A DNA stretch of 64,000 nt from Sulfurimonas sp. (GCF_029027405.1 NZ_CP093396.1:1302001-1366000), one strand, 5' to 3'; counted from the stretch's first letter, positions 1 to 64,000 are shown. A program made the numbers and translations. Notes: generated from the letters alone by a model not told the origin.

Positions 1-569
1 ATATAAAAACTTCAAATATAAAACCAAATACATTAAATGAACTTAATCAAAATATTTCTTCTTGTCATCTATGTGATTTAAGCAAATCAAGAAAACAAAG
101 TATGGAAGGTTTTGGAAACCCAAATGCAAATCTCATGATAGTTGACTTTAGCGTTTCATTAAGTGAAGACTCTAGCAACTCATACTTTGTTGGTAATAGC
201 GGTAATAGTTTAACAAACATGATAAATAATGTTTTAAAACTTGAAATCTCTGATATTTATTTTACACATGCCATAAAATGTAAACCATTAAATTCAAATA
301 CTCCATCTGCATCTGAATGGGATTCATGTAAATCTTATCTTTTTTCTCAAATAGAATTTATAAAACCAAAAATAATTGTTACTCTTGGTGAACAAAGTTA
401 CTATAAACTAACAAATGAAGACAAAGATTTCCAAAGTGTAAGAGGACATGTGATAGACTTCAAAAAGTATAAATTAATTCCAATATATCACCCTCAGCAT
501 CTACTGAGAAATCCTGAACTAAAAAAAATCACTTTAAATGATTTAAAAACTATAAAGAGTTGCCTATGA
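1..569 (+). CDS. Family-4 uracil-DNA glycosylase-like Fe-S protein (5' end outside window)
   Basis: The reading frame is open to the left edge, so the first in-window ATG (102) is internal. Upstream codons in this frame encode the C-H-L-C pair that opens family-4 uracil-DNA glycosylases, and two later cysteines (in A-I-K-C-K-P and D-S-C-K-S-Y) complete the usual set of four 4Fe-4S ligands. The C-terminal motif Y-H-P-Q-H-L-L-R-N-P matches the family. The catalytic G-E-A-P-G motif is replaced by D-F-S-V-S, so the base-excision activity known for the family is uncertain here. The stop overlaps the ATG of the next gene by 4 bp (ATGA), implying co-translation. The fold is fairly secure, activity is not. 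Confidence 0.8.
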   Translation, partial: IKTSNIKPNTLNELNQNISSCHLCDLSKSRKQSMEGFGNPNANLMIVDFSVSLSEDSSNSYFVGNSGNSLTNMINNVLKLEISDIYFTHAIKCKPLNSNTPSASEWDSCKSYLFSQIEFIKPKIIVTLGEQSYYKLTNEDKDFQSVRGHVIDFKKYKLIPIYHPQHLLRNPELKKITLNDLKTIKSCL

Positions 570-1828
570 AAAAAAAACTGTTACTAACTATGTTGCTTCC
601 TCTATCTCTATTTGCGCAGAGTTACCTAATATCAAATATTCCATTACCAAAAACATATATTCAGAACTTAGACCCTTATCCATGTGAAGAAAGTTGTATG
701 CAAGAATATCTAGATAACGATATGATTTTTTCATTTCTCTCTCATGCTCAAACTAAACTTAATAATGAAGAGCAAGATGAAGTGAGAATGATGAATATTT
801 CTATCTTAAACATTGGCTCACAAATTATAAATTATAAACTTCATATTGCTCTACTCTTACCATATAAAATTATAGGTAGATATGCTTCTTCAACAACAAA
901 TGCTTCATTTGCTTACCTCATATCTAAAAACCATTCTTTTGAGTTAAAGAGTTATAAAATACAAAGTGAAAGTGAAAAAGATATAAAAGAAGCTCTTTTA
1001 AAAATCAGTGCAGATGGTTTTAATTATGTAATTGCTCCCCTTACACGAAAAGGTGCGCAAACAGTTGCAGAAATAGATCCTGATATGAATATATTTTTTC
1101 CAACAATTAATAAAAAAGATATTAATACAACTTCTTCTTATTTAATTTATGGAGGCATAAATTATAAAGCACAAAGTGACTTACTACTTAAAGAAGCGGT
1201 TTCACCTTTAGTTGTCTTTTATGACCGTTCAAAAATAGGTAAAGAGTTAAGCATTTATGAAAAAAATAGATTTATATATGGTGTTTCAATGGACAACAAC
1301 CTAAGTGTGGAAGAATCAAAAGCTCAAATACTAGATGCAAATAGAAGTGTTGTTAAGTTTTCTATACCAAAAAGGACTACAAATTTAGAGAGATATTTGA
1401 GTGAAAACGAAGATATTGTAGAAAGTTCATTTTTTATAAATACTCCTATTGTTAAAACAGGTATGATTATGTCGCAGCTAACACTTTATGATACGAATGC
1501 AACAAATATTTTGTCTACTCAAATCAACTATGATCCTCTTATCCTTTCAATAACCCAATATCAAGACAGAAAGAATATGATTATTGCAAATTCTATCACT
1601 AACAATAATAATATTTTTATAGAAAGTAACTCTCTTTTAGGAAATGACATTGTTTATGATTGGATTAACTATACGACTACTGTTGGGGTTGATTACTTTT
1701 TTTCTCTTGCTACAAGAGAAGACAGAGAATATAAAATAACTATAGAGGAAAATCAAATGATTTATCCTATTGAGCTGCTTAAACCTGCTAAATATAGGTT
1801 TATTAAATACAACTCAATCGAAGAGTGA
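566..1828 (+). CDS. Exported protein with periplasmic-binding-protein-like region, unknown function
   Basis: An N-terminal Lys-rich start and hydrophobic stretch ending L-F-A-Q-S indicates Sec export. The start is taken as ATG 566, which overlaps the upstream stop, rather than the TTG at 560. The segment H-I-A-L-L-L-P-Y-K-I-I-G-R-Y-A and the later Y-V-I-A-P-L-T resemble the first lobe of type-1 periplasmic binding folds such as LpoA or amino-acid-binding proteins. The C-terminal half is not recognised. It is convergent with, and overlaps by 15 bp, the ybgC-like gene. A periplasmic ligand-binding or envelope role is inference; I do not recognise a specific family. Confidence 0.6.
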   Translation: MKKKLLLTMLLPLSLFAQSYLISNIPLPKTYIQNLDPYPCEESCMQEYLDNDMIFSFLSHAQTKLNNEEQDEVRMMNISILNIGSQIINYKLHIALLLPYKIIGRYASSTTNASFAYLISKNHSFELKSYKIQSESEKDIKEALLKISADGFNYVIAPLTRKGAQTVAEIDPDMNIFFPTINKKDINTTSSYLIYGGINYKAQSDLLLKEAVSPLVVFYDRSKIGKELSIYEKNRFIYGVSMDNNLSVEESKAQILDANRSVVKFSIPKRTTNLERYLSENEDIVESSFFINTPIVKTGMIMSQLTLYDTNATNILSTQINYDPLILSITQYQDRKNMIIANSITNNNNIFIESNSLLGNDIVYDWINYTTTVGVDYFFSLATREDREYKITIEENQMIYPIELLKPAKYRFIKYNSIEE

Positions 1829-2191
1829 TATAACTAACTTTTTTGTGTCTTCATCTAGCTTTTGAGGTTTTCCATCAAATGTAATATATGCTAAAGTAAT
1901 ATCTAAATCAAAGATTTTTTCTGAATTTTTATATATTGTTTGTTGTATTACAAATGAAGCCGCTTTCATCTTCATTAGTTTATTTTGCACTTCTAATACA
2001 TCGCCAAGTTTTGCACTTTTATAATACTGTGCTGTTAATTTTTTTGCAACAAAGTGACCATTTTCAAGCTGTGGTGTCATTCCTATTTTAAAAAACGCTT
2101 CACTTCTAGCTCTTTCACAAAAGTTAAGATAATTAGAATGATAAACTACACCACCAGTGTCAGTATCTTCATAATATACTCTAATTAGCAT
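1814..2191 (-). CDS. ybgC: YbgC-type acyl-CoA thioesterase (hotdog fold)
   Basis: A short single-domain hotdog protein with the family signature Y-Y-E-D-T-D-T-G-G-V-V-Y-H-S-N-Y near the N-terminus; the Asp in this motif is the catalytic residue of 4-hydroxybenzoyl-CoA thioesterase/YbgC enzymes. These hydrolyse acyl-CoA or acyl-ACP thioesters in the cytoplasm and often act near the Tol-Pal envelope system; no tol genes are visible here. ATG 2191 is preferred over the GTG two codons earlier because AGGGG lies about 8 nt upstream of the ATG. Family confidence is high, the substrate is unknown. Confidence 0.9.
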   Translation of the reverse strand: MLIRVYYEDTDTGGVVYHSNYLNFCERARSEAFFKIGMTPQLENGHFVAKKLTAQYYKSAKLGDVLEVQNKLMKMKAASFVIQQTIYKNSEKIFDLDITLAYITFDGKPQKLDEDTKKLVISLFD

Positions 2192-2261
2192 TTTCACACC
2201 CCTTATTCTTGGGCTTTAAGCCTTGTTGGATTATCGCTTGTGCCAAATATGTGCCATTATT

Positions 2262-3182
2262 TTATGAATAGAGGCTCGTACTTAAATATCTTTCACCTGT
2301 GTCACAAAGAATAGTAACTATTACTTTTCCTTTGTTTTGGGCTTTTGAGGCTACTTGCGTGGCAGCCCAAATATTTGCACCAGATGAGATACCTACAAGT
2401 AATCCATCTGTTTTAGCCAGTTCTCTTGACGATTCAAAAGCATCTTCATCATCTACTTTTATAATCTCATCGATAATCTTTGTATTTAAAATGCTTGGAA
2501 TAAATCCTGCACCTATACCTTGTATCTTATGTGGTCCAGGCTTTTCTCCTGAAATAACAGGTGAACTTGATGGTTCAACTGCTATAACTTGAATCTCTGG
2601 ATTATGCTCTTTTAGTACTTCACCAATACCTGTCATAGAACCACCAGTTCCAACTGCTGCAACTAAGATGTCAATTTTCCCGTCTGTATCTTTTAAAATC
2701 TCTAAAGCTGTCGTTTCTCTATGCATTTTAGGATTTGCAGGATTGTTAAACTGTTGAGGCATAAAAGTATTTTTCGTATTTTCATTTAACTCTGTTGCTC
2801 TGTCTATCGCACCTTTCATACCTTTTGCTGCTGGAGTTAAGTCTAGTTTCGCTCCTAAAGCACTAAGTAGTTGTCGTCTTTCAAGACTCATAGATTCTGG
2901 CATCGTTAAAAGAAGGTCAAGCCCTTTTGCTGCACAAACAGTAGCTAATCCTATCCCTGTATTTCCACTTGTAGGCTCTATAATTAAAGTACCTTCTTTT
3001 ATATCTCCATTTTCGATACCTGCATTTATCATAGCTAAAGCAATTCTATCTTTAACAGAAGAAGATGGGTTTAAAAATTCACATTTACCCAAGATTGTAG
3101 CACCTGTTGTGTCTGATAGTTTATTTATTTTAATTAATGGTGTATTTCCAATTAACTCAGTTACATCTTTTGCAATATTCAT
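2262..3182 (-). CDS. cysK: Cysteine synthase (O-acetylserine sulfhydrylase)
   Basis: PLP-dependent enzyme making cysteine from O-acetylserine and sulfide. The PLP lysine is K44 in N-P-S-S-S-V-K-D-R; the substrate loop P-T-S-G-N-T-G and the phosphate-binding G-T-G-G-S are present, and the 306-aa length is typical. It lies 10 bp downstream of the rrf2-family regulator gene and shares its promoter, so sulfide from the upstream sulfite reductase operon can be fixed into cysteine under related control. Confidence 0.96.
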   Translation of the reverse strand: MNIAKDVTELIGNTPLIKINKLSDTTGATILGKCEFLNPSSSVKDRIALAMINAGIENGDIKEGTLIIEPTSGNTGIGLATVCAAKGLDLLLTMPESMSLERRQLLSALGAKLDLTPAAKGMKGAIDRATELNENTKNTFMPQQFNNPANPKMHRETTALEILKDTDGKIDILVAAVGTGGSMTGIGEVLKEHNPEIQVIAVEPSSSPVISGEKPGPHKIQGIGAGFIPSILNTKIIDEIIKVDDEDAFESSRELAKTDGLLVGISSGANIWAATQVASKAQNKGKVIVTILCDTGERYLSTSLYS

Positions 3183-3192
3183 TTTTTATCCT

Positions 3193-3606
3193 TCAAATAT
3201 AATATGTGAAATTTTCAGAACTTTTTTGTAAAAATTCATCTAGTTCATTCAGGGTTAGTAAAAAAATCTCTTCTATTTTATTTTGAGAATCATCCCAAAA
3301 TGGTTGAAGAAGAGAGTTTCTAGTTTTTATATCTGTTTGTGCAAAACTACTCTCAAGTGAGTTTAGAATTTCCAAAACAGTTATATTGTTGGCGTTTTTA
3401 GATAGTCTGTATCCACCACTAGCCCCTCGAATGCTCTCAACAATGCCACTCTTTTTCAAAGTAACAAGTATTTGTTCGAGGTAGTTTTGCGGAATATCGC
3501 CTTTGGATGCAATCTCTTTGATTTGTAAAAGCTTCTGTTCATTTTCTTTCGCTAAAATAACCATTGCTGTTAAACCATAGATGCCTTTAGTTGATACTAT
3601 TGCCAC
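3193..3606 (-). CDS. Rrf2-family transcriptional regulator (CymR-like)
   Basis: An N-terminal winged helix of Rrf2 type (start GTG; K-G-I-Y-G-L-T-A-M near the N-terminus and the recognition region S-I-R-G-A-S-G-G-Y-R-L). It lacks the three conserved cysteines that hold a 2Fe-2S cluster in IscR, so it resembles CymR, the cysteine-metabolism repressor that works with CysK. Its position directly ahead of cysK and after the sulfate-reduction operon supports a sulfur-regulation role. The shared 19-bp motif found at both sulfur promoters is a candidate binding site (inference). Confidence 0.85.
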   Translation of the reverse strand: MAIVSTKGIYGLTAMVILAKENEQKLLQIKEIASKGDIPQNYLEQILVTLKKSGIVESIRGASGGYRLSKNANNITVLEILNSLESSFAQTDIKTRNSLLQPFWDDSQNKIEEIFLLTLNELDEFLQKSSENFTYYI

Positions 3607-3638
3607 ATTAAAACCTTTTTCTTTAAATAACTGAAAAA

Positions 3639-3667
3639 ATTATATCAAATTAAAAATATAATGTCAA
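3639..3667 (-). promoter_or_regulatory. Sigma70-type promoter of rrf2-cysK
   Basis: On the minus strand TTGACA (3667-3662) and TATAAT (3644-3639) are separated by exactly 17 bp, about 30 bp upstream of the rrf2 start codon. Both hexamers are consensus. The same upstream word TTACTTGACA occurs at the promoter of the DUF2061-cysHDN-sir operon. Confidence 0.85.
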
Positions 3668-3672
3668 GTAAC

Positions 3673-3691
3673 TCTATCGATTTACTATAGA
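3673..3691. promoter_or_regulatory. 19-bp sulfur-operon motif, copy 1
   Basis: TCTATCGATTTACTATAGA, with TCTAT/ATAGA inverted arms, lies just upstream of the -35 box of the rrf2-cysK promoter and overlaps the 3' end of the sulfite reductase gene. It differs at one base from the copy at 8584-8602. A role as operator is inference. Confidence 0.5.
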
Positions 3692-5281
3692 ATAAACTGT
3701 AAACTCATCTCCTTCTATTAAATCTTTTAAAAACAATCCTAAATATTTTTTAGAACTTTTTATATATGCATCAATTATATTTGCAACTGTATGATTTACA
3801 TTTTGTGGTGCAATTTTTAACTTCATCTTCTTTCCTAATGTTGATTTATTTCCCTCTAAGTTCCCACCTAAAACTAACTCGAATCCTGTGATAGTTTCTC
3901 CATGTTTATTTTTAAACTTCGTTCCAACTAGACCAATATCCACAATATCTGGATGCCCACATGAGTTTGGACAACCATTTAAAGATAGAGATACTCTCTC
4001 ATCAAAGTCAGGGAACTCATTATTTAAATACTCTGCTAACTCAATAGCTTTGTCTTTTGTTTCTGTGACTCCAAATTTACAGTATTTTGAACCTGTACAA
4101 GATAGAGTTCTTGCTTTAAATGGGTTTGGATTAGCATCTATGTTTATGCTTAACAACTCTTTTGATAAATCCTCAGCATTCTCAGTTGGCACATCAGCAA
4201 CAACAAAATTTTGCGTTGTTGTTGTTCTGATAGATGCTGCTCCATGCTTGTGTAAGATGTCTGCTAAAGAAGCTAATCCCACTGAGCCAATATATCCACC
4301 ATTTACAGCACAACCAATATATGATTTACCATCTTGCTTAGAAGCATGAATACCAAAGTGTTCTCTTTTAGAATAAGGAGTATATTCTTGAATTAGATCA
4401 CTTATAAAGTTAAAACCAAGACTTTTTTGTACTTCATCTTTAAACTTACTTAATCCCCAACTATTTATAAGATGACCAAGTCTAGCTTTTCTTCTACTCT
4501 GTCTAAGTCCTTTATCTCTGTAAAGGATAGAAACAGCTTTTAAAACATCTAAAACTTGTTCATCTTTTACATAGCCAAGATGCAAAGCAAACTGTTTATT
4601 AGAAGCCAATCCACCACCAGCACTTACATCAAATAAAACTTCGCCATTAGCTGTTAGTACTGCAGTAAAAGAAAGGTCTTGTATCTCATGTCCCATACAG
4701 TGTTTAGAACAGCCACTAATCCCAACCTTATATTTTCTCGGAAGATTAACTAGCTCTTTATTTCCATCAAGATATGCATTTAACTCTAACGCTAATGCAC
4801 TAACATCATAGATTTCGCTTTTGTCGATGCTAGATACTGGACAAGTAGTGATATTTCTAGGAACATCACCTGCTGCATAAAGACTACTTAAACCAACGCT
4901 TTTTAATCTGAAAAAGATTTCAGGTAAGTCAGCAACTCTTATAAAGTGAAACTGTACCGCTTGTCTTGTTGTAAAGTTCGCAGTTCCTCTTGCAAACTCT
5001 TTAGAAATTCCAGATAAAACTTTTAACTGTTCTATATTTATAGATCCAAGAACAAGCTTAACTCTTAACATGAAGTAAAGAGTTTCATCCATCTCAGCTT
5101 GTAAATTTTTGTTTTGAGTGTAGAGTCCATACCATTTAAATCTATCTATGTCTTCTGGGTCTACCTCTTTGTTATAAATAGCATACTCATGTATATCTTT
5201 AAGTACATCTATTCCACTTTTTTCTTTTTTTATGCGCTCAACTCTTTGTGCAGGGTTCTCTTTTTTTGTTGCTTGTGTCAT
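3674..5281 (-). CDS. Assimilatory sulfite (or nitrite) reductase, sirohaem/4Fe-4S type
   Basis: Two ferredoxin-like half domains with sirohaem-binding repeats. The C-terminal half carries the cluster ligands C395-x5-C401 and C437-x3-C441 (N-G-C-P-N-S-C-G), which bridge the 4Fe-4S cluster and sirohaem. The 535-aa length fits ferredoxin-dependent sulfite/nitrite reductases. Six-electron reduction of sulfite to sulfide is the expected reaction because it is the last gene of a sulfate assimilation operon, 8 bp after cysN. Nitrite reductase (NirA) is the alternative from sequence alone; context argues for sulfite. Confidence 0.9.
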   Translation of the reverse strand: MTQATKKENPAQRVERIKKEKSGIDVLKDIHEYAIYNKEVDPEDIDRFKWYGLYTQNKNLQAEMDETLYFMLRVKLVLGSINIEQLKVLSGISKEFARGTANFTTRQAVQFHFIRVADLPEIFFRLKSVGLSSLYAAGDVPRNITTCPVSSIDKSEIYDVSALALELNAYLDGNKELVNLPRKYKVGISGCSKHCMGHEIQDLSFTAVLTANGEVLFDVSAGGGLASNKQFALHLGYVKDEQVLDVLKAVSILYRDKGLRQSRRKARLGHLINSWGLSKFKDEVQKSLGFNFISDLIQEYTPYSKREHFGIHASKQDGKSYIGCAVNGGYIGSVGLASLADILHKHGAASIRTTTTQNFVVADVPTENAEDLSKELLSINIDANPNPFKARTLSCTGSKYCKFGVTETKDKAIELAEYLNNEFPDFDERVSLSLNGCPNSCGHPDIVDIGLVGTKFKNKHGETITGFELVLGGNLEGNKSTLGKKMKLKIAPQNVNHTVANIIDAYIKSSKKYLGLFLKDLIEGDEFTVYSIVNR

Positions 5282-5289
5282 GTCATCTC

Positions 5290-6702
5290 CTACAAAATTT
5301 CTTTAGCTTCCCAATGAGGAAAGTGTTTTCTTACAAGAGCGTTAAACTCAACTTCAAACTCTGAATGCTCATGTATAACAGTTTTAGTGCTTGTATCAGA
5401 CTTTTTAACAATCATTCCCGCACCAACAGTGTTGTTCGTGATTCTATCTATGATAATAAATGAACCCATTGCTTTTATATGCTCATATGCATCAAAGGCT
5501 ATCTTTTGATTTAAAGATAGTTTTGCATGACCAATCTCATTTAAGTTGAGTAGTTTTGCACTTTGTTGCTCCAGTGTATTTACATCAGTTTTATGATAAA
5601 AAGACTCTATCGTTCCTGTTGTTACAGTTGAAGCTCTTTTTATAAAATACTGCTTGCCTTTAGTTAAAGGTTGCTCATCCATCCAAACTATGTTTACATC
5701 AAAGTCACTTGCTATATCAGGTTGTTCATCACTTTTTACTAAAATATCTCCACGAGAGATATCTATCTCATCATTTAGAGTAAGAGTAATAGCTTGTTGA
5801 GCATATGCATGTTCTAAATTTCCATCATAAGTTACGATCTCTTTAACTGTAGAACTTTTACCAGATGGAAGAACTGTTATAGAATCTCCAACACTGATAA
5901 TTCCTGCTGCAATAGTCCCACAAAAACCTCTAAAATCAAGGTTAGGTCTATTTACATACTGAACAGGCATTCTAAAGTGAGTTAAATCTCTGTCTGATGA
6001 AATCTCAATATTTTCTATTGTATTCATCAAAGTCTCACCCTCATACCAAGGTGATTTAGAACTTCTGTTTACAACATTATCTCCATCTAGTGCAGATAAA
6101 GGTATAAAAGTAAGATCAGAAGTTAAACCTAACTCTTTTGCAAATTCTAAATAATCTGCAGTAATCTCTTCATATCTTTCTTTTGAAAAATCAACCAAAT
6201 CCATTTTGTTAACAGCAATTACTAGATGCTTAATACCTAACATCTTTGTAATAAAAGAGTGTCTTCTAGTCTGTGTTTGAACACCATATCTAGCATCTAT
6301 CAAGATAATAGCTAAGTCTGCTGTTGAAGCACCTGTCGCCATATTTCTAGTGTACTGCTCATGTCCGGGAGTATCTGCAATAATAAACTTTCTTTTATCA
6401 GTTGCAAAGTATCTGTAAGCAACATCAATAGTTATACCTTGCTCTCTTTCACTTTGCAATCCATCAACTAAAAGAGATAAGTCAAACTTTTCTCCAGTTG
6501 TACCACTTTTTTTACTATCTTTTTTTATAGATGCTAGTTGGTCTTCAAAAATCATTTTAGAATCATGTAATAGTCTTCCTATTAGAGTACTTTTTCCATC
6601 ATCAACACTACCACAAGTTATAAATCTTAGTAGTTGTTTGTTTTCATGCTCTTTTAAATAACTCTGAATATCATCAGCTATTTTTTTATCTAATATTGAC
6701 AT
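5290..6702 (-). CDS. cysN: Sulfate adenylyltransferase subunit 1 (GTPase)
   Basis: EF-Tu-like GTPase with G1 G-S-V-D-D-G-K-S-T (31-39), G3 D-T-P-G-H-E and G4 N-K-M-D, followed by two beta-barrel domains. It couples GTP hydrolysis to CysD-catalysed APS formation from ATP and sulfate. At 470 aa there is no fused CysC kinase domain, consistent with APS (not PAPS) being the reduced substrate. It begins 1 bp after cysD ends. Confidence 0.96.
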
Positions 6703-6703
6703 C

Positions 6704-7615
6704 TTAAAAGTACCCCTCTATTTTTTTCTTTTCCATTGATCCTGCGGAGTCATTATCTATAACTCTACCTTGACGCTCACTTGTTTTTGTTAGTAGCATC
6801 TCTTGAATAATTTCAGGAAGTGTTGCTGCCTCTGATTCTACTGCACCAGTAAGAGGGTAACAACCAAGTGTTCTAAATCTTACACTTTCCATAGTTGGTA
6901 CTTCACCTTCTCTTAATGGTAATCTATCATCATCAACTAAAATCTTAACTCCATCACGAACTACAACAGGTCTTTTTTTAGCTAAGTAAAGAGGAACAAT
7001 AGGAATCCCTTCAAGATAAATATATTGCCAAATATCAAGTTCCGTCCAGTTTGAAAGTGGGAAAACTCTAATACTTTCACCTTTTTTAACTCTTGAATTG
7101 TAAACATTCCATAGTTCTGGTCTTTGATTTTTTGGATTCCATCTATGCTTTTCATCACGAAAAGAATAAATTCTCTCTTTTGCACGAGATTTTTCTTCAT
7201 CTCTTCTTGCTCCACCAAAAACAGCATCAAACTTATACTTGTTAAGTGCTTGTTTTAAACCTTGTGTTTTCATAATATCTGTATGAACAGCACTTCCATG
7301 AGTAAATGGTCCTATATCTTGCTCTATTCCATCGGGATTTGTATGAACTAAAAGTTCAAACCCGAGTTTTTTAGCCATCTCATCACGAAAAGCTAACATC
7401 TCTTTAAATTTCCATCTAGTATCTACATGAAGCAGGGGAAATGGTAATTTTGCAGGAAAAAAAGCTTTTTGGGCTAAGTGCAACATAACTGCTGAATCTT
7501 TACCAACAGAGTAAAGCATTGCAGGGTTTTCAAACTCCGCTACAACTTCTCTCATGATGTGCATAGACTCGGCTTCTAGTTGTTTTAAATGTGTTAATCG
7601 CTCTGTACTTATCAT
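6704..7615 (-). CDS. cysD: Sulfate adenylyltransferase subunit 2
   Basis: PP-loop ATP pyrophosphatase with [12 protein letters not shown] near the N-terminus and typical CysD blocks such as [13 protein letters not shown]. It makes APS from ATP and sulfate together with CysN. ATG 7615 is chosen because AGGAG lies just upstream; a longer frame to 7651 would run into cysH. Confidence 0.96.
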
Positions 7616-7629
7616 TCTTTTTCTCCTTT

Positions 7630-8325
7630 TTATTTTGTGTGTAGTCCACACTCTTTATGTTCTGGGTTTTCCCACCACCATCTACCGCTTCTTACATAAT
7701 CTCCATCTTTAATGGCTCTTGTACAAGGAGCACAACCAATACTTGGAAAGCCCTCGTCATGAAGTGAGTTATATGGAACTTTGTTTTCTTTTATATAAGT
7801 CCATACATCTTCTTCACTCCATAGAAGCAAAGGGTTTACTTTAATTACTTTGTTCACTTTATCAAACTCAATAATATTAAGTTCTTCTCTTGTTACGCTC
7901 TGAGTAGCTCTAAGTCCTGTTATCCAAATAGACAATTCTCCTAAAGCTCTTTGAAGAGGCTCTATCTTTCTAACATAACAACATGATTTTCTATTTTCTA
8001 TAGACTCATAAAAACCATTTACACCCTGTTCTTGATAGAGTTTTTGAACTTCATCAGTTTTAGGAAAAAAGACATTTACTTTAACACCGTATTTTAGGTT
8101 TGTTGCATCCATTACACTATATGTTTGAGGATGAAGTCTTCCTGTATCGAGTGTAAATATATTTGCCTTTTTATCAAGTTTAAGCAACATATCTGTTATA
8201 ACTTGGTCTTCAGCACCAAAACTACTCGATAACGCTGCTTTAGTTCCGTACTTTTTTAAAAAATACTCTAAAATCTCTTGAGGTGATAAGTTCTTAAATC
8301 TTTTATTTAAGTTAGTTGTGTCCAT
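7630..8325 (-). CDS. cysH: APS reductase (4Fe-4S, CysH family)
   Basis: Thioredoxin-dependent reduction of APS to sulfite. The paired cysteines C115-C116 and C198-x2-C201 are the four ligands that distinguish 4Fe-4S APS reductases from cluster-free PAPS reductases, and the C-terminal E-C-G-L-H motif carries the catalytic cysteine (C226). The absence of cysC in the operon agrees with direct use of APS. Located 9 bp after the DUF2061 gene and 14 bp before cysD. Confidence 0.94.
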
Positions 8326-8334
8326 TTTCTTTTC

Positions 8335-8562
8335 CTATATCTGATAATCTGAAGTAGTTTTTACTATTCCAAAAGATGACTTACTCCAAGCTCTTTCATG
8401 AAAATAATAAAGCCCCATTTTCGTAAATAGCTCAATGGCTCCAATAGATGCAGCCATTTTAAGATTTCCAGTTATAAAGTAAGAAATAATCATAGTGTCC
8501 ATTGTCCCAAGTGCTCTCCAAGAGATAGTTTTTACAATGCTTCTAAAAGGCTTTTCATGCAT
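8335..8562 (-). CDS. DUF2061 small membrane protein
   Basis: A 75-aa protein with the DUF2061 pattern S-I-V-K-T-I-S-W-R followed by two membrane segments and a terminal Y-F-H-E-R-A-W. ATG 8562 is preferred because GGAG sits 7 nt upstream. DUF2061 genes frequently travel with sulfate assimilation genes in proteobacteria; the molecular function is unknown. It is the first gene of the cysHDN-sir operon here, which hints at a role in sulfate uptake or assimilation (inference). Confidence 0.85.
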   Translation of the reverse strand: MHEKPFRSIVKTISWRALGTMDTMIISYFITGNLKMAASIGAIELFTKMGLYYFHERAWSKSSFGIVKTTSDYQI

Positions 8563-8583
8563 CTTTTGCTCCAAATTTGTTTA

Positions 8584-8602
8584 TCTATCGATTTAGTATA
8601 GA
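8584..8602. promoter_or_regulatory. 19-bp sulfur-operon motif, copy 2
   Basis: TCTATCGATTTAGTATAGA, one base different from 3673-3691, lies about 10-28 bp downstream of the predicted start of transcription of the DUF2061-cysHDN-sir operon. A site there could block transcription like a roadblock. Function is inferred from the shared occurrence. Confidence 0.5.
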
Positions 8603-8618
8603 TTGAATCTTAGGTGCA

Positions 8619-8647
8619 ATAATAGAGTAATTTTATTCTATTGTCAA
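8619..8647 (-). promoter_or_regulatory. Promoter of DUF2061-cysHDN-sir operon
   Basis: Minus-strand TTGACA (8647-8642), 17-bp spacer, TATTAT (8624-8619), about 55 bp upstream of the first gene. Preceded by the same TTAC word as the rrf2-cysK promoter. Confidence 0.8.
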
Positions 8648-8699
8648 GTAAATATATAAGTTTAGTAGGGAATTAATAAAAAGTAAAAATAAAGAGCTT

Positions 8700-8724
8700 A
8701 GATTGAGGCTAGATGCCTCAATCT
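8700..8724 (-). terminator. Intrinsic terminator-like hairpin after the lipoprotein gene
   Basis: A 10-bp perfect stem (AGATTGAGGC/GCCTCAATCT) with a 5-nt loop lies 1 bp after the stop of the minus-strand lipoprotein gene. A T-rich tract follows after about 8 nt, so termination efficiency is uncertain. Confidence 0.65.
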
Positions 8725-8725
8725 A

Positions 8726-9229
8726 TTAGTTTGTTAGAATAATATTTTTTAACTCATCAGCAGAGTTTATTGTTCTTATAGATGTTATAATTTTATTTTC
8801 TAGATATACAATAACTATTTTTTCAACATCAACACCGCTTCTAAAAGATGCAGCAATTTTTTTGTCATCTAAGATTAGAACTGTGTGTTTAAAATCTTTT
8901 AATCCGGGAAGTATAAAAATACTACGAATCAAAGATGGAGCGGCACTAACATCTGCAATAAATTGAGTTTTGTTTTCACTTAAGTAAGTTGGTTCTTGAG
9001 TTACAAAATAATCATTACAAGTATGAGCAACATCTTTTGAAAATGCAAAAATAACTTTTTTTGTATTAGCATCTATGGTTTGTGGTTTTTCAAATTGGTC
9101 ATTAATTACTATAGCATCTAAGCTTTTTCCAACAACAAGTTTTGGTTCCACAACTACTTCTTCTGAACCTTTAGAACTACAACCTATAAATAAAAAGGCT
9201 ATCATAAGCCCTACGATAATTTTTTTCAT
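8726..9229 (-). CDS. Lipoprotein of unknown function
   Basis: A type II signal peptide with lipobox L-F-I-G-C predicts a lipid-anchored envelope protein of about 150 residues after processing. The body (V-V-G-K-S-L, then strands around F-A-F-S-K-D-V-A-H-T-C and H-T-V-L-I-L-D-D) suggests a thioredoxin-like or YtfJ-like fold, but no C-x-x-C redox motif is present. It is a single gene with its own terminator. I cannot assign a function. Confidence 0.7.
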   Translation of the reverse strand: MKKIIVGLMIAFLFIGCSSKGSEEVVVEPKLVVGKSLDAIVINDQFEKPQTIDANTKKVIFAFSKDVAHTCNDYFVTQEPTYLSENKTQFIADVSAAPSLIRSIFILPGLKDFKHTVLILDDKKIAASFRSGVDVEKIVIVYLENKIITSIRTINSADELKNIILTN

Positions 9230-9299
9230 TTTTTCTCCATAATATTTTTGAAAATAATACTATTCTAATATTTGGATAAGGTAAAAAGAGATAATTAGT

Positions 9300-9352
9300 T
9301 TAACAATTCAGGTTTGTAAAGTATAATTATCAAATTATACCCTCAAGGGGTA
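9300..9352 (+). promoter_or_regulatory. hsdM promoter with downstream inverted repeat
   Basis: TTAACA (9300-9305), 16-bp spacer, TATAAT (9322-9327). The inverted repeat TACCC-TCAAG-GGGTA (9338-9352) covers the likely transcription start, a place where a repressor or controller protein could act. The promoter is well supported, the operator is inference. Confidence 0.6.
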
Positions 9353-9379
9353 CCTCGTAATTTATAGGATTCAAACAAT

Positions 9380-10927
9380 ATGAACAAACTTACACTTGAA
9401 ACACTTGAACGATGGCTATGGGATAGTGCTGACTTGATGAGAGGGCATATTGATAGTTCAGATTTTAAAAACTATATCTTTGGACTACTGTTCTTAAAAA
9501 GAGCAAATGACCAATTTATAGAAGAAGCAAACCAAGCTGTTAAAGATGATGGTGTAAGTTTTAAAGTTGCTCTCCTTGATGAAGATTATCACCAATTTTT
9601 TATTCCTCGTGATGCTTATTGGTCTGAGCTAACTAAAAAGACTGAAAACATTGGTCAAGCACTTGACAAAGCTTTTTCACTCATAGAAGAGAATAACTCA
9701 CAACTTGAGGGTGTTATGACTGCTGTTCATTTTGGAGATACTGAGAAACTTCCTGATAGCTTACTTTCAAGATTACTACAACATTTTAATAAATACTCTC
9801 TTGCTAATGAACATCTTGATAATCCAGATATTCTTGGATCGGCTTATGAGTATCTAATCCGTGAATTTGCTGATGATGGTGGAAAAAAAGGTGGAGAGTT
9901 CTACACTCCAAAAGAGGTAGTGAAACTTGTTGTAAGCCTCATAAAACCAGAAGCTGGGAATAGTGTTTATGACCCTACTTGTGGAAGTGGCGGCATGTTA
10001 ATACAAAGTGCTTCGTACATTAAAGCTAATGGTGGAACTGTTGGTAAGTTTGTAGATGCCAAGCTTTATGGTCAAGAGAAGAACCTTGGAACTTGGGCTA
10101 TTTGTAAGATAAATATGATTGTGCATGGCTTTAAAGATGCTGATATAAAAAAGGGTGACACTCTAGCAAATCCAAAGCATGAGCAAAACAACGAACTAAG
10201 AAACTTTGACCGTGTAATCGCAAATCCACCATTTAGCTTAAAGAAATGGTGGGCAAGTACCGAGATAGATGTTAAGAGTGATGATAATGGTAAAGAGATA
10301 GCACCAAAGTATAACTCTGTTGTTTGTGATGAGTATGGAAGATTTAAGTATGGCATACCACCAAGAGGTTATGGAGATTTAGCATTTGTTCAGCATATGA
10401 TAAGTGTTCTTAAAAATGATGGTCGTATGGGTGTTGTATTACCACACGGTATTTTATTTCGTGGTGGAACTGAGGGTAAAATACGAGAGGGATTTCTTAA
10501 AGATGACATCATTGAAGCTATTGTTGGACTTCCTGAAAAGTTGTTTTACAACACTGGCATCCCTGCATCTATCATCATCATAAACAAAAGCAAAGCTCAA
10601 AATCTAAAAAACAAAGTTGTGTTTATAGATGCTTCAAGTGAATACAAAAATGGTAAAAATCAAAACACTCTGACAAACGAGAACATTAAAAAAATAGTTG
10701 ATGGCTATGATGGACTTACAGAGATAGATAAATTTATGAGAGTTGTCGATATGAGTGAGATAAAAGAGAACGATTACAACTTAAATATTTCACGATACAT
10801 AGATACAAGTGATGAAGAGGTTATTATTGACATCAAATCTACAATGCTAGATATTAGTGATTTAGAAGTAAAAGAACAAGAGATAGATAGTAAGTTAAAT
10901 GGTTATTTAAAAAGTTTGGGTTTTTAA
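9380..10927 (+). CDS. hsdM: Type I restriction-modification methyltransferase subunit HsdM
   Basis: An N6-adenine methyltransferase with an N-terminal helical HsdM domain, SAM-binding motif D198-P-T-C-G-S-G-G and catalytic N282-P-P-F. With HsdS it methylates the target sequence, and with HsdR it forms the restriction complex. The 515-aa length is normal. It is first in an operon with a MazF-like gene and hsdS. Confidence 0.96.
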   Translation: MNKLTLETLERWLWDSADLMRGHIDSSDFKNYIFGLLFLKRANDQFIEEANQAVKDDGVSFKVALLDEDYHQFFIPRDAYWSELTKKTENIGQALDKAFSLIEENNSQLEGVMTAVHFGDTEKLPDSLLSRLLQHFNKYSLANEHLDNPDILGSAYEYLIREFADDGGKKGGEFYTPKEVVKLVVSLIKPEAGNSVYDPTCGSGGMLIQSASYIKANGGTVGKFVDAKLYGQEKNLGTWAICKINMIVHGFKDADIKKGDTLANPKHEQNNELRNFDRVIANPPFSLKKWWASTEIDVKSDDNGKEIAPKYNSVVCDEYGRFKYGIPPRGYGDLAFVQHMISVLKNDGRMGVVLPHGILFRGGTEGKIREGFLKDDIIEAIVGLPEKLFYNTGIPASIIIINKSKAQNLKNKVVFIDASSEYKNGKNQNTLTNENIKKIVDGYDGLTEIDKFMRVVDMSEIKENDYNLNISRYIDTSDEEVIIDIKSTMLDISDLEVKEQEIDSKLNGYLKSLGF

Positions 10928-10928
10928 T

Positions 10929-11420
10929 ATGTATGATAAATCTCTAAAATTAAACAGTTGGAATGATGTCAAACAAAATACTCAAAAAATAGATAAAAAA
11001 GTATATTTTAAAGAGAGAGATATTTTTTGGTTAAAAATTGGTGAAAATATTGGTTTTGAACAAAATGGAAAAGGCGATAAGTTTCAAAGACCTGTTTTGG
11101 TTTTAAAAAGATACACCAACGATATGTTTTTAGGTATCCCACTTTCAACAACTTTAAGAGAGGGGAGTTTTTACTTTCAGTTTAAATTTTTAGATGAAAA
11201 GATAAGTACGGCATTGCTTGTTCAACATAAACTTTTTAGTTCTAAAAGATTTATCAAAAAAATAGGCAAAATAAATGAGAATGATTTTAGATGTTTAAAA
11301 AAGAAATTACATAATTTAATATTTGAAGAAGATTTTTGCCCCTCTAAAAAAGAAGGGACGATCCCGAAGGAAAATTGTATAGATATTGTAGCAGAAAGTA
11401 CTTTAGAAGTAAAGAACTGA
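10929..11420 (+). CDS. PemK/MazF-like protein inside the RM operon
   Basis: A 163-aa protein starting 1 bp after the hsdM stop. The core (R-D-I-F-W-L-K-I-G, then Q-R-P-V-L-V-L-K-R and L-G-I-P-L-S-T-T) follows the MazF/PemK fold, whose classical members are mRNA endoribonucleases. No antitoxin gene is adjacent: the next gene, 3 bp on, is hsdS. Whether it is an active nuclease, is held in check by an RM subunit, or has another role cannot be told from sequence. Confidence 0.8.
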   Translation: MYDKSLKLNSWNDVKQNTQKIDKKVYFKERDIFWLKIGENIGFEQNGKGDKFQRPVLVLKRYTNDMFLGIPLSTTLREGSFYFQFKFLDEKISTALLVQHKLFSSKRFIKKIGKINENDFRCLKKKLHNLIFEEDFCPSKKEGTIPKENCIDIVAESTLEVKN

Positions 11421-11423
11421 AAA

Positions 11424-12614
11424 ATGACTAAGATAAAAGATGGTTATAAGGATAGTGAGATAGGGGTTATTCCTGTTGAGTGGGATGTTGTAAAAGTCGG
11501 TGAAATATTAAATGTTAAAACTGGAAAGATGAATGCCCAAGACCAAGTAGGTGGTGGAGAATATCCTTTTTTTACTCGTTCTGTTGATGTTCAAACTATT
11601 GATACTTATGCTTTTGATGCAGAAGCTTTGTTTATAGCTGGTGAAGGTAATTTCAAAGTTAAATATTACAATGGAAAGTTCAATTGTCATCAACGAACTT
11701 ATATGCTAACTTCAATAAATGGTAATAATATGAAGTTTCTATTAAATGCTATTCAACCAAAAGTTAATAAACTAATCGCTACTTCTGTTGGTTCTACTGT
11801 TCAATCACTACGAAAGCCAATTATAGAAGCTCTTAAAATCCCACTTCCACCACTAAAAGAACAAGAGAAAATAGCTAATATTTTATCAACTGCTGATGAT
11901 AAGATAGATGCTATTGCTACTCAGATAGAAAAAGCCCAAACACTTAAAAAAGGGCTACTACAAAAGCTACTAAGTGATGGTATAAATCATTGTGAGTTTA
12001 AGGATAGTGAGCTTGGGAAGATACCTGAGAGTTGGGAGATAGATAAATTAGAAAACCTTACAACTAAAATTGGAGATGGCTTACATGGAACACCAAAGTA
12101 TCTTAAACAATCTGATTATTATTTTATCAACGGAAATAATTTGAATGGCAAAAGTATTGAAATTATAGAAAATACTAAATGTATAAGTGAAGAAGAATAT
12201 AATAAGAACAAAAAAATATTAGATGATACTACTGTTTTACTATCAATAAATGGAACAATTGGAAGTCTTGCTTATTATAGTAATGAAACTGTTATGCTTG
12301 GTAAAAGTGTGGCATATATAAACTCAAATAATAGAATATCAAAACAATTTTTATTCTATCTTTTAAGGTCAAGTCATATTCTTGATTATTTTATGTTAGA
12401 ACTAACTGGAACTACAATTAAAAACTTATCATTAAAGACAATTAGAAATACAAAAATTCCACTCCCACCACTCAAAGAACAAAAACAAATAGCCGACATC
12501 TTATTAACTGCTGATGAAAAGTTAGAAGTTCTTAGAACTAAAAAAGAGAAATATCAAACACTTAAAAAAGGTTTATTACAGAAGCTTTTAAGTGGAGAAA
12601 TTCGTACTGTTTGA
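11424..12614 (+). CDS. hsdS: Type I restriction specificity subunit HsdS
   Basis: Two target-recognition domains, each followed by the same conserved helix: P-L-P-P-L-K-E-Q then L-K-K-G-L-L-Q-K-L-L, around residues 145-190 and again near the C-terminus. The two variable domains (about 1-140 and 200-345) set a bipartite recognition sequence. The two repeats are similar at DNA level, which would allow domain shuffling. At 396 aa it is full length. Confidence 0.95.
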   Translation: MTKIKDGYKDSEIGVIPVEWDVVKVGEILNVKTGKMNAQDQVGGGEYPFFTRSVDVQTIDTYAFDAEALFIAGEGNFKVKYYNGKFNCHQRTYMLTSINGNNMKFLLNAIQPKVNKLIATSVGSTVQSLRKPIIEALKIPLPPLKEQEKIANILSTADDKIDAIATQIEKAQTLKKGLLQKLLSDGINHCEFKDSELGKIPESWEIDKLENLTTKIGDGLHGTPKYLKQSDYYFINGNNLNGKSIEIIENTKCISEEEYNKNKKILDDTTVLLSINGTIGSLAYYSNETVMLGKSVAYINSNNRISKQFLFYLLRSSHILDYFMLELTGTTIKNLSLKTIRNTKIPLPPLKEQKQIADILLTADEKLEVLRTKKEKYQTLKKGLLQKLLSGEIRTV

Positions 12615-12639
12615 CTTATGTATATAAATAGTATATAAT
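12611..12639 (+). promoter_or_regulatory. Internal promoter for toxin-antitoxin genes and hsdR
   Basis: TTGACT (12611-12616), 17-bp spacer, TATAAT (12634-12639); the -35 box overlaps the hsdS stop codon. The spacer and -10 are AT-palindromic (TATATA..TATATA), a place an RHH antitoxin could bind. The antitoxin start follows after 32 bp. Confidence 0.75.
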
Positions 12640-12671
12640 TTAAGATATAAAAATACTAAAAGGATTTTACT

Positions 12672-12941
12672 ATGCACTCACTAGCAAAACTTCAAAAACA
12701 ACAAGTAGGGCTTAGACTTCCCGTTTATTTGGTAGAGCAGATAGATGAATTTACAAAAGAGTATAACTTAAATAGAACAGATATTATTATAGAGTCTATC
12801 AAGTCTTATATGGCAGAGCAAAAGGCACAGGAGTTTTACAAAAGTTTTGATGAAGGATGTAAACAACTCAAAGAGATACTAGATGACCCAAAGAAAGCTG
12901 ATGAACTAGAAACACTTGATGAGTTTTTAGATGCACTTTAA
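12672..12941 (+). CDS. RHH (CopG-like) antitoxin
   Basis: An 89-aa protein with an N-terminal ribbon-helix-helix (V-G-L-R-L-P-V-Y-L-V-E-Q-I-D-E-F, then R-T-D-I-I-I-E-S-I) and an acidic C-terminal tail suited to binding a toxin. It precedes and overlaps by 11 bp a RelE-like toxin gene, the classic antitoxin-first order. It probably represses its own promoter. Confidence 0.85.
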   Translation: MHSLAKLQKQQVGLRLPVYLVEQIDEFTKEYNLNRTDIIIESIKSYMAEQKAQEFYKSFDEGCKQLKEILDDPKKADELETLDEFLDAL

Positions 12942-13266
12942 TGTTATTCCATTAGATAGCTTTAAACAAAATTTTAAAGCATTACAAAAAAAATATAGAA
13001 ATATAAAAAATGATTTTAAAAAATTGACTAAAGAGTTAGAGAATAATTCACAAGCAAGAATTGCTTTAGGACATAATTGTTATAAATTGAGGGTAGTAAA
13101 TTCATCTATTCCTACAGGTAAAAGTGGAGGCTTTAGAACTATTTATTATTTTATAGGTGAGCATAATACTGTTTATCTCATAGCTATTTATTCTAAAACA
13201 CAAAAAGAAAGTATCAACGAAAGTGAACTATTGGTACTTTTAAAACTTAATGGTTTAGAAAAATGA
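12931..13266 (+). CDS. RelE/ParE-superfamily toxin
   Basis: A 111-aa basic protein with the RelE-type end pattern: Y-K-L-R-V-V-N, G-G-F-R-T-I-Y-Y-F and V-Y-L-I-A-I-Y-S-K. RelE relatives cleave ribosome-bound mRNA, ParE relatives poison gyrase; this sequence is closer to the RelE side, not certain. Its stop overlaps the hsdR start (ATGA), tying toxin-antitoxin and restriction subunit expression together. Confidence 0.85.
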   Translation: MHFNVIPLDSFKQNFKALQKKYRNIKNDFKKLTKELENNSQARIALGHNCYKLRVVNSSIPTGKSGGFRTIYYFIGEHNTVYLIAIYSKTQKESINESELLVLLKLNGLEK

Positions 13267-16175
13267 GTGAATACCTACAAAGTGAACTCCCAGCGATAGA
13301 GCTTTTTAAAAAGCTAAAATACGATTACTTAGATGCCAAAGGCGAAATGTATGAAGTTGTTCTTGAAGATAGATTAATAAACTCACTTAAAAGAATAAAC
13401 CCTTGGCTAAATGAAAATAACTTACAAAAAATAATCCGTAAAATCTTAGCTGTAAGTGGTAGCTCACTTATGGAGATAAACTCCCAAATTCATAAGCTCA
13501 TAACTCGTGCGGATGCACTATCACTTAAACCTACGACCGATGCAAAACCAAGAACTGTAAAGTTTATAGACTATGAAAATCTTCAAAACAATGAGTATTT
13601 GATAGTAAATCAAATGAAGTTCAAGGGAGAAAGAGCTAACTCTATCCCTGATTTAGTTGTGTTTATAAATGGACTACCATTAGCAGTCATAGAAGCAAAA
13701 AATCAAAAGGTAGATATATCTGATATTGCTGATTTAGACTACTACCAAGCTAACTCTGTAAAACTATTTTACTACAACCAAATCATAGGGGCTATTAATC
13801 GTATAAGTGGATTATATGGAACTATAGAAGCAGATATGAAGTTCTACTCAAAATATAATGAAGTTGCATCTGATGAACTCATAAAACTTCTTGAGAATGA
13901 ACCAACACCACAAGATATTTTAATCTATAACCTTTTTGAAAAAAGAAAATTTCTTGACATCATCAAATACTTTGTAATTTTTGAAGTTGTTGAGGGTAGA
14001 ACAATCAAAAAGCTACCAAGATACCAACAACTTAGAGCTGTAAATAAAATAGTAGATAGACTTAAAAATGAAAACCGTGGTGGTGTTGTATGGCATACAC
14101 AAGGAAGTGGTAAATCTATTACTATGATATACCTTGCTACTAAGTTAAGAGCTGCTACAAGTGGGTTTGATAATCCTACTATTTTAGTTCTAACAGATAG
14201 AACAGATTTAGATAATCAAATCAGAAGTACTTTTAACAGAGTTGGTTTCTCAAATGTTCATCAAGCAAATTCAATCTCACACTTAAAGACACTACTCAAA
14301 GATAGCTATGGTAAAACTTTAACTTCTACTATTCAAAAGTTTCAAGAGAGAGCTGAGGAAAAGAAAGAAGTAGAAGTATTAAGTGAGAAAGAGAATATAT
14401 TTGTTCTTATAGATGAAGCTCATAGAAGTCAATACGGACTAACTGCTTCATATATGCGACAATCATTGCCAAATGCTAAGTTTATAGCTTTTACGGGAAC
14501 ACCAATAGACAAAGAAAACAAATCAACACTTCACGAGTTTTATGGTGGCGATTACATAGACAAGTACACTATAAAACAATCAGTAGCAGATGGTAATACG
14601 CTACCAATTTTATATGAAACAGGACTAAGTAAGTTCTTCATTGAAAAAGAGCTTTTAGATGCTGAGTTTGCTAAGTCGTTTGGAAATGAAAGTGCTAAAA
14701 AACAAGCGATACTAAAAACCAAAGCAACGAGCCTTGATAAAAATGCTACTCGTAGAGTCCAAGAGATAGCAAAAAGCATTGTAGAACACTATAAAAATAA
14801 GAGCTATTTGGACGGTTTCAAGGCGATGATAGTTTGTCACAATAGATACCAAGCAATAGCTTATAAAAAAGCATTTAATAAATTGGCTGAGCAAGGTGTT
14901 AATAATTTTCAATCAAAAGTTATAATGAGTTTTGATACAAAGAAAGACCCACAAGAGTTTTATGATTTAGCCTCGTCCCAAGCAGATACAAAAAAAGCGA
15001 TAGAAGATTTCAAACTACCATTTGGAGATGAGAACGATAAAAGCCGTGGAGGTAAAAGACAGTTTGACAATACTGCTTTTCTAATCGTAAGTGATATGCT
15101 ACTAACGGGATATGATGCTCCAATACTTCAAACTCTTTATGTTGATAAGATACTTCGTGAGCATAATCTACTTCAAGCAATAGCAAGAGTGAATAGAACT
15201 CGTAAAGGTAAAAATGCTGGGTATGTAGTTGATTTTGTAGGAATAACTAAATACCTCGTAGATGCTCTTGAAATATTTAGTGGAGATTTAAAGCCGTGTG
15301 AGGTAATGGCAGATATAGAGAGTGAGAAAACTACACTTGAAAATAGACACACAAAGATGGTTGATTATTTTAAATCAGTTAAGAAAAATAGAGAAAATGA
15401 AAGAGATGATTTTATACTTCAAGCAATAAAGCACTTGAAACCACAAGATATAAAAGATAAATTCAAAGAGCTTGTAAGTGATTTTAACAAATCAATGAAC
15501 ATAGTTCTTCCAGACCCTTTTGCTTCAAGATATGATTATGACTTCAAACTGTTCAATGAAATAAAGATGATGGTTAGAGATTCTAAAGAGAAGATTACTC
15601 GTGAAGATTCTAAGAAGTTACAAATGATTTTAGATGAACACCTTAGAGCTAATGGGATAGAATATCTACTTAAAGCACCTATTGATATTACAGACTATAG
15701 ACAGTTTCAAGCAGAACTTACAAGAGAGGGAAAACATAACCCACTTGATAAAGCAAAAGCAATTATAAAAGCAAATGAAGAAAAAAATCCAGCGTTAGCA
15801 CTTGAACTTTCAGAGTTATTGGAGAGAAAATTAATAGATGCTAAGGTAGACCGAAAGCAGGCTGTTATAGATTTGTTTAATGATATGCAAGTGATAATCA
15901 ATCGCCATAAAAATAGACATAGTAATAGTGGTTTAAGTGATGAGAAGCAACTTGTAGTTTATGACTTAGTTAAAAAGTTAAGTGATGAAGCAACTGAGCT
16001 AACACTTGAAATATTTGATACTCTTGATGAGTGGTTAAATAAAAAAGCAATACTGACTCAAAGTGATGCTCAAAAAGAGATGAGGAATTCTATCAAGCCG
16101 ATACTTGCTAAGTATAAAGTGGATAAAAAACTCTCAAAAGATATAGTGGCTAAGTTGGTAGAAACAAATGTATAG
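13263..16175 (+). CDS. hsdR: Type I restriction endonuclease subunit HsdR
   Basis: A 970-aa motor-nuclease. The N-terminal PD-(D/E)xK nuclease has D130 and E144-A-K146; the SF2 translocase has Walker A T-Q-G-S-G-K-S (279-285) and DEAH (384-387), with helicase C motifs near R-V-N-R-T-R. It translocates DNA and cuts unmethylated targets with HsdM and HsdS. It starts inside the toxin stop codon and overlaps the metallopeptidase gene by 8 bp. Confidence 0.95.
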   Translation: MSEYLQSELPAIELFKKLKYDYLDAKGEMYEVVLEDRLINSLKRINPWLNENNLQKIIRKILAVSGSSLMEINSQIHKLITRADALSLKPTTDAKPRTVKFIDYENLQNNEYLIVNQMKFKGERANSIPDLVVFINGLPLAVIEAKNQKVDISDIADLDYYQANSVKLFYYNQIIGAINRISGLYGTIEADMKFYSKYNEVASDELIKLLENEPTPQDILIYNLFEKRKFLDIIKYFVIFEVVEGRTIKKLPRYQQLRAVNKIVDRLKNENRGGVVWHTQGSGKSITMIYLATKLRAATSGFDNPTILVLTDRTDLDNQIRSTFNRVGFSNVHQANSISHLKTLLKDSYGKTLTSTIQKFQERAEEKKEVEVLSEKENIFVLIDEAHRSQYGLTASYMRQSLPNAKFIAFTGTPIDKENKSTLHEFYGGDYIDKYTIKQSVADGNTLPILYETGLSKFFIEKELLDAEFAKSFGNESAKKQAILKTKATSLDKNATRRVQEIAKSIVEHYKNKSYLDGFKAMIVCHNRYQAIAYKKAFNKLAEQGVNNFQSKVIMSFDTKKDPQEFYDLASSQADTKKAIEDFKLPFGDENDKSRGGKRQFDNTAFLIVSDMLLTGYDAPILQTLYVDKILREHNLLQAIARVNRTRKGKNAGYVVDFVGITKYLVDALEIFSGDLKPCEVMADIESEKTTLENRHTKMVDYFKSVKKNRENERDDFILQAIKHLKPQDIKDKFKELVSDFNKSMNIVLPDPFASRYDYDFKLFNEIKMMVRDSKEKITREDSKKLQMILDEHLRANGIEYLLKAPIDITDYRQFQAELTREGKHNPLDKAKAIIKANEEKNPALALELSELLERKLIDAKVDRKQAVIDLFNDMQVIINRHKNRHSNSGLSDEKQLVVYDLVKKLSDEATELTLEIFDTLDEWLNKKAILTQSDAQKEMRNSIKPILAKYKVDKKLSKDIVAKLVETNV

Positions 16176-16866
16176 TGTAGAGTATGGCACTAAAAATATT
16201 GTATTTTATATAAAGAGAAAAACTAAACTAAAAAATACATATATTCATGTTGATACTGATGGAGTGCTTGTCAAAACAAATGATACTACCCCCATAGAAG
16301 ATATAAACAAGATGGTTAAAAATAAATCAGCTTGGATAGGTAGGAAGCTTGATATATTCAGATCAATAGCAGTTAATGAAGATATAACAACTGGCTCAAG
16401 GCTTTACTATATGGGTAAGAGCTACTATGTAAATATGCTTAAAGATGAAGATGCGGACACTATTGCTATAAACTTCACTCACTCCAAGTTTCATATAATG
16501 ACACCATTAAAATGTAGTGATGTTGAGCTTCATAATGCTATTGAAAACTTTTACAAGCAAAAAGCGATAGAGAAAATAATACCACTAACAAAAAAGTGGG
16601 CTAAGACTATGCAAGTTCTACCAGAACACATAAGTTTTAGATACTCAAAAAATAGATGGGGAAGTTGTAGTTCAACTAATCGTATCTCATTTAACTACCA
16701 TCTTGTAAAACTATCTTCATCGTTAATTGAGTATGTTGTTATACATGAATTAGCTCATATCGTATATCAAAATCACTCCAAAGAATTTTGGAGGTTGGTT
16801 CATAAACAACTACCAGATTACAAGATTAAAGAAGAAAAAATTAGAGTGTTTGAAAAGTTGATATAA
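16168..16866 (+). CDS. YgjP/DUF45-type metallopeptidase
   Basis: A 232-aa protein with the zinc motif H193-E-L-A-H197 plus a third ligand in Q-N-H-S-K-E-F-W, and the family block R-W-G-S-C-S. Such YgjP-like (WLM/M48-related) proteins are often encoded right after hsdR; their substrates are unknown. Start ATG 16168 overlaps the hsdR end, so it belongs to the same operon. Confidence 0.88.
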   Translation: MYSVEYGTKNIVFYIKRKTKLKNTYIHVDTDGVLVKTNDTTPIEDINKMVKNKSAWIGRKLDIFRSIAVNEDITTGSRLYYMGKSYYVNMLKDEDADTIAINFTHSKFHIMTPLKCSDVELHNAIENFYKQKAIEKIIPLTKKWAKTMQVLPEHISFRYSKNRWGSCSSTNRISFNYHLVKLSSSLIEYVVIHELAHIVYQNHSKEFWRLVHKQLPDYKIKEEKIRVFEKLI

Positions 16867-16875
16867 GGAGAAAAA

Positions 16876-19635
16876 ATGTTAGAAAAAAATTATCAACTTT
16901 TTTACGACAATATTATAAAAATAATTTCTGATGAGTTTGTCTTTACACAGAAATTGCATCTACTCGCCTTCGGCACAGATGCTTCCTTTTATAGGCTTAT
17001 ACCAAAGATAGTTATCAAGGCTCAAAATAGTGAAGATGTTGCTAATATTTTAATATTAGCAACAAAGTACAAACTAAGTGTGACCTTTAGAGCTGCTGGA
17101 ACATCTCTTAGTGGTCAGGCAATAAGTGATTCTATACTTGTTGTAACTGCACGAACTTTTAATAATATTAGAATTAGCGAAGACAAATCAGAAGTGAGTT
17201 TAGAACCTTCAGTCATAGGTGCAGATGCAAATCTTTTCTTAGCGCCGTATCTTAAAAAAATAGGTCCAGACCCAGCAAGTATAAATACAGCGATGATAGG
17301 TGGAATAGCTGCAAATAATGCAAGTGGAATGTGTTGTGGTGTAGCTGATAACTCATACAATACTCTTAGTAGCATGAAGATTCTTTTTTATGATGGAACT
17401 CTTTTAGATACTTCATCTCAAAAGAGTAAGCAAGAGTTCTCTTTATCCCATAAATATTTTTTACAAAGCCTAGATGCTTACGCAAAAGAGATAAAAGCAG
17501 ATGAAGTTTTAAAAGCAAAAATCATCAAAAAGTTTAAAATAAAAAATACTTGTGGATATTCTCTTAATTCTTTTGTAGATTTTGATGATGTTTTTGAAAT
17601 CTTAGAGCATCTAATCATCGGAAGTGAAGGAACTTTAGCTTTTATAAAAGAAATAACTTATAAAACTGTACAAGATTATCCTCACAAAGCTAGTTCTTTA
17701 GTCTTTTTTGAAGATATAAATGAAGCTTGTAAAGCAGTTGCTTTGTTAAAACTTTCTTCAAAGGTAAGAGTAGATGCTGTTGAGTTGATGGATAGAAAAG
17801 CTTTGAGTAGTGTTGAGAACAAAAAAGGAATGCCCTCTTATTTAAAAACACTTCATAAAGATGTAGCGACACTTTTAATAGAAACAAGAGCATCTAACAA
17901 AGAAGATTTGTCAGCTCAAATAGAATCTATAAAAGAGCTACTAAAAACTGCAAAAACAATTCAAGATATAGAATTTACAGATAAAGAAGAAGAATACTCT
18001 CTTTTTTGGAAGATAAGAAAGGGTCTGTTTCCTGCTGTAGGAGCGGCAAGAGAGATTGGTACTACTGTAATTATAGAAGATGTTGCTTTTCATATTGAGC
18101 ATCTAGCAGAGGCAACTTTGAAGCTTCAAAATCTTTTTTTAAAATACAACTATGATGAAGCTTTGATATTTGGTCATGCCCTAGATGGAAACCTTCACTT
18201 TGTTTTTACACAAAATTTTTCAGAAAAACAAGAGATAGATAGATATAAAAAATTCATGGACGAAGTGGTAGAACTTGTAGTTAGTTACGATGGAAGTTTA
18301 AAAGCAGAACATGGAACAGGTAGAAATATGTCACCATTTGTTGAGTTAGAGTGGGGAGTGGAAGCTTATGCAATGATGAAAAAAATAAAAAAACTTTTTG
18401 ATCCTTTAAATATTTTAAATAAGGGAGTTATTATAAATGATGACTCCGAAGCACATATAAAAAATCTTAAACCGATGCCCCAAACTCATGAGTTAGTAGA
18501 TAAATGTATAGAGTGTGGTTTTTGTGAGAGTGTCTGTCCATCTAATGTAATCACTTTTACTCCAAGACAAAGAATAGTATCAAATAGAGAGATAAGTGCT
18601 TTTAAGCGTGTAAATAAGCGTGATGAAGCATTAGAACTTGAAAAAGAGTACCAATATGCTGGTTTAGACACTTGTGCCACCTGTTCGCTTTGCTCGACTC
18701 TTTGTCCTGTTGATATCGATACGGGTGCATTTACAAAATATTTAAGAGAAAAACAGATAACTAGCTTTGATAACAAAATGGCAAATCTAATAACAAATAA
18801 TTTTTCTACTACCTTAAAGTTTATGAAAGTAGGGCTAATGGCAGCAGATGTCATTCACTCTATAATCGGTACAAATCTTATGAGAAAAATCCCAAAATGG
18901 TTGCCAACTCTTTCAAAACCAATAAGTATAGATGCCAATAGGCCTAGTATCAAAAGTCAAAACAAAGTAGTCTATTTTCCATCTTGTGTAAGTAGAACAA
19001 TGGGTGATACTTTGTTTGATGTTACTTTTTCTCTACTAGAAAAAGCTGGTTATGAAGTAATATTGCCAAAAAATTTAGAAAATCTTTGCTGTGGTATGCC
19101 ATTTTCTAGTAAAGGTTTTAGTTCTCAAGCAAAGATGAAAGCTAGGGAGTTAGAAAATAGTTTGAAAATTGCTACTAAAGATGGAGAATATCCTTTACTT
19201 TGTGACACAAGTCCTTGTACGAAAAAAATGATAGAGAGTTTTAAAGGTAATTTAAAACTATATGAACCAATAGAGTTTAGTTTAGAATTTTTAGTACCAA
19301 AGCTAAAAATAACTAAAGTTGATGAGCCTATTGTAATTCACTCAACTTGTAGTACTCGAAAGATGGGACTTCACTCTAAGTTTATAGAACTTGCAAAATT
19401 ATGCTCAAATGAGGTAATAATTCCAAAAGATATAAAATGTTGTGGTTTTGCAGGAGATAGAGGATTTAATTTTCCTGAGTTAAATAAGTCTGCACTTAGA
19501 ACTTTAAAAGAGCAAATCTCACAAGCTACTAAACTTGCCTACTCAACAAGTAAAACTTGTGAAATTGGGCTTAGTGAGCATAGTGAGATAGACTATAATT
19601 CTATACTTTACTTAGTGCATAGATGCTCTAAGTAA
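16876..19635 (+). CDS. FAD-linked D-lactate dehydrogenase-type oxidoreductase with Fe-S C-terminus
   Basis: A 919-aa fusion. Residues about 40-260 are a PCMH-type FAD-binding domain (G-T-S-L-S-G-Q), about 260-520 an FAD-oxidase C domain (G-H-A-L-D-G-N-L-H; H-G-T-G-R), then two 4Fe-4S motifs (C544-x2-C547-x2-C550-x3-C554; C600-x2-C603-x2-C606-x3-C610) and two CCG domains (L-C-C-G-M; K-C-C-G-F). This is the architecture of the Campylobacter respiratory D-lactate dehydrogenase, which feeds electrons from D-lactate to quinone. Another 2-hydroxyacid is possible. Start supported by AGGAG 6 nt upstream. Confidence 0.88.
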   Translation: MLEKNYQLFYDNIIKIISDEFVFTQKLHLLAFGTDASFYRLIPKIVIKAQNSEDVANILILATKYKLSVTFRAAGTSLSGQAISDSILVVTARTFNNIRISEDKSEVSLEPSVIGADANLFLAPYLKKIGPDPASINTAMIGGIAANNASGMCCGVADNSYNTLSSMKILFYDGTLLDTSSQKSKQEFSLSHKYFLQSLDAYAKEIKADEVLKAKIIKKFKIKNTCGYSLNSFVDFDDVFEILEHLIIGSEGTLAFIKEITYKTVQDYPHKASSLVFFEDINEACKAVALLKLSSKVRVDAVELMDRKALSSVENKKGMPSYLKTLHKDVATLLIETRASNKEDLSAQIESIKELLKTAKTIQDIEFTDKEEEYSLFWKIRKGLFPAVGAAREIGTTVIIEDVAFHIEHLAEATLKLQNLFLKYNYDEALIFGHALDGNLHFVFTQNFSEKQEIDRYKKFMDEVVELVVSYDGSLKAEHGTGRNMSPFVELEWGVEAYAMMKKIKKLFDPLNILNKGVIINDDSEAHIKNLKPMPQTHELVDKCIECGFCESVCPSNVITFTPRQRIVSNREISAFKRVNKRDEALELEKEYQYAGLDTCATCSLCSTLCPVDIDTGAFTKYLREKQITSFDNKMANLITNNFSTTLKFMKVGLMAADVIHSIIGTNLMRKIPKWLPTLSKPISIDANRPSIKSQNKVVYFPSCVSRTMGDTLFDVTFSLLEKAGYEVILPKNLENLCCGMPFSSKGFSSQAKMKARELENSLKIATKDGEYPLLCDTSPCTKKMIESFKGNLKLYEPIEFSLEFLVPKLKITKVDEPIVIHSTCSTRKMGLHSKFIELAKLCSNEVIIPKDIKCCGFAGDRGFNFPELNKSALRTLKEQISQATKLAYSTSKTCEIGLSEHSEIDYNSILYLVHRCSK

Positions 19636-19636
19636 G

Positions 19637-20935
19637 TTACTCACCTTTTTTTAAAATAAGGGTTGTAGATTTGTTAAAGTTAAAATATTTTTTAGCTGCA
19701 TCTTGAACTTTCTTAGCTGTTACTTTTTTAATATCTTCTTCATACTCTAAAAGAGGTGTTAAATCTCCACGAACTAAATAACTTCCAAATAGATTTGCAA
19801 CAGAAGTTGAACTTTCAAGAGAGTAGACGAAATCTGCTTTTGTGTTGATTTTTACTTTGTCAATTTCAGCTTTTGTTACTTTTGTACTTTTCATCAGTTC
19901 TATTTGCGATATTAGCTCTTTTTCAACATCTTCAGCTTTTACATCAGGGTTACAAGTTGCTAAAAATATAAAAAGACCTGGGTCAATATTTTCCATATTA
20001 TAAGCATATATAGAGTTTACAAGGCGTTTTTTATCAACTAACTCTTTGTAAAGTCTTGAACTTTTTCCAGAAAAAAGAATTTCAGAGATTACATTTAGAG
20101 TTACTTGGTCTTTGTCTTTAAAATCAGGAATATGAAAAGTAATAGCTAGCATTTCTACTTCACTATCTCTGTAAATAGTTACTCTTTTGGGTCCATCTTG
20201 CTCAGGCTCTACAAATTTAAATTTTGGTATTTTAGCTTTGTTTTTGATGCCTCCAAAAGCTTTTTTCGCCTTCTTGAAAACTTCTTTTGCCTCAACATCT
20301 CCTGTAACCATTAAAATTGCATTGCTTGGTTGGTAGTAAATTTTATGAAAATCTTTTATATCATCAATAGTCCAAGTTTGTATATCATTCATAAAACCAA
20401 TAGGCGTCCAATGGTAAGGATGATAAACATAAGCGTTATTAAAAAGTGCAAAGTAAAGATAACCTAGTGGAGAGTTTTCTGTTCTCCAGCGTCGCTCTTC
20501 TGCAACCACATCGCGTTCTGGTTGAAACTCTTCATCTTTAAGATTTAGATTTTGCATAAGTTCAGCATATAGAGTTAGAGACTTATTAAGATTATCTGTA
20601 CTTGATTTTATGTAGTAGTGAGTATAGTCAAAACTTGTAGATGCATTGTTTACGCCACCTATGCTTTTAACTTCTTTGTCAAACTCTCCAGCTGGTAAGT
20701 TTTTTGTAGATTTAAAGTTCATATGCTCTAACATATGAGCAATCCCTGTTTTACCCATAATCTCGTTTCTACTTCCAACCTTGTAAAAGATGTCAGTAGA
20801 TATAACATTCGTAGAGTTTTTTAAAGGAATTACAACTATTTGTAAACCATTTTTTAAAGTTTTTGTTTCGTATGTTGGTAATGAAGATGCCATTAGTGTT
20901 CCTATAATTAGTGTAAGTATTAGTAAGTATTTCAT
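19637..20935 (-). CDS. M16-family zinc peptidase, exported
   Basis: A signal peptide (hydrophobic stretch ending L-M-A-S-S) precedes an M16 peptidase domain with the inverted zinc motif H67-M-L-E-H71 and the downstream glutamates in R-D-V-V-A-E-E-R-R. A second, inactive M16 half follows, 432 aa in total. It is likely a periplasmic or envelope peptidase. The start overlaps the pyrD stop (ATGA), a pairing common in Campylobacterota. Confidence 0.92.
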   Translation of the reverse strand: MKYLLILTLIIGTLMASSLPTYETKTLKNGLQIVVIPLKNSTNVISTDIFYKVGSRNEIMGKTGIAHMLEHMNFKSTKNLPAGEFDKEVKSIGGVNNASTSFDYTHYYIKSSTDNLNKSLTLYAELMQNLNLKDEEFQPERDVVAEERRWRTENSPLGYLYFALFNNAYVYHPYHWTPIGFMNDIQTWTIDDIKDFHKIYYQPSNAILMVTGDVEAKEVFKKAKKAFGGIKNKAKIPKFKFVEPEQDGPKRVTIYRDSEVEMLAITFHIPDFKDKDQVTLNVISEILFSGKSSRLYKELVDKKRLVNSIYAYNMENIDPGLFIFLATCNPDVKAEDVEKELISQIELMKSTKVTKAEIDKVKINTKADFVYSLESSTSVANLFGSYLVRGDLTPLLEYEEDIKKVTAKKVQDAAKKYFNFNKSTTLILKKGE

Positions 20936-21993
20936 GCTTTTCTATCTGCCCCGATGGCTTCAGTTATGTTTTTATAGCCATCTGCTTTTATAAGTTTTGT
21001 TAACTCATTATTTATATTCATAATCATATCTGGACCATGAAATACAAGTCCGCTAAGGATTTGAACAAGAGATGCACCTGCTTTTATGCGTTTGTATGCT
21101 TCTTCTGCTGAGTCAATTCCACCAACTGAAATAAGCACAGTTTTTCCATAAAGTTCTTTTGCGATTGCTTCAAATATTTTAAAACTTTTCTCTTTTAAAA
21201 CTGCTCCACTTATACCGCCAATTTTTTTAGGCTCTTTTACTAGTGAATAATCTACGGTTGTATTTGTCGCAATGATTCCATCTGCACCTTTTTCAACTGC
21301 CATTTTAGTAAGTGCTACAGCATCTTTTATTTCCATATCGGGGGCAATTTTTAAAAGGATTGGCATTTTGGTTAGTTTTTTAGCTTGTGTGAATAGTTCT
21401 GATATAAACTCTTCATTTTGTAAATCTCTTAAACCAGGGGTATTTGGAGATGAGATATTTATAACAAAGTAATCTCCCCAGCCGTTAAAAGTATCGATAA
21501 GTGAGATGTAATCATTTATAGCTTGATCATCAGGAGTTGTTTTGTTCTTCCCGATATTTATACCAATCGGAGTCTCGTAAGGAAACCTTTGCTTTAACAT
21601 ATTAACAATTTTTGGAGCACCATGATTGTTAAAACCCATAGCATTTTGAATAGATTTTTCTTCAATATGACGGAACATTCTTGGTTTTGGATTTCCCTCT
21701 TGTGGTTTTGGTGTTACCGTTCCAATTTCTGTAAAACCAAAACCTAATGTTCTGATACCTTTTATCATAGTTGCATTTTTATCAAACCCAGCTCCAAGTC
21801 CAACAGGGTTAGAAAATGTACGACCAAAAAGTTCTTGAGTTAAGACACTGTTATCCACAAAATGAGATTTTAAAAATGGTTTAAATGGGATTTCACAAAG
21901 GTTTGTAAGTCTAAGTACACACTCTGCTAAATGATGTGCATCTTCGGGTTCTAGTTTAAAAAGCCAAGGTTTTATTGCTTCATAATTTATCAT
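20932..21993 (-). CDS. pyrD: Dihydroorotate dehydrogenase, class 2 (quinone-linked)
   Basis: Fourth step of pyrimidine synthesis: dihydroorotate to orotate with FMN and the quinone pool. Class 2 is shown by the N-terminal membrane-associating helices (Y-E-A-I-K-P-W-L-F-K-L), N-P-V-G-L-G-A-G-F-D-K-N and the serine-type active site in N-I-S-S-P-N-T-P-G. The 353-aa length is standard. Confidence 0.96.
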   Translation of the reverse strand: MINYEAIKPWLFKLEPEDAHHLAECVLRLTNLCEIPFKPFLKSHFVDNSVLTQELFGRTFSNPVGLGAGFDKNATMIKGIRTLGFGFTEIGTVTPKPQEGNPKPRMFRHIEEKSIQNAMGFNNHGAPKIVNMLKQRFPYETPIGINIGKNKTTPDDQAINDYISLIDTFNGWGDYFVINISSPNTPGLRDLQNEEFISELFTQAKKLTKMPILLKIAPDMEIKDAVALTKMAVEKGADGIIATNTTVDYSLVKEPKKIGGISGAVLKEKSFKIFEAIAKELYGKTVLISVGGIDSAEEAYKRIKAGASLVQILSGLVFHGPDMIMNINNELTKLIKADGYKNITEAIGADRKA

Positions 21994-22068
21994 AATATTA
22001 AAGTTGCCTTTTATTTTTTATGAGATTATACTAGAATTAAACAAATGATTTGATAAGAGGAATTCAAC

Positions 22069-22839
22069 ATGTTAAATAAATTTATATTAGTTTTATTTTT
22101 TTGCTCAAGTGTACTTTTTAGTTTTGATTTTGGAAGTTTTATGAGTGATGTCGTTAAGAGTGTTTCAGAACCAACTACATCTTTTTCTTCAAAAAGCACA
22201 CTAAGTAGTGATACTATCTCTAATGGACTTAAAGAAGCCCTTAATGTAGGAGCAAAGTATGCAGTAAAAGAACTTGGTAAAAAAGATGGTTATCTTAGTA
22301 ATGCATCTGTGAAAATTCCACTTCCAAAAAGTATAAAAAAAGCAAAAGATATCATACGCGGTTTTGGTGGAGATAAGTATGTAGATGATTTTATAAAGTC
22401 AATGAATTCTGCGGCAACAGATGCTGCACCTAAAACAATAGGTATATTTTTACATGCTATACAAAAAATGACAATCGATGATGCAAGAACAATCTTATCT
22501 GGCAATGAAGATGGAGCAACTGAGTATTTTAAAACACACACAACTAACTCTTTAACTAAGTTAATACTGCCTATTATTAAAAAAACTATGGAAACAAATA
22601 ATGTAACGGCTTATTATAAAAAAGCAAATAGTTTTTATAAGTCAGATATAAAGAGTAGAGCAGTAGAATACGGTATAGGTTCATTCTTACCAAAAGAGAA
22701 TGATGAAAATTTAGATGAATATGTAACTTCAAAAGCGATAGAGGGGTTGTTCAAAATAATAGCTCAAAAAGAGACAGAGATAAGAAAAGACCCTCTTGCT
22801 CAAACAACATCACTTTTGAAAAAAGTATTTGGAAACTAA
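22069..22839 (+). CDS. DUF4197 exported protein
   Basis: Signal peptide (hydrophobic N-terminus, V-L-F-S-F) followed by the DUF4197 domain: G-L-K-E-A-L-N-V-G, I-P-L-P-K-S-I-K-K and D-A-A-P-K motifs. Helical, periplasmic, function unknown in the family. A single gene, convergent with the diguanylate cyclase gene. Confidence 0.88.
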   Translation: MLNKFILVLFFCSSVLFSFDFGSFMSDVVKSVSEPTTSFSSKSTLSSDTISNGLKEALNVGAKYAVKELGKKDGYLSNASVKIPLPKSIKKAKDIIRGFGGDKYVDDFIKSMNSAATDAAPKTIGIFLHAIQKMTIDDARTILSGNEDGATEYFKTHTTNSLTKLILPIIKKTMETNNVTAYYKKANSFYKSDIKSRAVEYGIGSFLPKENDENLDEYVTSKAIEGLFKIIAQKETEIRKDPLAQTTSLLKKVFGN

Positions 22840-22856
22840 TTTAATGAAAATTTTTC

Positions 22857-25289
22857 CTATAAAGCAATAACTTTGTTTCTTCCATTATTTTTAGCTTCAT
22901 AGAGTGCTTTATCCGCTCTCATGAAGGTGTCTTCTTTCTTATCATTTTTATCGTATTGGGCTACTCCAATACTACAAGTTAAATAGCCTATCTCTCTAAA
23001 ACTAAAGTTTTCAATATTTTTTCGTATCTTTTGAGCAAAGATTTCAGTTTCTTTTAGATTTGTTTCAGGGCAGATAATTAAAAACTCTTCTCCTCCCCAG
23101 CGTCCTAAAATATCGACATTTCTTTTACTATTATTCAAAATATTTGCAAATTCAATTAAGATATTATCTCCAATTTTATGTCCATAAGTATCATTGATTT
23201 TCTTAAAAAAATCTATATCTATAAGCATAATAGATAGATTATTATTATATCTAATAGAGCGTTTTTGTTCGCATTCATAGTTGTTATCAAGATATAGCCT
23301 ATTTGGTATTTGCGTTAATGTATCAGTTATTGAAAGTTTTTCTAATTGTTTTTTAGTTGTAATATCTTGGCTTATCGCATGATTTCCATTAAGTTGATTA
23401 TTTGCATCAAGGATAGGAGTAATTGTCACATATACCCAGTAATGACTTCCATCTTTTTTTAAGTTTTTAATTTCTCCTTCCCATTTTTTTCCTTTAATGA
23501 TACTTTTGTGTAAGTTAATAAATGTAGTGGTAGGTGTGTCTGGATGTCTTAAGGTACTGGTGTGTTTTCCTATTAACTCTTCTTTTTTGTAGCCAGATAG
23601 TTTCGATAGCGCTTCACTAATATCAGTAATTATACCTTTTTTATCACTTGATGAAATTAGAACATTTTTATTTATAATTTTTAATTGTATCGCTAGTTTT
23701 TTGTTATAAGTTTGTAATATTATATATCTGTACAATGAAAATATAGATACAAGTGTAAAAATAGCAAAAATTTTAATAAAAAAAGAGTAGTCAAATTCTT
23801 GTTCATATTTTATTGGGATATGTTTATTTAAAATATTTTGCTTTATTTTAGGTGTTAAGTTTTCTATGATTTTGTTAAAAATATTTAAAAGAATCAAGTC
23901 ATCATTTCTTACACCAACTCCTAATTTTAGAGTAATATTAAATTTACCAGTAATTTTTAGGTTGTTTGAATAGTTCGCTTGAAGTTCATTTGAAATAACA
24001 GGTATAGTGTCTATAAATCCAAATATTTCTCCGCTTTGTACTTGCTGAAAACCATCTGTAATGTTTTGTACTTCTATTATAGTTATATCTGGATATTTTA
24101 CTTTTATTATTTCGGCAATGCCGTAATCTTTCACAATACCGATTTTTACATCCTTTAAGCCATTGAAATTATCTATAAATGATATGTTTTTATTTGTTGC
24201 AAGTCCTATTGGTGCTTCTAAATATTTTTTAGAAAAATTCAAATATTTACTATTTTCTTTTGTTTGCATTGTTAAAGATAAGATGTCGCACTTTCTTTCT
24301 TTTGCAAATTCTAGTGACTGTGTCCAGTTATGTGTATCAATCAATTTTATGGGTATGCCTATTTCTTTTTTAAATATTTTAAAGTAAGAAGCAGATATCC
24401 CAATATATTTTCCATTATTTACACTTTCAAATGGCATCCACGCAGGATCTATGCACATAGTAATTTGTTTTTTATTTTTTAGATATTTTTTTTCTTTTAG
24501 AGTTAGTTCTTTTACTTTTACATCTGGAGTTATAAAAAACCATTTTTGCTTTAGTCTTATTCTTTCATGATGAGAGATAGTTGATAATCCTTTGTTTAAA
24601 ATACTTATGGCTTTTGGCCAATCTTTTCTTATGCTAAAAACCAAGTCTAATTTATGTTTAAGTGGATAAGCAAAGTCTAGGTAAGGAAGTCCCATTTTAC
24701 TGAGCATATAACTTGTTGAGCCATTTCCAAAGGTAGCATCTGCTTCTCCATATATAACTTCATTTAGCATTTGTTTTATACTATTTTTAAATATAATTTT
24801 TGAATTTTTAAACTTTTTTGCGATTCTTGCATCAACAAGATTTCCTTTGTTTATAACAATAGTTTTGCCATCTAAATCTTTGTTAGATTTTATATTTTTA
24901 GGATTCCTATGTTTTACTAGTACCATTTTCTCTAAAGAAATATAAATATTTGAAAAATTAAACCATTTTTTTCTCTCTTGAGATACGGCTATAGTACTAA
25001 GACCATCAATTTCTTTGTTTTTTGCTTTTGTCTGCATCTCTGCCCAGTTTCCTGTAACTTGAATAAAGTTTGCTCCAGTAGCTTTATTTACGCGGTTTAA
25101 AATATCATTATCGTAGCCAACCATTTTACCATTTACATCTTTCATGATATAAGGATCCCAATTATCTCCAGTCCCTAAAACTATTGTAGGATGTTTTTTT
25201 AAAAAAGTTTTTTCTTTTTGTGTGAGAGATACTGTATGTGCATGGATAGAAATAATTAATAATAAAACAATAAAAATAATTTTTTTCAT
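22857..25289 (-). CDS. Diguanylate cyclase with two periplasmic solute-binding sensors and PAS
   Basis: An 810-aa sensor enzyme: signal peptide, two tandem SBP_bac_3-type periplasmic domains (about 20-250 and 265-490), one membrane helix (about 505-530), a PAS domain (about 545-660; G-H-T-S-T-L-R-H-P), and a GGDEF domain with G-G-E-E-F and the D-I-D-F-F-K-K-I-N-D-T-Y-G-H motif. It should make cyclic-di-GMP when an amino-acid-like or other small ligand is sensed outside. No inhibitory R-x-x-D site is obvious just before G-G-E-E-F. No neighbour suggests the ligand. Confidence 0.9.
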   Translation of the reverse strand: MKKIIFIVLLLIISIHAHTVSLTQKEKTFLKKHPTIVLGTGDNWDPYIMKDVNGKMVGYDNDILNRVNKATGANFIQVTGNWAEMQTKAKNKEIDGLSTIAVSQERKKWFNFSNIYISLEKMVLVKHRNPKNIKSNKDLDGKTIVINKGNLVDARIAKKFKNSKIIFKNSIKQMLNEVIYGEADATFGNGSTSYMLSKMGLPYLDFAYPLKHKLDLVFSIRKDWPKAISILNKGLSTISHHERIRLKQKWFFITPDVKVKELTLKEKKYLKNKKQITMCIDPAWMPFESVNNGKYIGISASYFKIFKKEIGIPIKLIDTHNWTQSLEFAKERKCDILSLTMQTKENSKYLNFSKKYLEAPIGLATNKNISFIDNFNGLKDVKIGIVKDYGIAEIIKVKYPDITIIEVQNITDGFQQVQSGEIFGFIDTIPVISNELQANYSNNLKITGKFNITLKLGVGVRNDDLILLNIFNKIIENLTPKIKQNILNKHIPIKYEQEFDYSFFIKIFAIFTLVSIFSLYRYIILQTYNKKLAIQLKIINKNVLISSSDKKGIITDISEALSKLSGYKKEELIGKHTSTLRHPDTPTTTFINLHKSIIKGKKWEGEIKNLKKDGSHYWVYVTITPILDANNQLNGNHAISQDITTKKQLEKLSITDTLTQIPNRLYLDNNYECEQKRSIRYNNNLSIMLIDIDFFKKINDTYGHKIGDNILIEFANILNNSKRNVDILGRWGGEEFLIICPETNLKETEIFAQKIRKNIENFSFREIGYLTCSIGVAQYDKNDKKEDTFMRADKALYEAKNNGRNKVIAL

Positions 25290-25418
25290 TATAAATTATT
25301 ATATCATTTATTTAATGATTTATCTCTGAAATACATTATTTAAAACAAATAAATCTTTTGAGTTTTCTTCTAAGTTGTTTTGTATGTCAGAGAATTTTAT
25401 TTATACTCTCTTACTTAG

Positions 25419-26819
25419 TTATAGCTTTTCCCAAAAAGTACCTTGAGCTGTATCCATAATACTAATTCCAAAAGCTAAAATCTCGTCACGAAGTTTGTCA
25501 GAGGCTTCAAAGTTTTTCTCTTTTTTGGCTTCATTTCTTAAAGTTATGAGTTCATCTATTTTTTGTTTAGTTTTTTCATCTATACCAAATTGAAAATATT
25601 CAAATGGATTTTTAACTCCAAAACCTAAAATTTCTTCAATAAAAAAGAGATTTGAAATAGTTTCTTTTTTTAGAAGTTTATGCTTTCCAACAGTGTCTAA
25701 AGCTTCGTTCGTGCTTGAAACAAACGCTTCTATAAGAGCAAGAGCAGAAGACACATTCATGTCATCGCTTAGAGCTTTTAGTAAAGCTTCTTTAAATGGA
25801 GTAGCATCTGTGTTGTAAGAGAGTCCAAAAAGTCTCTTTTTAAGTCTGTATATTTTGTCAAGTCTCTTTTTAGCACTAGCTAAGTCTTCAGTATTGAAGT
25901 TGAAATTACTTCTGTAGTGAGTGCTTAAAAGATAAAAGCGTAAAACTTCCCCATCATACTCTTTTAGTGCATCTTTTAAGAAGAAGCTGTTTCCTAAACT
26001 TTTAGACATTTTTTCGCCATTAATGTTTACAAAACCATTATGCATCCAGTAGTTTGCAAGTGCGTGATTAGTTCCGCATCTAGTCTGTGCAGCTTCGTTT
26101 TCATGGTGAGGGAAAAGTAAGTCAGCCCCACCGCCATGAATATCAACTGCAAAAGGAGCATCTGTAGATGCTAGATGTTTCTCTATCATTGCTGAACACT
26201 CTAGATGCCAACCAGGACGACCTTTTCCAAAGGGAGAGTTAAAAGTTATACTTCCATCTTTTACACTCTTCCAAAGAGCAAAATCAGCACTATTTTTTTT
26301 ACTTGTTGAACTTTGAATTCTTTGTTGTTTGTCCTCTTCATCTTGAACTCTAGCAGAAAGCTTTAGGTATTGGTTATCGCTTGAAGTATCGAAGTATACA
26401 TCACCTTCTGGAGTGGTATAAGCATGATTTGTATCTATGAGTTTTTGTATAAGTTTATACATAGCATCTAGACTTTGTGTAGCCTTAGGTTCTATATCTG
26501 GTCGAGCAACTCCTATGGCTTGCATCTCTTTGTGAAATGCATTTGTATAAAAATCAGTTATCTCTTTTATATCTTTCTTTTGTTCTATGGCCTTTTTGAT
26601 GATTTTATCATCTATATCTGTAATATTTCTAGCATAAGTGACATCGAAACCATTTGCTTTAAAAATGCGAGTTAAAAGGTCAAAAACTAAAGCACTTTTT
26701 GCATGACCTAGATGTGCATCATCATAAACAGTTGGTCCACAAACATAAAGAGAAATTTTTCCCTCTTGCATTGGAGTAAACTTTCGTTTTATTTTTTGTA
26801 CTGAATCGTATATATACAT
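25419..26819 (-). CDS. cysS: Cysteinyl-tRNA synthetase
   Basis: Class I synthetase with C27 for zinc, H36-L-G-H39 (HIGH), zinc ligands in H-L-E-C-S and H-H-E-N-E, and K-M-S-K-S. At 466 aa it is full length. Charges tRNA-Cys. It has no operonic neighbour. Confidence 0.97.
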   Translation of the reverse strand: MYIYDSVQKIKRKFTPMQEGKISLYVCGPTVYDDAHLGHAKSALVFDLLTRIFKANGFDVTYARNITDIDDKIIKKAIEQKKDIKEITDFYTNAFHKEMQAIGVARPDIEPKATQSLDAMYKLIQKLIDTNHAYTTPEGDVYFDTSSDNQYLKLSARVQDEEDKQQRIQSSTSKKNSADFALWKSVKDGSITFNSPFGKGRPGWHLECSAMIEKHLASTDAPFAVDIHGGGADLLFPHHENEAAQTRCGTNHALANYWMHNGFVNINGEKMSKSLGNSFFLKDALKEYDGEVLRFYLLSTHYRSNFNFNTEDLASAKKRLDKIYRLKKRLFGLSYNTDATPFKEALLKALSDDMNVSSALALIEAFVSSTNEALDTVGKHKLLKKETISNLFFIEEILGFGVKNPFEYFQFGIDEKTKQKIDELITLRNEAKKEKNFEASDKLRDEILAFGISIMDTAQGTFWEKL

Positions 26820-26898
26820 TTAAGTTTTTCCTATATATTTTGTAAATATTTATTATTTTATCAAAATTTTAGTGAATTTTACTTAAGTTTTATTTCTT

Positions 26899-28971
26899 TC
26901 ACTTTTTAACTTTAATTCCTTTTATAGCATTAAGAAGTATACCGACTGTTGTACCATTATGCAAAACAGCTGTTGTAATAGGATTAATATACCCCATGGT
27001 AGCTGAGGCTAAAATAGCACTGTTTGCAGCTACTGTAATATTGAAATTTGATTTTATAAGTTTCATAGTATCTTGTGCTAATTCTAAAGCATTACTAATA
27101 CAAGCAATATCATCTTTAAGTAAAGAAATATCAGCAGATGCTTTTGCAATCTGAGCACCTTTACTCATACTTATGCCAACATTTGCTTCAACTAAAGCAG
27201 GTGCATCATTTATTCCATCTCCAACAAAAACAACTTTCTTGCCATTAGCGACCAGTTCTTTTACAATGTCTGCTTTTTGAGTAGGAAGAAGTTGGGCAAA
27301 AACTGTATCAATTCCGATTTCTTTAGCTACTTCATCTGCTTTTTGTTGCTTATCTCCAGTTAGCATAATAATTTCTTTAATTCCTAACTTGTGAAGTTTA
27401 TCAATAGTTGTTTTAGTATTATGCCGAACTGTATCTATCATTGTTATCATACCGAGAAGTTTATAATCATATCCGATACAAAGGATAGTTTTACCTTCAT
27501 CTTCATGTTTTTGTATAGTAGGAATATGACCATTGAAGTCTATACCTTCATCATCTTCTAAGAAGTGTTGAGAGCCTATATGGACTTTCTTACCAGCCAC
27601 TTCAGTGATTACTCCATGTGCAACAATAAATTCTACTTCTTCATGATGAATATGTTCAAATGATTGCTCATTTGCGGCTCTTACTACGGCTTCTGCAACA
27701 GGATGAAAGTAATGCTCCTCTGTTGAAGCTGCAAGTGATAAAATTTTATTTTCATCCCATTCATCATTAAAGGATATTACATCTGAAACATATAACTCCC
27801 CTTTAGTAAGTGTGCCTGTTTTGTCAAATATAACCGTATCTGCTTCACTTAAATTTTCTAATGCTTGAGCATTTTTAATCATAATGCCATTTTTTCCAGC
27901 TTTATGAAGAGAACTTTTAAATGCAACAGGGGTAGCAAGTTTTAAAGCACAAGAATAATCAGCTTGTAATACAGCAGCAACTCTCTCCCAGTCTTTAGTA
28001 GTAATATATGCAAAAGCACTCAATCCTAGTGTTAAAGGAACTAGCTTATCTGCTAGTTTTAGAGCCTTAAGTGCAGAAGAAGATTTAGATGAGAGTGACT
28101 CTTCTATATATTTAGTAACTTGAGCAGCCGAGGTATCATCTCCGACATGTTCAGCCCAAATTTTTATTCGTCCCTCTTCCACTATCGTTCCAGCCATTAC
28201 TCTATCGCCATAGGCTTTAGTGACAGATACGCTTTCTCCTGTCATACTAGATTGATTTATCAATGCTTCGCCTTGTATGATATGCCCATCAACACTTATC
28301 ATATCTCCAACAGCGACAATAACAATATCACCTATTTTCACAAGCTTATAACTAATTTTTTCTTCAATTCCATTTTTTTCAATCCAGACCTCTTCTACAT
28401 TAGGACGAATTAGTTCACGAAGTAAGTTATCAGAGCGATCGGATGTACTTTCTTCTATATATTCACCAGCTTCAAGTAAAAGACTTGTAAAATTAGCTGC
28501 AGTGTAATCTTTTCTTAAAAGAGATACTCCGACAGCTAAGGATTCTAAAACATGAGAAGTAATTCCATTTTTGTATAAATCTTTTAATCCTGATATCATC
28601 ATTGGTGTGTTAGTCGCTATGCTTAGCGGTGCATTAACAATATTTGGTAGAATAAAACCAGCACCAGTAACACTAGCTATAGTTATAAGCCCTTGTTTGG
28701 AAATATGAACTTCACCTCTCTCAACTCTACAACTTGAATCACACTTAGTTGTTTTGAAATCAGTTATAATTTTTTCAATTTCTTTTTGAATTTGAGAGTT
28801 GGTTATTTCTATTATTAAACTTTTTGCTCTAATATTTACTCTAGCATTTTTAACACCTTCACACTTTTGAATACTTTCTATTAATGGTCTTGCATCATTT
28901 TTAGATGATATATCAAATATCTTGTATCTTAATCGGTTTGGGAGTTTATGAACTAAATTAAATTTATTCAT
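26899..28971 (-). CDS. fezB: P1B-type ATPase, probable ferrosome ATPase (FezB-like)
   Basis: A 690-aa metal-transport ATPase. Visible motifs: T-G-E-S (244-247), phosphorylation D383-K-T-G-T-L-T-K, H-P (423-424), M-L-T-G-D-K (536-541) and G-D-G-I-N-D-A-P (585-592). The transmembrane metal motif is S-C-A (340-342) with no proline, unlike CPC, SPC or TPC exporters, and the last helix region has H-N-G-T-T (671-675). The N-terminus is a degenerate HMA-like domain beginning N-R-L-R-Y-K-I (12-18) without C-x-x-C. It is the last gene of a six-gene operon with an HMA2 and a ferritin-like protein. These features match, to my knowledge, P1B-6 ATPases of ferrosomes. The ATPase class is certain, the ferrosome role is inference. 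Confidence 0.78.
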   Translation of the reverse strand: MNKFNLVHKLPNRLRYKIFDISSKNDARPLIESIQKCEGVKNARVNIRAKSLIIEITNSQIQKEIEKIITDFKTTKCDSSCRVERGEVHISKQGLITIASVTGAGFILPNIVNAPLSIATNTPMMISGLKDLYKNGITSHVLESLAVGVSLLRKDYTAANFTSLLLEAGEYIEESTSDRSDNLLRELIRPNVEEVWIEKNGIEEKISYKLVKIGDIVIVAVGDMISVDGHIIQGEALINQSSMTGESVSVTKAYGDRVMAGTIVEEGRIKIWAEHVGDDTSAAQVTKYIEESLSSKSSSALKALKLADKLVPLTLGLSAFAYITTKDWERVAAVLQADYSCALKLATPVAFKSSLHKAGKNGIMIKNAQALENLSEADTVIFDKTGTLTKGELYVSDVISFNDEWDENKILSLAASTEEHYFHPVAEAVVRAANEQSFEHIHHEEVEFIVAHGVITEVAGKKVHIGSQHFLEDDEGIDFNGHIPTIQKHEDEGKTILCIGYDYKLLGMITMIDTVRHNTKTTIDKLHKLGIKEIIMLTGDKQQKADEVAKEIGIDTVFAQLLPTQKADIVKELVANGKKVVFVGDGINDAPALVEANVGISMSKGAQIAKASADISLLKDDIACISNALELAQDTMKLIKSNFNITVAANSAILASATMGYINPITTAVLHNGTTVGILLNAIKGIKVKK

Positions 28972-29321
28972 TAAGCTTCTTTTGCTGCTTCATGTTCTGC
29001 TTTGGCATCTTCGAAACGCTCTTTCATTTCATCCATTCCACCAGTGATAACATCACCCATAGACACCATACCTTTAAAGATAGTTTTTTGAACATTCTCA
29101 TTTGTTAGTATATAGGTAGCTGCTGCACCAATTAAAAGACCTGCTAATACTTCTGAAGTGCTAAATCCCATGCTGTTTTTATTTAAATATGGGTTTTGAT
29201 TATTCATATTATTTGAGTTTTGCATCTGCTTGTTTGCTCTATTACCTCTGTTACTCATATTACCTTGAATATTGCTATTATTCATATATGGATTACTATC
29301 GTTTGTTTGGTATTTTTTCAT
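28971..29321 (-). CDS. Asn/Met-rich small membrane protein (YtxH-like), ferrosome-like operon
   Basis: A 116-aa protein: residues 1-52 are low complexity, rich in Asn, Met and Gln (repeats such as N-P-Y-M-N-N and N-P-Y-L-N-K), then a glycine-bearing membrane helix (E-V-L-A-G-L-L-I-G-A-A-A-T-Y-I-L, about 57-72), then an acidic helix (M-K-E-R-F-E-D-A-K-A-E). The helix plus following amphipathic region resembles YtxH/DUF6110-type proteins. It overlaps both neighbours by 1 bp. A structural role on an iron-storage membrane is inference. Confidence 0.65.
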   Translation of the reverse strand: MKKYQTNDSNPYMNNSNIQGNMSNRGNRANKQMQNSNNMNNQNPYLNKNSMGFSTSEVLAGLLIGAAATYILTNENVQKTIFKGMVSMGDVITGGMDEMKERFEDAKAEHEAAKEA

Positions 29322-29665
29322 TATTTCTCTCCATCAGTAATAAGTTTATTTTTTTGATATATTGCGCTTTTTTCTATCGTATATATAGCTCCTGCACCTA
29401 AAACTAAAGAACCAATAGTCTGAAAAAATGATTTTCTAGGATCACCTAGATTATTTGCAACTGATATAGCAGTTGCAGTTGCAATTCCACCAATAAGAGA
29501 GTCTTTTAGTGTATCTCTTATGGCCTCGGTTTTATCTTTTTCATTCTCTTTAACTTTTTTTGCATTACCTATTGCAGAGATAACTCCAACAGCAACAGCA
29601 CCACTTACTCCATGACCAACTACATGTCTTGGAGTACCTGTTTGTACAGTAAAGTTACTTATCAT
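29321..29665 (-). CDS. Glycine-zipper membrane protein, ferrosome-like operon
   Basis: A 114-aa protein with three hydrophobic Gly/Ala-rich segments (G-H-G-V-S-G-A-V-A-V-G-V; L-I-G-G-I-A-T-A-T-A-I; G-S-L-V-L-G-A-G-A-I-Y) separated by charged loops. ATG 29665 with AAGAAG 6 nt upstream is preferred to TTG 29671; it lies inside the 3' end of the upstream gene. Small Gly-zipper proteins of this kind crowd or bend membranes in organelles such as magnetosomes; a similar role here is inference. No named family is recognised. Confidence 0.6.
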   Translation of the reverse strand: MISNFTVQTGTPRHVVGHGVSGAVAVGVISAIGNAKKVKENEKDKTEAIRDTLKDSLIGGIATATAISVANNLGDPRKSFFQTIGSLVLGAGAIYTIEKSAIYQKNKLITDGEK

Positions 29666-29945
29666 TAGCAACTTCTTTTTTAGTTGTTGCTTTTTTGGTG
29701 GTAGTCTTACTTACTTTAGCAGTAGCTGTTTTTCGTGCATCTTTTTTTTCTTGATTTTTTTCTTTTATAGTTTCTACTGTAGATTTTACAGTATCAACAG
29801 TTGTTATTGCTACTTCATTAACAGCTTCTGCACCACTCTTTACGCTATCTGTTACAACACTAACGAAAGTTTTTTCTTTATTTTTTCTTTTTATATAAAG
29901 TGTTACGCCTGCGCCTATTGCTGCGCCTATTAAATATGGTATCAT
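29655..29945 (-). CDS. Membrane-anchored protein with Lys/Thr-rich tail, ferrosome-like operon
   Basis: A 96-aa protein: an N-terminal membrane helix (residues 2-18, G-A-A-I-G-A-G-V-T-L-Y-I), an amphipathic middle (V-V-T-D-S-V-K-S-G-A-E-A-V), and a Lys/Thr/Ala-rich tail (about 66-93) like histone H1 tails. The tail could bind DNA, polyphosphate or another polyanion. It overlaps the ferritin-like gene by 4 bp and the next gene by 11 bp. Function unknown. Confidence 0.62.
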   Translation of the reverse strand: MIPYLIGAAIGAGVTLYIKRKNKEKTFVSVVTDSVKSGAEAVNEVAITTVDTVKSTVETIKEKNQEKKDARKTATAKVSKTTTKKATTKKEVANDK

Positions 29946-30601
29946 GATTTATCCTTATCATTAAAAATTTTATCAAATACATCTTTTGATGCATCTGAAC
30001 TTAGTGCCATCGCTATTGCAGCACCTGCTGCCATGCCTAACATCATATCTCTGCTTCCCAAAGAAGCAAGTGTTTGTGTGATTTTAGTACTGTCTATTTC
30101 ACCCTTCATTAAACCTTGAACCATATTATATATATCATGGTGTTGAGGATTGTTCTCTTGATTACTTTGAGAGCATGCTTGAAAAGCAGGTAGATGATTA
30201 TTATAAGAAGCTGCTTGTTCTCTATAAAAGACATCTCTTATATCATCTTGTGTAACAAAAGGTAAAAGATTGTCATACATCTCTATGTTTGCCATTTCAG
30301 CATCTGCTCCATCTTGACAACATTCAGCTAGGCTAGAGCCTATTTGAATTTTGTCATACCAATCATTTATTGGTGGCGTAACATCATAGTTTTTACATAG
30401 TTGCTCTAATGCAGTGTAGTGTCTTACCTCTGCTTGAACAATGTTTGAAAAAGGTATAACTGAGCCATAAGTATCTATGACTTTTTGGTAATAAGCATTT
30501 GCTTTATACTCATCATAACAAGCGATGCGTAATAACTGTTCTACAACATTAGCATTCACATCTACTTGTTGAGATAGTAGTTGTTCTTCATCTGGATTCA
30601 T
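29942..30601 (-). CDS. Membrane-anchored ferritin-like (DUF2202-like) diiron protein
   Basis: A 219-aa protein. Residues about 15-145 form a four-helix ferritin-like domain with candidate iron ligands E31, E58-x2-H61, E102/E107 and E128/H136, the pattern of DUF2202/rubrerythrin-like diiron proteins. A hydrophobic Gly/Ala helix near the C-terminus (about 186-201) would anchor it to a membrane, which is unusual for ferritins. It overlaps the HMA2 gene by 1 bp. Likely oxidises or holds iron at the organelle membrane (inference). Confidence 0.75.
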   Translation of the reverse strand: MNPDEEQLLSQQVDVNANVVEQLLRIACYDEYKANAYYQKVIDTYGSVIPFSNIVQAEVRHYTALEQLCKNYDVTPPINDWYDKIQIGSSLAECCQDGADAEMANIEMYDNLLPFVTQDDIRDVFYREQAASYNNHLPAFQACSQSNQENNPQHHDIYNMVQGLMKGEIDSTKITQTLASLGSRDMMLGMAAGAAIAMALSSDASKDVFDKIFNDKDKS

Positions 30602-30921
30602 TAATCCTCCTTAATTTGAGATTGTAGTTTATTGATTAACTCAATGTTCTCATCTATGTTTACACCATCTATAATATCATTCCAAATAGTTGGTGCAAAA
30701 ATTGAAGCATCATAAAGTATAGTAGCTGTTGCCATTATTTTATTAACTTTCACATCTTTTAGTCCATCAATATATTTAGGTAAAGAGTGAATATCATCAA
30801 GTGATATATTTTTAACTTCATCTAAAATTGCCTTATCGATTTTAACTCTTAATCTACCAGGCGTATGATGGATTTTAGAAAAATATGAGGATATTTTCAA
30901 TATATCTTCAGTTTTAATCAT
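30601..30921 (-). CDS. HMA2-like small protein with Arg-rich motif, first gene of ferrosome-like operon
   Basis: A 106-aa protein with a heavy-metal-associated-2 fold (G-R-L-R-V-K-I at 22-28, I-D-G-L-K-D-V-K-V-N and A-T-I-L-Y-D). It has no cysteine pair, so it should not bind metal through C-x-x-C. The G-R-L-R motif recurs as N-R-L-R at the N-terminus of the P1B ATPase of the same operon. Small R-motif HMA-like proteins accompany FezB in ferrosome operons as far as I recall. Probably a targeting or assembly factor (inference). Confidence 0.72.
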   Translation of the reverse strand: MIKTEDILKISSYFSKIHHTPGRLRVKIDKAILDEVKNISLDDIHSLPKYIDGLKDVKVNKIMATATILYDASIFAPTIWNDIIDGVNIDENIELINKLQSQIKED

Positions 30922-30951
30922 CTACTGTCCTTTATTTCTTTATAATAGTAG

Positions 30952-30968
30952 TGTATTTATTAGATACA
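30952..30968. promoter_or_regulatory. Inverted repeat ahead of the ferrosome-like operon
   Basis: TGTAT-N7-ATACA in the 61-bp gap between the Fur-family gene and the HMA2 gene. It could be an operator for the adjacent regulator or part of a promoter. Function is inferred from position only. Confidence 0.35.
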
Positions 30969-30982
30969 TTTTATAATTTTTA

Positions 30983-31408
30983 CTAATTATCAATATCACA
31001 TTTCTCACATAAGCCATAAAGTGCTATATCTAGTTTATTAGTTTTAAAATTCTTTTTAATTGCTAGACTATCAATAAGCTCAATTAATTCAGAGTCAGAA
31101 AATTCTACATGTTCACAGCATCTTGAACAAATAAGATGATAATGGTCATTTCCTCTAGTAAGCTCATAAAAAATATTTTTATTAGATGTTTGCTTTGTGA
31201 TTATTTTATATGATAGAAGAAGTTTTAAAGTTGAATAAACTGATTGTTTAGATGCTTTTACTTGATTCAAAATTTCTTCAATACTAAGATGCCCACTTTT
31301 AAAAAAAGCTCTTAAAATATCTTGTCGAATAGGTGTACATTTTAATTTGTCACTTTTTAGCATTGAACAAAAAAGATCAATGTATCGTTCAGTACTTTCA
31401 AGAGGCAT
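30983..31408 (-). CDS. Fur-family transcriptional regulator, adjacent to ferrosome-like operon
   Basis: A 141-aa Fur/PerR-type repressor: N-terminal winged helix (R-Q-D-I-L-R-A-F-F and Q-S-V-Y-S-T-L-K-L-L), then metal domain with H-Y-H-L-I-C-S-R-C-C and two structural C-x-x-C pairs (94/97 and 134/137). It lies 61 bp upstream of the HMA2 gene and 5 bp after the DUF1232 gene. Probably senses iron or peroxide and controls the operon; Fur, PerR or Zur cannot be told apart with certainty. Confidence 0.85.
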   Translation of the reverse strand: MPLESTERYIDLFCSMLKSDKLKCTPIRQDILRAFFKSGHLSIEEILNQVKASKQSVYSTLKLLLSYKIITKQTSNKNIFYELTRGNDHYHLICSRCCEHVEFSDSELIELIDSLAIKKNFKTNKLDIALYGLCEKCDIDN

Positions 31409-31413
31409 CTATG

Positions 31414-31749
31414 CTACTTGTGTTTAAAGTGACGAAAACGATTGATTTCTCCTTTAGCAGAGTCCATCACTATTTTTAATACTAAGGCATCGTCAACCCA
31501 ACCCATTAATGGGATAAAATCAGGTACAACATCAGTAGGAAGTACAACATAAGCCAAGGCTCCACCGACACTAAGCATAGTTGTTGATTGAAGCTTAAAG
31601 CTACTATCAGTCATCATTGAAAAAAGTAGCTTGAAATCACTGTACCAAGATTTATTTTCATGTTGTTGTACAGCAACAGCAGTTTGATTTGCATTATATG
31701 TGTTAGAAAGTTCGGAAATAGAATCTAAATCAGGAGGATTGGAACTCAT
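31414..31749 (-). CDS. DUF1232 (YkvA-like) small membrane protein
   Basis: A 111-aa protein with the DUF1232 signature Y-V-V-L-P-T-D-V-V-P-D-F-I-P and G-W-V-D-D-A. ATG 31749 is preferred to TTG 31767 because AAGG lies 8 nt upstream. Family function is unknown. It sits 5 bp before the Fur-family gene, behind a weak Fur-box-like sequence. Confidence 0.8.
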   Translation of the reverse strand: MSSNPPDLDSISELSNTYNANQTAVAVQQHENKSWYSDFKLLFSMMTDSSFKLQSTTMLSVGGALAYVVLPTDVVPDFIPLMGWVDDALVLKIVMDSAKGEINRFRHFKHK

Positions 31750-31811
31750 AATGATTACCTTTATCAAAATATAATAGAAGTATAGTACAATATTAAAGCT
31801 TAAGATATATT

Positions 31812-31830
31812 GAGAGTTGTTATCAGTATC
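31812..31830. promoter_or_regulatory. Weak Fur-box-like site upstream of DUF1232-fur
   Basis: Matches 14 of 19 positions of the classical Fur box (reverse-complement form). It sits about 60 bp upstream of the DUF1232 start. In such AT-rich DNA this level of match can occur by chance. Confidence 0.35.
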
Positions 31831-31887
31831 ATATATATTTAGTATTTAAAATAAATTTATATTTCCACAAAAATTGTGGAAATATAG

Positions 31888-32397
31888 TTAATCAATAAAA
31901 TATGGTGTAATTTGTTTTACCCAAGTACTGACGCGTTCATCACTTAAATCGGATTGGTTGTCCTCATCAAGTGCCAAGCCAATAAATTTGCCATCTCTTA
32001 TAGCATTTGATTCATCGTGTTCATAACCATCTGTTGACCATGAACCTACAACTGTAGCCTCTTGTTTAACAACTTCATCATATAAAGTTCCCATAGCATC
32101 TACAAAATTATCACAATATTCTTCTTGATCACCAAGACCAAAAAATGCAACAGTTTTTGAAGAGAAATCAGTTGCAGAAATATTAGAAAAGAAATCTTCC
32201 CAATCATCTTGAAGATCTCCTTCTCCCCATGTAGAAGTTCCCATAATTATAAACTTATATTGCTCCATTGCATTGTCTGTACAATCTGCTACATTATGTA
32301 GCTCTATTTGGGCTTCTGACATTTTATCTTTAATCAAAGAAGCTATATCTTGTGTATTTCCAGTTGAGCTAGCATAAAATACTCCTATTTTTGACAT
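31888..32397 (-). CDS. fldA: Flavodoxin
   Basis: A 169-aa long-chain flavodoxin with the FMN phosphate loop S-S-T-G-N-T near the N-terminus, M-G-T-S-T-W-G-E-G-D, and F-F-G-L-G-D-Q-E-E-Y. Replaces ferredoxin as electron carrier, commonly when iron is scarce, and fits the surrounding iron genes. It overlaps the upstream unknown gene by 13 bp and therefore shares the Fur-box promoter at 33248-33266. Confidence 0.95.
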   Translation of the reverse strand: MSKIGVFYASSTGNTQDIASLIKDKMSEAQIELHNVADCTDNAMEQYKFIIMGTSTWGEGDLQDDWEDFFSNISATDFSSKTVAFFGLGDQEEYCDNFVDAMGTLYDEVVKQEATVVGSWSTDGYEHDESNAIRDGKFIGLALDEDNQSDLSDERVSTWVKQITPYFID

Positions 32398-33191
32398 TGT
32401 TTAATCCTTTTATTTTTATTTCTATTACAAAATGTAAATGAATATGGAATCATCTTCAGTTGATTTGATGATTCTCCTTTAACCAGTATATGGCGCTTAA
32501 AATTATTTGTCTTTGGATAAACCAAATAGCATTTATCAATCTCCTCATTATTTAATTGTGCAAAACCATCATTTATATCTTTATATCTTTTATGTAGGTT
32601 TTTTGGGTCGATATGTTTCCATCTAGGGTATAGTCTTGTTCGTATTCCATCTTGGTCTATATGAATATATGGAGCATCAAGGGAAACAGTTTTATTTTTC
32701 TCTTGTTTAATACGACGATAAATAGTCTTCGTAAATATTTCGTTCAAATCAAGCATCATTTCAATTTCTTTGCCATTAAAGATTAGTTGAATTAAATCTG
32801 AGGCTGGATGTGCATAGTTAAAGAAGGCGTGAAAATCTGATTTACAGTGCGTATGTTTAGCAAAATATTTCATTTTAAGATTTTTACTATGTTTAAAGTA
32901 ATTATTAAAAAGTATAGAATCATGAGCATAAATACGAACTATTTTTTGGCTTTTCTCAGGTTTTAGCTTGTTAATTTGAAAAAATGATTCTATTTTGTTA
33001 TCAAACATAGAAAGAAGATTGTTTTCAAATAGAAGTGCTTTTTTAAGAGAAAATTGTGCTTCCTTACAAAGAAATTCATTTATCATAGTACAAAACATTT
33101 TTCGTTGGGATTGCTTGTCATTAACTTGATAAGTTTTTGGTAAAATCTCTTTAGTTTTATTTTTATACTGCGTAAAGCCTATTTTTCTCAC
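32385..33191 (-). CDS. Unrecognised protein co-encoded with flavodoxin
   Basis: A 268-aa, Lys-rich cytoplasmic-looking protein without signal peptide or clear membrane helix; several His/Cys residues sit in the middle (K-H-T-H-C-K-S-D-F-H-A-F-F). The GTG start has AAGGA 6 nt upstream. It overlaps flavodoxin and lies behind a good Fur box, so it is probably made under iron limitation. I do not recognise the family; an electron-transfer partner or iron-stress protein is only a guess. Confidence 0.6.
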   Translation of the reverse strand: MRKIGFTQYKNKTKEILPKTYQVNDKQSQRKMFCTMINEFLCKEAQFSLKKALLFENNLLSMFDNKIESFFQINKLKPEKSQKIVRIYAHDSILFNNYFKHSKNLKMKYFAKHTHCKSDFHAFFNYAHPASDLIQLIFNGKEIEMMLDLNEIFTKTIYRRIKQEKNKTVSLDAPYIHIDQDGIRTRLYPRWKHIDPKNLHKRYKDINDGFAQLNNEEIDKCYLVYPKTNNFKRHILVKGESSNQLKMIPYSFTFCNRNKNKRIKQCQK

Positions 33192-33247
33192 AGCTAATCC
33201 TTAGTTGATAATTAATATCACAATTGTATGCTAATAAGTCTTAATAG

Positions 33248-33266
33248 TATATTAATAATCATTATC
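33248..33266. promoter_or_regulatory. Fur box between flavodoxin operon and EAL gene
   Basis: TATATTAATAATCATTATC matches 16 of 19 positions of the classical Fur consensus and lies in the short gap between the divergent unknown-flavodoxin operon and the EAL gene, so it could control both. Confidence 0.6.
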
Positions 33267-33317
33267 ATAATAAATTAAGCTTCATTTTTGTATTATTTCT
33301 TTAAAAATGGAGTTTGG

Positions 33318-34031
33318 ATGCATCTGAACAATAATATTATTACAACAATAATGGCTAATGGAGATTATGGAATTTGTTACGAGCCAATTATTTGCGTAGA
33401 AGATATGCAGATAATTGGCTACGAAGCCTTAAGTAGATTTAAATTTTTTGAAAGATTAGTATCTCCTGATGACTTTTTTAAAAGCATTCATAGTGATAAA
33501 GAACTTTTTTTTTATGTGGAAACAATTTTAAAAAAATTTCAGTTAGACAATAGACCATGTGATAAAAAGCTTTTTTTAAATTTAGATCCGGATGTAGCCA
33601 TTGATTCTAATCATATAGCTTTTTGGGTTAAATTATTTAATACAAGTGAAAAAATTATTATAGAAATTATAGAAAATTCTGATGAAGAAAGTGCAGAAGA
33701 TATTGAATATTTTATGGACTGGTTAGATGAGTATAATATTCATTATGCTTATGATGACTATGCAAAACCAAATAGTATGTTTTTTACTTCTCTCTTGCAC
33801 AGAGCAGATACTATAAAATTAGATATAGATTTTCTAAGAACTATTAAAGAAAATAATGCTTACATAGAAATTGCGAAAGGTGTAGTTAATTATGCTAAAT
33901 TAACACAAAAACATACAGTTTTAGAAGGGGTTGAAACTAAGTCAGATTTAGAGTTGGCAAAAGAAATAGGTGTAGATTTTGTTCAGGGTTATTTATTTAA
34001 ACAAGAATTTATTACAGTATGGAAAAATTAG
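33318..34031 (+). CDS. EAL-domain protein (cyclic-di-GMP phosphodiesterase type)
   Basis: A stand-alone EAL domain of 237 aa. Visible motifs: G-Y-E-A-L-S-R (substrate/metal site), N-L-D-P, E-I-I-E-N, D-D-Y-A-K-P-N-S, I-K-L-D, E-G-V-E-T and Q-G-Y-L-F. The catalytic residues look mostly kept, though the D-D-F-G-x-G loop is altered to D-D-Y-A-K-P, so activity is uncertain. ATG 33318 with GGAG upstream is preferred to TTG 33288. The stop codon abuts an IS256-type insertion, but the same stop would exist without it. Confidence 0.82.
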   Translation: MHLNNNIITTIMANGDYGICYEPIICVEDMQIIGYEALSRFKFFERLVSPDDFFKSIHSDKELFFYVETILKKFQLDNRPCDKKLFLNLDPDVAIDSNHIAFWVKLFNTSEKIIIEIIENSDEESAEDIEYFMDWLDEYNIHYAYDDYAKPNSMFFTSLLHRADTIKLDIDFLRTIKENNAYIEIAKGVVNYAKLTQKHTVLEGVETKSDLELAKEIGVDFVQGYLFKQEFITVWKN

Positions 34032-34061
34032 ATTTAAAGTAAATTTTTTTAGGCTGAATAA

Positions 34062-34209
34062 TTATTTTTTCTTATAGTTTAATAAATAATCATCAACCAT
34101 TTTTAACTTCAAGCTTTTGCTTAATCCTCTGTGGATTTTAATGAGTATTTTCAATGGAGAAAAAGTTCCACCATCGAGAGTATTTGTTGTGTTTGGAATC
34201 TTGAAATTT
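34062..34209 (-). pseudogene. IS256-type transposase, C-terminal fragment
   Basis: The minus-strand frame encodes F-K-I-P-N-T-T-N-T-L-D-G-G-T-F-S then about 30 residues to a TAA stop. The I-P-N-T-T-N-(T/S)-L-(D/E)-G motif carries the catalytic acidic residue at the C-terminus of this transposase type. It joins in frame to the fragment at 36356-37157 once the IS3 insert and one copy of the 4-bp ATTT repeat are removed. Confidence 0.8.
34206..34209. repeat. 4-bp target duplication of the IS3-family insertion (left; right copy 36356-36359)
   Basis: ATTT directly flanks both ends of the IS3 tandem (34206-34209 and 36356-36359). Collapsing it restores the IS256-type transposase reading frame across K-N-F-K. 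Confidence 0.75.
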
Positions 34210-35021
34210 ATACTACCCCAATATGTCAAGACAACTTTTTCAAAAATCTAATTCCCTAAATACCTGTTACCCTATGCTACATTTTCACTAGATTTAGTGT
34301 AATTCTCATCATTGATTTTTAAACTATCATAATAAACATTCATAGGTTTTTTATATTTCAATGTCTCATGAAATCTTCTATGATTATAAAATTCTATATA
34401 ATCCTTAACATCACTTTTGAGAATTGATACTCTCTCATATTCATTGAGGTATATTTTTTCAACTTTAGCACTTCTCCAGAACCTCTCAATACAAATATTA
34501 TCTGTTGCTCTACCTTTACCATCCATAGAGATAATTATGTCATTATCTTTTAATGTTTGAGTGTGGATACAGCTTGTATATTGTGACCCTTGATCAGTAT
34601 TAAATATCTCAGGCTTACCATAGAGTGCGAGTGCTTCATCTAGTACACCCATGACTAAATCTGTATCCATTGTGTTGGATATTCGCCAAGATAATATTGC
34701 TTTAGAATACCAATCAATTATGGCAGCCATATAGACCATACCACCTTTAATTTTAATATAGGTTATATCTGTTGACCATACTTGGTTTGCTCTTACGATA
34801 TCTAATCCTCTTATTTTGTAAGAGTATTTATGATGTTGCTTGTCCGCCCAGCTTGTATTTGGTGGTCTTACAGCTAAAACAGCCTGTAAACCTAACTCTC
34901 TACGGTATGCCAGCACTGTGTTGGGACTGACACGAAAACCATCCTCTAGTAGTTGATGATACACTTTCATATAGCCATAGCTTGGTATCTCTTCAAATAC
35001 TTTTTCTATATGTTTTTTAAT
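34210..35021 (-). mobile_element. Truncated IS3-family copy
   Basis: Starts with the terminal ATACTACCCC and runs collinear and nearly identical to the first 800 bp of the complete neighbour, then stops abruptly at the left end of that neighbour (35022). It lacks the 5' half of the transposase gene and its own right end. A few point differences from the full copy show that it is not an exact recent duplication. Confidence 0.88.
34272..35020 (-). pseudogene. IS3-family transposase, C-terminal fragment
   Basis: Encodes residues about 147-394 of the adjacent complete transposase, including the DDE catalytic domain (W-S-T-D, N-T-D-Q-G-S-Q, I-E-R-F-W-R). The N-terminal DNA-binding part is missing, so it is unlikely to be active. 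Confidence 0.85.
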
Positions 35022-36355
35022 ATACTACCCCAATATGTCAAGACAACTTTTTCAAAAATCTAATTCCCTAAATACCTGTTACCCTATGCTACATTTTCAC
35101 TAGATTTAGTGTAATTCTCATCATTTATTTTTAAACTATCATAATAAACATTCATAGGTTTTTTATATTTCAATGTCTCATGAAATCTTCTGTGATTATA
35201 AAATTCTATATAATCCTTAACATCACTTTTGAGAATTGATACTCTCTCATATTCATTGAGGTATATTTTTTCAACTTTAGCACTTCTCCAGAATCTCTCG
35301 ATACAGATATTATCTGTTGCTCTTCCTTTACCATCCATAGAGATAATTATGTCATTATCTTTTAATGTTTGAGTGTGGATACAGCTTGTATATTGTGACC
35401 CTTGATCAGTATTAAATATCTCAGGCTTACCATAGAGTGCGAGTGCTTCATCTAGTACACCCATGACTAAATCTGTATCCATTGTGTTGGATATTCGCCA
35501 AGATAATATTGCTTTAGAATACCAATCAATTATGGCAGCCATATAGACCATACCACCTTTAATTTTAATATAGGTTATATCTGTTGACCATACTTGGTTT
35601 GCTCTTACGATATCTAATCCTCTTATTTTGTAAGAGTATTTATGATGTTGCTTGTCCGCCCAGCTTGTATTTGGTGGTCTTACAGCTAAAACAGCCTGTA
35701 AACCTAACTCTCTACGGTATGCCAGCACTGTGTTGGGACTGACACGAAAACCATCCTCTAGTAGTTGATGATACACTTTCATATAGCCATAGCTTGGTAT
35801 CTCTTCAAATACTTTTTCTATATGTTTTTTAATTACATTTTTAGCAAGATTTACCATTGGTGCATAGAACAAATTACTTCTGTTATAGTTAATAAGATTA
35901 CATTGTTTTACAACTGATAATGCCTTATTTTCATCTCTATCAATCAACTCCTTTTTATAGCTAGAGTCCAAGCTGCTTAACTTTCCCACCGCCCAGTCCT
36001 TCTCTACTGTTAGTTGACCTACAACCTTTGCATATTCATCAAGTTTAGCTTGTAATCTTACATTCTCTTCTTTGTACTCTTTAATTACTTTTGCAGGTTC
36101 CATCGCAACTTCTGCATTTTCCAAAAATATCTTCTTCCAATTTTGTAAGTTTTTTGGTGTGATATTATTTACACTTGCTATTTCATTTAGTGTCTTATCT
36201 TCTTTTAAAACTTCTAAAACTAACTTTGTCTTGAATTCTGCTGTATATGTTGTTCTTTTTCGACTCATAAGATTACCTTCTATTTTTATTGTTTAATTTT
36301 ACTCTTTTAAGAATTAAACTTTAGAAATAGTTGTTTGATTTTCTTGGGGTAGTAT
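35022..36355 (-). mobile_element. Complete IS3-family element (1334 bp)
   Basis: Bounded by perfect 10-bp inverted repeats ATACTACCCC/GGGGTAGTAT. It contains one open transposase gene. It abuts the truncated copy on the left and the ATTT target repeat on the right. End fragments of the same element occur at 62053-62174 and in the palindrome at 62175-63532. Confidence 0.9.
35084..36268 (-). CDS. IS3-family transposase (single reading frame)
   Basis: A 394-aa protein: N-terminal HTH (Y-T-A-E-F-K-T-K-L-V-L-E-V-L), coiled coil about 55-100, HTH_21-like region, then rve catalytic domain with D230, D288 and E324 (DD35E). Most IS3 elements make this protein by frameshifting between orfA and orfB; here both are in one frame. 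Looks intact and potentially active. Confidence 0.93.
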   Translation of the reverse strand: MSRKRTTYTAEFKTKLVLEVLKEDKTLNEIASVNNITPKNLQNWKKIFLENAEVAMEPAKVIKEYKEENVRLQAKLDEYAKVVGQLTVEKDWAVGKLSSLDSSYKKELIDRDENKALSVVKQCNLINYNRSNLFYAPMVNLAKNVIKKHIEKVFEEIPSYGYMKVYHQLLEDGFRVSPNTVLAYRRELGLQAVLAVRPPNTSWADKQHHKYSYKIRGLDIVRANQVWSTDITYIKIKGGMVYMAAIIDWYSKAILSWRISNTMDTDLVMGVLDEALALYGKPEIFNTDQGSQYTSCIHTQTLKDNDIIISMDGKGRATDNICIERFWRSAKVEKIYLNEYERVSILKSDVKDYIEFYNHRRFHETLKYKKPMNVYYDSLKINDENYTKSSENVA

Positions 36356-37157
36356 ATTTTTATATTTATTTCTTGTAAAAAGATATGAAAGATTAGCTCT
36401 TAAACTTCTATATGCAGCTCTAACTTTTTGATGAGTGTAATATGATTTACCAGTATCATTATTGATACTTTTTTCTTCTATAAAATTTTTATATGTTTCA
36501 TACCATTCATCAAGCTTTTTAGTAAATTTTTTTTCATTAGTTTGAGTGAGTCGATACATGATTTTCTTCAAATCTTTTCCAGCTTGTAGTCTTGGTCTTT
36601 TAGTTATATATCTTCTCACAGTCTTTGCCTGATGGAAGTGACACATTTGTAGTGGAAAGTCTTTAAAAACCTTTTGTAAGCCTCTTTTGCCATCTATTGT
36701 GACTGATAGAACTGTATAGCCAAGCTCTAAAAGTTGATTGAGTAATAGTTTATAGTCAGCTGATAGTTCACTTTGAATATGTTTGGATAAAAGTATCTCT
36801 TTGGTAATGTCATCTTTAAAAACTAGCGTTCCAAGTTTATCTTTGCGTTTGCCATAAAAAGTAGCATCACAGATAAGAACTATCGCTCTAGGTTTATGAT
36901 ATTTTATATTTGGTTCATATTCAAATATTTGCTTCTGAACCCATCGAGAACTTTTCTTATATTCCTCTGCTAAATCACTTAGTGTTTGTCTCTTATAAAT
37001 ATACTTTTTAAAAATAATTTCTTGTAATTTATCTGGTCGTCTTTTTGATGAAAAATAACTATTACAACTTGAGCATTTATATCTCTGAATTCCACCTAAT
37101 TTACCATTTTTTTTAGTCTTTTTTGATGTACAGTGTGGACAGATTTTTGCATTTTTT
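36356..37157 (-). pseudogene. IS256-type Zn-binding transposase, N-terminal and catalytic fragment
   Basis: The minus-strand frame begins after a TAA (37159-37157) with a zinc ribbon (C-P-H-C and C-S-S-C), then I-C-D-A-T-F-Y-G-K-R and V-T-I-D-G-K-R-G-L, ending at the IS3 insertion. A possible start ATG (37167-37165) lies in another frame, separated by a run of seven A's, so a one-base insertion or two-base loss, or slippage, is needed to join them. Broken both by the frame change and by the IS3 insertion. Confidence 0.78.
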
Positions 37158-37257
37158 TACAGCTCATTGTAAATAAAACCTTTTTAACCATTACTATACA
37201 GTAGTTTCAAGCACTTTTCAGCCTAAAAAATTTTACTTTAAATCAAAAATTAAGGCT

Positions 37258-38505
37258 TTACTCTTTTGAAGATATTAGATAATAATTATCTTCTCCCAAA
37301 AATCTTCCCTTAAATGTTTCAAATACTTTTTTAATTGGTTTTTTAGAAGTTATTTCATAATATGCACGACTTTGTTTATAGTAAGTGGAACTATCTTTAT
37401 AATAGTTGTCAAAGACTGTTGTGTTTAAGTTATTTTTTAATATATTTATAGACCTATTACTAAATATTATTCTGTCAGTAGTTTTTATCTTTGATATTAT
37501 TTGCTCAATTGGTGATATATTTACTCGGTATGATAAAGTATATGTTAGATTAAAGCAGACAAGTATGTATAGCATTAGTTTTTGATTTTGTAAGATAGTG
37601 GATAAGAGTATATTTGCTATGAAAACAAGAGGAACTAAGTGTCTTGTATTATCTGGATTTTGTGCTAATAAAATCCATAATAAATATGAAAAAAAAAGAA
37701 TGTATAAAAGTGAATATTTTTCTTTGTGTTTTAGAAAAAAGGTTTTAAAGAAAAAGATTAAAAAGGTAAAAGGAAAGTTTTCTATTATAAAAATTCTATT
37801 TAGCCATGACAATTCACTATATTGTCCTGTCCCCCAAATGCCAAAATGTCCTATAATAAATCTTTTTGCTTCGTAAAAATATAGCATCCCATTTGATAGA
37901 TAAATGAAAATTAGAAATAAAATAGCTGTGAAGATATAAGGTATGAGAACATCTTTTATAGAATCTTTTTTATAAAAATATAAATATGCTAAACCAGCTA
38001 AATAGAAAATTAAATAAGATGGACGGGCAAAAAAAGCCACTGCTAATATAATTCCTGATAGTTTATACTTTTGTACTTCTAAAAGGTATAAGGATAAAAA
38101 GAAAAAGAATAATCCTACACTCTCACTTAACATACTTAAAGATATATTTAGTAAATATACTGAACTAATGCTTAGTAGAAAAGTAAAAAAAGCTACCTTT
38201 ATATTTTTAATAGTTTTAACATATAAGAATAAAATTATAGGTAGTAAAATTCCTGCTCCAGCACTTAAGGCAAATAATGAATATTTATGATTATCAAAAA
38301 AAAAGTTTAAAGCTTTTCCTAAAATTATAATAGTTGGATAGCCAGGAAATTGCGGAGAAAAATCTACGACAGAAAAGTTTAAAATTCCATTTGCTAAAAA
38401 TAGAGAGTCATCATTAAAGTATGATGGAGGATATGAGAATATAAATAGACCATAGATAAGAGTAACTATGGCTATTGAGATATTATAAAAACTGAATGAC
38501 TTCAA
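37258..38505 (-). CDS. Multi-pass membrane glycosyltransferase (GT-C/ArnT-PMT-like)
   Basis: A 415-aa protein with about ten hydrophobic segments. The first periplasmic loop holds the acidic pair D-D in Y-F-N-D-D-S-L-F-L-A-N-G, the position where lipid-linked-sugar GT-C enzymes such as ArnT carry catalytic acids. Sugar and acceptor are unknown. It overlaps the 185-aa gene by 23 bp, ending the FTR1 operon. The assignment to the GT-C fold is moderate. Confidence 0.65.
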   Translation of the reverse strand: MKSFSFYNISIAIVTLIYGLFIFSYPPSYFNDDSLFLANGILNFSVVDFSPQFPGYPTIIILGKALNFFFDNHKYSLFALSAGAGILLPIILFLYVKTIKNIKVAFFTFLLSISSVYLLNISLSMLSESVGLFFFFLSLYLLEVQKYKLSGIILAVAFFARPSYLIFYLAGLAYLYFYKKDSIKDVLIPYIFTAILFLIFIYLSNGMLYFYEAKRFIIGHFGIWGTGQYSELSWLNRIFIIENFPFTFLIFFFKTFFLKHKEKYSLLYILFFSYLLWILLAQNPDNTRHLVPLVFIANILLSTILQNQKLMLYILVCFNLTYTLSYRVNISPIEQIISKIKTTDRIIFSNRSINILKNNLNTTVFDNYYKDSSTYYKQSRAYYEITSKKPIKKVFETFKGRFLGEDNYYLISSKE

Positions 38506-39040
38506 TTATAATTTTTTGATTTTTGATATAGTCATTTTTGTTTGCAGGTTTACTTCCAACACCAAAAAGTCCAGGATTTCCTATGGCCCTAATACAATTA
38601 TTTATAGCGGACTCTAATCTTTTGTTAGTTTTATTATCTAAACTTACTGCTAAGAGATTATAAAACTTTTTAGCTTTTAGTACCATCACTTTTGCTACAT
38701 TATAAGTTTTAATGTTTTGTAAACCACCGTCTATTCTTCTTTGTATTTCAGCGGCTAAGGATAGTTCAAGATACTTCATCGTCTTTTTTTTATCTTTATT
38801 TTGTATTGATATCTCTAAACCATTGTAGAGTGATGGAATAAATTCTTTTGTAAGATATTTATAATTTTTTTCATTTTCTTTAAATATCTTCAATGCTTCT
38901 TTGAAATTATCTTCATTCAGAGCTTTTGTTATTTGCTCTTTTGCATCTATTGTTGGCTCTTTTCCTGCTGCTGCATAAGAGTACGCTTGTAAATTAGTTA
39001 TAGCAAAAAGCATAACCATTATTAGTATTGTTTTTTTCAT
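38483..39040 (-). CDS. Exported helical protein of unknown function (FTR1 operon)
   Basis: A 185-aa protein with a clear signal peptide (hydrophobic stretch ending L-Q-A-Y-S). The mature part is helical and Lys-rich with TPR-like spacing (A-L-N-E-D-N-F-K-E-A-L-K-I-F-K-E-N). It starts 1 bp before the FAD oxidoreductase stop, in the FTR1 iron permease operon. A periplasmic partner in iron delivery is possible but unproven; no known family is recognised. Confidence 0.6.
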   Translation of the reverse strand: MKKTILIMVMLFAITNLQAYSYAAAGKEPTIDAKEQITKALNEDNFKEALKIFKENEKNYKYLTKEFIPSLYNGLEISIQNKDKKKTMKYLELSLAAEIQRRIDGGLQNIKTYNVAKVMVLKAKKFYNLLAVSLDNKTNKRLESAINNCIRAIGNPGLFGVGSKPANKNDYIKNQKIIIEVIQFL

Positions 39041-39041
39041 T

Positions 39042-40436
39042 TTATTCTCCTATATTATTTGTTTCGATAACAATTTTTTCATTTCTGTGATTGTATATTT
39101 GTTCTTTTGTTATATTTTTACCTAATACTAAATCAGCTGCCATTAGTCCAGTTTCCATCGCAGTATCAAGAAAAATATATCTAAAAGTACCCTGTCTTCC
39201 TGCCATTATTAGGTTTTTGAATTTATTTAAATACTTTATGGTTTCATCTCTTTTTTTATTATAATTGATATCCATCATAGTATAAGCATGTTGTGTTGTA
39301 AAAGAAAAATAATCAATTATCTTATCTTCAACATCAAAATTTAGTTTTTTTAAATCTTTTTTTACTATCTCTAAAAGTTTCTCATCGTTCATTTTCCAAA
39401 TTTCATCATCTTTATTGCATGGAATTTCAAGCATAATAGAACTTTCACCAGATGGAGCCATAAAAGGTGACCTTCTCTTTGGTTCTTGTATCCTTGTAGG
39501 AAGTAAGTTATAGTCACTTACATACTGCCAAGTATGAGGTGAAAAATCTTTAATACTAAGCCCTAAACATAAAAATCTTAAACTTCTAAACCCTAAACCT
39601 GAATTAAATCTAAGTTTAGTTGACATTTCATTTAGTGGCATTGTAGAGATGATTTTGTTTGCTTTGAAAGTATGATTAGTTGTTCGGATAGTATCTATAT
39701 TATTATCCATAACTACAAAACTTAAGACTTCTTCATTTACAAATATTTTACCACCAAGTTTTTCAAACTCTTCTGCCATTTTAAGTGGTAGTTGACCAAA
39801 GCCATACTTTGGATATCTATAACTTTTTGCATAAGTTCTAGCAGTTTTTTTACTTTTTGCAAATAGTTTTTTAACTACATCTTTTAAATCTATCAATGAT
39901 ATTCTTTGTCCTGCCCAGTCGGCACTTAAAAGCTCTGGTTTGATTCCCCAAAGTTTTTTAGTATATGGAGCAAAAAAATGTTCATATAATGATTTTCCAA
40001 ATCTTGAACTTATCCAAGTTTTAAAGTTTGTGTCATCTCTTGGAGTGATTTTAAGTATTATTTTTATAGTATCAAAAGAAGCACCGATTAAAAGTTTTAT
40101 AGGTGCTACTCTCAAAAGATTTTTAAGATTTAAAGGGTACTCATAAACTCTATTTTGGTGTAATATCACTGAACTTCTTTGAGATGTTAGTAAGTCATCA
40201 TCAAGTATCTCCTCAACAAAATTTAAAAGTTTTTGATTGTTTGTTATAAATCTATGACCACCATAATCAAACCTAAACTCTTTGTCACCTACTTTTAATA
40301 CTTCTGTTTTACATTGTCCACCAACAGTTGACTCTTTTTCTAAAATTGTAACTGATTTGCCACTTTTAATTAGCTCAATGCCAGCAATTAATCCTGCGAC
40401 ACCGCCACCAATTATAACTATATCACTATTTTGCAC
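39042..40436 (-). CDS. FAD-dependent oxidoreductase (amine-oxidase/UDP-galactopyranose-mutase-like)
   Basis: N-terminal dinucleotide fold V-I-I-G-G-G-V-A-G-L-I-A-G with E-K-E-S-T-V-G-G-Q after the second strand, and the L-W-G-I-K-P-E-L-L-S block seen in protoporphyrinogen-oxidase/Glf-like flavoproteins. The C-terminal F-R-Y-I-F-L-D-T-A-M-E-T-G closes the FAD site. GTG 40436 is chosen; ATG 40466 is the alternative, with more overlap of the FTR1 gene. Its GT-C neighbour suggests sugar or lipid modification; the FTR1 link suggests iron redox. Substrate unknown. Confidence 0.75.
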   Translation of the reverse strand: MQNSDIVIIGGGVAGLIAGIELIKSGKSVTILEKESTVGGQCKTEVLKVGDKEFRFDYGGHRFITNNQKLLNFVEEILDDDLLTSQRSSVILHQNRVYEYPLNLKNLLRVAPIKLLIGASFDTIKIILKITPRDDTNFKTWISSRFGKSLYEHFFAPYTKKLWGIKPELLSADWAGQRISLIDLKDVVKKLFAKSKKTARTYAKSYRYPKYGFGQLPLKMAEEFEKLGGKIFVNEEVLSFVVMDNNIDTIRTTNHTFKANKIISTMPLNEMSTKLRFNSGLGFRSLRFLCLGLSIKDFSPHTWQYVSDYNLLPTRIQEPKRRSPFMAPSGESSIMLEIPCNKDDEIWKMNDEKLLEIVKKDLKKLNFDVEDKIIDYFSFTTQHAYTMMDINYNKKRDETIKYLNKFKNLIMAGRQGTFRYIFLDTAMETGLMAADLVLGKNITKEQIYNHRNEKIVIETNNIGE

Positions 40437-41238
40437 TGTAAGTTTTTCTCCATAAATAAATAGCACCTACCATATAAGCACTCCATGAAAGCAGGTGAAG
40501 TAGGGTGGGTGATGAGTTGTAGCCAAATAAAGCTCTTAAAAATGTTCCAAATAAACCTCTGTCATCGAGTATGCTTGAGATATCATAAACCATAGGCACA
40601 AAAGTAGGGAGCAGTTCACTCGCTTGCATCATAGAAACTGCACTACCAAAAAGTCCACCTGCTATGATAAGTATAAGTAGTCCAGTCCATTTAAAAAATT
40701 CTCTAAGAGGTATGTTTTTTGCACCTTTCATAATTAGATAGACTAATATAACAGATAAAACAAGTCCTAAACCACCACCTATAGCACCATCTTGCATCGT
40801 GATATTTTGACTTAAGCTTAAACTTGAGAAAAATAATACAGTTTCAAAGCCTTCTCGTAATACGGCAAGAAATGCTAAAAAAACCATTCCTAAGATATTT
40901 CCAGTAGTTACAAGATTATTTAAATTTTCTTCAATTTCACCTTTAATATTTTTTGATTGATTCGCCATCCAAACAACCATGTATGATAAAACAATTGTTG
41001 CAAAAAGTAAAATACCTATCATTAAATAGTGTTTTAAATTTGCATCATCAATCCCAAGTAATACTACTTGAAAAATATAAGCGATAATAAGAGATACTAT
41101 TACTCCTAGTGTTACTCCAAGATAAATATATTTATTATATTTAGTGGCTTGTAATTTTCCTAGATAAGAAATGATGATTCCTACTATTAAAAACGCTTCT
41201 AGTCCTTCTCTAAATGTGATTAAAAAACTTGCTAACAT
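40426..41238 (-). CDS. FTR1-family iron permease
   Basis: A 270-aa, seven-helix permease with both iron-binding motifs: R10-E-G-L-E in helix 1 and R128-E-G-F-E in helix 4. FTR1/EfeU proteins pass ferric iron after coupled oxidation of ferrous iron. No EfeO or EfeB gene is adjacent; instead a membrane beta-propeller multihaem cytochrome is translated just upstream (1-bp overlap) and may supply the redox step. Confidence 0.93.
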   Translation of the reverse strand: MLASFLITFREGLEAFLIVGIIISYLGKLQATKYNKYIYLGVTLGVIVSLIIAYIFQVVLLGIDDANLKHYLMIGILLFATIVLSYMVVWMANQSKNIKGEIEENLNNLVTTGNILGMVFLAFLAVLREGFETVLFFSSLSLSQNITMQDGAIGGGLGLVLSVILVYLIMKGAKNIPLREFFKWTGLLILIIAGGLFGSAVSMMQASELLPTFVPMVYDISSILDDRGLFGTFLRALFGYNSSPTLLHLLSWSAYMVGAIYLWRKTYSAK

Positions 41239-44200
41239 TAATTAAATTCCTTTATGATTTTTTCTAGTTCAATAACTGGTGGATTTGGTAATTTTGGATA
41301 TGCTTTTCGTACAGCATCTGTTACCCATTGCGGATATACTCTAAAGTTTAACTTGACTTCTACAGTTAATGGGTACTTTAGTGATTTGATATTTGGTATG
41401 TCATAACTCTCAACTCTTGTTTCTCCCGCGGGAATTCTGCTATCACTTAAAAGTTTTTTATATTTCCAAAATAAAAGTCCAACAGGTTTGCCATCTTCAT
41501 CTCCAAAAACCTTCATGAAAGGTCTTGCATCAGAACCTAGGTTTCCATCTTCTTTTAATTTTCCACTTTCAAAAATAATATTTGAGTTTCTATCTTTAAG
41601 TGTTATATCAAGCCATAGCTCCCTAAAATCTGCAACACCTGTAGGAAGATGATGACCAGCACCAACATTTGTAACAAATACTTTTACTTGGTTGTCTTTT
41701 ATGTCAACTCCAAGTTTTGCTGAAGTTCTTAGTAGTTGTATTGTTTGGTCTTCATGTACTTTGTTTTTGAGTCCTGATAAGAAATGATTTGAACCACTAA
41801 AATAATGTACTTTTACATCTTTTTTTATTTTTCCGCCATCAGTTGAACGACCAACCAACGGTGAATATTTACCATCACTCATATTAGTCATATGACAATC
41901 TATACAAGTTCTATGTAAAGTTGGATCATCTGGATTGTTAAATGGTGAGTTTTGCCACTCTTTATAGGTTGATACTATCTTACTACCTTTACCAGGAGAA
42001 AATTCATCATGACAACTAGCGCAATAAACAGGATCTTTATATATCGGTTTCATATAACTCTCTAAATGTTCTTTTGGTTTAGAATTTATAAATTTCTCAC
42101 TTAGCCACTGTCCTATGTCTGAATCACTATCTTCTAAAGCGTACTTCCGTCGCTCGGTTAGGTTTAATGTATATGCAGCATTCCCACCAGCATCTTCAAT
42201 TTTTGTAATTCTGTGACAAGCTACACAGCTAACACCTTCTTCAAGTTTTGTATTTCCGTATTTTTTTAGTTCATCTATTAATGTAGTCGCACCACTTTGA
42301 AAAAGATTTTCCATTGTGTCGGTAGTATGAGAGAGCCCTGTGGTTACACCAGATGGATTATGACAACTCATGCACCATTTTCTAAAGCCCTCTCCTTCAA
42401 CTTGTGCAGCTACATTTTCAAGTACCATGTAGTATGGGTTTGTTCCTACTAAATTTTTATGATTTGAATCTGCCCATTGATTGAAAATTTCATTATGGCA
42501 AGACTTACATTTTGCAGAATTTGTCCAATCCTCTACATGGTATTCTTCTACATCATCTTCAAGTTTTATCCAAGAAGACAAGTATCGTAGGTTCTCTTTA
42601 CTTGTTACATATTTATGTAAATTTTTCATCTTTTTTTCTAGTTCTTTACCCATGTTTTTAGGGTCAACTAAAGGTAGTTTTGCTTTTTTGTCAAACCCCA
42701 TTCCACCTTGTGCATCTGTTGCAAATCTTATATAGTCAGCTAATGGTGCTTTTGATACAAACCCATCTAGTCTGTCATGTCCAACATTTGCTTTTTTACT
42801 TTTGTCTTTTAATTTTGTAGCTTCAAAAAGATATCCATTTGTAAAATTAAATCCTTCAAAATGACAAGAGTTACAGCTCATCCAAAAATCTCCAGTCATA
42901 GGTGTAGATTTATGAGTGTTTGTATTTGCATTGTTAAATAACATCTTTCCTTGTCGTAAATCTTTTTCCAATGGATCATTCATAACAAGCTGTGCAAATT
43001 TGTCTTTTTTCAAAGTTACTCTTGCAAAAGGATGTTCGCCACCACTATCTAATAGTGTCATGTCAAGTCTTGAAGCATTTTGAATATATAGATTGTCGTT
43101 TATTGGGTTAGATAGTATATATTTTGGGTTTGTATTGTTAGGGTATGCTCTATATATTTGTGTAACTTTTGCCCCATTGCCTTTTCTTTTACCTCTTTTT
43201 CTATGAAGTTTTTTATTTTTTCTACCGCTACTTCTTCCTATATTAAAAACCATTACATCTTCACTGCCGCTTAGTGTAACAAAAGCTTTAGTTCCATCTT
43301 TATTAAAGGCTATATCAAAAGGGTTTGACACAATCATTGTTTTATTATCATTAGTAAGTATATTTATCTCTTTAAAGAGATTTTTTCGTTTTTTATCTAA
43401 CTCTTTTTCATCGCCTTTTTTTAATGAGATAATAGAAATTGTTGGGAAAACTGTTGACTGAAATTGAAATGGATGGTCAAAATTCCATAAAATGTGTGGA
43501 ATCCAAGCTTCACTTCCATCCGGTTTTATCTTTATGTTATCTAGATATTTTGGCAGTCCTTGTGATATAAACTCATCATCATTTTTTGTGGATTGTAAGG
43601 AAATACTTTTTAGTTTTATAAATGTTCTACTATCATAGATACTCACTTCACCTATCATCGCATGAGTTACTAAAAGCCTACCATCATCAGTCAGAGCCAT
43701 TCCTCTTGGTGTTTTTGCAGTTTTTAATGTTTTAATAATTTTAAAATTTTTATCATCTATAATTAAAAGCTCATTATCCTCAAAAATAGTTACAAAAAAG
43801 TATCTATTTTTTTTATCATAAATTATGGCGTAAGGTCTATTTTTTGTTTTAATAGTTTTAATAATTTTATTTTTTTTGTTTAAAAATATTATTTTATTTT
43901 GCTTGTAATTTGTAATGCCATATACAGATTCATCATCATTAAAGGCAATAGTTCTTACATCTTCTCCGAGAATTTTTTCGAATATTCTTTTTCCTGTTTG
44001 AGCGTCTATTTTAGTTACGCTTCCTCCATCACCGTTTGCACTATAAATATACTTGTTATCATTTGTTAAATATAAAGCTGAACTACTAACTGATGAATAT
44101 AGATAAGCTGGAAAAAGTAGTCCTAAAATAAACAGACTAACAGCAATAGATTGTAGCTTAGCTCTGTTTTGGGCTGATTTCTTTTTTCTTCGTTTATTTG

Positions 44201-44591
44201 CTCTTGAAAAAGCAGTGTGATACCATAGAAAAAATAGTAAAACAAATGAACCGTAAAGATGGACTAAAAACGCGTAGTTACCAATAGTGTCACCACCACG
44301 ATTTCCAATAAAAAATAGATACCCACCACTTAAAATTATGAGAAAAAGTGTCAGACCAAGTATCATACCATTCGTAGCATTTCTTCTATTAGCCAATATA
44401 TTGTTTCTATACTTATATAGATGCATATTTACAAACGGAATAATAAGAAGAACAGATACAAAAACAGAACTTATAATATGGATAACTTGTAGCGTTGTAA
44501 AATATTCCCATTGTAAATTTATGATATCCCATTGGAGAATACCTGTAAAAAACATAACTATGACTGATATCTCTATATAGATACTCTTCAA
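41238..44591 (-). CDS. Membrane-anchored beta-propeller hexahaem cytochrome c
   Basis: About 1117 aa. Five membrane helices (residues to 170) carry histidines H40, H59, H113 and H127 that could hold haem b. Residues about 170-530 are a YVTN-type beta-propeller (Y-S-A-N-G-D-G-G-S-V, P-R-G-M-A-L-T-D-D-G-R). Then six C-x-x-C-H haem sites start at C575, C697, C742, C791, C859 and C898, in a cytochrome c-554-like arrangement, with an Ig-like end. First gene of the FTR1 operon, behind a Fur-box-like site. TTG 44591 (6 nt after AAGGA) is preferred to TTG 44597. Numbers here follow the longer form. Probably moves electrons across the membrane in iron uptake (inference). Confidence 0.8.
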   Translation of the reverse strand: MKSIYIEISVIVMFFTGILQWDIINLQWEYFTTLQVIHIISSVFVSVLLIIPFVNMHLYKYRNNILANRRNATNGMILGLTLFLIILSGGYLFFIGNRGGDTIGNYAFLVHLYGSFVLLFFLWYHTAFSRANKRRKKKSAQNRAKLQSIAVSLFILGLLFPAYLYSSVSSSALYLTNDNKYIYSANGDGGSVTKIDAQTGKRIFEKILGEDVRTIAFNDDESVYGITNYKQNKIIFLNKKNKIIKTIKTKNRPYAIIYDKKNRYFFVTIFEDNELLIIDDKNFKIIKTLKTAKTPRGMALTDDGRLLVTHAMIGEVSIYDSRTFIKLKSISLQSTKNDDEFISQGLPKYLDNIKIKPDGSEAWIPHILWNFDHPFQFQSTVFPTISIISLKKGDEKELDKKRKNLFKEINILTNDNKTMIVSNPFDIAFNKDGTKAFVTLSGSEDVMVFNIGRSSGRKNKKLHRKRGKRKGNGAKVTQIYRAYPNNTNPKYILSNPINDNLYIQNASRLDMTLLDSGGEHPFARVTLKKDKFAQLVMNDPLEKDLRQGKMLFNNANTNTHKSTPMTGDFWMSCNSCHFEGFNFTNGYLFEATKLKDKSKKANVGHDRLDGFVSKAPLADYIRFATDAQGGMGFDKKAKLPLVDPKNMGKELEKKMKNLHKYVTSKENLRYLSSWIKLEDDVEEYHVEDWTNSAKCKSCHNEIFNQWADSNHKNLVGTNPYYMVLENVAAQVEGEGFRKWCMSCHNPSGVTTGLSHTTDTMENLFQSGATTLIDELKKYGNTKLEEGVSCVACHRITKIEDAGGNAAYTLNLTERRKYALEDSDSDIGQWLSEKFINSKPKEHLESYMKPIYKDPVYCASCHDEFSPGKGSKIVSTYKEWQNSPFNNPDDPTLHRTCIDCHMTNMSDGKYSPLVGRSTDGGKIKKDVKVHYFSGSNHFLSGLKNKVHEDQTIQLLRTSAKLGVDIKDNQVKVFVTNVGAGHHLPTGVADFRELWLDITLKDRNSNIIFESGKLKEDGNLGSDARPFMKVFGDEDGKPVGLLFWKYKKLLSDSRIPAGETRVESYDIPNIKSLKYPLTVEVKLNFRVYPQWVTDAVRKAYPKLPNPPVIELEKIIKEFN

Positions 44592-44611
44592 ACACAATCC
44601 TTTTATAAATA

Positions 44612-44630
44612 ATAAATAATAATCAATATC
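44612..44630. promoter_or_regulatory. Fur-box-like site upstream of the cytochrome-FTR1 operon
   Basis: Matches 14 of 19 positions of the Fur consensus (core AATAATCAATATC) and lies about 20 bp upstream of the cytochrome start. A second weaker repeat of ATC/ATT words follows to 44690. Confidence 0.45.
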
Positions 44631-44694
44631 AATTATATTAAAAGAATGTTTATTTTCTACTTAAAATATTGAAAATCACTATCAAAATATGCTA

Positions 44695-45618
44695 TTAAGT
44701 CAAAGATACAAAAAATTCTTGTTCTGTATGAAAAGAATCATAGTCAAATACAATAAAAGGATATTGTTTTTTATTTACTTCTAGGTCTATATACAATTCA
44801 TAATATTCACCTCTAAAAATAGCGTGATTTAATTTGGCTTTATACATACCTTTTTGTTTACTTAAAGATATTTGATTTAATCTATAACACTCTTCATCAA
44901 TAAAATTTGCAATACCAAAAAATGAGGCTAGTGCTTTTGACTTAGGTTGATAGTAAATGTTTTGAGGTGTGTCATACTGGATAATCTCACCATTTTGGAT
45001 AAATGCAATTTTATCACTTATAGCCATAGCCTCTTTGGGGTCATGTGTAACAAATATAGCAGTCTTAGCACTCTTTTTAATAAGTGCCAATAACTCCTTT
45101 TCTATTTGTGCTTTTAAGAGTGTGTCAACACTGGAAAAAGGTTCATCTAAAAGAATAATATCAGGGTCAGTTGCCAACACCCTTGCTAAACTAACTCGTT
45201 GTTGTTCTCCTCCACTTAACTCATGAGGATACTTCTTTTCATATCCTTTTAAGTCAATCATCTCTAGGAGTTCTTTAACTAATGACTTCTTTTCTTTTCT
45301 CTTTTTATCTTTAACGCCAAACAAAAGGTTTTTCTCTACATTTAAGTGAGGAAAAAGAGCATAGTTTTGAAAAACAAAACCAATATTGCGATCTTCTGGT
45401 TGGGTATTTGTCTTTTTGTCAAAAATAGTCTCACCATTAATATGCAACGAACCACTCTTTGCACTCTCAAAACCTGCTATAACATTAAGCAGAGTCGATT
45501 TTCCACTTCCACTTTTTCCAAGTATGGAAATAATCTGACCTTGTTCAATCTCTAAGTTAATATCTTTGAGTACAGGTTTATCAAAACTCTTATTTAACTG
45601 TTTTAACTCTAAAATCAT
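44695..45618 (-). CDS. fbpC: Iron(III) ABC transporter ATP-binding protein
   Basis: A 307-aa ABC ATPase: Walker A G-K-S-G-S-G-K-S-T, signature L-S-G-G-E-Q-Q-R-V, Walker B I-I-L-L-D-E-P, H-loop F-V-T-H-D, and a C-terminal TOBE-like extension. With FbpA and FbpB it imports ferric iron. The start overlaps the permease stop (ATGA). Confidence 0.92.
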   Translation of the reverse strand: MILELKQLNKSFDKPVLKDINLEIEQGQIISILGKSGSGKSTLLNVIAGFESAKSGSLHINGETIFDKKTNTQPEDRNIGFVFQNYALFPHLNVEKNLLFGVKDKKRKEKKSLVKELLEMIDLKGYEKKYPHELSGGEQQRVSLARVLATDPDIILLDEPFSSVDTLLKAQIEKELLALIKKSAKTAIFVTHDPKEAMAISDKIAFIQNGEIIQYDTPQNIYYQPKSKALASFFGIANFIDEECYRLNQISLSKQKGMYKAKLNHAIFRGEYYELYIDLEVNKKQYPFIVFDYDSFHTEQEFFVSLT

Positions 45619-47213
45619 TTCTCGGCCTTTAATATTATAATACTTAAGGGAATAATTGAAATCACTATAATACTTAGGGCGTATATAGATGCTTCTTGTA
45701 ACATTTGTGCATTAGCTAGGGTATATGTCTTAGTTGCCAATGTTTCGTAGTTAAATGGGCGTAAAACTAAAGTTATAGGCAATTCTTTTATGGCAGAGAT
45801 AAAGACCAATATAAAACCAAACAGAAGAGCATTTCTCATTAAAGGAAGTTCAACCTTAAACATGGTTTTAAAATAGTTGTAGCCTAGTGATCTAGACGCA
45901 TTGTTTAGGTTAATACTTACTCTTTCTAAGTTTGACTCAACACTATATATACCTATGGCAGTAAAACGAACTATGTAACCAAATATAAGAGCGAACAGTG
46001 AACCGCTTAAGAATAAAGTAGTTGTAAAATAGTGCTCTATTAACCATTTGTCAATATCTGCAAATAGTATAATAATACCTATAACAATAACAGCACCTGG
46101 CATAGTAAAGCCGAGTGAGATGATTTTGCTAAGGTACTTATTTATAGTGATTGGGTAAATACGAGCTGTATAACTAATAAAAAAAGCTAATACCATAATG
46201 ATAAAAGCACTTAAACCTGAAGAAAAGAAACTGTTTGAAAGAATATTTAAAAACTTTTCATCTAACATGTTAGAAGCATATTCAAATGAATAGACCCCAA
46301 TCCAAATAAGAGGAATAATAAAGCCAAAAATAACAGGCATAGAGATAAAAAAGTAGGTTAAGTAGAGTTTGTAACCTTTTAAAGTTAGCTTTTTAACTTT
46401 TGTATTTGAGTTTTCTATTTTATATTTGGCTTTACCTCTACTATATTTTTCTATGCTTAAAACAGTTAAAACCATTATCATCGCAATTACAGCCATATAT
46501 GCAGCACTCCCCGAGTCATGTAAGCCAAACCATGTATTAAATATAGCTACTGTTAGGGTCTTGATATTATAGTACTCAGTTACACCATACTCACTAATAG
46601 TCTCCATGACAACTAGTGCGAGAGAACCAATAATAGCAGGACGAGACAGAGGAAGAATAATTTTAAAAAATAATTTTTTTCGAGAACTGCCTAAGCTCAG
46701 GGCAGGGTTTAGCAGAGCACTTTTACTTTTTTCAAATGAAGCTTTTACAATTAAATAAACATAAGGGTAGAGTGCTAAACTCATAAAAATAATGACAGAG
46801 TAAATATTTAAAACATTAAAATACTCTTTTATTCCAATAGAGCGTAAAAAAAGATGAAAATAATTAAAGTAGCCAAATATATCAGAATAAATATAACCCA
46901 TGATATAGGTAGGAATCATAAAAGGTAAAGCTAAAGCAAATACAAAAAAACTAACAAACTTAAAATGATAAAATGTAGTTATATATGCAGTTCCTACCCC
47001 TAAAATAAGTGTTAAAAAGCCCACACTAAAAACCAGTATCAAAGTATCGGTTATATACCCTAGCAGCACTGTTTCTTTTAGATGCTGCATAGTATTTGTT
47101 TCACTGCCAAAAGAGTGATTTATTACAAATATAATAGGTAGCAGAATAATAAAAGTTAAGATATAACTAAAAGATGACCAACGATTAATCAAGTTACTGC
47201 CACCCAACCTCAT
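45615..47213 (-). CDS. fbpB: Iron(III) ABC transporter permease (fused two-domain)
   Basis: A 532-aa permease with two tandem binding-protein-dependent transport domains, about twelve helices, each with an EAA-type loop (A-L-S-L-G-S-S-R-K-K-L and A-S-R-S-L-G-Y-N-Y-F-K-T). This two-in-one layout is typical of FbpB/AfuB. Overlaps the binding-protein gene by 20 bp. Confidence 0.92.
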   Translation of the reverse strand: MRLGGSNLINRWSSFSYILTFIILLPIIFVINHSFGSETNTMQHLKETVLLGYITDTLILVFSVGFLTLILGVGTAYITTFYHFKFVSFFVFALALPFMIPTYIMGYIYSDIFGYFNYFHLFLRSIGIKEYFNVLNIYSVIIFMSLALYPYVYLIVKASFEKSKSALLNPALSLGSSRKKLFFKIILPLSRPAIIGSLALVVMETISEYGVTEYYNIKTLTVAIFNTWFGLHDSGSAAYMAVIAMIMVLTVLSIEKYSRGKAKYKIENSNTKVKKLTLKGYKLYLTYFFISMPVIFGFIIPLIWIGVYSFEYASNMLDEKFLNILSNSFFSSGLSAFIIMVLAFFISYTARIYPITINKYLSKIISLGFTMPGAVIVIGIIILFADIDKWLIEHYFTTTLFLSGSLFALIFGYIVRFTAIGIYSVESNLERVSINLNNASRSLGYNYFKTMFKVELPLMRNALLFGFILVFISAIKELPITLVLRPFNYETLATKTYTLANAQMLQEASIYALSIIVISIIPLSIIILKAEK

Positions 47214-48201
47214 TAAATATTTTTACTGCCTTAGCATTGTTCTGACCGAGTTTATAAAGCTCAATATCATCTTCTTTAAAACTACCCCATGATTGTAATA
47301 GTTTTGAAGGGCTTACATTTTTATTAACAGGATACTCATAGTTAAGTGATGAAAAGACTTTTTGCGACTCCTCTGAACATAAAAATTCTATAAACTTTAT
47401 AGCATTATCTCTATTTTTTGCATATTTTGTCACACCAATACCGGAGATGTTTATATGTGCACCTCTCTCATTCTCACCTTGATTTGGAAAAAATATTCCT
47501 ATGTTTTTGGCAACTTCTCTATCGCTAAACTTATCAGAATTAAGCAAGTTACCAACATAGTAGGTATTTACAATAGCGATGTCAGCTATTCCAGCAGCTA
47601 AAGCTCTCATTTGGTCACGATCACTACCAGTTGGTTTTCTAGCAAAGTTTTCCTTTATACCTTTTGCCCAAGCCTTAGCCTCTTTTTCACCTTTGTGAGC
47701 GATGATAGATGCTAGTAAAGACTGGTTGTAAATATTAGTAGAGCTTCGTGTTAAAATAGAACCCTTGTACTCTTTACTGGATAAGGCTTCATAAGTTGAT
47801 AATGACTTAGGATCAACAGTGTTTACATTGTACACAATAACTCTCGCACGCTTAGTCACACCAAACCAATAGCCTTCCTTATCTCTCAAATTAGAAGGTA
47901 TAACTTCTTCTAAAAATTTCGACTTTATGGGTTGAAGCAGACCTTTTTCTTTAGCATAGTAAAGTCTACCAACATCTACTGTTAACAAAAGATCAGCGGG
48001 AGAGTATTTTCCCTCTTCTTCTAACCTTTTCATTATTTGATCAGCGTTGGCTTTAACTACATTAACTTTAATACCAGTTTTCTCTGTAAACTTTTTAAAT
48101 AAAATTTCATCAGACGGATAGTGTCTATGTGAGTAAATATTTACTTCATTTGCATTTAATGAAATAACTAATACAACTATACTTAAAATTATTTTTACCA
48201 T
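47194..48201 (-). CDS. fbpA: Iron(III)-binding periplasmic protein
   Basis: A 335-aa protein with a signal peptide (V-L-V-I-S-L-N-A-N) then an FbpA/FutA-type fold: V-N-I-Y-S-H-R-H-Y with the first histidine ligand, and the paired tyrosines in I-V-N-T-Y-Y that bind ferric iron. It delivers iron to FbpBC. The first gene of the transporter set, 23 bp after the desaturase gene. Confidence 0.92.
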   Translation of the reverse strand: MVKIILSIVVLVISLNANEVNIYSHRHYPSDEILFKKFTEKTGIKVNVVKANADQIMKRLEEEGKYSPADLLLTVDVGRLYYAKEKGLLQPIKSKFLEEVIPSNLRDKEGYWFGVTKRARVIVYNVNTVDPKSLSTYEALSSKEYKGSILTRSSTNIYNQSLLASIIAHKGEKEAKAWAKGIKENFARKPTGSDRDQMRALAAGIADIAIVNTYYVGNLLNSDKFSDREVAKNIGIFFPNQGENERGAHINISGIGVTKYAKNRDNAIKFIEFLCSEESQKVFSSLNYEYPVNKNVSPSKLLQSWGSFKEDDIELYKLGQNNAKAVKIFNEVGWQ

Positions 48202-48224
48202 TTTTTTTCCTTTTAATTATGTTT

Positions 48225-49097
48225 TTATCTCAAGAGCAATAAATCTGTTACGCTTTTAAATTTATTTTGAGTACTTACTCCAAGTTTCATATATTTAATA
48301 TTTTCAGAGTGTTTTATAGTTGAAAACAACAAGTCCCAAATACCTAAAACACCACCAAAATTATAATGACAGAATTTTACTGAATGGTGTATTTGATGTT
48401 GAAATGGTGAAAGGAATATTTTTTCAATCCATTTGAAATATTTCAACTTAATATGTGAATGTCTTAGATTTGAGCCTAAAATATTAAATACAAATACAAA
48501 AATATTAACACCTAACACATCAATAATATTTAATTGCTCACTAAAAAAGAAAATAAATATACCAACTACTATACCGATGGATAGGCTAAAACCAAATCCA
48601 AATAAAATATTTTCTATTGGGTGAACTCTATAAAATGTTATAGGCGTTAAAACCTTTGCACTATGATGTACTTTGTGAAACTCCCATAACAATGGAACTG
48701 TATGTAAAAAACGGTGTATCCAATAGAGTGTAAAGTCTCTCACTATAAATAAACTTACTGTAAAAAGAAGTATAATTTCGGGATAGATTAATCCTTCGTA
48801 TGAAGAAAATACAAAATAATCATTCAACAGTGCTTGTGTAAATAAAGCAACATTATTTATACCGACTATCAATAGAGGAAGAACCAACCAAACTTTAATA
48901 AAAAATGAAACAGCAAAAAATTTATAATCTAAAGTAGCACTTGGATGCAACCATAACTTTTTACTTAAATTTATTTTTTTCTCTTTGGGATTTAATATTA
49001 GATATACAGATGCAATAAATAGAGTGGTTAATATATAAATCCAATAAATTCTATGATTTGGATTTATAAAATATTCTAAAAAATATAAGTCACTCAT
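48225..49097 (-). CDS. Sterol desaturase/fatty acid hydroxylase superfamily membrane protein
   Basis: A 290-aa protein with four or more membrane helices and the diiron histidine clusters of the family: H-R-F-L-H, H-K-V-H-H-S and H-Q-I-H-H-S, plus a further H in F-C-H-Y-N. It should oxidise a lipid or other hydrophobic substrate with O2 using two irons. Substrate unknown. It lies directly before fbpA and after a Sel1 gene, probably co-transcribed. Confidence 0.9.
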   Translation of the reverse strand: MSDLYFLEYFINPNHRIYWIYILTTLFIASVYLILNPKEKKINLSKKLWLHPSATLDYKFFAVSFFIKVWLVLPLLIVGINNVALFTQALLNDYFVFSSYEGLIYPEIILLFTVSLFIVRDFTLYWIHRFLHTVPLLWEFHKVHHSAKVLTPITFYRVHPIENILFGFGFSLSIGIVVGIFIFFFSEQLNIIDVLGVNIFVFVFNILGSNLRHSHIKLKYFKWIEKIFLSPFQHQIHHSVKFCHYNFGGVLGIWDLLFSTIKHSENIKYMKLGVSTQNKFKSVTDLLLLR

Positions 49098-49119
49098 TAT
49101 TTAGCCATCCTCACTGTTA

Positions 49120-49560
49120 TTATCCGCCATATATTTGAGGTGAATAGGTATATCCAGAATTGATAACATTTTTACCTGAACCTTTAATTTCTGGTTTCTC
49201 TCTTATTAAATCATATTGTTCGCAACTTTTTGCATATCCTCTTTTGCAAGCGTACGCATAGAAGTTTTTTGCTCTTTTAATATCTCTATCAATACCATCC
49301 GCACCACGCTTATATATAGTTCCCAAATAATGACAAGCTTTAAGATATCTTTTTTTACAAGCTCTAACAAATAGTTTTTTTGCTTTTTTAGGATTTTCTT
49401 TTATACCATCACCAGTGAAGTAAAGAACACCTAAGTTTATACATCCGTTCATACTTCCATTATCACACGTTTTTTTATATTGAGTTGATTTTTCATTAAC
49501 CTGGTTAGCTGATGAATTTACACTTAATATCAATAGCATAATTATAATAATACGAGTCAT
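49120..49560 (-). CDS. Exported Sel1-repeat protein (Hcp-like)
   Basis: A 146-aa protein with signal peptide and about three Sel1-like repeats (G-C-I-N-L-G-V-L-Y-F-T-G-D-G; C-H-Y-L-G-T-I-Y-K-R-G; paired cysteines eight apart) like Helicobacter cysteine-rich Hcp proteins, in which each repeat is closed by a disulfide. Periplasmic or secreted, binding partner unknown. First in the sel1-desaturase-fbpABC cluster. Confidence 0.85.
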   Translation of the reverse strand: MTRIIIIMLLILSVNSSANQVNEKSTQYKKTCDNGSMNGCINLGVLYFTGDGIKENPKKAKKLFVRACKKRYLKACHYLGTIYKRGADGIDRDIKRAKNFYAYACKRGYAKSCEQYDLIREKPEIKGSGKNVINSGYTYSPQIYGG

Positions 49561-49807
49561 TTTTAGTCCATTTTAATATTTAAAGAACCATAATTTTAAC
49601 TAAGATACTAATGAGAACAGCTTAAATTAACAGTTCTTAGTCTATTCTCAGTTGATGTTTTTGAAGTCTTGTGTATTTTAAGTTTTTATCGTAGTAGTTA
49701 TTTATATTATCAAGACCAACAATTAAAACTTTTTCTTTTGTTAGTCTTTCTATTAAGTGTTAACTGACGTAACAGGCGGTGCCTGTTACTAATATTAAGT
49801 AGTTTAT
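49561..49807. other. 247-bp intergenic gap with two inverted repeats
   Basis: No convincing gene. It holds the hairpin at 49769-49789 and an imperfect inverted repeat at about 49613-49640 (AGAACAG..AGTTCT arms around TTAAATTAA) that could be an operator or hairpin in the leader of the sel1-fbp operon. No Fur box seen. Confidence 0.4.
49769..49789 (-). terminator. Hairpin after the 674-aa gene
   Basis: Perfect 9-bp stem GTAACAGGC/GCCTGTTAC with a 3-nt loop, 19 bp past the stop of the minus-strand gene. No clear T-run follows, so it may act as an mRNA 3' stabiliser rather than an efficient terminator. Confidence 0.5.
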
Positions 49808-51832
49808 TTATTTTGACAGCTTAACTTTTGCTGCCATTGTCATAGCTGTATTGTTACCTGTAATTGAGGTAACATTATCTTTATCACTATTATTATCGCT
49901 TTTGTTTGCTGCATCTACAAACTCACCAGTGTCAAGTAACCATTCTGAAAGTTGAGCACCTTGTGTTGTAGAGTTTCCATTAATAACCAACTGGAACCAT
50001 CTTGTAAATCTATCTGTAAGGTTTTTAAGTTCTAGTGATGGTTCACTCTCGCTACCAGTGTTTTTAAGATGTTGCATTGCATCTCTTAGTCCACCACTTG
50101 TTGCACCAATAGAATAAGGTGTGTACTCTTTAGAAGCATCTACATAAGTACCAATATCTTTATCATACATATTTTTTTCAATTGCTACCATAAGTGCTCT
50201 TGCTTCTTTTCTGTACTTTTTGTTATGAGTTGTTAAGTATGCTGATGTAAGACCTCTTACTACTGCAAACTGTGTGCCAATTGATTTAGTCTTTACTACA
50301 CCTTTATTTAATATATAGCCATCATAATAAAGACCATCTCTGCACTTAAGATTGCTTATTAAGAAATTTGCTTGTGTCTTTATAAGTCTAATTGCTTTTT
50401 TACCTTCTGCTGTTTCAAGAGATGCTGCTCCTTCTCCTGAGCCATAACCAACTGGAAGTGCATCCGTAACTCTTTGAAAAATTCTTAAAGCTTCCATTGA
50501 ATAAGCTGCATCAAAAGTTGTAACTCTTGCTCCTTGTTTTCCATCATATCTATCTACAAGTGTTCCAGCTTTTTTGTTAAAGTGTAAAGTTGACATATTT
50601 TGAAATAACATATTAGATAAGTTACTCGCTACTGAGAAAGCATCATCACTCTTAATATTATTTTTTGTGTTAGCATCTGTATTCTTAGAAGGTGCTTTTT
50701 TGAATGGGTCACCATCAAACACGCTTGAAAATGCTGGGTTTTGATTTTTATTGTTCTTTCTTTGGTCACTAAATGCATAAAATTCACTCATTGGCCATAG
50801 TACACCCCAAGTATCTCTTAAACTTGAGTGAGACTCAATAACTTTTAAAGTTTTAACTGATTTCGTTCCATTTCGTTTACCCTCAGTAACTGCTACTTTG
50901 TTAGCAAACCAAATTGGATTTTTCTTAGCATTATATTTAGGAGTTATTGTTACACCTAATTTTTGACCATTAAAACCAAGTTTTTCTTGCATATAAAGGA
51001 TTCTTTCATGAGAAAGTTCAGTTAATATAGCACCATTCACACCATCAGCTGAAGATACACCAAGTGTATGTTTTCCATCGTGATCCATAGTAGAGCTTGA
51101 AGCTTCTACTTCTTCATCTGTTAGGGTTACATGCATGCTGCCTAAGAAATCTTGAGCCCACATAATATCTTTAAGTAAAGCACCACCAAAAGCTGCTGGA
51201 TTAAAAGTTTTATCCATACCACTTTCTTTCCAAGCTAGAGTTTTATAATCTCTTAAATAAGCAGGAACAGCAGTTTTTATTTTTTTCTCTTTTCCGTGTC
51301 TAAATACTACAACTTCATCACTATTTACAGTAGTAGTATCAACTTTTGAAGCAAATTCTGGAAGACCAGAGATATACGGAAGGGCAGTAGGGTGCATATT
51401 TAAAGGAATGATTTCTGGATCATTTCCTGTGACTTTAGCAAAATGTGTGAACCTTTTTGCCAAAGATTGCATATTCCCACCTCTTTGTTTATTTAGTAGT
51501 CCATTCACTAAATGTGGTCCCATTTTTGACTGATAGTTGATAGCATACATAGCTTCCTCGCTATACTCATAACTTTCAATACCTGTTGTGTAGTCAAATT
51601 CAGTAGGTTCATTTATTGCATTTGGATCTAATGTATCAAGGTCAAGTCCTAATGCCTCAGCTAATGGTTCACCAGAGAGTTCAAATTCAGTATAAGCGAA
51701 CATTGCTCCAGCAGTTTTAAATGTTTTATCTAAAACAGTAGTTTTAGTATTTGCATATGGGGTAGCCATTGCTAAAGAAGCTACCGCTAAAGAAGCTACT
51801 ATAGATAATGTTAATTTTTTTTGTTTCATCAT
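49808..51832 (-). CDS. Large exported protein of unknown function
   Basis: A 674-aa protein with a clear signal peptide (S-L-A-V-A-S-L-A-M-A-T-P). No C-x-x-C-H or membrane segments. The C-terminal third (F-A-V-V-R-G-L-T-S-A-Y-L-T-T-H-N-K-K-Y) has the helix-hairpin look of alpha/alpha-toroid proteins, which is only a structural hint. It stands behind a consensus promoter overlapped by a perfect 12-bp-arm palindrome and follows a Fur-box-controlled porin gene. I do not recognise the family; an iron- or metal-linked role is inferred from location. Confidence 0.6.
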   Translation of the reverse strand: MMKQKKLTLSIVASLAVASLAMATPYANTKTTVLDKTFKTAGAMFAYTEFELSGEPLAEALGLDLDTLDPNAINEPTEFDYTTGIESYEYSEEAMYAINYQSKMGPHLVNGLLNKQRGGNMQSLAKRFTHFAKVTGNDPEIIPLNMHPTALPYISGLPEFASKVDTTTVNSDEVVVFRHGKEKKIKTAVPAYLRDYKTLAWKESGMDKTFNPAAFGGALLKDIMWAQDFLGSMHVTLTDEEVEASSSTMDHDGKHTLGVSSADGVNGAILTELSHERILYMQEKLGFNGQKLGVTITPKYNAKKNPIWFANKVAVTEGKRNGTKSVKTLKVIESHSSLRDTWGVLWPMSEFYAFSDQRKNNKNQNPAFSSVFDGDPFKKAPSKNTDANTKNNIKSDDAFSVASNLSNMLFQNMSTLHFNKKAGTLVDRYDGKQGARVTTFDAAYSMEALRIFQRVTDALPVGYGSGEGAASLETAEGKKAIRLIKTQANFLISNLKCRDGLYYDGYILNKGVVKTKSIGTQFAVVRGLTSAYLTTHNKKYRKEARALMVAIEKNMYDKDIGTYVDASKEYTPYSIGATSGGLRDAMQHLKNTGSESEPSLELKNLTDRFTRWFQLVINGNSTTQGAQLSEWLLDTGEFVDAANKSDNNSDKDNVTSITGNNTAMTMAAKVKLSK

Positions 51833-51859
51833 TTTAATACCTTTATTTTATAAATTTAT

Positions 51860-51904
51860 TTAATACACAGACTTAATCAAAAGTGTCAAGATTTTTGATT
51901 AAGT
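51860..51904 (-). promoter_or_regulatory. Promoter with overlapping 12-bp-arm palindrome, 674-aa gene
   Basis: Minus-strand TTGACA (51889-51884), 18-bp spacer, TATTAA (51865-51860). The inverted repeat ACTTAATCAAAA (51871-51882) / TTTTGATTAAGT (51893-51904) has perfect arms 10 bp apart that bracket the -35 box, as a repressor operator would. Confidence 0.6.
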
Positions 51905-51925
51905 AAATGTGTAAAAGAAGAATAT

Positions 51926-51941
51926 ATGCCCCGAAGGGCAT
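51926..51941 (-). terminator. Hairpin after the porin gene
   Basis: ATGCCC-CGAA-GGGCAT stem-loop 4 bp past the porin stop; read on the minus strand it has a TTCG tetraloop and is followed by a T-rich stretch. Plausible intrinsic terminator. Confidence 0.6.
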
Positions 51942-51945
51942 GGTT

Positions 51946-53193
51946 TTAGAAATTGTAGTTCATTACTAGTTGCATACGATTATTATCAAAATCTGTTTTA
52001 GCAGAAGATTCTTTATCCTCTCCTATAACATAAACAAATGCTACATCAGCTTCCCCTTCATTGAATTCATATTCTAAACCTACATCTATTTCAGTTACAT
52101 GAGCTTTTGCTCCTCCAGAAACAGCGTTAGCCTGATAATCTCCATAAACACCAAATATGTTTACACCAGCAATCTCGTAAGCAGCACCAATAGTGTACGA
52201 GCTACCATCACTAACACTACCATCATGAAGAGTACCTGCTGTCATAGTATCGATGTTAGTATATGAAGAACCACCACCAAATCCTTCAAAAATTTGTTTT
52301 CCATCTTTAACGCTTACGCTATCATAAGCTACCGATAAAGTTGCACCATAAATTCCAGCTTCAACCATAGCCCCTACAATACTTCCTTCAATTGTACTAG
52401 GTACACCAGCTACAATATCTTTTTCACTTTCACTAAGATATTGAGCAGCTACAACAATCTCAATATCGTCGCTAATTGCAATAGTTCCAGTTACATCTGC
52501 ATATATTGCTGAAGCAGCTTTTGTTACATCATAGTACCAAGCACTAGCTTCAATAATATCATTTGAATATGTTACAGCACCCACATAAGTACCATCTTCG
52601 CCAGTTTTTGTCCATCTACGATTTGTTACATTATCGTAACCATCATCAACACCTTGCCAACTTAATACACTTCCCGCAATAAAAGATAGACCTAAATCTT
52701 TTAGCGTATAAGAAGCAATATATGCCTCAAAAGTGTGTGGAGTCATTTTAATATCATCACTATCTGCTAGTGGAGTATCTATAAGTTGACGACCACCACG
52801 AAAGTTAAAACCTTCGTAATTAAAATTAAGATAAGACTCTGCTAATTCTGTATATTGACGATTATCTGAAGTTAGTTCGTTAGTGAATGTATTATCATTA
52901 ACATCGCCACTTAGGACAGGTAAAGAGTGAGAAGTATACATTGCAGCACCTAGGCTAAGACCTTTAATAGCTGCAGTCTCAAACTTTAATTGACCACCAA
53001 TAGCAGCTGCTGATGTATCTTTAGCATCAGTAACCTCTGTATTATTAGCAGCATAACCTAGACGGATTTGCCCACTTGCCGTACCCTTGCTAAACATTTC
53101 TTGAATGCTATTAGCTTCTTTTGACTCTTCTGCAAATGCTGATGTGCTAATTGCTAGTGCGGCTACTAAACTTAATCTAATTAATTTATTCAT
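51946..53193 (-). CDS. Outer-membrane porin (OprD/Campylobacter-type)
   Basis: A 415-aa protein: signal peptide ending S-A-F-A-E, alternating beta-strand pattern, and a terminal aromatic (M-N-Y-N-F) for BAM recognition. Early motif S-G-Q-I-R-L-G-Y and the repeated Y-D-V-T-K / Y-L-S-E-S strands fit epsilonproteobacterial OprD-like porins. The Fur-box-like site upstream suggests iron-dependent expression. Solute unknown. Confidence 0.85.
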   Translation of the reverse strand: MNKLIRLSLVAALAISTSAFAEESKEANSIQEMFSKGTASGQIRLGYAANNTEVTDAKDTSAAAIGGQLKFETAAIKGLSLGAAMYTSHSLPVLSGDVNDNTFTNELTSDNRQYTELAESYLNFNYEGFNFRGGRQLIDTPLADSDDIKMTPHTFEAYIASYTLKDLGLSFIAGSVLSWQGVDDGYDNVTNRRWTKTGEDGTYVGAVTYSNDIIEASAWYYDVTKAASAIYADVTGTIAISDDIEIVVAAQYLSESEKDIVAGVPSTIEGSIVGAMVEAGIYGATLSVAYDSVSVKDGKQIFEGFGGGSSYTNIDTMTAGTLHDGSVSDGSSYTIGAAYEIAGVNIFGVYGDYQANAVSGGAKAHVTEIDVGLEYEFNEGEADVAFVYVIGEDKESSAKTDFDNNRMQLVMNYNF

Positions 53194-53263
53194 TTTTTCC
53201 CTTTTTGATTATAATTTTGAAAATTAATATCATAATTGTACAAAGTAAAACTTATTATTTATT

Positions 53264-53282
53264 TAAAATGGTAACCATTATC
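53264..53282. promoter_or_regulatory. Fur-box-like site upstream of porin
   Basis: TAAAATGGTAACCATTATC matches 15 of 19 consensus positions, including the complete right half CATTATC. It lies 70-90 bp upstream of the porin start, at the end of the fur-like gene. Confidence 0.5.
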
Positions 53283-53284
53283 AT

Positions 53285-53689
53285 TTATATTTTTAAATTG
53301 CATTCATTACATATTTTATGAATAGTAATAAATTCTGCATCTGTAAACTCTTTTAATTCAACACTTTCATTTATTGGTAGTTTTGTGACTCTAGTGCAAG
53401 TAGTGCAGATGCAAAATAGCATCGGAGTATTTTCTTTAAGATAGTAGTAGGCTCTTTTAAAGTCATCTTGTATGACTATAACCAATTTGCATTCAATAAA
53501 AAAATTTAAATGCCTATATATAGTATTTTGAGAAAGTTTTTTTGGATATGAGGTAGAAAGTTCTTTGATGATTTGAGATACATTTAAGCATTCATCACTA
53601 TTCATTAATAAAATATAAATTGCTTCTCTAACTCTTGAATGATTTGCTCGGTTTCTCTTTATGCAATTATTTAGATTATTTATACTCAT
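53285..53689 (-). CDS. Fur-family transcriptional regulator (second copy)
   Basis: A 134-aa Fur-family protein: winged helix (S-Q-N-T-I-Y-R-H-L-N-F-F), dimer/metal domain with C95-x2-C98 and C127-x2-C130. Shorter and divergent from the first copy (30983-31408). Flanked by Fur-box-like sites both upstream (53774-53792, possible autoregulation) and downstream (porin promoter). Could be Fur, Zur or PerR-like; the iron setting favours Fur. Confidence 0.85.
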   Translation of the reverse strand: MSINNLNNCIKRNRANHSRVREAIYILLMNSDECLNVSQIIKELSTSYPKKLSQNTIYRHLNFFIECKLVIVIQDDFKRAYYYLKENTPMLFCICTTCTRVTKLPINESVELKEFTDAEFITIHKICNECNLKI

Positions 53690-53773
53690 CTTACCTCATT
53701 CAAATATTTTTTTAAGTAAAACTTAAAACATTATTGAATGATAATTTATTTATACTTAGTTCTCTATTAAATT

Positions 53774-53792
53774 AATAATTGTTATCATAATC
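53774..53792. promoter_or_regulatory. Fur-box-like site upstream of second fur-family gene
   Basis: AATAATTGTTATCATAATC matches 15 of 19 positions of the reverse Fur consensus, about 85 bp ahead of the regulator start. Extended by CAATTATC, giving a run of Fur-type hexamers. Confidence 0.5.
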
Positions 53793-53905
53793 AATTATCC
53801 TCTTAATATGATATATTTGCATGAGAAAATGATTTGAAGTGGCACTTGAATAATATTTAAGTGGATATAACCAAGAGCTATAAAGCCCTCAATTACGAGA
53901 TTCAG

Positions 53906-54292
53906 CTACTGAGCTACAGCTATTTCTAAAGGAGTTGATTCCCAGATGCCGTGCTTTGTACAGTAAGCATGAGCTACTAGTTTTAGTCTTTTACCCATTG
54001 GTCTAATGTTAAAAGTTACTTGTGTATTAGATTTTTCATTTCCTAAAGTTCCAGAAATAAAAGAAGCTCCAGCTAATTTTGTTTCACCGTTAAAAAGACT
54101 GATACTTTCTATGTAGTGATCAAAATCATCTGGATGAGTGTATTCGTTACCCATTTTAACAATTACTGAAAGTATTTTACCTTTTTTGGCTGAACCTTCA
54201 ACTGTAATAAACGGAGAGTGACGGTCGATGAAATCTTTTTTAGCTTCTCTTTCTACTGTATCAATATCTACATATTTGTTAATCTTTGGCAT
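53906..54292 (-). CDS. Superoxide reductase (neelaredoxin/desulfoferrodoxin C-domain)
   Basis: A 128-aa single-domain superoxide reductase. The Fe(His)4Cys centre is visible: R-H-S-P-F-I, T-H-P-D-D-F-D-H-Y-I-E-S, and C-T-K-H-G-I-W-E. It reduces superoxide to peroxide without making O2, typical for anaerobes and microaerophiles. No N-terminal desulforedoxin domain. Likely protects the iron-rich cell; it lies next to the fur-type gene. Confidence 0.92.
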   Translation of the reverse strand: MPKINKYVDIDTVEREAKKDFIDRHSPFITVEGSAKKGKILSVIVKMGNEYTHPDDFDHYIESISLFNGETKLAGASFISGTLGNEKSNTQVTFNIRPMGKRLKLVAHAYCTKHGIWESTPLEIAVAQ

Positions 54293-54456
54293 TTTTTTTC
54301 CTTGTATTTTTTAATTTATATAGTATTGTAGCTATATAATTATTTACATAAAAGATAAATCAGAGTTTATTTATCTTATTTAAGAAATATTTTATAAAAG
54401 CACTCTTTAACCAAAAAATAGATAAAATCGCAATAATTTAATAAAAGAGTAAAAAT

Positions 54457-56475
54457 ATGCTAAAAACGCTACTAATTGAGATAGGTGTTGAAGAACTACC
54501 TGCTGTTCCACTTTTAAAAGAACTTAAAAATATTGAAAAAAAATATGCTGATATTTTAGAAAAAAATTCACTGCTTTGTGAGTTTGAATTTTATTATACT
54601 CCTCGCCGCTTAGTAATATGGCATCGAGAATTTAAGAGTGTCCAAGAAGATAGTGAAGAAGAGTTTTTTGGTGCGCCTATGGCAGTTGCCTATAAGGATG
54701 GTGAACCTACACCCGCTGCTAATGGTTTTGCAAAAAAATGCGGAGTACAACTTAGTGAGATAGGTACAAAACAAAAGGGCAATAAAGATGTCCTTTACTA
54801 TAAAAAAGATGTTAAGGGTAAAGAGTCATGTGATCTCTTAGAAGGCATTATAAGTGAATGGATAAAAAGCCTAAGCTTTGGTAAGTCTATGAGATGGGGA
54901 AGTCTTAGTGAAAGTTTTATAAGACCTATTCGCTGGGTAAATGTTATGCTTGATGATAAGCTTGTAGATTTAGAACTTTTTGGAGTTAAGTCTTCAAAAG
55001 TTACTTTTGTTCATCGTATAAGCAATTTTGAATCATTAGAAGTTAAAGGTTCAAAAGAATACTTTGAAATCTTAAAAAATGGTGGTGTTACACTTTTTTG
55101 TGAAGATAGAATGGTGCAAATTTTAAATGATTTTAAAGCTATTGAAACAGACAATGGTGTAAATATTGAAGTTGATGATGATTTACTTGATGAAGTAGTT
55201 GCAATTACAGAAAATCCAACAGCACTATTAGGCTCGTTTGATAAAGAGTTTTTAAGACTTCCTCCAGAAGTTATCATAACTTCAATGAAAGAGCATCAAA
55301 GATATTTTCCTGTTTTTAAAGATGGAAAACTAATTAACAAGTTTGTAGTTGTATCAAATGCCCTTACTGATGATTTTTCAAAAGTCATAGAAGGCAATGA
55401 GAGAGTTCTTCGTCCTCGTTTAGCAGATGGACTTTTCTTTTTTGATAATGACTTAAAAAATGGACTAAGCACAGATGGACTAGAAAAAGTTGCATTTTTT
55501 AAAGGTCTTGGAAGTGTTAAAGATAAGATAGACAGAGAAGCAAAAATAGCAAACACTCTTTTTGATATCTATAAGATAGATGCTAAGAAAGAAGATTTAA
55601 GTAGAGCAATCAACTTAGCAAAAGCTGATTTAATGAGTGAAATGGTTTATGAGTTTACAGAACTTCAAGGTCTTATGGGTGGTTATTATGCACAAGAAGC
55701 TGAGGAAAGTGAAGCGGTTATAACAGCAATAAAAGAGCAGTATTTACCAGATGGAGAAGATAGTGAACTTCCTTCAACTCCTTTAAGTGCCATAGTTGCT
55801 ATGAGTATAAAACTAGACACGCTGCTGGCTCTTTTTAGTGTAAATCAAATCCCAACGGGTTCTCGTGACCCTTTTGCACTTCGTCGCGCGGTAAATGGAA
55901 TCATAAGAATTACTGCGGAACATAACTTAGAGTTTGATATATCAAAAACATTAAAAGAGTTAGCATCTGGATACGCATCTATAGATATGCAAAAGTTAGA
56001 AAACTTTTTCTTAGAGCGTGTTAAGCAATACTACAAAGTAAATCCATCTGTTGTTGAAGCAGTTTTAGCATCTAAAGAAAGAGAGTTAGTTGCTATTTCT
56101 AAAAAAATACAAGCACTAGATGCCATAGTAAATAGTGAAGGTTTTTCTGAAGCATTTTCGACATTTAAGCGTGTTGCAAATATAACTAAAGATATAGATT
56201 TATCTAAGGAGTTATCAGTAGATGTAAAACTATTCCAAGAAAAAGCAGAAGAAGAATTATATACAAAATATAATAGAGTTAATGATTGTAAATATAACTC
56301 TTATGAAGAAGAACTAGATGCACTTTTAGGTTTAAAACCAAATCTTGATAAGTTTTTTGATGATGTAATGGTAAATGTTGAAGATGAAAATCTTAAAAAT
56401 AATAGAAAATATTTAGTAGCATCTATATATAAAAGTATATTGAAAATTGCAGATATTAAAGAAGTAAGTGTTTAA
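54457..56475 (+). CDS. glyS: Glycyl-tRNA synthetase beta subunit
   Basis: A 672-aa class II GlyRS beta chain: starts L-L-I-E-I-G-V-E-E-L-P, contains F-Y-Y-T-P-R-R-L, V-F-K-D-G-K-L and D-P-F-A-L-R-R, with the C-terminal anticodon region. It pairs with GlyQ, which is not in the window. It overlaps the next gene by 8 bp. Confidence 0.96.
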   Translation: MLKTLLIEIGVEELPAVPLLKELKNIEKKYADILEKNSLLCEFEFYYTPRRLVIWHREFKSVQEDSEEEFFGAPMAVAYKDGEPTPAANGFAKKCGVQLSEIGTKQKGNKDVLYYKKDVKGKESCDLLEGIISEWIKSLSFGKSMRWGSLSESFIRPIRWVNVMLDDKLVDLELFGVKSSKVTFVHRISNFESLEVKGSKEYFEILKNGGVTLFCEDRMVQILNDFKAIETDNGVNIEVDDDLLDEVVAITENPTALLGSFDKEFLRLPPEVIITSMKEHQRYFPVFKDGKLINKFVVVSNALTDDFSKVIEGNERVLRPRLADGLFFFDNDLKNGLSTDGLEKVAFFKGLGSVKDKIDREAKIANTLFDIYKIDAKKEDLSRAINLAKADLMSEMVYEFTELQGLMGGYYAQEAEESEAVITAIKEQYLPDGEDSELPSTPLSAIVAMSIKLDTLLALFSVNQIPTGSRDPFALRRAVNGIIRITAEHNLEFDISKTLKELASGYASIDMQKLENFFLERVKQYYKVNPSVVEAVLASKERELVAISKKIQALDAIVNSEGFSEAFSTFKRVANITKDIDLSKELSVDVKLFQEKAEEELYTKYNRVNDCKYNSYEEELDALLGLKPNLDKFFDDVMVNVEDENLKNNRKYLVASIYKSILKIADIKEVSV

Positions 56476-57547
56476 TTTAGTAGATTTTAACTACACAAAT
56501 GAAGAAGATAAAAAACTAACAGAGCTTTTTTTATCGACTTCAACCTCCACAAAAAAGTACATTTTAGGTATAAATAAACTTACCAAGTCTATCTTAAAGT
56601 ATGTAGAAGTTGATGGTATTATAGATGACTTTAGCAGAGTTCAACGCTCCCGTAAAAAGTCTGTTCTTAGTATCGATGATGTTAAAAAAGACTCTATAAT
56701 TCTTTCAGTTTCAACTGGAAGTCCATTAGAAGTAAAAAATACTCTAGATGCTAAGGGCTTTAGTAACTTTAATTATTTGTCATTTTACAGATACTCAATG
56801 CTTGATTTAGCTGAACCTCCTTTTATACTTGACTTTGAAGAGAACTTTAAAAACCATCACAAAGAGTATGCTTACTTGTATAACTTACTTGAAGATGTGA
56901 GATCTCAAGAAGTTTTTACTAAAGTGCTTAACTTTAAAATTTCATTTGACTTTGAGTTTATGCAGGGCTTTACAAATAACCATGACGAACAGTATTTTGA
57001 TAAAGATATAATTCCAAATATAAAAAATATATGTTTTGTAGATGGCGGTGCTTATGTCGGTGATACTCTTCCAAATATCATAAAAAACTTTCCTGATTTT
57101 AAAAAGATTTATGCCATAGAACCAAATAATTTGCATATAAATATAGCAAAAAGAAATTTTTCAGATACAAAAGGCATAGAGTTTATAAACTGTGGTTTGG
57201 GAGCTAAGCAAGAATTAGGTTCAACAAATGAAGATAATAATCAAAATAATTGTGACCATAACTATCAAGCAACTAATATAAATACAATCGATAATATAGT
57301 AAAAGAAAAAGTTGATTTTATAAAGCTAGACATTGAAGGTGCAGAACAAGATGCGATAGATGGTTCTAGAGAGATTATTAAGAAGTATAAACCCATTTTA
57401 GCTATTTGCATCTATCATAAAGCGGAGGACTGGTATAAAATTCCTCAAAAAGTTTTAGATATAGAGAGTGAGTATAAGGTTTATTTGCGGCACTATATGG
57501 AAGGGATATTTGAGAGTGTTCTTTATTTTATACCAAAAAAAAGATAA
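56468..57547 (+). CDS. FkbM-family methyltransferase
   Basis: A 359-aa protein starting at GTG 56468 inside the glyS end. The C-terminal half has the FkbM SAM-binding fold: F-V-D-G-G-A-Y-V-G-D-T, I-E-P-N, and F-I-K-L-D-I-E-G-A-E-Q-D. The N-terminal half (about 1-150) is a separate region seen in sugar- or nucleotide-linked proteins. Likely methylates a cell-surface glycan or a metabolite; substrate unknown. Confidence 0.85.
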   Translation: MFNLVDFNYTNEEDKKLTELFLSTSTSTKKYILGINKLTKSILKYVEVDGIIDDFSRVQRSRKKSVLSIDDVKKDSIILSVSTGSPLEVKNTLDAKGFSNFNYLSFYRYSMLDLAEPPFILDFEENFKNHHKEYAYLYNLLEDVRSQEVFTKVLNFKISFDFEFMQGFTNNHDEQYFDKDIIPNIKNICFVDGGAYVGDTLPNIIKNFPDFKKIYAIEPNNLHINIAKRNFSDTKGIEFINCGLGAKQELGSTNEDNNQNNCDHNYQATNINTIDNIVKEKVDFIKLDIEGAEQDAIDGSREIIKKYKPILAICIYHKAEDWYKIPQKVLDIESEYKVYLRHYMEGIFESVLYFIPKKR

Positions 57548-57575
57548 AATAAAATACCAACTGAAAAGGTAGAGA

Positions 57576-59006
57576 ATGAAAAAATTATTATATATACTAT
57601 TTACTATACTCCTAAGTACGAATATATTTGCAAATACTGAAGTGGAAGAATCTATAGTTAAAATATATACAGTATCAAAGACACCCAACTATATGACACC
57701 ATGGAACTCTACTATAAGAAGGTCTCATGGATCAGGCAGTATTATAAATGGAAAAGGGAAAAGAATACTTACTAATGCTCATATAGTTGCAAATCAAACA
57801 TTTATAGAAGTGAAGCGATATGGTTCATCTAAACGATATGAAGCAAAAGTGGATTATATTTCTCATCAAGCTGACTTGGCGATACTCACAGTTCTTGATG
57901 AATCATTTTTTAAAGGCGCTAAAAGTTTAACATTTGGCGAGTTGCCAACTATACGACAAGAGGTTACAGTTTATGGTTTTCCAATGGGTGGAGATAGTCT
58001 AAGTGCGAGTACTGGCATAGTTTCGCGAATAGAACATAATATGTATGCCCATTCTAAAGAGATATTTTTGTCTATTCAGATAGATGCCGCAGTAAATCCT
58101 GGAAATAGTGGAGGACCTGCTATAAGCGATGGAAAGATAGTTGGTGTAGTCATGCAGCAGATATCACGCTCTCAAAATCTTGGTTATTTAGTTCCTGCCG
58201 AAATAGTTAAACACTTTTTAGCTGATATAAAAGATGGAAAGTATGATGGTTTTCCTCATCTAGGAGTAAGTTCTCAAAAACTGGAAAATGAAGCACTAAG
58301 AAGTGTAAATGAGATGGATAAAGATACAACAGGTGTTTTAATAATAGATGTGGCAGAAAAATCACCTGCTTATGACAAAATCAAACCAGGTGATGTACTT
58401 CTTAGCGTAGATAATAATAAGATAGAAAATGATGGGACAGTAGAGTTTAGACATCATCAATTCACATCTTACAAATACTATATAGATAAGAAACAACTTG
58501 GTGAGAAAATTTCTATGCGTGTACTGAGAAATGGAGTGAAAAAAGAACTCTCAATAAAGCTTAACAATATAGCAAATGATAACCTTTTAGTAGATACAGT
58601 TATTTATGACAAGATGCCAAGATACTACATATATGGTGGTTATGTTTTCTCTCCACTGAGTAGAAATCTACTCCAAAATAGTCGTTCCACACTTCTTAGC
58701 CTTAGAGAAGCAGCATCTAAATGGGCAACAGAAGATAAAGATGATGTTGTTTTACTTTTGAAGGTTCTTGCATCTGATATAAGCAGAGGAGATCATGATT
58801 TTTCTCTTTGGATAATAGATAGAGTAAATTCTAAAAAGTTTAAAAATTTCAAAGAGTTTGTGAAAATACTTAAAGAGTTTGAAGGTAAGTACCTTGTTTT
58901 AGAAAATGAAGATGGTGTTAAAGTAGCTATATGCAGAGAAAAGGCTTTAAAAATTGAAAATACAATCTTAAAAAGGTATAGTATTGAAAATAATGAAAGA
59001 TTTTAG
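57576..59006 (+). CDS. Periplasmic trypsin-like serine protease with PDZ domain (DegP/DegQ-like)
   Basis: A 476-aa protein with signal peptide (I-F-A-N). Trypsin domain with catalytic H69 (T-N-A-H-I-V), D100 (A-D-L-A-I-L) and S178 (G-N-S-G-G-P-A), then a PDZ domain (about 245-320; G-V-L-I-I-D-V-A-E-K-S-P-A), then about 150 residues without recognised domain, unlike the second PDZ of DegP. Envelope quality control is the probable job. Confidence 0.9.
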   Translation: MKKLLYILFTILLSTNIFANTEVEESIVKIYTVSKTPNYMTPWNSTIRRSHGSGSIINGKGKRILTNAHIVANQTFIEVKRYGSSKRYEAKVDYISHQADLAILTVLDESFFKGAKSLTFGELPTIRQEVTVYGFPMGGDSLSASTGIVSRIEHNMYAHSKEIFLSIQIDAAVNPGNSGGPAISDGKIVGVVMQQISRSQNLGYLVPAEIVKHFLADIKDGKYDGFPHLGVSSQKLENEALRSVNEMDKDTTGVLIIDVAEKSPAYDKIKPGDVLLSVDNNKIENDGTVEFRHHQFTSYKYYIDKKQLGEKISMRVLRNGVKKELSIKLNNIANDNLLVDTVIYDKMPRYYIYGGYVFSPLSRNLLQNSRSTLLSLREAASKWATEDKDDVVLLLKVLASDISRGDHDFSLWIIDRVNSKKFKNFKEFVKILKEFEGKYLVLENEDGVKVAICREKALKIENTILKRYSIENNERF

Positions 59007-60128
59007 ATGTATGACTTAGCAATAATTGGTGCAGGAATAAACGGTGCAAGTGTAGCTTATGAGTTTGCTAAGGTTGGGAAAAAAGTTGTTATCTTTGATA
59101 TGGAGGGAATTGCTAATGGGGGAAGTGGTGCTGCTGGTGCTTTTATAGCTCCTAAGTTTTCTAAAGAAGGTGAGTTAAAAGAACTTTTAAATGATGCCTT
59201 TGTTTACAGCATGGAATTTTATGAGAAAAAATTTCCACATCTTCTTAAAAAAACAAAACTTTTTCATAGTGCAACAGATGCAAAATCATCAAAAATACTT
59301 GCAAAATATAAAGAAAAAACTTCTTTGAAGCTACAAGTTGCATCTGAGACTTTTTTAAATACTTTAACTCCTTATGCAAAAGAGTATGGATATATTTGTA
59401 TAGATGCTGGAGTAGTAAATGCTAAGGCTATGTGTAGTGCAATGTGTAAAAGTGCTAGGTTTGTAGAGCAAAAAGTAGAATCTATAGTTTATGATGAAGC
59501 ATATTGGGTTATAAATGAGATATATAGTGCTAAAAATGTTTTACTTGCAACAGGTGCTTATGAGTCAATTATAAAAGAACCATATATAAAGTTAAGTGGT
59601 GTGTGGGGGCATCGCATTGATATTGAAACTTCAAGTGAAAATCCTTGCAGTATTCATCAAGATGTTTCTATATCTCCAAGCTTTAATGGCGAATTAGCTA
59701 TCGGTGCGACACATAATGTTCACTATCATCCGCAAAAGTCTACTACTCCTTATGATTTGCAAGAAGGTAGAGCAGAATTACTTAGTAAAGCTGGTAAAAC
59801 TATTAAACTGAAAGACATTAAAGTTTTGAGAGATTTTACAGGTCTTCGTTCTGGTTCTTATGATTACATGCCTATTGTTGGTGGATTAGTTATGTCTAAA
59901 GAAACATTAGCTAGTAAAAATATTAGATATGAAGTAGAGAGTTCAAATACACAAAACTACACCTACTATCCAAACTTATACATGATAAATGGAAATGGTG
60001 GTTATGGTTTTGTTTTAGCTCCATATATAGCAAAAATATTAAGTGAGCATATCTTAGAAGCTAAAGAGATAAGTAAAAGATTAAGCCCAAATAGGTTTTT
60101 TACTAGATGGGCTAAAAAATTATTTTAA
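59007..60128 (+). CDS. FAD-dependent oxidoreductase, DAO/MnmC2-like
   Basis: A 373-aa flavoprotein starting at the base after the protease stop. N-terminal I-I-G-A-G-I-N-G-A-S-V-A-Y and G-G-S-G-A-A-G-A-F-I-A-P-K-F-S resemble the C-terminal oxidase domain of the tRNA-modifying enzyme MnmC; R-D-F-T-G-L-R-S-G-S-Y-D-Y-M-P is the family's closing motif. Removal of the carboxymethyl group in tRNA wobble-uridine modification is possible; glycine/D-amino-acid oxidation is the alternative. Confidence 0.78.
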   Translation: MYDLAIIGAGINGASVAYEFAKVGKKVVIFDMEGIANGGSGAAGAFIAPKFSKEGELKELLNDAFVYSMEFYEKKFPHLLKKTKLFHSATDAKSSKILAKYKEKTSLKLQVASETFLNTLTPYAKEYGYICIDAGVVNAKAMCSAMCKSARFVEQKVESIVYDEAYWVINEIYSAKNVLLATGAYESIIKEPYIKLSGVWGHRIDIETSSENPCSIHQDVSISPSFNGELAIGATHNVHYHPQKSTTPYDLQEGRAELLSKAGKTIKLKDIKVLRDFTGLRSGSYDYMPIVGGLVMSKETLASKNIRYEVESSNTQNYTYYPNLYMINGNGGYGFVLAPYIAKILSEHILEAKEISKRLSPNRFFTRWAKKLF

Positions 60129-60869
60129 TTTTTGAATAGTTGGAGGGTAAGTTCTAAAAGAGTCTTTAAATGAGTTTATTCTTTTTTCTCGTATTTTACC
60201 TGCGGCTAAAGGAGAAAGAAAGTAAGCTATATCTATACACTCATCAGCATCATAGTTTTTATCATGTGTAAAATATACTTCTTTACCTAGTTTTACTGCT
60301 TGAATCGCAATATTTTTAGCATAATTTATTATCTCTTTATGATGTTTGTCATATTTGTGTCCGCTTCCAAAATAAACAAACTTACCATTTAGACTCATAG
60401 TTAAATAATCATGATAGTTTAGCTCTTTATCATAACGAGTAAATTGAGTAGAATAGTATCTATCTAAATCAGAATCTAACTCTTCTAGTATAGGAGTTGG
60501 CTCAATGTTGGCTTTGTTAAGATTAAAAAGGTACTTAATTTCTATAAGTTTACCTCTATATCCATCTCTGATTGATTTTGAAAAAATATTTATAGTGTCA
60601 TTGAAGTTTAATTCTTTAAATTCACCATCATAATCAAAACCTTGCTCACTTAATGCTGAGTTGTTATCATAGCCTACTGGACTAATAGTCGGGTTATATA
60701 AAAATATAGTCCCAGCAACACTTTTACTCTTTTTTTTGAGCATTCTTTTTAAATCATTAATGTCGATTTTTATATCTTCTCTACTCTCATCTTTTTCATT
60801 GATATAGATGTAATGTTTAGTTAAATACTCGTGGTCAAAGTTTGTTGAAAAAATTCCAAATGTTTGCAT
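60120..60869 (-). CDS. Unrecognised cytoplasmic protein
   Basis: A 249-aa soluble protein with no signal, membrane helix or known motif that I can see. Charged throughout, with alternating strand/helix character. Convergent with, and overlapping by 9 bp, the FAD oxidoreductase. Start ATG 60869 has an AGGAA-type site nearby. Function unknown. Confidence 0.6.
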   Translation of the reverse strand: MQTFGIFSTNFDHEYLTKHYIYINEKDESREDIKIDINDLKRMLKKKSKSVAGTIFLYNPTISPVGYDNNSALSEQGFDYDGEFKELNFNDTINIFSKSIRDGYRGKLIEIKYLFNLNKANIEPTPILEELDSDLDRYYSTQFTRYDKELNYHDYLTMSLNGKFVYFGSGHKYDKHHKEIINYAKNIAIQAVKLGKEVYFTHDKNYDADECIDIAYFLSPLAAGKIREKRINSFKDSFRTYPPTIQKLK

Positions 60870-61153
60870 ATATATTTCCTCGTATAATTAGTGGAATTGT
60901 ACCTATAATATTAAACATAAGCAAGTATATATCTAGTTTGTATGGGATAGTTGATATTGTTAGTTATTCTTTAGTGTAGAGTTTATTTATAAGCACTTTC
61001 CCGAGTTGTTATATGTATGATTAAAATAACTAACTTTTCTTCAAATTTTTTATATATAGCTATCTCATATTCAGAAGAAAACTTTCTATAAAATCTTTTA
61101 AAGAATCAAGAATAAAAATCTCCAAATGTTTAGCTACTTTTTTAAAATATATT
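60870..61153 (-). other. 284-bp gap with a possible gene remnant
   Basis: No intact gene. A minus-strand frame (about 60988-61090) reads F-S-S-E-Y-E-I-A-I-Y-K-K-F-E-E-K-L-V-I-L to a stop and vaguely resembles the end of a RelE/ParE-type toxin, without a start. Weak evidence for a decayed toxin gene. Confidence 0.2.
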
Positions 61154-61618
61154 TTATTTATCAGGTTCTGTTTTACTGTTATCCTTCATAATAGCTTTTA
61201 CAACTACACCAATTACAGTAGAAACAAGAGCTAAAGAAATATATTCTAAATCAATATAAGCAAAACTAATTGCAGACAAAATAAGAAAAACAACTAAAGC
61301 AGTAGAATAATGAATAGCTTTTTTTGAAAGTTCATTCTGTGCATAAATAGAAAGCTCATCATTCTCTTGTTCTCTGGCAACAGCCTCGAAATACATGCTA
61401 ACTTCTTTTTCTTCTACATCTACACTTTTCTCCATTATTGAAAAAAGCCTATCTACATACTCTGGATTTATTGATTCTAACTTTTCTATTTCTGAAGCAG
61501 ATATTGGGGCAACGGAATGTGTATGTTCATGCTTTCCAGCTACAAGATGAAGGTTCCGAGTAGTCACCTTATCAACTTTTTGTCGTTTTATACTTTTCCT
61601 AAGACTTTTATTACTCAC
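61154..61618 (-). CDS. DUF2335-like membrane protein
   Basis: A 154-aa protein: basic N-terminus, L-E-S-I-N-P-E-Y-V-D-R-L-F-S-I-M-E (the DUF2335 block), a helical region, and two closely spaced membrane helices near the C-terminus. Family function unknown; members are often found with phage or accessory genes. It overlaps the small upstream gene by 8 bp. Confidence 0.7.
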   Translation of the reverse strand: MSNKSLRKSIKRQKVDKVTTRNLHLVAGKHEHTHSVAPISASEIEKLESINPEYVDRLFSIMEKSVDVEEKEVSMYFEAVAREQENDELSIYAQNELSKKAIHYSTALVVFLILSAISFAYIDLEYISLALVSTVIGVVVKAIMKDNSKTEPDK

Positions 61619-61808
61619 TTAAAGCCTCATCAGCAATCATTCTAACTCTATTTGAAGAACGCTGAATAACACTATGTCTCATTCTTGCTTTAGCAATACG
61701 AATTTCTTTTTTCGCATCAAGAGATTTAATTCTCTTGATTAAAATCTTTTTATTTGAATTGAACATAATCTCTGTTCCATTAAATACTAGTTCTAAAACT
61801 TCTGACAT
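61611..61808 (-). CDS. Small basic protein, partner of DUF2335 gene
   Basis: A 65-aa protein rich in Arg and Lys (R-M-R-H-S-V-I-Q-R-S-S-N-R-V-R). ATG 61808 is chosen because GGAG lies 5 nt upstream. No known domain. Translated just before, and overlapping, the DUF2335 gene, so the two probably work together. Confidence 0.6.
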   Translation of the reverse strand: MSEVLELVFNGTEIMFNSNKKILIKRIKSLDAKKEIRIAKARMRHSVIQRSSNRVRMIADEALSE

Positions 61809-61856
61809 GACAACTCCTTTTAAGTTTATTAAGATTAATGCAAGTATACCATACAA

Positions 61857-62052
61857 AAAATGTAATAGTATAACAGATGTACAACAAATTTATCTAAAAG
61901 AACTTAAATATATCGACAAATATGTCAATTATATAAATAATTTTATATTTAAAGTAAAAGAATTACAGTTCTTTTTTTGCACATATAGTCATGATTCTAA
62001 AGAAAAAAAGATATTATTTTGTACCTTAAGGGTAATGTTTTTTTCGAATTTT
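61857..62052. other. AT-rich intergenic stretch before the IS cluster
   Basis: No supported gene or strong hairpin. It probably carries the promoter for the small basic/DUF2335 pair near its left end and ends at the IS3 fragment. Confidence 0.4.
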
Positions 62053-62174
62053 ATACTACCCCAATATGTCAAGACAACTTTTTCAAAAATCTAATTCCCT
62101 AAATACCTGTTACCCTATGCTACATTTTCACTAGATTTAGTGTAATTCTCATCATTTATTTTTAAACTATCATT
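62053..62174 (-). mobile_element. IS3-family left-end fragment
   Basis: Identical or nearly so to the first about 120 bp of the IS3 copies at 34210 and 35022, from ATACTACCCC through the end of the transposase gene, then cut off where the palindrome at 62175 starts. Confidence 0.88.
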
Positions 62175-62247
62175 ATACTACCCCAAGAAAATCAAACAAC
62201 TATTTCTAAAGTTTTACTCTTTTAAGAATTAAACTTTAGAAATAGTT

Positions 62248-63505
62248 GAACCCTCTGAACAATCAAGCAATTTAACTTAACCTCCTTCAAACCAATAATT
62301 AGCTAAAATAGATATACTAAGAAGCTAAGTTTGAGGGATAAATATGCAACTAAGTTTTTTTGACCATGCCATGAAATACCAAGGTGGTAAGAAGAGTATG
62401 AAGTTTCTAAATGAGATGAAAGAGATTATTCCATTTGAAGCAATTGAGAAAATACTTATAGAGAAAAATGTATATAAACCTAACAAAGGTAAGACAGGAA
62501 GACCATCTATCATTGCAAAGATATTAGTAGGCTCACTCTTCTTGCAGAATTGGTATGGATTGTCAGATCCAATGACACGTGTGACAGTTTCCTTACCAGA
62601 AACTGTAGAAGAGCTTATACATGACCGTATAAGCTTTAGAAAGTTTCTTGATATTAAAGATGAAGACACTATTCCAGATGAGACTACAATTTGTAAATTT
62701 AGAAACAAACTTATAAAAGAAGAGCTGCTAGGTTCAATATTTGAAGAAGTAAAAAAGATGATGGAATCTAAAAGACTTATACTCAATGAGGGAACTCTTA
62801 TAGACGCTACTCTCATCCACTCAAGCGAACCAAAGAGAAAAAAAGATGACAAGGGTAAAGTTATTTCAAATAAAGCCCATGATTCTGATGCAACCTATAC
62901 TTCAAAAAGAGGTCGTAAACATCATGGATTAAAGATGCATATAGCAACTGATACAAACGGTATCATCAAAAAAGTAATAGCTACAACTGCATCAACTCAT
63001 GATAGTACTCAATTCGATGAACTTACTCAAGATGAAGATAAAGCTATCTTTGCAGATAGCGGCTATATGCAAAAGGCAAGAAAAGTGGCACTAAGAGCAA
63101 AAGGTATTTTTGCTGGTATAGTTGAAAGACGAGTAAGAGGTCAATCGAAACTAAGACCTAAACAATCAAGAAATAATACAAGATTCTCAAAGATAAGATG
63201 TCTCGTGGAATTACCATTCGCATTTATAAAACAACATATGAACTTCAGAAAAACCAGATATCGGGGAATAGATAAAAATCAACAACACTTTTTTATGTTG
63301 GCTGCTTGTTATAATCTGAGACGGACACCTGCACTGGTAAGGGCTAGGAACTGATACAAAAGGAACAAAATAAGGTTCTAACATGCTAATAAATAGTAGA
63401 AATATAGAAAAACAAGACAGAAACTCACTTCAAAATTGAAAGAGAATTTTTAAAATGATAGAATATTAGTATAAAGAAGAATCATCTGGCTTGTTCAGAG
63501 GGTTC
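62248..63505 (+). mobile_element. IS5-family element (about 1258 bp)
   Basis: Terminal inverted repeats GAACCCTCTGAACAA / TTGTTCAGAGGGTTC are flanked by a 4-bp direct repeat AGTT (62244-62247 and 63506-63509). It holds one intact transposase gene and is inserted in one arm of the IS3-derived palindrome. Confidence 0.88.
62344..63354 (+). CDS. IS5-family transposase
   Basis: A 336-aa transposase: DUF772-type N-terminus (G-R-P-S-I-I-A-K-I-L-V-G, R-K-F-L-D-I), then a DDE domain with L-I-D-A-T-L-I, F-A-D-S-G-Y and the acidic residue in R-C-L-V-E-L-P-F-A. Full length and apparently intact. Start ATG 62344 follows a GAGGG site. Confidence 0.93.
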   Translation: MQLSFFDHAMKYQGGKKSMKFLNEMKEIIPFEAIEKILIEKNVYKPNKGKTGRPSIIAKILVGSLFLQNWYGLSDPMTRVTVSLPETVEELIHDRISFRKFLDIKDEDTIPDETTICKFRNKLIKEELLGSIFEEVKKMMESKRLILNEGTLIDATLIHSSEPKRKKDDKGKVISNKAHDSDATYTSKRGRKHHGLKMHIATDTNGIIKKVIATTASTHDSTQFDELTQDEDKAIFADSGYMQKARKVALRAKGIFAGIVERRVRGQSKLRPKQSRNNTRFSKIRCLVELPFAFIKQHMNFRKTRYRGIDKNQQHFFMLAACYNLRRTPALVRARN

Positions 63506-63668
63506 AGTTGTTTGATTTTCTTGGGGTAGTATATTTCTCATTATACACAAAAATAAAACTATAACCATTTTGTAACCATAAGCACTCTAAATCATAGTAA
63601 AGTTATTACAAATATGTCCTAAATCCCTTAATCAGCGTGTTTCTTAAATTCTACTATAATTCTTCGCA
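63506..63668. other. End of IS cluster and promoter region of the hydrolase gene
   Basis: Right part of the IS3-derived palindrome to 63532, then about 135 bp AT-rich DNA before the hydrolase gene. No gene; a promoter is expected here but no clean hexamer pair stands out. Confidence 0.4.
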
Positions 63669-64000
63669 TGATTTACATAGCTTTTTTATTTTTTACATTT
63701 TTGATTTTAATTTATGCTTTTTATGAGTGGCAATATCATATGATTTTTACTCCAACCTTGCATAGAGAGAGTGAGCTTGACGATAAATTTGAGATGCTTA
63801 GTATAAACAATGAAGATGGAATTGAGCTTGAAGGTGTTGTTTTTACTCCAAAAGAGTTTAAAAATACGATGCTCTTTTTTGGTGGTCGTTCACACGATGT
63901 AGTAGGTTTGATTAAAAAACTATCACTTACTTACCCAACACTTAGGATTATCTCTTTTAACTACCGTTCTTATGGAAAAAGTGAGGGTGTAGCAAGTGAG
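63669..64000 (+). CDS. Alpha/beta hydrolase (3' end outside window)
   Basis: The first 110 residues: an N-terminal membrane anchor (F-L-F-F-T-F-L-I-L-I-Y-A-F-Y), then beta-strands V-V-F-T-P and M-L-F-F-G-G-R-S-H-D and the hydrolase segment S-F-N-Y-R-S-Y-G-K-S-E-G that precedes the nucleophile elbow. Similar to serine-aminopeptidase/Bem46-like hydrolases. The catalytic part is beyond the edge, so activity cannot be judged. Confidence 0.8.

Follow-up and report, generated by a model that had tools for sequence, protein, structure and literature searches.

Six overlapping genes on the minus strand

The window, that is, the whole stretch of 64,000 nucleotides of Sulfurimonas sp. DNA that was analysed, carries six minus-strand open reading frames arranged head to tail between 30921 and 26899; neighbours overlap by 1–17 bases (Table 1). 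The six tightly overlapping genes described in an earlier note are thus real, and the Campylobacterota-like origin that it proposed agrees with a placement in Campylobacterales, the same order as family f7, to which the closest relatives of a named Arcobacter plasmid copy belong. The window's genome is a single contig of 2.83 Mb. It also encodes an ordinary ferritin, so that a fez-type operon would give it a second store of iron.

Upstream of the operon lie a Fur-family gene (at a distance of 61 bases), then a DUF1232 gene and then a flavodoxin gene. A Fur-family gene is found directly upstream of the operon in five other loci as well (L035, L039, L040, L047 and L155), and the neighbour is probably the regulator that links the operon to iron status. 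In a site scan, Fur-box-like sites near the Fur gene were not clearly commoner than across the window at large. Flavodoxin genes are also near the operon in three other loci (L034, L035 and L036).

Table 1. Predicted genes of the operon and its upstream neighbourhood, with positions counted from the first base of the window.
Feature	Position	Strand	Details
HMA2-like small protein (fez hma gene), HHTPGRLRV Arg motif	30601..30921	-	106 aa; Pfam HMA_2 E=4.7e-5
Ferritin-like (DUF2202-type) four-helix domain, glycine-rich anchor-like C-terminal tail	29942..30601	-	219 aa; DUF2202 E=8e-4
Small membrane protein (s96-like), N-terminal glycine-zipper helix, Lys-rich tail	29655..29945	-	96 aa; same place across Campylobacterota
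MamC-related small membrane protein, TTG start as listed	29321..29671	-	116 aa; NCBIfam MamC E=1.2e-4
YtxH-like small membrane protein, Asn-rich N-terminus, ERFEDAKAE C-terminus	28971..29321	-	116 aa
FezB-type P1B ATPase, N-terminal HMA2 domain, TM4 DYSCALK	26899..28971	-	690 aa; E1-E2 ATPase + HMA_2; TIGR01525 E=9e-146
Fur-family regulator gene, directly upstream of operon	30983..31408	-	Pfam FUR E=3e-17
Flavodoxin gene of neighbourhood	31888..32397	-	Flavodoxin_1 E=4e-24

Phylogeny and motif of the ATPase

In TM4 of the ATPase, VLQADYSCALKLATP aligns with ACPCALGLATP of CopA and DYSCALK replaces the CPC motif; the unusual 'S-C-A' motif noticed earlier is therefore genuine. A maximum-likelihood tree was built from 61 ATPases (midpoint-rooted for drawing only, with some long outgroup rows). 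In it, the DYSCALK-type sequences form a clade with support of 100/100, which includes the window ATPase and that of Cereibacter (DYACPVK). The two further P1B pumps of the window's genome fall outside the clade, as do CopA and ZntA of E. coli, sCoaT (a P1B-4 pump) and a CSC-type pump. The traits of P1B-1, P1B-2 and P1B-4 exporters were not found, as TM4 contains neither CPC nor SPC and the clade stands apart from CopA, ZntA and CoaT. The phylogeny, which the earlier note had put forward as a check, thus favours a fez-type ATPase. Identity as a copper, zinc or cobalt exporter was rejected on the tree together with the TM4 motif.

The DYSCALK clade is designated as P1B-6-type FezB, a predicted class that is taken from the fez-type operons found in the clade and not from a reference sequence. 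The substrate of the P1B-6 class is listed as Fe(II) (PMC7558416). A sequence search of the PDB returned no structure of a FezB-like pump.

Occurrence in Campylobacterota

The ATPase was found (E below 1e-100) in 87 of the 249 Campylobacterota genomes sampled, representing 19 of 55 genera; the operon is therefore not a rarity of one genome. Among 20 representative neighbourhoods, mostly the same genes appear in the same order. Within the window's genus, 6 of 135 genomes carry the ATPase, and two close relatives possess the same six genes, with ATPases 93 and 83% identical to that of the window. In the tree, the window ATPase and those of two genus relatives split off ahead of the other main copies of Campylobacterota (100/98), and a recent origin from Arcobacter-like donors is therefore unsupported; the patchiness within the genus may reflect either loss or an old transfer. 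Two Arcobacter plasmids encode a close ATPase and HMA gene, and all six genes are present on the one inspected, thus the cluster can be plasmid-borne. On that plasmid (CP129951, L057) the order is kept and FezB is 54% identical to the window's, yet fezB is followed there by a seventh gene, which encodes a two-His membrane protein and is absent from the window's genome.

Counterparts of the companion genes in other fez-type operons

Searching plasmids by tblastn gave ATPase identities of 46% (Azospirillum), 40% (Vibrio) and 37% (Cereibacter), followed by a fall to about 31%. When named genomes were scanned with the TM4 region, 80 loci were obtained (from Vibrio, Photobacterium, Shewanella, Ferrimonas, Hafnia, Kluyvera, Chromatiales and others), and profiles built from Campylobacterota recovered HMA, MamC-like, YtxH-like and FezB proteins at matching places in most of them. 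With the same profiles, the HMA gene was not detected at its expected place in several Chromatiales. The companions share their order with operons of Shewanella, Vibrio, Photobacterium, Hafnia and Chromatiales, and operons of the FezB clade in Shewanella, Vibrio, Azospirillum and others repeat four of them in that order; conserved order around fezB was found for the HMA, s96-like, MamC-like and YtxH-like genes.

As a control, the profiles were applied at E<1e-3 to 78 loci, with roughly half of the ORFs located beyond the operon region. Inside the operon regions, 81 (MamC-like), 151 (YtxH-like) and 113 (s96-like) ORFs were matched, and outside them none. Since the small-protein profiles match only the operon region in these other loci and the gene order recurs across Campylobacterota, the operon is not a product of chance.

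Profile-profile comparison related the window's HMA protein to the gamma-proteobacterial fez hma genes (probability 99.65), the MamC-like protein to its gamma fez counterpart (98.7) and the YtxH-like protein to the gamma fez YtxH-like proteins (99.6), and the 96-aa protein showed a profile relation to YtxH-like fez proteins (97). Four of the five companion genes have counterparts in other fez-type operons. The MamC-like protein and its orthologues match NCBIfam MamC with E values from 2e-4 to 4e-9 (the latter in a Photobacterium orthologue), at 22–37 bits against a family cut-off of 100 bits; the 116-aa protein is read, from these scores, as a remote MamC relative and not as a family member.

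The strict six-gene order HMA2-HMA-h1-MamC-YtxH-FezB was found in Azospirillum and in one Shewanella genome (G331, which may be S. putrefaciens); these two serve as stand-ins (L054 and L154, respectively) for the six-gene kind of R. palustris and S. putrefaciens. Their FezB proteins are 46–47% identical to the window's, and the order of HMA, s96-like, MamC-like, YtxH-like and FezB genes is shared, although in Azospirillum (HMA2, HMA, small, small, YtxH, ATPase, adjoining an iron ABC transporter) the s96 place holds a protein without a score by the s96-like profile. The window operon, however, is without the first gene of this kind, which encodes a FezC-like HMA2-TM protein, and has a ferritin-like gene added in second place. 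On gene content it is a distinct layout of the known fez operon type. The match in gene number with R. palustris and S. putrefaciens from which the earlier note argued is thus partly a coincidence.

In the type found in Vibrio, Shewanella and Enterobacterales (for example, S. fidelis, L079), HMA, MamC-like, YtxH-like and FezB genes follow the order of the window, but FezB is only 38% identical and the HMA2 gene is divergent. Its second gene has a short glycine-rich TM segment similar to that in the window's second gene, yet is Pro/Met/His-rich where the window protein has a ferritin-like domain. Six alphaproteobacterial genomes possess HMA2, HMA, YtxH-like and FezB genes, with a MamC-like gene also detected in five; in a wider genome set around one genome (G470), two FezB types occur. 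Homologues are flanked by iron-uptake genes, namely those for an iron ABC transporter or for FeoA and TonB receptors.

A ferritin-like protein linked to fezB

The AlphaFold2 model of the second gene product has a pLDDT of about 95–98 in the ferritin-like domain and about 45–50 in the C-terminal segment. The domain is a four-helix bundle of the ferritin-like superfamily (DUF2202), as judged from the model and its structural matches: Dps-like, bacterioferritin and MJ0754 structures score Z of 16–19, whereas chance similarity among helical bundles may reach about 13. These matches include a Dps-like protein (Z 18.8) and MJ0754 (Z 17.8, rmsd 1.9 A), the latter being also recovered by sequence profile (E=4e-7). 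The window protein shares its fold with the DUF2202/MJ0754 proteins but adds the C-terminal tail and the linkage to fezB; neither DUF2202 nor MJ0754 is named in the papers searched.

Of the membrane-anchored ferritin-like protein proposed earlier, the ferritin-like domain stands, whereas the anchor is weak in the window copy and rests on homologues: the C-terminal segment is only weakly hydrophobic, and nowhere along it does the Kyte-Doolittle mean exceed 1.4. Homology of this tail to that of the gamma-proteobacterial second gene was considered and rejected (28 columns, probability 70, as compared with 85 to a YtxH-like protein). The two tails are therefore treated as a shared short type of putative anchor, which is no proof of fusion.

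Set against the Glu, ExxH, Glu, ExxH ligands of a bacterioferritin-type diiron site, the window protein has E31, E58, H61, E102 and H136 but lacks the helix-4 Glu of bacterioferritin, which is likewise missing from the aligned stretch of MJ0754. The five residues do not vary in four relatives encoded within or close to fez operons (Chromatiales and a Methylocystaceae MAG), and representatives of families f7, f10 and f13 and of part of f2 conserve them too. In three family-f3 representatives with a full-length gene (L041, L048 and L049), the positions of E58, H61 and H136 are lost and the gene is still in place; two others of the family (L050 and L052) yielded no such gene.

Across the 249-genome sample, 82 of the 87 fezB genomes have the ferritin-like gene on the strand of fezB and 0.8–1.4 kb upstream of it, and none was found in genomes without fezB at E<1e-10. 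It is not lineage-specific, as the earlier note had thought possible: stand-alone versions occur within or near fez operons of Chromatiales and the Methylocystaceae MAG, in two of these purple-bacterial relatives (L125 and L129) between the YtxH-like gene and fezB, thus the association is wider than Campylobacterota.

The FezC-like gene

In most Campylobacterota, a gene for a two-helix protein of 69–117 aa is located just behind fezB. By profile-profile comparison (probability 95, E=3e-8), this protein corresponds to the C-terminal portion of the HMA2-TM protein found in six-gene operons. Two His residues, 14 residues apart, align between them, and both match DUF4405 weakly. As FezC is a DUF4405-like haem b cytochrome (PMC11334425), the two-helix protein would be a stand-alone version of the membrane half of FezC.

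The two-His gene was found in 83 of the 87 fezB genomes, mostly beside fezB and in the two f6 genomes on another contig, and in none of the sampled Campylobacterota genomes without fezB (E<1e-10). In one of the four fezB genomes lacking it (G083), fezB is close to a contig end. Neither a match at E<=0.01 nor a further HMA_2 gene was found anywhere in the window's genome; as judged from this gene content, the window operon has lost its cytochrome-like partner. Only FezA and FezB are named as required in C. difficile (review, PMC12574912), and the FezC-like HMA2-TM cytochrome is accessory to the fez cluster, not defining for it.

A predicted ferrosome operon and its alternatives

The support of 100/100 for the FezB clade, the companions in common order and the published tie of the six-gene version in Rhodopseudomonas (R. 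palustris) to ferrosomes (PMC12016538) together identify the window operon as fez-type, for a predicted Fe(II)-loaded ferrosome, with a probability of roughly 75%; the link to a validated FezB is drawn at the level of genus and layout. The iron-uptake genes beside homologues and the linkage of the ferritin-like gene to fezB were counted in favour; the absence of a FezC-like gene and of Fur-box enrichment, the ordinary ferritin, the presence in few genomes of the genus and the missing helix-4 Glu were counted against.

In such a ferrosome, the small membrane proteins (MamC-like, YtxH-like and Lys-rich) and the HMA2 protein would shape or scaffold an inner-membrane vesicle, into the lumen of which FezB, using ATP, would pump cytoplasmic Fe(II), as suggested by the substrate of the P1B-6 class. 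The ferritin-like protein may be tethered by its C-terminal tail with its domain on the cytoplasmic face, where it could bind or oxidise Fe(II) at the vesicle surface or scavenge peroxide there, and the neighbouring Fur-family protein would couple the operon to iron status. More tentatively, and in our view rather doubtfully, Campylobacterota may possess a ferrosome class of their own, with the ferritin-like protein as a fixed structural and catalytic part and the FezC-like electron-transfer protein split off and, in the window lineage, lost.

Plain efflux of Fe(II) or another divalent metal, by which FezB in the inner membrane would export to the periplasm with the small proteins as accessories and without any organelle, is an unlikely reading: the window ATPase falls outside the tested exporter classes, and simple exporters are without the small glycine-zipper membrane proteins and MamC relative present here. 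P1B ATPases are mostly exporters, to be sure, the window's is distantly and generally similar to Cu/Zn/Cd pumps, and a Fur-family neighbour would suit iron detoxification, yet in R. palustris homologous six-gene operons have been linked with ferrosomes (PMC12016538). Far less probable still is a magnetosome-like, mineral-templating organelle in place of an amorphous iron store. The match of the 116-aa protein and its orthologues to NCBIfam MamC points that way, but its scores fall well short of the family cut-off, the operon showed no further magnetosome gene, and the core gene set matches that of operons tied to ferrosomes.

The function of the ferritin-like protein is more evenly balanced, and it falls only a little short of even odds that it acts mainly as a rubrerythrin-like peroxide scavenger or structural adaptor and not as an iron-loading ferroxidase, a role compatible with an iron compartment. 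Stand-alone relatives match Rubrerythrin (weakly, below cut-off), nigerythrin is a structural match (Z 17.0), the helix-4 Glu is missing, and the gene persists in the f3 representatives that lost three of the five residues; however, ferritin, bacterioferritin and Dps-like structures score equally high, and all five residues are conserved in the window, f7, f10, f13, part of f2 and the purple-bacterial relatives.

Judged by title and abstract, none of the ferrosome papers that the literature search returned seems to describe ferrosomes in Campylobacterota. The ferrosome reading places a probable membrane-bounded iron store in roughly one-third of the genomes sampled from this large bacterial group, in which an iron-storing organelle can now be sought and genetically dissected. 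For two parts linked to fezB, the ferritin-like protein and the split FezC-like gene, no description was found in the literature searched, which did not extend to the primary ferrosome papers. If true, a ferritin-containing ferrosome class would merge iron storage by protein shell (ferritin) with that by membrane (ferrosome), and the degenerate site in the sampled f3 representatives offers a natural experiment on the role of the ferritin-like domain.

Other P-type ATPases

In the maximum-likelihood tree of 61 ATPases (midpoint-rooted for drawing only), the FezB-type clade had as its closest outgroup the plasmid-encoded P-type ATPases of Deinococcus (L164) and Gloeothece (L166), with support of 100/95. 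Their TM4 lacks Cys; together with the ATPase of a Priestia plasmid (L163), they carry a DF(I/A/G)xGI(K/R)-like TM4 motif, and annotated HMA2-domain genes were found near the ATPases of Priestia and Gloeothece, that is, at two of the three plasmid loci.

A further P-type ATPase, with the motif SCPC(S/A)T(V/I)LAAS, is encoded immediately upstream of the fez operon and behind a Fur-family gene in both L041 and L048 (representatives of Campylobacterota family f3), and one of the same type was found in L158.

Variation within fez operons and features of the window

In Vibrio sonorensis (L127), fezB seems to be divided between an ORF of 333 aa and one of 358 aa, which may reflect a frameshift or sequencing error. 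Two MamC-like genes per fez operon region were found in Chromatiales and relatives (L117, L118, L119, L121, L123 and L135).

The window's genome harbours five Fur-family genes. The 1119-aa protein that matches multihaem cytochromes (Cytochrome_C7, C554 and MtrC/MtrF-like) and the FAD amine-oxidase-like gene close to it possibly represent an extracellular electron transfer cluster. Two rve-type integrase/transposase ORFs are located ~2 kb past the flavodoxin gene.

Coordinates of features in the window and at other loci
Feature	Locus	Position	Strand
rve-type ORFs	window	34272-36268	-
FAD amine-oxidase-like gene	window	39042-40466	
1119-aa multihaem cytochrome-like protein	window	41238-44597	-
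Second Fur-family gene	window	53285-53689	-
SCPC-type ATPase	L041	3727-5904	
SCPC-type ATPase	L048	3804-5939	
SCPC-type ATPase	L158	31-2229
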